Source: Stomatobaculum longum (GTDB lineage: Bacteria; Bacillota; Clostridia; Lachnospirales; Lachnospiraceae). From it: 19,503 bases of DNA. Shown one piece after another: positions 1-19,503 of this stretch. The translations under genes and the position numbers were made by a program. The stretch is taken from positions 1-19,503 of the forward strand of contig CAJPKN010000019.1 of NCBI GenBank assembly GCA_905370385.1, written 5' to 3'. Under the pieces are notes generated by a model. The model was not told where the DNA came from and did not search any database. It was given only the letters and a program-made list of their open reading frames with translations. Position 1 is the first letter of the stretch. Each line of letters begins with the position of its first letter.

Positions 1-240
1 GTAACAGTATGCGCAGCATTGTCGCGTTATCATTGCATGCCGTCGGTTCAAGCAAGGTGCGAAGAAATCCCGGGTTGAACGCAAGACAAAGTCTGCACGG
101 AAGGAAAGGTGGCAACGCTGTTGCGATCTCTGCACAACATGAAAAATGGAAAGGCTTAGGGTGGGTTTCTTTAAGCCGGTGTACCCGAGCTGATACAGGT
201 TTGTAGTTCCCTTTGCTTGTGTCCGGGAATCCATGGGTCG
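1..240. other. Non-coding region, probably a structured RNA (partial, unidentified)
   Basis: I see no credible gene here; the short ORFs lack ribosome sites and family resemblance. The + strand can form several hairpins: GTTCAA 46-51 with TTGAAC 75-80, AGAC 84-87 with GTCT 91-94, GCAAC 112-116 with GTTGC 120-124, GGCTTA 153-158 with TAAGCC 172-177, and TTCCC 207-211 with GGGAA 225-229. GGGT 159-162, in the loop of the fourth hairpin, can pair with ACCC 183-186 outside it, giving an H-type pseudoknot. The exporter promoter at 250-278 lies after this region, so it is not that gene's leader. I could not match it to RNase P, tmRNA, SRP RNA, 6S or a known riboswitch. Its 5' end is probably outside the window. 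The strand is assumed. Confidence 0.4.
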
Positions 241-249
241 GAGCATTTC

Positions 250-278
250 TTGACAGCCGAAGTGCGGCTCGCTAGGAT
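250..278 (+). promoter_or_regulatory. SigA-type promoter of the ABC exporter operon with a palindrome in the spacer
   Basis: TTGACA (250-255) is followed after 17 nt by TAGGAT (273-278, four of six matches to TATAAT). Transcription would start near 285, just before the ribosome site at 289-297. The spacer contains the perfect inverted repeat AGCCG-N5-CGGCT (255-269), overlapping the last base of the -35. This position suits an operator, but no regulator gene is visible in the window. Confidence 0.6.
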
Positions 279-300
279 ATTGTGAGAAAGGGAGGGGCGT

Positions 301-2052
301 ATGAAGGTTTTGTTGCCGATATTAAAAAAGTATAGGAGAGAGGCAGTACTTGCGCCCCTCTTTAAGTTAGTCGAAGCGCTGCTTGAGCTCATGGTACCGC
401 TCATCATGGCGCGTATCATCGACAAGGGCATTGCAGAGGGAAATCGCATTTATGTACTGCAGCAGTCGGGCCTCCTGGTCTTGCTTGGCGCGGCGGGACT
501 GGGCTTTTCCGTAACCGCGCAGTATTTTGCGGCAAAGGCGGCCATGCGACTCGGGGGAGAGCTGCGGCACAGACTCTTTTCAAAGGTGCAGGAGTTAAGT
601 TTCTCCCAGCTGGATTTGTTCGGTGCGGACACGCTGATTACCCGCATGACGAGCGATGTGAATCAGGTGCAGTCCGGAGTCAACATGGTGCTGCGTCTCT
701 TTCTGCGTTCGCCGTTTATTGTTTTCGGCGCCATGGTCATGGCGTTTACCATCGACGGTCCTTCGGCGCTCATCTTTGCGGTCGCAATTCCGGTAATCGG
801 AGCGGTGGTCTTTTGGATTCTCTTGACCACCTTGCCGCTCTACAAGCGGGTGCAGGGAAAACTCGATGAGATTATGACGAGCACGCGCGAAAACCTGACC
901 GGTGTCCGTGTGATACGCGCCTTTCGGCAGGAGGAGACAGAGCGTAAGCGCTATGCCGCGCGGAATGCGGCGCTCTTTTCGGAGCAGCTCAAGGTGGGGC
1001 GCATTTCCGGTCTCATGAATCCGCTGACCTATGTGCTGATTAACCTTGCCGTTGTCGCGTTGATTCAAACGGATGCCGTGCGGGTGAATACGGGTATTTT
1101 GGAGACCGGACAGGCGGTTGCGCTTTTAAACTATATGTCGCAAATTCTGGTGGAGCTCATCAAGCTTGCAAACCTCATCATTCAGGTGACGCGTGCGGCT
1201 GCCTGCAGCGAGCGTGTCGCGGCCGTGCTGGAGGTGCATAGCGATATGCAGGACGGCAGCGAAAATGCAAGCGAGGTCTTTTTAGGAGAGGCCGAGAGCG
1301 AAGAGAACGGGCGCAAAAAGGCGGTCGAGTTTCGGGATGTCTCTCTTCGCTATGACAAGGAGAGCGGAGAGGCCCTGCATGACATCAGCTTTACTGCCTA
1401 TGCGGGCGATACCATAGGCATTATCGGCGGCACGGGCAGCGGTAAATCCTCCCTGGTGAACCTGATTCCCCGCTTTTATGACGCGAGTGCCGGGGAGGTT
1501 CGCGTCTTCGGTGAAGATGTGCGCCGCTTAACGCTGGAGAGCCTCCGTGCAAACATCGGCATGGTGTTGCAGAAGGCAGAGCTCTTTCGGGGCAGCATTG
1601 CGGACAATCTCCGATGGGGCAAGGAGGATGCCGACAACGCGGCGTTTTGGGAGGCCCTCACAATCGCGCAGGCGAAAGAGTATGTGGAGACCAAGCCCGG
1701 GAAGCTCGACTTTTACTTGGAGCAAAATGCGAGAAATCTCTCCGGCGGGCAGAAGCAGCGTCTCACGATTGCACGTGCGCTCATGAAAAAGCCGCAGATT
1801 CTGATTTTGGACGACAGTGCCTCGGCGCTCGATTTCGCAACGGATGCGGCGCTTCGGACCGCCATACGCGAAAGCGCCCGGGATATTACCTGCTTCATTG
1901 TGTCGCAGCGCGCGGCTTCGGTGCAGTATGCGGACAGAATTCTGGTGCTGGATAACGGCAACTTGGTGGGCAGCGGAACGCACGAGGAACTGTTACGGGA
2001 CAATGAAGTGTATCAGGAGATCTACTACTCCCAGTTTCCGAAGGAGGCCTGA
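301..2052 (+). CDS. Heterodimeric ABC exporter, subunit with degenerate ATPase site
   Basis: A half-transporter of 583 aa: a six-helix exporter membrane domain (about 15-300) followed by a nucleotide-binding domain (about 340-583). Walker A is GGTGSGKS (376-383) and the signature is LSGGQ (480-484). The Walker B region reads LILDD, with Asp505 where the catalytic Glu should be, and the switch His is Gln536 (SQR). These two replacements are the known pattern of the non-catalytic partner in heterodimeric exporters such as TM287/288, BmrCD and LmrCD. Its intact LSGGQ would complete the active site of the partner encoded next. The stop TGA directly abuts the partner's ATG, so the pair is co-transcribed and probably translationally coupled. 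The start follows GGGAGGGG at 290-297. The substrate cannot be read from sequence; a drug, lipid or peptide is possible. Confidence 0.93.
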   Translation: MKVLLPILKKYRREAVLAPLFKLVEALLELMVPLIMARIIDKGIAEGNRIYVLQQSGLLVLLGAAGLGFSVTAQYFAAKAAMRLGGELRHRLFSKVQELSFSQLDLFGADTLITRMTSDVNQVQSGVNMVLRLFLRSPFIVFGAMVMAFTIDGPSALIFAVAIPVIGAVVFWILLTTLPLYKRVQGKLDEIMTSTRENLTGVRVIRAFRQEETERKRYAARNAALFSEQLKVGRISGLMNPLTYVLINLAVVALIQTDAVRVNTGILETGQAVALLNYMSQILVELIKLANLIIQVTRAAACSERVAAVLEVHSDMQDGSENASEVFLGEAESEENGRKKAVEFRDVSLRYDKESGEALHDISFTAYAGDTIGIIGGTGSGKSSLVNLIPRFYDASAGEVRVFGEDVRRLTLESLRANIGMVLQKAELFRGSIADNLRWGKEDADNAAFWEALTIAQAKEYVETKPGKLDFYLEQNARNLSGGQKQRLTIARALMKKPQILILDDSASALDFATDAALRTAIRESARDITCFIVSQRAASVQYADRILVLDNGNLVGSGTHEELLRDNEVYQEIYYSQFPKEA

Positions 2053-3819
2053 ATGGAAGCAAAGAAAAGGAATGATTTGCAGTGGCGCACGGTAAAAAAG
2101 GTGTTGCGTTACATAGGACGCTTCCGGCTTTGGCTGGCGGCCTCCCTGCTGTTTGCGTTTCTTACGGTGGTGCTGACTCTGCTCGCGCCGCGTCTCACGG
2201 GTGAGGCGGTGGACCGCATGATAGGGGCGGGCCGCGTGGATTTCCCGGGAGTGCATCGGATCATACTGAAAATAGGCCTGGCTGCCGCAGGAGTCGCTTT
2301 GTTTCAGTGGCTCATGAATCTCTGCAACAACCGTCTGGCCTACTCCGTGGTGAGGGACCTCAGAAACGAGGCGTTTCGAAAGATTGAGCGTTTGCCGCTC
2401 AGCTATTTGGATGCGCACCCGGCGGGAGAAATCGAGAGCCGCGTCATTGCGGATGCGGATCAGTTTTCGGACGGCCTATTGATGGGCTTCACCCAGCTTT
2501 TTACCGGTGTTCTGACCATTGTGGGGACACTGCTCTTCATGCTCTCGGTGAGTTGGAGCATCACCCTCGCGGTGGTGCTGATTACCCCGCTCAGCTTCTT
2601 TGTGGCGGGTTATATTAGTAAGCACAGCTATCTCTTGTTCCGCGCGCAGTCGAAACTGCGAGGAGAGCAGACCGGCATGATCAACGAGATGGTTGAGGGG
2701 CAGCGCGTGGTCAAGGCCTTTCACCGCGAAGAAGCGGTCATTCGAAACTTTGACGAACTGAACGAGAAATTGACGGAAACTTCCTTAAAGGCGACCTTTT
2801 ACTCGTCGCTGACCAATCCGACGACGCGGTTTGTCAATGCCTTGGTCTATATGATAGTCGGCGCGGTCGGGGCGCTCTCGGTCATCGGCGGCGCGCTGAC
2901 GGTCGGTGAACTCACGGCTTTTTTGAGTTATGCGAGCCAGTACGCAAAGCCGTTTAACGAGATTTCGGGCGTCCTCACGGAGCTCCAGAATGCCATTGCC
3001 TGCGCTGCGCGGCTTTTTGAGCTCATTGAAGAAACGGAAGAGGTTCCGGACCGGGCAACGGCGCTTGCACCCGAAGGGTTTCGCGGTGCGGTTCGTTTTG
3101 ACAAGGTGGATTTTTCCTATGTGCCGGAGCAGCACTTAATCGAGGACTTCAATTTTGAGGTAAAGCCCGGACAGAAGATTGCGATTGTCGGTCCGACCGG
3201 CTGCGGCAAGACGACGCTCATCAACCTTTTAATGCGCTTTTACGATGTGACCGGCGGTGCCATAAGTCTCGACGAGACGGATCTTCGCGATTTAACGCGT
3301 GCGTCGCTGCGCGGCGGTTTCGGCATGGTGCTCCAGGAGACCTGGTTAAAGAGCGGAACCATACGCGAAAACATCACCATGGGAAATCCCAGCATTTCGG
3401 AAGAAAAGATGCGTGAAGTGGCGCGTGCCTGCCACATTGCAGGCTTTATCGAGCGGCTTCCGGACGGCTATGATACGGTCATTGCCGAGAACGGAGAGGG
3501 CTTCTCGCAGGGACAGAAGCAGTTACTCTGCATTGCCCGCGTGATGATGAGCAATCCATCCATGCTCATCTTGGACGAGGCGACTTCTTCCATTGACACA
3601 CGAACGGAACTCAAAATTCAGGAGGCCTTTAACCGTCTGATGGAAGAGCGCACGAGCTTTATTGTGGCGCATCGACTTTCGACCATACGCAATGCGGATG
3701 TGATCCTTGTCATGAAGGCGGGACACATCATCGAACAGGGAAACCACGAGGAACTCATGGCAAAGCAGGGCTTTTATTATACGCTCTACGAGAGCCAGTA
3801 CCTCGGAAAGGCGATTTAG
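2053..3819 (+). CDS. Heterodimeric ABC exporter, catalytic subunit
   Basis: The second half-transporter, 588 aa, with a membrane domain (about 25-320) and an ATPase domain (about 345-588). Walker A is GPTGCGKT (380-387), Walker B ends in LDE with the catalytic Glu509, and the switch His540 lies in IVAHRLST. Its signature is FSQGQ (484-488) instead of LSGGQ. The degenerate site is thus built from Asp505/Gln536 of the first subunit plus this altered signature, while the functional site pairs this subunit's Walker motifs with the partner's LSGGQ. The AAGGAGG ribosome site (2041-2047) lies in the last codons of the upstream gene, and the two genes have no gap. No clear terminator follows; the next promoter starts immediately after the stop. 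Confidence 0.93.
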   Translation: MEAKKRNDLQWRTVKKVLRYIGRFRLWLAASLLFAFLTVVLTLLAPRLTGEAVDRMIGAGRVDFPGVHRIILKIGLAAAGVALFQWLMNLCNNRLAYSVVRDLRNEAFRKIERLPLSYLDAHPAGEIESRVIADADQFSDGLLMGFTQLFTGVLTIVGTLLFMLSVSWSITLAVVLITPLSFFVAGYISKHSYLLFRAQSKLRGEQTGMINEMVEGQRVVKAFHREEAVIRNFDELNEKLTETSLKATFYSSLTNPTTRFVNALVYMIVGAVGALSVIGGALTVGELTAFLSYASQYAKPFNEISGVLTELQNAIACAARLFELIEETEEVPDRATALAPEGFRGAVRFDKVDFSYVPEQHLIEDFNFEVKPGQKIAIVGPTGCGKTTLINLLMRFYDVTGGAISLDETDLRDLTRASLRGGFGMVLQETWLKSGTIRENITMGNPSISEEKMREVARACHIAGFIERLPDGYDTVIAENGEGFSQGQKQLLCIARVMMSNPSMLILDEATSSIDTRTELKIQEAFNRLMEERTSFIVAHRLSTIRNADVILVMKAGHIIEQGNHEELMAKQGFYYTLYESQYLGKAI

Positions 3820-3848
3820 TGGAAAAGTGAGGCTCTGTTTGCTATAAT
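3820..3848 (+). promoter_or_regulatory. Promoter of thrH
   Basis: TGGAAA (3820-3825, four of six to TTGACA) and a perfect TATAAT (3843-3848) are 17 nt apart. TG at 3840-3841 makes it an extended -10 (TGCTATAAT). The -35 begins right after the exporter stop codon. Similar TGC-preceded -10 boxes occur at 10131, 11801 and, on the - strand, 19406. Confidence 0.7.
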
Positions 3849-3881
3849 AGCGGCATTGACTGTTTTTTTAGGAGGCGGCAC

Positions 3882-4481
3882 ATGAATATTGTTTGCTTGG
3901 ATCTTGAAGGTGTATTGGTTCCGGAAATCTGGATTGCGTTTGCGGAGGCGACGGGCATTCCGGAGCTCAAGCGTACCACCAGAGATGAGCCGGATTACGA
4001 TAAGCTGATGCGCTACCGCATCGATATTTTGAAGGAGCACGGCCTTGGCCTTAAGGAGATTCAGGACACCATTGCGACCATAGACCCGATGCCGGGTGCA
4101 AAAGAGTTCCTCGATGAACTCCGGAGTTTTACCCAGGTTATCATTTTGAGTGATACCTTTACGCAGTTTGCGGCGCCCCTCATGAAGAAGCTCGGCTATC
4201 CGACCATCTTCTGCAATTCGCTCGAGGTTTCGGAAAACGGCGAAATTACCGGTTTCCGCATGCGCATTGAGCACTCCAAGTTAACGACCGTGCGCGCATT
4301 CCAGTCGATCGGCTACGAGACCATTGCGAGCGGTGACAGCTACAACGATCTCGGCATGATCGAGGCGAGTAAGGCGGGCTTTCTGTTCCGCAGCACCGAG
4401 GAAATCAAGAAGGCATATCCGCAGTTCCCGGCTTTTGAGAGCTATGACGAACTTCTTGCGGCAATTAAGGCGGCACAATAA
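3882..4481 (+). CDS. thrH: ThrH-type HAD phosphatase / phosphoserine:homoserine phosphotransferase
   Basis: A 199-aa cytoplasmic HAD-superfamily protein. Motif I is DLEGV with nucleophile Asp7 and Glu9, followed by the PEIWIAFAE segment characteristic of ThrH. Motif II is Ser90 in ILSDT, motif III is probably Lys133, and motif IV is GDSYND (151-156) with acidic Asp152 and Asp156. The length and near-full alignment to remembered Pseudomonas ThrH support the call. ThrH hydrolyses phosphoserine and can pass the phosphate to homoserine, linking serine and threonine synthesis; the transferase activity is known from the Pseudomonas enzyme and is only inferred here. It has its own promoter and terminator, so it is a single-gene unit. 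The ribosome site is AGGAGG at 3870-3875. Confidence 0.88.
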   Translation: MNIVCLDLEGVLVPEIWIAFAEATGIPELKRTTRDEPDYDKLMRYRIDILKEHGLGLKEIQDTIATIDPMPGAKEFLDELRSFTQVIILSDTFTQFAAPLMKKLGYPTIFCNSLEVSENGEITGFRMRIEHSKLTTVRAFQSIGYETIASGDSYNDLGMIEASKAGFLFRSTEEIKKAYPQFPAFESYDELLAAIKAAQ

Positions 4482-4489
4482 GAGAAAAG

Positions 4490-4520
4490 AGACAGCTTCC
4501 CCGGCGGGAGGCTGTCTTTT
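4490..4520 (+). terminator. Rho-independent terminator of thrH
   Basis: An 11-bp stem pairs GACAGCTTCCC (4491-4501) with GGGAGGCTGTC (4506-4516), with one G-T wobble and the loop CGGC. It is followed by TTTT (4517-4520) and begins 9 nt after the thrH stop. Confidence 0.85.
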
Positions 4521-4616
4521 CGGTAACGAAGGGAAAAGCAAAACGCTTGCAATCAACATCAATCGCAAAACAAAGACGTAACCGTAGGGTGAGTCGTGCG
4601 CGAAGGGAGAGGAAAG

Positions 4617-5828
4617 ATGACAGAGGCAATTTCTGACTGCAATCCGCGGGAACTTAGTTTCAAGGCGCGCGTTCTTTCCTGCGAGGAGAGGAGAACGGCG
4701 GCGGGAGAAAGCCGCTTCGCTGTAGTCTTGGACCGCACGGCTTTTTTTCCGGAGCAGGGCGGTCAGAAGGCAGATCGCGGCACACTCGGCGGTGCAAGCC
4801 TTCTCGACGCGGAGATAAACGAGGGCGTGATTGTCCATATTTTGGATGCCCCATTGGAAGCGGGAAGCGAGGTCGAGGGGGAAGTGGATTGGCCGCGCCG
4901 CTTTGACTTTATGCAGCAGCACACGGGAGAGCACATTCTGTCCGGACTTGCCAATCGCCTCTACGGCGCGGAGAACGTGGGCTTTCATCTCAGTGAGCGG
5001 GAAGTGCAGTTGGATTTCAGCGTGCAGCTCTCGGAAGCGGAACTTGAGGCACTGGAACACGCGGCGAATGAGGCTATTTTCCGCGATATTCCGGTGAAGG
5101 CTTATTACCCGAATGCCGAGGAACTGGCGGCGCTGAACTACCGGCAGAAAAAAGAGCTCACGGGGGCCATACGCATTGTCGAGCTTGAGGGCGTGGATTG
5201 CTGTGCCTGCTGTGCACCCCATGTCGCGCGGAGTTCGGAGGTGGGGATTCTCAAGATTCTGAGCGCCATGAACTATAAGGGCGGCATGCGGCTCTACATT
5301 GCCTGCGGAATGCGCGCGGTGCAAGATTACGCGGCGCGGATACAGGAGGCGCAACAGCTGTCGAAACTGCTCTCCGCACCGCAGGGCGAACTGAGCGCTG
5401 CGGTAGTACGTGTGCAAGAAAAGGCAATGGCCGCGGAGCAGCGCGCGGCAGAGACGGCGCTTGCCCTGATTCTTGCGCGGGCGGAAGCGGAAATCCGTGA
5501 GAAGGCACAAATGCATGAACCGCCGAAAGCGGAAGAGGATGGGCTCTGCCTCATCTTACCGCTGCTCCCGGAGAGCGCCCTCCAGCGCGCGGTGAAGCCG
5601 TTGAAGGAGCTGTTTTCCGGTGTGGTTGCGCTTTTTTCGGGCGACGACGAGAGCGGCTATGCCTTTCTCATGTTCGGAGACGGCATGGATTGGAAGCCCT
5701 TTCTCGCGGAGCTCCGAACGCGCGGCGGCAAGGGCGGCGGCGGAAAAGACCGCGTGCAGGGTAGACTGCTTTGTCGCGCAAAAGAATTACATACAATATT
5801 TCATGATTTTGTAATAAAACAGAATTGA
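4617..5828 (+). CDS. AlaX-like trans-editing protein (alanyl-tRNA editing plus DHHA1 domain)
   Basis: This protein resembles the C-terminal half of alanyl-tRNA synthetase without the catalytic core. Such stand-alone AlaX proteins hydrolyse Ser- or Gly-tRNA(Ala), preventing mistranslation. An N-terminal beta-barrel (about 15-95) with FFPEQGGQ leads into the editing domain. The zinc ligands are visible: HTGEH (His102, His106) and C-x3-H (Cys198, His202), the latter inside a Cys-rich CCACC stretch. A coiled region (about 240-300) leads to a DHHA1-type domain with the Gly-rich motif GGKGGGGKDR near 370-379. I chose ATG 4617 (403 aa) over GTG 4596 because GGGAGAGG (4605-4612) sits correctly for it. 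The dacF promoter probably lies in the AT-rich 3' end of this gene or just after it; TACAAT at 5792-5797 is a weak candidate. Confidence 0.85.
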   Translation: MTEAISDCNPRELSFKARVLSCEERRTAAGESRFAVVLDRTAFFPEQGGQKADRGTLGGASLLDAEINEGVIVHILDAPLEAGSEVEGEVDWPRRFDFMQQHTGEHILSGLANRLYGAENVGFHLSEREVQLDFSVQLSEAELEALEHAANEAIFRDIPVKAYYPNAEELAALNYRQKKELTGAIRIVELEGVDCCACCAPHVARSSEVGILKILSAMNYKGGMRLYIACGMRAVQDYAARIQEAQQLSKLLSAPQGELSAAVVRVQEKAMAAEQRAAETALALILARAEAEIREKAQMHEPPKAEEDGLCLILPLLPESALQRAVKPLKELFSGVVALFSGDDESGYAFLMFGDGMDWKPFLAELRTRGGKGGGGKDRVQGRLLCRAKELHTIFHDFVIKQN

Positions 5829-5901
5829 TCTTGTGATAGAATTAAAAGAAAATAGACGGAATTACGTTCAAAAAGGAAACACGGAAGGGAGGAATTCGTC
5901 C

Positions 5902-7407
5902 ATGCCGGAGGGAATCAAACGCTTGCGGGCCGGTCTGCTGGCTCTGGTCGTGCTGTTGTTCAGCACTGCGGCGGCGGGGAGCGCCAAGGCGGCCAACGCA
6001 CCGGAAATTGCTTCTGAGGGCGCTGTGCTCTACAACGCGACCAGCGGGAAGTTCTTGTATGAGAAGAATGCAAACCACCAGTACTATCCCGCTTCCATCA
6101 CCAAGTTCATGACGGCACTTCTGGTATTGGAGAATGCGTCACAGGATGACACTGTGGTGTTCTCGAGCGCAGCGACGGAGAATCTGGAATCCGGCGCCGT
6201 CAATTTGGAAGTGGCAAAGGGAGATCGCATTAAGGTGCGCGATTGTCTCTACGGGCTCATGCTGAAATCCGCGAACGAAGTCGCAAACGGGCTCGCCGAG
6301 CACGTCTCGGGTTCCGTTCCTTCGTTTGCGAAGAAGATGAATCGACGCGCACAGGAGCTTGGCTGCACCAACACGAATTTCGTGAATCCGAGCGGGCTCA
6401 ACAGCGCAAAGCATCTCTCGACACCCCATGACATGGCATTGATTGCGAAGGCTTGCTTTGATCGCGCGGATTTTCGCGCCATCGATAGAACGGTGTCCTA
6501 TCATTTCCCGGCGACGCAGAAACGCCCGAACGGCACGGATATCGTCATGGGACATCGCATGATTTCGAGCGGGAATGCAGACTACTATCCGGGAATTCTG
6601 GGCGGTAAGACCGGTTATACGAGTGCTGCGGGTAATACGCTTGTGACCTGCGCAGAGCGAAACGGCGTGCGCCTCATTGTTGTGGTCATGAAGAGTCGCA
6701 AGACCCAGTACTCGGATACGCGAGCTCTCCTTGACTACGGTTTTCAGCTCGCGGAGGAAAGCGGCGGAAAAAAACCGGAAGCCGTGGGCGGGGAAACGGA
6801 GATGCCACAGGCAAGCGGCAGAGTTCAGGCGCACACGGCAAACAGTCCGACAGAAAACCTGCAAGCAGCAAATCAAGCAAGTCCGGCGGAAAATCCGCAA
6901 GCGGCAAATCAACAAAATCAAGCGGAAAGTCAGCAAAGTCAGGCGGGAAGTCTGCAAGCGCTAAAGCCGGCGGGCAGTCAAAGTCGAATCGTAAGTCAAC
7001 GAAATCGGGCGGTAAGTCAACAAAATCAAGCGGCAAGTCAACAAAATCAGGCGGGAAGTCAACAAAGTCAGGCGGCAAATCCGGCGGCAAGCGGAAGTAG
7101 CTGGATTCAGCGAAACGGCGTTTGGGCCTACCGCGAGGCAAACGGTGCGCTGGTCCGCAACGCACGCCGTGAGATTAACGGCAAGCAGTACTGGTTTGAT
7201 GAAAACGGCAATATGCTTGAGGGCTGGCGGCAGGACGGAAGCGGTGCCTGGTACTATTTGACGCCGGGACAAGGCGCGCTTCAGACGAACTCTTGGCTGC
7301 TCTACAAGAATCAGTGGTATTATCTGGGTAGCGACGGCAAAATGCTCACAGACAGCAGAACGCCGGACGGTTATCTGGTCAATAAGGAGGGCATCTGGAT
7401 TGGATAA
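5902..7407 (+). CDS. D-alanyl-D-alanine carboxypeptidase (S11) with C-terminal cell-wall-binding repeats
   Basis: An exported low-molecular-mass penicillin-binding protein of the DacA/DacF type that trims the terminal D-Ala of peptidoglycan pentapeptides. A signal peptide (about 1-31, ending SAKA-AN) precedes the S11 domain. Catalytic motifs are SITK (65-68, nucleophile Ser65), SAN (123-125) and KTG (236-238). A Gln/Ser/Ala linker (about 300-397) leads to aromatic-Gly cell-wall-binding repeats (about 400-500; GVWAY, GKQYWF, GAWYYL, QWYYL). I chose ATG 5902 (501 aa), with GGGAGG at 5887-5892, over GTG 5833 because it places the signal peptide at the N-terminus. The linker DNA encodes a much more regular product in the -1 frame, reachable from an A7 heptamer at 6768-6774; see the separate entries. 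The stop overlaps the next gene by 8 bp. Confidence 0.92.
   Translation: MPEGIKRLRAGLLALVVLLFSTAAAGSAKAANAPEIASEGAVLYNATSGKFLYEKNANHQYYPASITKFMTALLVLENASQDDTVVFSSAATENLESGAVNLEVAKGDRIKVRDCLYGLMLKSANEVANGLAEHVSGSVPSFAKKMNRRAQELGCTNTNFVNPSGLNSAKHLSTPHDMALIAKACFDRADFRAIDRTVSYHFPATQKRPNGTDIVMGHRMISSGNADYYPGILGGKTGYTSAAGNTLVTCAERNGVRLIVVVMKSRKTQYSDTRALLDYGFQLAEESGGKKPEAVGGETEMPQASGRVQAHTANSPTENLQAANQASPAENPQAANQQNQAESQQSQAGSLQALKPAGSQSRIVSQRNRAVSQQNQAASQQNQAGSQQSQAANPAASGSSWIQRNGVWAYREANGALVRNARREINGKQYWFDENGNMLEGWRQDGSGAWYYLTPGQGALQTNSWLLYKNQWYYLGSDGKMLTDSRTPDGYLVNKEGIWIG
6753..6812 (+). promoter_or_regulatory. Candidate programmed -1 frameshift signal in the carboxypeptidase gene
   Basis: The heptamer A-AAA-AAA (6768-6774) is in the correct phase for -1 slippage, because the zero-frame codons are GGA AAA AAA CCG. 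An SD-like GGAGG (6753-6757) lies 10 nt upstream. A stem can form 6 nt downstream: GCCGTGG (6781-6787) pairs with CCAC-A-GGC (6805-6812), seven pairs with a bulged A. This three-part arrangement matches the known dnaX frameshift cassette of E. coli. Transcriptional slippage on the A7 tract would give the same products. Function is inferred from layout; the site was not chosen by any computed score. Confidence 0.55.
6774..7100 (+). other. -1 frame extension: Lys/Ser/Thr/Gly-rich alternative C-terminus
   Basis: Read from the last A of the slippery heptamer in the -1 frame, the DNA is open for 108 codons and stops at TAG (7098-7100). The frame has no start codon of its own, so ORF searches miss it. 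It encodes a basic tail built on the heptapeptide KSTKSGG/KSTKSSG and ends in KRK just where the wall-binding domain begins in frame 0. A shifted product would be 399 aa: signal peptide, S11 domain (to residue 291) and basic tail, with no wall-binding repeats. In the four aligned 21-nt units at 6993-7076, four of the five variable columns are third codon positions in this frame, and these are amino-acid-changing in frame 0. This suggests selection has acted on the -1 reading. Confidence 0.55.
6870..7097 (+). repeat. Imperfect 21-nt tandem repeats in the carboxypeptidase linker
   Basis: The clearest run is four 21-nt units at 6993-7013, 7014-7034, 7035-7055 and 7056-7076, with the pattern AAGTCAACRAARTCR followed by two Ser/Gly codons. 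Less regular copies lie upstream from 6870. Frame 0 reads SQQNQAA-like units; frame -1 reads KSTKSGG. Repeat number could change by recombination without breaking either frame, since the unit is a multiple of three. Confidence 0.85.
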
Positions 7408-8269
7408 GAAGAAACTTCTCTTCTCGTTCAGCCTGGCGGCGGTCGGCATTGCGGCTGCCGCCCTTTTTGAATCGGAGCGGGAGCGGCGCAGTTTGATTGT
7501 GCGACACTATGCGCTCCGAAGTGCGAAGATCAAGCGGGCAAGGCGCATTGTATATCTCTCGGACTTTCACGAGCGTCGGCTCGGTGATATCGAGGAGCGA
7601 CTGCATCTGGAGACAAAGCGCCTGAAGCCCGATTACATTTTCCTCGGCGGAGATATGGTGACCGCAAAGCACGGCGCTTCCATCGAGGCGACCCTGGCAC
7701 TCACCGAGCGCCTGGTAAAGCTGGCGCCGGTTTTCTACGGCGAAGGCAATCACGAGGCAAGACTGGACCGCGACCGCGGTCGCTACGGAAATCTCTTCGA
7801 TGAATTACAGGCGGGACTGGAATCGCAAGGGGTGCGCTATCTGAGCGATGAGACGGTGCTGCTCGGCGAGGATCTTGCGCTCTCCGGACTGCACATCACC
7901 GAGAACTATTATAAAAGAGCGCCGCACGACGAGATGGAGGTCGACTACCTCCGCGCACATTTGGGTGAGGCAAATGCGGAGCGCTTTCAGCTCTTATTTG
8001 CGCACAGTCCGGCCTTTTTTAATGCCTATGCGCGCTGGGGGGCGGACCTTAGCTTATCGGGACATTGGCACGGCGGAACCGTACGCTTGCCCGGTAACAT
8101 AGGCCTCATGACACCGCAGGCGGAGTTTTTCCGGCGACCGGCAAGCGGGCTCTTTTTCCGCGGGCGGCACGCAATGCTCCTCAGTCCCGGCATCGGAACA
8201 CACAGCATTAACCTGCGCTTTTTGAATCTGCCGGAGCTCATGGTACTGGATCTCAAAGAAGGAGTTTAA
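7400..8269 (+). CDS. Membrane-anchored metallophosphoesterase (YaeI/YkuE-like)
   Basis: A 289-aa calcineurin-type phosphoesterase with an N-terminal membrane anchor (about 6-22). The dinuclear metal motifs are complete: DFH (Asp55, His57), GGD (Asp85), GNHE (Asn117, His118), His202 and GHWHG (His222, His224). Related proteins act on phosphodiester or pyrophosphate bonds of lipid-linked or cell-wall substrates, but the substrate here is unknown. The start is TTG at 7400, eight bases inside the end of the carboxypeptidase gene, served by AGGAGG at 7385-7390. This implies coupling to ribosomes finishing the long, wall-binding form of the upstream enzyme; frameshifted ribosomes would stop about 300 nt earlier. 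scpA starts 1 nt after the stop, so all three genes are probably one operon. Confidence 0.85.
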   Translation: MDKKKLLFSFSLAAVGIAAAALFESERERRSLIVRHYALRSAKIKRARRIVYLSDFHERRLGDIEERLHLETKRLKPDYIFLGGDMVTAKHGASIEATLALTERLVKLAPVFYGEGNHEARLDRDRGRYGNLFDELQAGLESQGVRYLSDETVLLGEDLALSGLHITENYYKRAPHDEMEVDYLRAHLGEANAERFQLLFAHSPAFFNAYARWGADLSLSGHWHGGTVRLPGNIGLMTPQAEFFRRPASGLFFRGRHAMLLSPGIGTHSINLRFLNLPELMVLDLKEGV

Positions 8270-8270
8270 G

Positions 8271-9071
8271 ATGGCGGATGAAGCGCTTTCTCTTCGGCTT
8301 GAAAAGTATGAGGGGCCTCTGGACCTGCTCTTAAAGCTGATTGAGAAAAACAAGGTAAATATCTATGACATTCCGATTGCCGAGATTACGGAACAGTACA
8401 TGGCGTATCTCTCGGAACTGGAGCGAGAGGATTTGGATTTACTCTCCGAGTTTCTCCTGATGGCGGCGACTTTGCTCGATATCAAGGCGCGCATGCTGCT
8501 GCCGCGCGAGCTCGATGAAGAGACGGGAGAGGAAGTCGACCCGAGAGCGGAACTGGTGGCTCGCCTCCTCGAACACAAGAAATATAAGCTCATGGCGGAA
8601 GAACTCGCGGACCGCGAATTCGATGCCTACAGGGTCTTTTACCGCGAGCCCGCACTCCCGAAAGAGGTGGCGGAGTGGACCCAGCCCGTGGATTTGGATG
8701 AGCTCTTTCAGGGAGTGGACCTGCAGCGTCTGCAGGCGGTGTTCCGGGATGTCATGCGGCAGCGGGAAGACCGCATAGACCCGGAGCGCAGTCGCTTCGG
8801 GACCATCAAACGGGAGCCGGTCAGTCTGAAAATGCAGATTGAGGCGGTGCTTTCTTACGCGCGGAATCACAAGGCCTTTTCTTTCCGCGAATTGTTGGAG
8901 AGACGGAAAAACAAGCTGCTCCTCGTGGTCACCTTTCTTGCGGTGCTCGAGCTCATGAAGGCGGGAATCTTGCTTGCCGTGCAGGAGAGCCCCGCGCAGG
9001 ATATCTTCCTCGAGGTCTCGGAGGAAGAGCTGGAAAACAAACGCGACTTCGCGGAACTTTTCGACAGCTGA
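8271..9071 (+). CDS. scpA: Segregation and condensation protein A
   Basis: A 266-aa kleisin that, with ScpB, bridges the two heads of the SMC condensin for chromosome compaction and segregation. The N-terminal helical region has the family motif EGPLDLLLKLI and continues NKVNIYDIPIAEITEQY; the acidic middle and the C-terminal winged-helix region (about 190-266, with FLAVLELMK) are both present, so the protein is complete. ATG 8271 has AAGGAGT at 8259-8265 and lies 1 nt after the phosphoesterase stop. scpB usually follows scpA in Firmicutes but is not in this window; the next gene is a metabolic dehydrogenase. Confidence 0.93.
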   Translation: MADEALSLRLEKYEGPLDLLLKLIEKNKVNIYDIPIAEITEQYMAYLSELEREDLDLLSEFLLMAATLLDIKARMLLPRELDEETGEEVDPRAELVARLLEHKKYKLMAEELADREFDAYRVFYREPALPKEVAEWTQPVDLDELFQGVDLQRLQAVFRDVMRQREDRIDPERSRFGTIKREPVSLKMQIEAVLSYARNHKAFSFRELLERRKNKLLLVVTFLAVLELMKAGILLAVQESPAQDIFLEVSEEELENKRDFAELFDS

Positions 9072-9149
9072 CTTGCCGTCGGACGCCATGCGTGATATGC
9101 TCTCCTTGTATTGATTTTTGTACATTGTTTCAAATACAGGAGGTATTCT

Positions 9150-10109
9150 ATGGCATTTCGGCATATTGTAGTCGCGGGCGGCGGCGTTCTCGGCGCACAA
9201 ATCGCCTTTCAGACTGCGTTCAAGGGTTTTGATGTGACTATTTGGCTCAGAAGCGAGGGTTCGATCGGCAGAACCGAACCGAAACTCGAGCGGCTTTACA
9301 AGGTTTACCGCGCGGAAATTGCGCGTGTCGAGGCAGCGCTGAAAGCCGGTGAGCCGCTTGAACTGCCGCGCGGTTTCGGCGCAGCGGACAGCGTGAAGAG
9401 CGAGGCGGATATTCAAAGACTCTACGAGGCGGTGGAAACGGCAAAGAAGAATCTAAAGCTCTCGCTGGATTTGGAAGCTTGCGCAAAAGAGGCGGATTTC
9501 ATCATCGAGAGCATGGCGGAAGACAGGGAGGCAAAGCGAGAGTTCTACGCAAAGCTTGCGCCCTATCTTGACGACAAGACGATAGTTGCGACCAATTCTT
9601 CCACGATGATTCCGAGCATGTTCTCGGATCTTTTGCCGCATCCCGAAAACTATCTCGCGCTGCACTTTGCCAATAATATTTGGCGCAGCAATACGGCGGA
9701 GGTCATGGGACACAGCGGCACTTCGAAGGAGGCTTTTGCCGAAGTGCTTGCGTTTGCTGCGGAGATCGGCATGATTCCGCTGGAACTTCACAAGGAGCAG
9801 CCGGGGTATATTCTGAACTCGATGCTGGTGCCCTTCTTAAGTTCTGCGGAAGCGCTCTGGGCAAACGAAGTCGCGGATCCCGAGACCATCGACAAGACTT
9901 GGAAACTCGGCACGGGTTCCCCGCTCGGGCCCTTCCAAATTCTCGACATTGTTGGGCTGCAGACCGCTTACAACATTGTAGCGATGAATCCGGAGTCCGC
10001 GAACCCGGAGAGCACGCCCGGAAAGATTGCGGCGGGACTCAAGGCAAAGATCGATGCGGGCAAGACCGGAATTAACGCGGGCGAGGGCTTTTATCGCTAC
10101 GAAAAATAA
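9150..10109 (+). CDS. 3-hydroxyacyl-CoA dehydrogenase family protein
   Basis: A 319-aa cytoplasmic NAD-dependent dehydrogenase that would interconvert 3-hydroxyacyl-CoA and 3-ketoacyl-CoA. The N-terminal Rossmann fold carries GGGVLG (10-15). The four catalytic positions known from Hbd-type enzymes can be placed with matching spacing: Ser151 in TNSST, His172 in LHFANN, Glu184 in NTAEVM, and Asn223 in PGYILNSMLVP. It is longer than the usual Hbd of about 282 aa, with extra helical sequence around 40-105. No thiolase, crotonase or acyl-CoA dehydrogenase gene is adjacent, so it is not part of a local butyrate operon and its substrate is uncertain. I chose ATG 9150 with CAGGAGGT (9137-9144) over an upstream alternative at 9111. 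Confidence 0.87.
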   Translation: MAFRHIVVAGGGVLGAQIAFQTAFKGFDVTIWLRSEGSIGRTEPKLERLYKVYRAEIARVEAALKAGEPLELPRGFGAADSVKSEADIQRLYEAVETAKKNLKLSLDLEACAKEADFIIESMAEDREAKREFYAKLAPYLDDKTIVATNSSTMIPSMFSDLLPHPENYLALHFANNIWRSNTAEVMGHSGTSKEAFAEVLAFAAEIGMIPLELHKEQPGYILNSMLVPFLSSAEALWANEVADPETIDKTWKLGTGSPLGPFQILDIVGLQTAYNIVAMNPESANPESTPGKIAAGLKAKIDAGKTGINAGEGFYRYEK

Positions 10110-11486
<1,377 letters not shown>

Positions 11487-11509
11487 GTCGAACAAGAACA
11501 TTGAAAAAC

Positions 11510-11664
11510 AAGGGCAAGGTGCCCGGTGTGATGCCGGGATAATCGGGAAGTCAGTCAAACTGCGCGAACTCGTCACCGTATGCGGGGAGTCCGTCTGTCA
11601 CTGCGAAAGCGGGAAGGCAGACAGGGGACCTTGATCCGCGAGCCGGGAGACCGGCCTTGCCTTT
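11510..11664 (+). promoter_or_regulatory. Cobalamin riboswitch aptamer
   Basis: Conserved B12-box elements are visible in order: GGTGCCCGG near the start, CGGGAAGTCAG with AACTGCGCG in the core, ACTGCGAAAGCGGGAAGGC (11610-11628), and the 3' hallmark GAGCCGGGAGACCGGCC (11640-11656). A closing P1 stem pairs AAGGGCAAGG (11510-11519) with CCTTGCCTTT and the following T (11655-11664), including one wobble. Cobalamin riboswitches bind adenosyl- or other cobalamins and usually shut off B12 synthesis or uptake genes. This one precedes a lipoprotein, chelatase and ABC uptake locus, which is how I assign that locus to corrinoid or cobalt. The aptamer class selectivity cannot be read by eye. Confidence 0.88.
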
Positions 11665-11718
11665 TAAGTACCTTCCTGTGCACGAGTGCCTGTGCGGGAA
11701 CGCGAGGAGGAGGCGTAG

Positions 11719-11746
11719 GCCTCTTCTTTGCGTGACAGCAAGAGGC
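11719..11746 (+). promoter_or_regulatory. Antiterminator pairing of the riboswitch
   Basis: GCCTCTT (11719-11725) can pair perfectly with AAGAGGC (11740-11746), which is the 5' arm of the following terminator. GAGGAGG (11704-11710) can instead pair with CCTCTTC (11720-11726), one wobble included, freeing the terminator. These exclusive pairings form a plausible transcriptional switch. Confidence 0.6.
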
Positions 11747-11771
11747 TCTCTGCGAAGACGAGCCTCTTTTG
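11740..11771 (+). terminator. Intrinsic terminator of the riboswitch (also a possible eno terminator)
   Basis: AGAGGCTC (11741-11748) pairs with GAGCCTCT (11760-11767). An inner stem TCT/AGA closes the tetraloop GCGA, with C11759 bulged. TTT and a T-rich tract follow. The same design recurs at 12316-12346. Confidence 0.85.
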
Positions 11772-11780
11772 TTGTTTTAT

Positions 11781-11809
11781 TTGGCTTTTTTCGTATACTA
11801 TGCTACAAT
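11781..11809 (+). promoter_or_regulatory. Promoter downstream of the riboswitch terminator
   Basis: TTGGCT (11781-11786, four of six) and TACAAT (11804-11809) are 17 nt apart, with an upstream TGC making an extended -10. A second -10-like TATACT lies at 11794-11799. If active, the Ala-rich lipoprotein would be partly independent of the riboswitch. Confidence 0.55.
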
Positions 11810-11847
11810 AGGCGGCGACATGATTGTCACACAGGGAGGATACTATT

Positions 11848-12294
11848 ATGAAGAAGAGACAGTTTGGAGCAATTTTGGCGGCAGCAGCGCTTGCAGCGGT
11901 TCTGGCAACCGGTTGCGGCAGCAAGAAGGAAGAGACCAAGGCAGCATCCGATGTTGCTTCCGAGGCGGTTGACGCAGCTTCCAGCATGGTGGAGAGCGCA
12001 AACGCAGCGGCTTCCAGCGGTGTGGAAGAGGCAAACAAGGCAGCTTCCGGCGCGATGGAAGAGGCAAACAAGGCAGCTTCCGACGCAGCGAAGATGGGTG
12101 AGGACGCAGCTTCCGCAGCAGTGGAGGGCGCAAACAAGGCAGCTTCCGATGCGGCTAAGATGGGTGAGGATGCAGCTAAGGCAGGCGCAGAGGCAGCTGA
12201 TAAGGCAGGCCAGGCAGCTGAGAAGGCAGGCGCAGCGGCTGAGAGCGCAGGTGCGGCAGCTGATAAGGCTGGCGAGACTGCTGAGTCCAGATAA
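11848..12294 (+). CDS. Small Ala-rich lipoprotein with 11-residue helical repeats
   Basis: The 148-aa product has a lipoprotein signal ending LATGC (lipidated Cys23). The mature part is almost all Ala, Lys, Glu, Gly, Ser and Asp, with no Trp, Tyr, Phe or further Cys. It shows 11-residue periodicity, for example EEANKAASGAM, EEANKAASDAA, KMGEDAASAAV, EGANKAASDAA and KMGEDAAKAGA. Such 11-mers form amphipathic helices, as in LEA and apolipoprotein-like proteins; this protein's function is unknown. It may act as a spacer or envelope-associated helix. ATG 11848 follows GGGAGGA (11834-11840); a TTG at 11824 would hide the signal peptide. It lies between two near-identical terminators, so it can be made as a separate short transcript. 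The Ala-rich segment of the next lipoprotein has a similar composition and period. Confidence 0.85.
   Translation: MKKRQFGAILAAAALAAVLATGCGSKKEETKAASDVASEAVDAASSMVESANAAASSGVEEANKAASGAMEEANKAASDAAKMGEDAASAAVEGANKAASDAAKMGEDAAKAGAEAADKAGQAAEKAGAAAESAGAAADKAGETAESR
12025..12148 (+). repeat. 33-nt coding repeats in the Ala-rich lipoprotein gene
   Basis: The core GCAAACAAGGCAGCTTCCG occurs at 12031-12049, 12064-12082 and 12130-12148, offset by 33 and 66 nt, that is one and two units of 11 codons. GATGGGTGAGGA also repeats at 12093 and 12159. The near-identity at DNA level points to recent duplication inside the gene. Confidence 0.85.
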
Positions 12295-12315
12295 GTAATC
12301 ATTTGCTGAAAAGCC

Positions 12316-12346
12316 AGAGGCTCTCCGAAAGGACGAGCCTCTTTTT
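12316..12346 (+). terminator. Intrinsic terminator after the Ala-rich lipoprotein gene
   Basis: AGAGGCTC (12316-12323) pairs with GAGCCTCT (12335-12342). An inner TCC/GGA stem closes a GAAA tetraloop, with C12334 bulged, followed by TTTT. It matches the riboswitch terminator except for a paired change in the inner stem (TCC/GGA versus TCT/AGA). Readthrough would be needed to reach the following genes unless they have their own promoter, which I do not clearly see. Confidence 0.88.
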
Positions 12347-12390
12347 ATTGGAGTCAGAGGATTGAATCAAACAGAGAAAGAGGGTATTGT

Positions 12391-13026
12391 ATGAAGAAGA
12401 GAGTATACTCGTTTGCATTGGGAATGGGGCTTTTGGCCGCGGTTTCGATGACGGCTTGCGGCGGCAAGAAGGCGGAGAGTCAGGCTTCGTCGGCCGTGGA
12501 GACCGCAAGTTCGGCTGTTGAGAGCGCAGCATCCGCGGCATCTTCCGCGGGCGAGAGCGCGGCATCTGCGGCTTCCTCCGCGGCAGAGAGCGCGGCTTCC
12601 GAAGGGGCCAAGGCGATTGCGGACTTTAAGGCGGCCGATTTTAAGGCGACGGACGAGCTTCAGGCACAGGCGGATGCAGCGGCACAGATGCTTGCGGACA
12701 AGTACGAGAAGCTGAGTCTTGCGGACGGTGTCTACGAGGTCAATGTAACGCTTGCGGGCGGCAGCGGCAGAGCAAAGATTGCAAGTCCGACCGAGCTCAC
12801 GGTGAAGGACGGCAGAGCAACGGCAAAGATTGTCTGGAGCAGTGACAAGTACGACTACATGGAAGTGGATGGCATCCGTTTTACGCCGAATATCGAAAAC
12901 GGCCATTCGGTCTTTGTGATTCCGGTCACCGTGCTCGGCGCGCCGCAAAGTGTTGTCGGCGATACGACCGCGATGAGTAAACCGCATGCAATCGATTATC
13001 AGCTTACCTTCGAAGTGGTGGAATAA
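12391..13026 (+). CDS. Lipoprotein with Ala-rich stalk and C-terminal NEAT-like domain
   Basis: A 211-aa surface lipoprotein with lipobox MTAC (Cys23). Residues about 33-75 form an Ala/Ser stalk with 11-residue units (SSAVESAASAA, SSAGESAASAA). The C-terminal domain (109-211) is beta-rich: LADGVYEVNVTL, ELTVKDGRATAKIVW, YDYMEVDG, FVIPV, then DTTAMSKPHAIDYQLTF. The order DGxY, VKDG, IPV and a final H-x-x-Y strand resembles the heme-binding NEAT family but does not fit it exactly, so I call it NEAT-like only. The same plan appears in the N-terminal domain of the substrate-binding lipoprotein encoded at 14376. Corrinoid or tetrapyrrole capture is inferred from the riboswitch and neighbours. The ribosome site is GAGGG near 12380, and the chelatase gene follows after 42 nt. 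Confidence 0.75.
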   Translation: MKKRVYSFALGMGLLAAVSMTACGGKKAESQASSAVETASSAVESAASAASSAGESAASAASSAAESAASEGAKAIADFKAADFKATDELQAQADAAAQMLADKYEKLSLADGVYEVNVTLAGGSGRAKIASPTELTVKDGRATAKIVWSSDKYDYMEVDGIRFTPNIENGHSVFVIPVTVLGAPQSVVGDTTAMSKPHAIDYQLTFEVVE

Positions 13027-13068
13027 GTTACAAAATCAGTCGCTATCAAAGAAAAGCAGGAGGGTGTT

Positions 13069-14352
13069 ATGAGAAAGGTAAAGTTGGCGGTTTTGGTTCT
13101 GGGTGCTGCGCTGGCTGTGAGTGCTTGCGGCGGAAAGGACAAGGGTAAGGAGACCATCGCGACGGAGTCGCAGCAGGAAACCGTTGCGACAGAGGCGACC
13201 GAGCCCACGACGCTCGCGCCGGCAACGGATGAAGAGAAAGCGCAGGCGGCGGAAGTCGGCAAGAAGATTGATGCAATCTACGTGCAGAATTGGAGCGAGG
13301 ACACGGAGCGGCTCTGCAAAGAGGCAAAGGAGGCTTGGGACGCATTGAGCGACAGTGCAAAGGCAGAGGTGAGCGGCGAGCACGCTTCACCGGAATATTT
13401 CGGTCTGGACACCGGAGATGTGAGCAAGGATGACCCGAGAAATCAGGACGAGATCGGTGAGAAGGAAATCCTGGTTGTGAGCTTCGGCACCTCTTATAAC
13501 GACAGCCGCGCAAAGGATATCGGCGGCATTGAGGGTTACCTTGCAAAGGAATTCCCGGACTACAGCGTGCGCCGTGCGTTTACCTCGCAGATTATTTTGA
13601 ATCACATTCTGGCTCGTGACGGTGAGAAGATTGACAATGTGGAGCAGGCGCTGGAGCGTGCCAAGAAGAACGGTGTGAAGGAACTCATTGTGCAGCCCAC
13701 ACATCTCATGAAGGGCAAGGAGTACGATGAGCTCAAGGAGACGCTCGACAAGCACAAAGCTTCTTTTGAGAAGCTGGAACTCGCGGAGCCGCTGCTCGGT
13801 GAGGTCGGCAAGGACGCCGAGGATGTGAATGCGGACAAGGAGAGAGTTGCGAATATCATTGTGCAGGCAGCTGTCACGGGCGGGGGCTTCGACAGTGTAC
13901 AAAAGGCCGCGCAGGACGGCGTTGCTTTTGTATTCCTTGGCCACGGCACTTCGCACACCGCAGCTATCAGCTATTCCGAGATGCAGAGCGCAATGAAGAA
14001 GCTCGGCTATGCAAACGTGTTTATCGGCACCGTAGAGGGCGAGCCGGAAGAGACCGCTGTCGGAGCAGTCATCGATGCGGTGAAGAAGGGCGGCTATAAG
14101 AAGGTCACGATTCGTCCGATGATGGTCGTTGCCGGCGATCACGCACACAACGACATGGCGGGTGCGGAGGATGATTCCTGGGTACAGCAGTTCTTGAATG
14201 CGAAGAGTTTTGATCGCATCGAGACGCAGATTGAGGGCTTGGGCGGTGTTTACGACATCCAGAAGCTCTATGCGGAGCATACACAGGCAGCCGTCAACGC
14301 GGCAAATACGGCGGCAGAAGAGACAACGGCGGCAGAGACCAAGGCAAATTGA
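13069..14352 (+). CDS. cbiK: Lipid-anchored CbiK-type sirohydrochlorin cobaltochelatase homologue
   Basis: A 427-aa lipoprotein with lipobox AVSAC (Cys20), an acidic linker and N-terminal extension (about 21-130), then a CbiK-like chelatase domain (about 131-400). It opens with EILVVSFGTSYNDSR, contains IVQPTHLMKGKEYD, and keeps both catalytic histidine regions: GHGTSH (291-296) and GDHAHND (356-362). CbiK inserts cobalt into sirohydrochlorin in anaerobic B12 synthesis and is normally cytoplasmic; an exported CbiK is known in Desulfovibrio and binds heme. Here the lipobox predicts action outside the membrane, next to an uptake system and downstream of a cobalamin riboswitch. It could insert or remove metal in a scavenged tetrapyrrole, or just bind metal or tetrapyrrole. 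The ribosome site is AGGAGGG (13058-13064). No other B12 synthesis gene is in the window. Confidence 0.85.
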   Translation: MRKVKLAVLVLGAALAVSACGGKDKGKETIATESQQETVATEATEPTTLAPATDEEKAQAAEVGKKIDAIYVQNWSEDTERLCKEAKEAWDALSDSAKAEVSGEHASPEYFGLDTGDVSKDDPRNQDEIGEKEILVVSFGTSYNDSRAKDIGGIEGYLAKEFPDYSVRRAFTSQIILNHILARDGEKIDNVEQALERAKKNGVKELIVQPTHLMKGKEYDELKETLDKHKASFEKLELAEPLLGEVGKDAEDVNADKERVANIIVQAAVTGGGFDSVQKAAQDGVAFVFLGHGTSHTAAISYSEMQSAMKKLGYANVFIGTVEGEPEETAVGAVIDAVKKGGYKKVTIRPMMVVAGDHAHNDMAGAEDDSWVQQFLNAKSFDRIETQIEGLGGVYDIQKLYAEHTQAAVNAANTAAEETTAAETKAN

Positions 14353-14375
14353 GTGTCTGCGCCCGGAGAGGGAAG

Positions 14376-15971
14376 ATGAAGAGACGAGGCAGATGGATTT
14401 CGCAACTTGCGTTCCTACTGACGGCGGTATTACTGACAACGGGCTGTGCCGCAGGGAGCGGGAAGGCAGAGCAAAGCGGAGCTCAGGAGACGACGAGCGC
14501 AGCAGAGAGCGGCGCTTCGGAGAGCGGCAAGGCACAGGCAGCACTGCCGGACGGTATATACACGGCGCGCTTTGAGACCGACAGCTCCATGTTCCATGTG
14601 AACGAGGCGCTGAACGACAGGGGAACTCTGATCGTAAAAGACGGGAAGATGACCCTTCATGTCACTCTGCAGTCAAAGCGCATCCTCAATCTCTTCCCCG
14701 GGACCGCGGAAGATGCGCGGAAAGAAGGAGCGGCGCTGTTGCAGCCGACAACCGATACCGTCAAGTATGAGGACGGTACAAGCGCTGAGGTCTACGGCTT
14801 CGATATTCCGGTCCCGGCGCTCGACACAGAGTTTCCGCTTGCCCTCGTCGGCACCAAGGGGGCCTGGTATGACCATATGGTCAAGGTGACAGATGTAAAA
14901 GCTGAAGAGGCAAGTCAGGCGGCAGCTCCGGAGATTCCGGGGCTGCGCTTTGTTAAGCGAATGGAACTGCGCTATGCGGAGACCTTTGACATCTATTTTT
15001 ACGAGCAGGACTTCGCCGTCATCGACGTGCACGGCGCGGCACGCTATCTGTTGGTTCCGGAAGGGGAACAAGTCCCGGCGGAGCTGCCCGCAGACTATGT
15101 GATTCTGAAAAAGCCGCTCGACAATATTTACCTTGCTGCCACCGCAGCGATGAGTCTCTTTGAAGCAAACGGTGCGTTGGACCGCGTGCGCTTTACCGGT
15201 ACGAGAGCGGAGGGATGGCATATCGACGCGCCGAAGCGTGCGCTTGAAAGCGGGGCAATGCGCTTTGCCGGAAAATACAGCGCGCCGGATTACGAACTCC
15301 TCACTTCGGAGGGCTGTGATCTGGCTATTGAATCGCTCATGATATTGCATGCGCCGGAAGTGAAGGAGATGTTTGAGCGACTCGGGATTCCCGTCTTTGT
15401 GGATTACTCGAGTAACGAAGGACATCCGCTCGGGCGCACCGAGTGGGTGCGGCTTTACGGCGTTTTGACCGACAGGAGCGAAGCGGCGGATGCTTTTTTC
15501 AAGGCCCAGTGCGATGAACTGGACGGGCTCAAAAACGTAGCGGATAGCGGCAAGAAGGTGGCATTTTTCGCTATGAATCGGGACGGAAGCTTTGTGGTGC
15601 GTCGCCGCACGGACTATGTGCCGAAGATGATAGCTCTGGCAGGCGGAACGTATCTTGGTGTCGGACCGGATGAACCCGGGCGCAGTTCCGTGCAGCGCGT
15701 CTCGCGCGAGGCTTTTTTTGAGGCGGCGAGAGATGCGGATGTGCTTGTATACAATGCAACGGTGGAAGCGCCGCTTGCCGGCCTTTCGGAGTTGCTCGAG
15801 AAGGATGAGCTCTTCTCGGACTTTAAGGCGGTGCGGGAGAAACAGGTCTATCAACTCGGAAGTGACATGTACCAGTCAGCCGATGCGGTCGCGGGACTGA
15901 CACGTGATTTTTCACGCGTCTTGCACGGGGAAGAGGAGCTCGGGCTCTCCTACCTGAGGAGGATAGAATGA
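14376..15971 (+). CDS. ABC transporter substrate-binding lipoprotein with extra N-terminal NEAT-like domain
   Basis: A 531-aa lipoprotein (lipobox LTTGC, Cys24). After a Ser/Gly/Ala linker comes a beta-rich domain (about 57-173): LPDGIYTARF, SSMFHVNEALNDRGTL, IVKDGKMTLHV, VYGFDIPVPAL, then WYDHMVKV. Its DGxY, VKDG, IPV and late His order parallels the lipoprotein encoded at 12391. Residues about 195-531 form a class III periplasmic-binding fold (Peripla_BP_2, like BtuF/FhuD), with an ADYVIL strand and the late VYQLGSDMYQS segment. This would deliver a corrinoid, heme or siderophore to the permease; the riboswitch favours a corrinoid. I chose ATG 14376, with GGAGAGGGAAG upstream, over TTG 14349, which overlaps the chelatase stop. 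The permease ATG overlaps this stop by 4 bp (ATGA). Confidence 0.85.
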   Translation: MKRRGRWISQLAFLLTAVLLTTGCAAGSGKAEQSGAQETTSAAESGASESGKAQAALPDGIYTARFETDSSMFHVNEALNDRGTLIVKDGKMTLHVTLQSKRILNLFPGTAEDARKEGAALLQPTTDTVKYEDGTSAEVYGFDIPVPALDTEFPLALVGTKGAWYDHMVKVTDVKAEEASQAAAPEIPGLRFVKRMELRYAETFDIYFYEQDFAVIDVHGAARYLLVPEGEQVPAELPADYVILKKPLDNIYLAATAAMSLFEANGALDRVRFTGTRAEGWHIDAPKRALESGAMRFAGKYSAPDYELLTSEGCDLAIESLMILHAPEVKEMFERLGIPVFVDYSSNEGHPLGRTEWVRLYGVLTDRSEAADAFFKAQCDELDGLKNVADSGKKVAFFAMNRDGSFVVRRRTDYVPKMIALAGGTYLGVGPDEPGRSSVQRVSREAFFEAARDADVLVYNATVEAPLAGLSELLEKDELFSDFKAVREKQVYQLGSDMYQSADAVAGLTRDFSRVLHGEEELGLSYLRRIE

Positions 15972-16978
15972 GGACGGGGGGAAAGCGTACGGCATCGGTA
16001 TTCCTTCTGCTTACCGTATTGCTCCTGCTTCTTTTTTACTGTAATTTGGCGCTTGGGACCAGGTTTTTCTCTCCGGCAAAGCTGTTCTCCCTGCTGTCAC
16101 AGGGGAGAGGCAACGATCCCGCGGTGAGTATCTTATTCAAGATACGCTTGCCTCGCGCCCTGATGGCACTGCTCCTCGGCGGAGCGCTTGCGGTCTCGGG
16201 CTTTCTCTTGCAGACCTATTTTGCGAACCCCATTGCCGGTCCCTTTGTGCTCGGTGTCTCCTCGGGCGCGCGTCTTGCGGTGGCGCTCTGCATGATGCTG
16301 TTCATGGCACAGAACCGGGCACTCAGTTCCTTTGCGCTGGTGTTCGCTGCCTTTCTGGGTTCGCTGGTATCTCTCGGCATCTTGCTCGCGGTATCGCAGC
16401 GTGTGCGGCAGATGGCCGGACTTCTGGTGGCCGGTATCATGATAGGTTATATCTGCTCGGCCGCGACCGATTTTCTCTTGAGTTTTGCCGCGGATTCGGA
16501 GATTGTGTCCCTGCACAGCTGGTCACAGGGCAGTTTTTCCGGCATGAGCCTGGCACAGGTCAGGACAGCGGCCGTCTTAATCGGGATCTCGGCCTTCGCG
16601 CTTCTTTTTCTCGCAAAGCCGCTCGCTGCGGTGCAGCTCGGCGAGAGCTATGCGGAGAGCCTCGGGGTGAATGTGCGGCGCATGCGCAGCGCCCTCATTA
16701 TCCTTGCGAGTTTGCTTGCGGCGACCGTGACCGCTTTTGCGGGGCCGGTTTCCTTTGTGGGGGTGGCTTCGCCGTTTTTGATTCAGAGTCTACTGAAGAG
16801 CAACAAGCCGTTGCTGGTGCTGCCGGCTTCCTTCCTCGGGGGAGCGGTATTTTGTTTGGCCTCGGATTTAATCGCAAGGACGGCCTTTCAGCCGACCGAG
16901 CTTGCGCTCAGCACGGTGACCTCCTTTTTCGGCGCTCCGATTGTACTTTGGCTCTTGGTGAAGCGGCGGGGAAAATGA
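15968..16978 (+). CDS. btuC: FecCD/BtuC-family ABC permease
   Basis: A 336-aa polytopic membrane protein of the type II importer family, which forms a homodimeric channel for vitamin B12, heme or siderophores. Family landmarks are RLPR (60-63), GGALAVSGFLLQTYFANPIAG, VLGVSSGARL (94-103), and the late PTELALSTVTSFFGAPIVLWLL. The usual FVGL-x-VPH-x-x-R loop that contacts the ATPase reads GPVSFVGVASPFLIQ (259-273), so the conserved His and Arg are missing; the coupling interface may have co-evolved with the unusual ATPase encoded at 17520. The ATG overlaps the upstream stop by 4 bp. The btuC name rests on the riboswitch context. Confidence 0.85.
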   Translation: MRTGGKRTASVFLLLTVLLLLLFYCNLALGTRFFSPAKLFSLLSQGRGNDPAVSILFKIRLPRALMALLLGGALAVSGFLLQTYFANPIAGPFVLGVSSGARLAVALCMMLFMAQNRALSSFALVFAAFLGSLVSLGILLAVSQRVRQMAGLLVAGIMIGYICSAATDFLLSFAADSEIVSLHSWSQGSFSGMSLAQVRTAAVLIGISAFALLFLAKPLAAVQLGESYAESLGVNVRRMRSALIILASLLAATVTAFAGPVSFVGVASPFLIQSLLKSNKPLLVLPASFLGGAVFCLASDLIARTAFQPTELALSTVTSFFGAPIVLWLLVKRRGK

Positions 16979-17023
16979 GACAGTGCCATCCAATCAGAGA
17001 TTCGGATCATACACGGAGGGAAT

Positions 17024-17416
17024 ATGTCGGTCACAAGCTTTTTACATTTGAGCGAAACAGTCGGCGAATTTGACCTCAAAACGTTCTGTGAGGAGATTCA
17101 GAAAAAATATCCGGGAACGGATACGGAACAGAGGCAAAGCAAGTCTTTGGCCTACGATATTTCTTGGAGCCGATATGCGGATTGCCCACAGTTTGAATTA
17201 AGGCTCGATCGAACACGCCGCACGTTCGCGGTGGAGTATTTCAATTCAGAGGATAGAATTCGGGATTACGCCAATTTGCTTCTATGGATCAGGCAGTACT
17301 TTCCGAAGGAACAAGAAGTGGTTTTGGTAGATGAAAACAATGAGGCGCCTCTGCCGCTTTCCTCGGAGACAGCGACAGAGGATATCGAAGCATGGATCTT
17401 GAGAGTCGGTATCTAA
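17024..17416 (+). CDS. Hypothetical protein, 130 aa, between permease and ATPase genes
   Basis: I do not recognise this protein. It has no signal peptide or membrane segment and looks cytoplasmic and globular. Visible features are an acidic, aromatic middle (ISWSRYADCPQFELRLD), FAVEYFNSEDRIRDYANLLLWIRQYFP, and an acidic C-terminus. Its codons are visibly more A/T-ending than those of the flanking transporter genes. It sits between btuC and btuD, where those genes are usually adjacent, and a strong promoter follows it, so it may be a later insertion. The ribosome site GGAGGG (17015-17020) is close to the ATG. Small acidic proteins of this look are sometimes immunity proteins, but nothing here proves that. 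Confidence 0.65.
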   Translation: MSVTSFLHLSETVGEFDLKTFCEEIQKKYPGTDTEQRQSKSLAYDISWSRYADCPQFELRLDRTRRTFAVEYFNSEDRIRDYANLLLWIRQYFPKEQEVVLVDENNEAPLPLSSETATEDIEAWILRVGI

Positions 17417-17419
17417 ACG

Positions 17420-17447
17420 TTGACAGATCGTAAACCGTCAATATAGT
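17420..17447 (+). promoter_or_regulatory. Strong SigA promoter of the ATPase gene
   Basis: A perfect TTGACA (17420-17425) is followed after 16 nt by TATAGT (17442-17447). TTGAC (17420-17424) and GTCAA (17437-17441) form an inverted repeat spanning the -35 and spacer, which may be an operator. The ATPase would then be transcribed with a leader of about 65 nt, separately from the riboswitch. Confidence 0.7.
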
Positions 17448-17519
17448 TTGTATACAAATGGACGCGATAGCGCCGCGGCGCCTTGTCAAGCAGAGGGCGT
17501 ATCGAGAGGAGGAGGGGCT

Positions 17520-18629
17520 ATGCGGAATACGCAGCGGGCAAAACTCGCGGCAGAAGGGGTCAAAACGGGGTACGGCGCGCGCGTGGTGCTCTCGGAAGTC
17601 GCATTTGAACTTCGCCCGGGCGAGGTCATGGCCTTGCTCGGGCCGAACGGGGCCGGGAAGTCGACCCTCTTAAAGAGTGCAGCGGGGCAGCTTGCCCTGC
17701 AGGGCGGTAGCATCTACCTGGAAGGCAAAGATTTAAGGGCCTATTCCGGCCGGGAACGTGCGGCATGTATGGCGCTCCTCTTTACCGAGCGCAGGGAGCC
17801 GGAGTTTGCCACCGCGCGCGAAGTGGTGGAGGCGGGGCGCTATCCCTACACGGGGCGTTTCGGAACCTTGCGGGAACCGGATCATAAAGCAGTGGCGCGT
17901 GCCATGTCCTATGTGCGGACCGAGGAACTTCAGGAACGTCCCTTTTCGGAGTTAAGCGACGGCCAGCGTCAGCGCGTGCTGCTCGCGCGGGCGCTCGCGC
18001 AGGAACCGCGACTCATTCTGCTCGATGAACCGACGGCCTTTTTGGATCTGCGCCATAAGATAGAGCTTCTGAGTCTGCTGCGAAATCTTGCGACCCGCGA
18101 AGGGCTCGCGGTCTTTTTATCGCTCCATGAGCCGGATTTGGCGCTGAAGTGCGCGGACCGCGTCTTACTGGTAGCGGACGGCAAGGTGCTGCCGCCCGCT
18201 GCGCCGGAAGAGGCGCTCTCCGAGGATAATATGCGGCGCATTTACGGACTCGGTTCCGCTTACGACGCGCTGTCCGGCAGCGCAGAGTTGCCGCAGGCTT
18301 CGGAAAATACCGTGCCGAGCACTCTGGTGCTCGGCGGCGGCGGGAGCGGCATACCCGTTTACCGGCGGCTTCGGCGCGAGGGTATATCTTTTGCGGCGGG
18401 CATATTCAGCCCCGCGGATTCGGATTATCCGGTTGCGGCTCGGCTTGCCGCAAAGGTCTTTGAGACAGCGCCTTACGAAGCGCTCACGGCGGAGAAGCTA
18501 CGGGAAGCGAGAGCCTTCCTTGAAGCGGCAGAGCGTGTCATTTGGACCGAACCGCCGATCGGGAGCGGCAATGCGGCTCTTCTTGAACTGCGGGCGCAGG
18601 CGGAAGAGAAGGGGATATTGGAGCGGTAA
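17520..18629 (+). CDS. btuD: BtuD/FecE-type ABC ATPase with C-terminal Rossmann-like domain
   Basis: The 369-aa product has a standard importer ATPase (about 8-240): Walker A GPNGAGKST (41-49), signature LSDGQ (145-149), Walker B LILLDE (165-170) and switch His203 in SLHEPD. It should power the FecCD permease. Importer ATPases of this family usually end near 255 aa; here about 110 more residues follow (about 260-369), starting STLVLGGGGSGIPVYRRL and including ADSDYPVAARLA and VIWTEPPIGSGN. The Gly-rich loop after a hydrophobic strand suggests a nucleotide- or cofactor-binding alpha/beta fold. I cannot name it; it does not look like CbiZ. ATG 17520 is preceded by GAGGAGGGG, and a longer TTG start at 17448 overlaps the promoter. 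Confidence 0.88.
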   Translation: MRNTQRAKLAAEGVKTGYGARVVLSEVAFELRPGEVMALLGPNGAGKSTLLKSAAGQLALQGGSIYLEGKDLRAYSGRERAACMALLFTERREPEFATAREVVEAGRYPYTGRFGTLREPDHKAVARAMSYVRTEELQERPFSELSDGQRQRVLLARALAQEPRLILLDEPTAFLDLRHKIELLSLLRNLATREGLAVFLSLHEPDLALKCADRVLLVADGKVLPPAAPEEALSEDNMRRIYGLGSAYDALSGSAELPQASENTVPSTLVLGGGGSGIPVYRRLRREGISFAAGIFSPADSDYPVAARLAAKVFETAPYEALTAEKLREARAFLEAAERVIWTEPPIGSGNAALLELRAQAEEKGILER

Positions 18630-18739
18630 TAAAACGATTTCGGCATATTGTTTCAGCCGGACCGGAGAGGCTCGGACGTGTTCAAAAAGGCTGCGACAAT
18701 TTCGATAAGTCTTACAGGGAATTCGGAAGGAAGAGGAAG

Positions 18740-19081
18740 ATGAACATTCAGATTTTCGGCGGTGGGAAGAATTTTGATGTGAAAAAGGCCGAGCGCTACT
18801 TTAAGGAGCGTCGCATCCCGGTGCAGCGCGTGGATTTATTTGAGAAGGGGCTCAGCAAGGGGGAACTCCGCGCGGTTTGTCGGGCACTCGGCAGTGCGGA
18901 AGCATTGGTCGACCCCGGCGCGAAGGCAAAGGAGACCCTTATTTGGTTTCAGCACACGCCGGAAGAGGACAGGGAGCAGTTTCTGCTTGAACACCCCGAG
19001 ATTATGCGGCAGCCCATCGTGCGTAACGGTGCCGCCGCGACCGTGGGATTCCGACCGGAAGTATGGAAAACATGGGAGTAA
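18740..19081 (+). CDS. ArsC/Spx-fold protein lacking the catalytic cysteine
   Basis: A 113-aa protein matching the ArsC-like thioredoxin fold along its length: IQIFGGGKNFDVKKAERYF aligns with the usual C-x-x-S/C-R-K-A-x-x-x-L start, followed by RRIPVQRVDLFEKGLSKGEL and a late PIVRNG. The conserved first-motif Cys is absent and the only Cys is in VCRAL (about residue 47), so arsenate reductase or redox-switch activity is unlikely. It may be a regulatory or structural relative. GGAAGGAAGAGG lies just before ATG 18740. The gene converges on the - strand HicB gene, with only 6 nt between stops and no visible terminator. Confidence 0.75.
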   Translation: MNIQIFGGGKNFDVKKAERYFKERRIPVQRVDLFEKGLSKGELRAVCRALGSAEALVDPGAKAKETLIWFQHTPEEDREQFLLEHPEIMRQPIVRNGAAATVGFRPEVWKTWE

Positions 19082-19087
19082 GACAAT

Positions 19088-19366
19088 TTACCCGAGCCAA
19101 CTCCAATTTTCTTCGCGGGGCAGGGTGAGGGTCAGCATCACGGCTTCCTCGCCCTCGCGGAGACAGAGTTCATCGAGGAGGGAGCGGGGCGGAAGCGGGT
19201 TTCCCTCTTCGAGTTCTTGAAGGATGCAATTTACGCCTTCCGTGCGCGCATCTTCCATTGCATCAAGGCGGTCGGAACCCTCACCGTAGCAGCCGGGAAA
19301 GTCCGGAAAAGAGGCGAGAAAACGCTCGCCGCGTTTGCTGAGTATCACCGGATAATCAAAGGCCAT
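19088..19366 (-). CDS. HicB-like antitoxin-type protein
   Basis: A 92-aa protein with the HicB partial RNase H fold: FDYPVILSKRGERFLASFPDFPGCYGEGSDRLDAMEDARTEG follows the family pattern of two strands, a PDFPGC-type turn and a helix. The C-terminus has PLPPRSLLDELCLREGEEAVMLTL and no clear DNA-binding helix-turn-helix. HicB normally pairs with the HicA toxin, but no hicA is visible within the window on either side. I chose the ATG at 19366 because GGAAAGGA lies just upstream; an in-frame ATG at 19387 is possible. Confidence 0.78.
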   Translation of the reverse strand: MAFDYPVILSKRGERFLASFPDFPGCYGEGSDRLDAMEDARTEGVNCILQELEEGNPLPPRSLLDELCLREGEEAVMLTLTLPREENWSWLG

Positions 19367-19405
19367 AGCATATCCTTTCCGAGTCATTGAGACAGAATTC
19401 GTTTT

Positions 19406-19414
19406 ATTATAGCA
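19406..19414 (-). promoter_or_regulatory. Extended -10 promoter of the HicB-like gene
   Basis: On the - strand this reads TGC-TATAAT, about 40 nt before the start codon. No convincing -35 is visible. Confidence 0.55.
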
Positions 19415-19485
19415 TCGGCGCAAAGTAAATAGCACCACAATCTGTGCGCGCTTTTCGCGTGTCAGGTGGCGATATTTTCTATTTG

Positions 19486-19494
19486 TGGTATACT
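19486..19494 (+). promoter_or_regulatory. Extended -10 promoter for a gene beyond the right edge
   Basis: TGG-TATACT (19486-19494) faces right, divergent from the HicB promoter. The -35 region is weak and the gene it would serve lies outside the window. Confidence 0.4.
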
Positions 19495-19503
19495 CGTTCT
19501 GGG

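Follow-up and report, generated by a model that had tools for sequence, protein, structure and literature searches.

A carboxypeptidase gene with an overlapping −1 frame

The gene at 5902–7407 of the window (the whole 19,503-nt stretch of DNA that was analysed) runs on the + strand from ATG 5902 to TAA 7405–7407 and encodes, in frame 0, a 501-aa protein composed of a signal peptide (predicted, by eye), a Peptidase_S11 domain, a Q/N/A/S-rich linker, and choline-binding-type repeats. The Peptidase_S11 domain covers residues 29–265 (5986–6696, + strand; Pfam E 5.1e-53, score 180.4 bits, curated cut-off 27.6), and the nearest solved chain is 3mfd_A, the D-alanyl-D-alanine carboxypeptidase dacB (E 2e-40). 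SITK (65–68), SAN (123–125), and KTG (236–238) all lie N-terminal to the candidate shift site described below, and the catalytic motif residues are invariant across 10 aligned sequences; we assigned their roles on the assumption that SxxK, SxN, and KTG are the motif definition of Peptidase_S11 D-alanyl-D-alanine carboxypeptidases. The repeat region occupies residues about 401–500 (7102–7401, + strand), with Pfam matches at 424–465 and 460–499; PF19127, PF19085, and PF01473 score above the Pfam cut-off, choline binding itself being predicted, and repeats of this type have many matches within the genus. The gene product is a predicted D,D-carboxypeptidase with choline-binding-type repeats. It has its catalytic domain in common with Peptidase_S11 enzymes such as dacB (3mfd) and differs from them at the C-terminus, which is formed by the repeats or, after a shift, would be formed by a basic tail. 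Peptidase_S11 carboxypeptidases usually carry a C-terminal domain and a membrane anchor; Pfam matched neither in the 501-aa protein. By eye, the next gene (7400–8269) has a TTG start at 7400 within the end of the carboxypeptidase gene, with AAGGAGG at 7384–7390, and may be translationally coupled to frame 0.

Between the catalytic domain and the repeats, the same DNA is open in a second frame. The heptamer A_AAA_AAA (6768–6774, + strand) is read GGA AAA AAA CCG in frame 0, placing it in the slippery −1 phase claimed by the initial annotation. From ACC 6774–6776, the −1 frame is open for 108 codons to TAG 7098–7100 (6774–7100, + strand), overlapping residues 292–400 of the frame-0 linker (6775–7101, + strand) and encoding a basic, K/S/G-rich tail, TGSRGRG...KSTKSGGKSGGKRK. 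A shifted product would have 399 aa (291 + 108 residues), so that the ORF and the −1 stop bear out the 501-aa and 399-aa sizes given earlier.

The arrangement recurs in close relatives. We compared seven genomes of the genus (loci L001–L007), the nearest of which, G001 (2.15 Mb), shares 37% of the window's sampled 31-mers. Its locus, L001, is 95% identical, keeps A7 and its phase, and has a tail of 121 codons that ends KSGGKRK, as in the window. L002 (genome G006), 75% identical, also keeps A7 and the phase, with an open basic tail of 96 codons and a different end; it lies in record JH590864.1, 'Lachnospiraceae bacterium ACC2', a strain that we take to be Stomatobaculum longum, an oral species. 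The initial annotation had the tail stop precisely before the wall-binding domain, which is right for the window and L001 and wrong for L002, where the tail continues beyond it. At L003–L007, the linker contains neither A7 nor A6G in slippery phase, and each locus has one to four −1 stops. Because two of the seven genomes have the arrangement and the other five are without it, the tail belongs to one lineage, in which it would have been gained rather than lost elsewhere. Indels in G001 need care, since its dnaX (L243, C1:1968567-1969676) is interrupted by a frame change when compared with that of G006 (370 vs 555 aa open), likely an assembly error in G001.

Clade DNA could be read for three sequences (window, L001, and L002), the other relatives being proteins. 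About 100 close relatives in frame 0 were listed by a protein search. Of 121 proteins, 104 continue through KK in frame 0, with P0105 and P0109 dropping out of that frame further along the linker; a single one is locked in the tail frame, and the remaining 16 either are distant or lack the anchor. P0094 resembles a recombinant, window-like up to the TANS motif and L002-like after it. Genome contigs gave no match to a single-sequence search and 80 loci to an alignment search, among whose parseable genes only L054, which has the L002 sequence, carries A7 at this place. No relative was found in viral contigs, and phage records yielded 79 catalytic-domain matches, at <60% identity. An isolated sequencing error in the window's A tract, a concern raised at the outset, is unlikely because L001 and L002 carry the identical A7 and the frame-0 linker is entered through KK in 104 of the 121 proteins retrieved.

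Elements of the candidate shift cassette

Upstream of the heptamer lies a Shine-Dalgarno-like GGAGG (6753–6757, + strand) with a 10-nt spacer, exactly where the initial annotation placed it. L001 has GGAGG at the same place and L002 has GGGAG, although the codons there differ. We called 1811 ORFs in G001 by a simple procedure and found 182 in-phase A6R sites, 165 of them remaining once those ≤40 nt from the ORF start were set aside. GGAGG with a 10-nt spacer occurs at one of the 165, which is this gene, and at three when spacers of 8–14 nt are allowed. The anti-Shine-Dalgarno sequence CCTCC is present at five 16S 3' ends of G001.

Folding gave no support for the bulged 7-bp stem proposed downstream: the first 50 nt beyond the heptamer show no advantage over shuffled sequence (z −0.73, equalled by 45 of 200 shuffles), and longer pieces reach z −1.76 (window, 91 nt) and −1.81 (L002, 58 nt). 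By eye, the only recurring pairing is 4–5 bp of CCGU/ACGG, a possible weak hairpin of 6782–6785 with 6796–6799 whose folding is not significant. The stretch directly after the heptamer (6775–6799, + strand) differs at one base among the window, L001, and L002, and the downstream sequences of the three are near-identical and without covariation signal.

Synonymous change is also rare here. In the stretch that starts immediately ahead of the heptamer and ends at the TANS motif, synonymous differences affect 2 of 22 conserved codons between the window and L002 (p 3e-4; 46% in the rest) and 1 of 22 for L001 against L002 (p 7e-5; 43% in the rest). The lowest 25-codon synonymous windows of the gene fall at codons 282–333 and 282–342 in these two comparisons. 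For the close pair of window and L001, the minimum lies elsewhere (codons 33–62), and the whole linker is low (5/98; p 4e-4).

Constraint on the linker in two frames

Position 2 of a frame-0 codon is position 3 of a −1 codon, so we scored linker variants for their effect in the −1 frame. The set comprised the window and P0002–P0092 passing two anchor motifs (90/91), 91 proteins in all, with single-sequence variants and residues 1–30 omitted and multi-base variants (6 in the linker, 2 and 3 in the flanks, with the window as reference) scored neither silent nor changing. With window DNA as context, 34 of 41 single-base linker variants are −1-silent, where 38% is expected, and none makes a −1 stop; in the flanks, 8/18 and 4/9 are −1-silent. 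With L001 DNA as context, the figures are 35/40 for the linker and 9/18 and 3/10 for the flanks. By codon position (1/2/3), the variants number 4/37/2 in the linker, 6/10/3 in the catalytic part, and 5/4/1 in the C-terminal part. The exchanges seen in frame 0 are Ala/Val/Glu/Gly, Gln/Pro/Leu/Arg, and Asn/Ser; the −1 frame remains K, S, and G. The same bias appears within the window, where four 21-nt units (6993–7076) vary at five columns, four of them on −1 codon position 3, confirming the earlier observation that these columns are mostly silent in that frame.

Comparison of DNA points the same way. Between the window and L001, substitutions at positions 1/2/3 number 1/9/8 in the linker and 17/8/59 in the rest of the gene (MAFFT; p 7e-4, position 3 vs 2). 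Ranked by position-2 share against G001, the top four of 274 segments (109 codons each, 17 genes) lie in this linker; the highest reaches 48%, with 6/13/8 in a tblastn alignment, and the difference between this count and the 1/9/8 from MAFFT reflects the uncertain alignment of the repetitive linker. The other gene with segments among the top is that at 4596–5828 (codons about 205–350; e.g. 6/10/9), perhaps a sign of weak constraint.

At the protein level, the −1 tail of the window aligns with that of L002 at 65% (z 10.6) and the frame-0 linker at 56% (z 8.0); between L001 and L002, the values are 64% (z 12.0) and 60% (z 9.9). For the window and L001, the frame-0 linker (z 32.8) is slightly above the −1 tail (z 30.9). 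Variants within the L002 clade alone are −1-silent in 3 of 6 cases, and a frame-0-guided, gap-rich alignment of L002 gave no −1-silent excess in the linker (17/62 vs 29/89 in the catalytic part). Taken as a whole, these patterns are strong evidence of constraint on the linker DNA from two sense frames that overlap, with the new frame apparently under purifying selection. The clade of the window, L001, and L002 does not show conservation of frame 0 alone with stops in the −1 frame, because the two closest genomes keep the heptamer, its phase, and the open basic tail, and linker variation is mostly −1-silent.

The openness of the −1 frame could instead be the by-product of a repetitive, weakly constrained linker whose second frame is unused. 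Long open −1 frames are indeed common: at 14 of the 182 in-phase G001 sites, the −1 frame stays open for ≥96 codons; L001's 121 rank eighth among them, some longer ones entering a following gene; and synonymous recoding of the linker keeps the −1 frame open in 8–9% (window), 5% (L001), and 12% (L002) of draws. Open length by itself is therefore weak evidence and not beyond chance. The second D,D-carboxypeptidases of G001 and G006 (L035 and L036) carry A7 in phase as well (at DTKKLLDFG), and their −1 frame soon reaches a stop, which shows that in-phase heptamers occur without a tail. Against an unused frame, a free linker should vary everywhere, but the variants fall at the −1-silent base, and synonymous change is suppressed. 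The tail's charge and composition, moreover, lie outside all open recodings: net charge is +28 (window), +30 (L001), and +26 (L002), where open synonymous recodings reach at most +16, +14, and +18, and K/S/G/T/A make up 93 of 108 tail residues, where 20000 recodings average 52 and reach 68. Tail composition and conservation exceed chance, and we regard the by-product reading as highly improbable. The tail has no Pfam match, and among 7988 candidates scored in a search with the tail part of P0102, the locked protein, P0102 alone was returned. In G001, 60-residue windows that are basic and K/S/G/T/A/R-rich occur in four frame-0 ORFs, and none matches the tail in sequence.

Constraint could also come from the other strand, as a minus-strand ORF at 6686–7165 shares the wobble base, and 27 of the 39 unambiguous variants leave its translation unchanged. 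That share, however, matches the expectation from codon position (26.8), whereas the −1 sense frame has 34 silent variants against 28.1 expected. The antisense ORF has a stop in both L001 and L002, which refutes it there as a long ORF, and residue 311, which marks the antisense stop, is Leu in 90 of the 91 proteins and His in the window alone; the probability left to an antisense gene is close to nil. The +1 frame was likewise rejected, with 3 and 7 linker stops and 7 and 5 more added by variants (window and L001 as reference).

Entry into the tail and its likely meaning

The −1 open stretches of the window and L001 contain no ATG, GTG, TTG, CTG, or ATT, making internal initiation unlikely and a shift or slippage the expected route into the tail. 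The case is weaker for L002, whose −1 frame has a CTG upstream of the heptamer and two GTG codons close to the tail end. Programmed −1 ribosomal frameshifting at A_AAA_AAA, giving a second, basic-tailed product from a linker constrained in both frames, is quite probably what these sequences reflect.

Transcriptional slippage, in which RNA polymerase adds one A (or drops two) at A7, would give the same tail product. A7 is a homopolymer, the −1 selection results fit slippage equally well, and the accessible part of PMC3711429 describes dnaX as relying on slippage or on ribosomal shifting, depending on the bacterium. The slippage sites reported there usually have eight or more As or Ts, however, and all three clade members keep exactly A7 as well as GGAGG or GGGAG at the same spacer. 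Slippage is thus unlikely, and we favour ribosomal frameshifting over it as the reading of the cassette. Three proteins read GGKKTEA, compatible with one A more. If instead tract length differed among cells or strains, each cell would make one end only. P0102 (783-kb contig) is a natural allele of this kind: it reads GGK straight into the tail, most simply through A5, and ends KSGGKRK, supplying a fourth open −1 sequence; its strain may live with the tail form, unless this is an assembly error. This one locked protein nevertheless stands against 104 that read KK into frame 0, a rough ratio in that proteins stand for clusters, and the tail search found no second one. A7 is also short for a contingency tract, so phase variation appears very unlikely.

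Under ribosomal frameshifting, a ribosome reaching A_AAA_AAA (6768–6774) would let tRNA-Lys re-pair one base back on AAA AAA, with GGAGG pairing to the 16S anti-Shine-Dalgarno sequence during the slip. The shifted product, presumably the minority form, would exchange the choline-binding-type repeats for the 108-residue basic K/S/G tail. Both products would be exported, and both should be active because the catalytic domain is complete before the shift. The frame-0 form would be held by its repeats and the shifted form, as a guess, by its charge on anionic wall polymers. The next gene could be tuned by the shift as well, since shifted ribosomes would stop ~300 nt before TTG 7400, which overlaps the frame-0 stop.

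We lean, a little less firmly, toward a broader interpretation in which one Lachnospiraceae lineage has overprinted ~100 codons, so that a neutral Q/N-rich linker and a polycationic wall-homing tail share the same DNA, with the unannotated frame under the tighter constraint there, and the ratio of two differently targeted peptidoglycan enzymes would be set by a dnaX-like ribosomal switch. Standard annotation would hide such a conserved second end of a cell-wall enzyme. If true, this is a case of overprinting with population-scale variation open to study, and a testable way for ribosomes to split one hydrolase between two cell-surface places.

The dnaX-like design put forward initially stands in its slippery site and Shine-Dalgarno-like element, with no support for its stem (z −0.73); the site, moreover, is A_AAA_AAA and not A_AAA_AAG. 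The dnaX spacer is likewise 10 nt. Unlike dnaX, which stops one codon after the shift, the gene has a conserved ~100-codon tail, lacks a supported stem, and encodes an unrelated, predicted secreted enzyme. From the accessible text of two sources, E. coli dnaX resembles the present gene in its A-rich −1-phase heptamer with an upstream Shine-Dalgarno-like element and in its two proteins with a common N-terminal part (PMC5009743, PMC3711429). In E. coli, A_AAA_AAA is much less shift-prone than A_AAA_AAG according to the part of PMC5009743 available, while an A7 cassette of another gene gives 10% shifting there (PMC3711429, in its available part). G001, in a further difference from dnaX, has tRNA-Lys genes with both anticodons, which, to judge from the same portion of PMC5009743, would blunt slipping on AAG and not on AAA.

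Other chromosomal genes offer partial likenesses. E. coli copA and carboxysome cso2 also use −1 frameshifting to reach an alternative C-terminal end; they differ in that the short copA product has 70 aa, and no long dual-coded tail or wall enzyme is described for either in the accessible part of PMC5009743. The fs-genes of magnesium chelatase have poly-A cassettes, among them the one with 7 As that shifts 10% in E. coli (PMC3711429, in part). Their shift fuses two consecutive ORFs, whereas here one intact ORF would be left for an overlapping one. −1 frameshifting with a Shine-Dalgarno-like stimulator is already known (PMC5009743 and PMC4066793, in their available parts); the novelty lies in the gene family and in a dual-coded tail that is long and conserved. 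A literature search combining frameshifting with D-alanyl-D-alanine carboxypeptidase, peptidoglycan, or Stomatobaculum, whose scope took in few subscription papers, found no such report. To our knowledge, bacterial −1 frameshifting outside mobile elements and phages comprises few cases, ending soon after the shift or fusing ORFs, and we know of no peptidoglycan enzyme retargeted in this way; this would be the first.

Elsewhere in the window, a cobalamin riboswitch (RF00174, 11500–11673, 82.7 bits) precedes ORFs at 11824–18629 that by eye resemble lipoproteins and an ABC uptake system.
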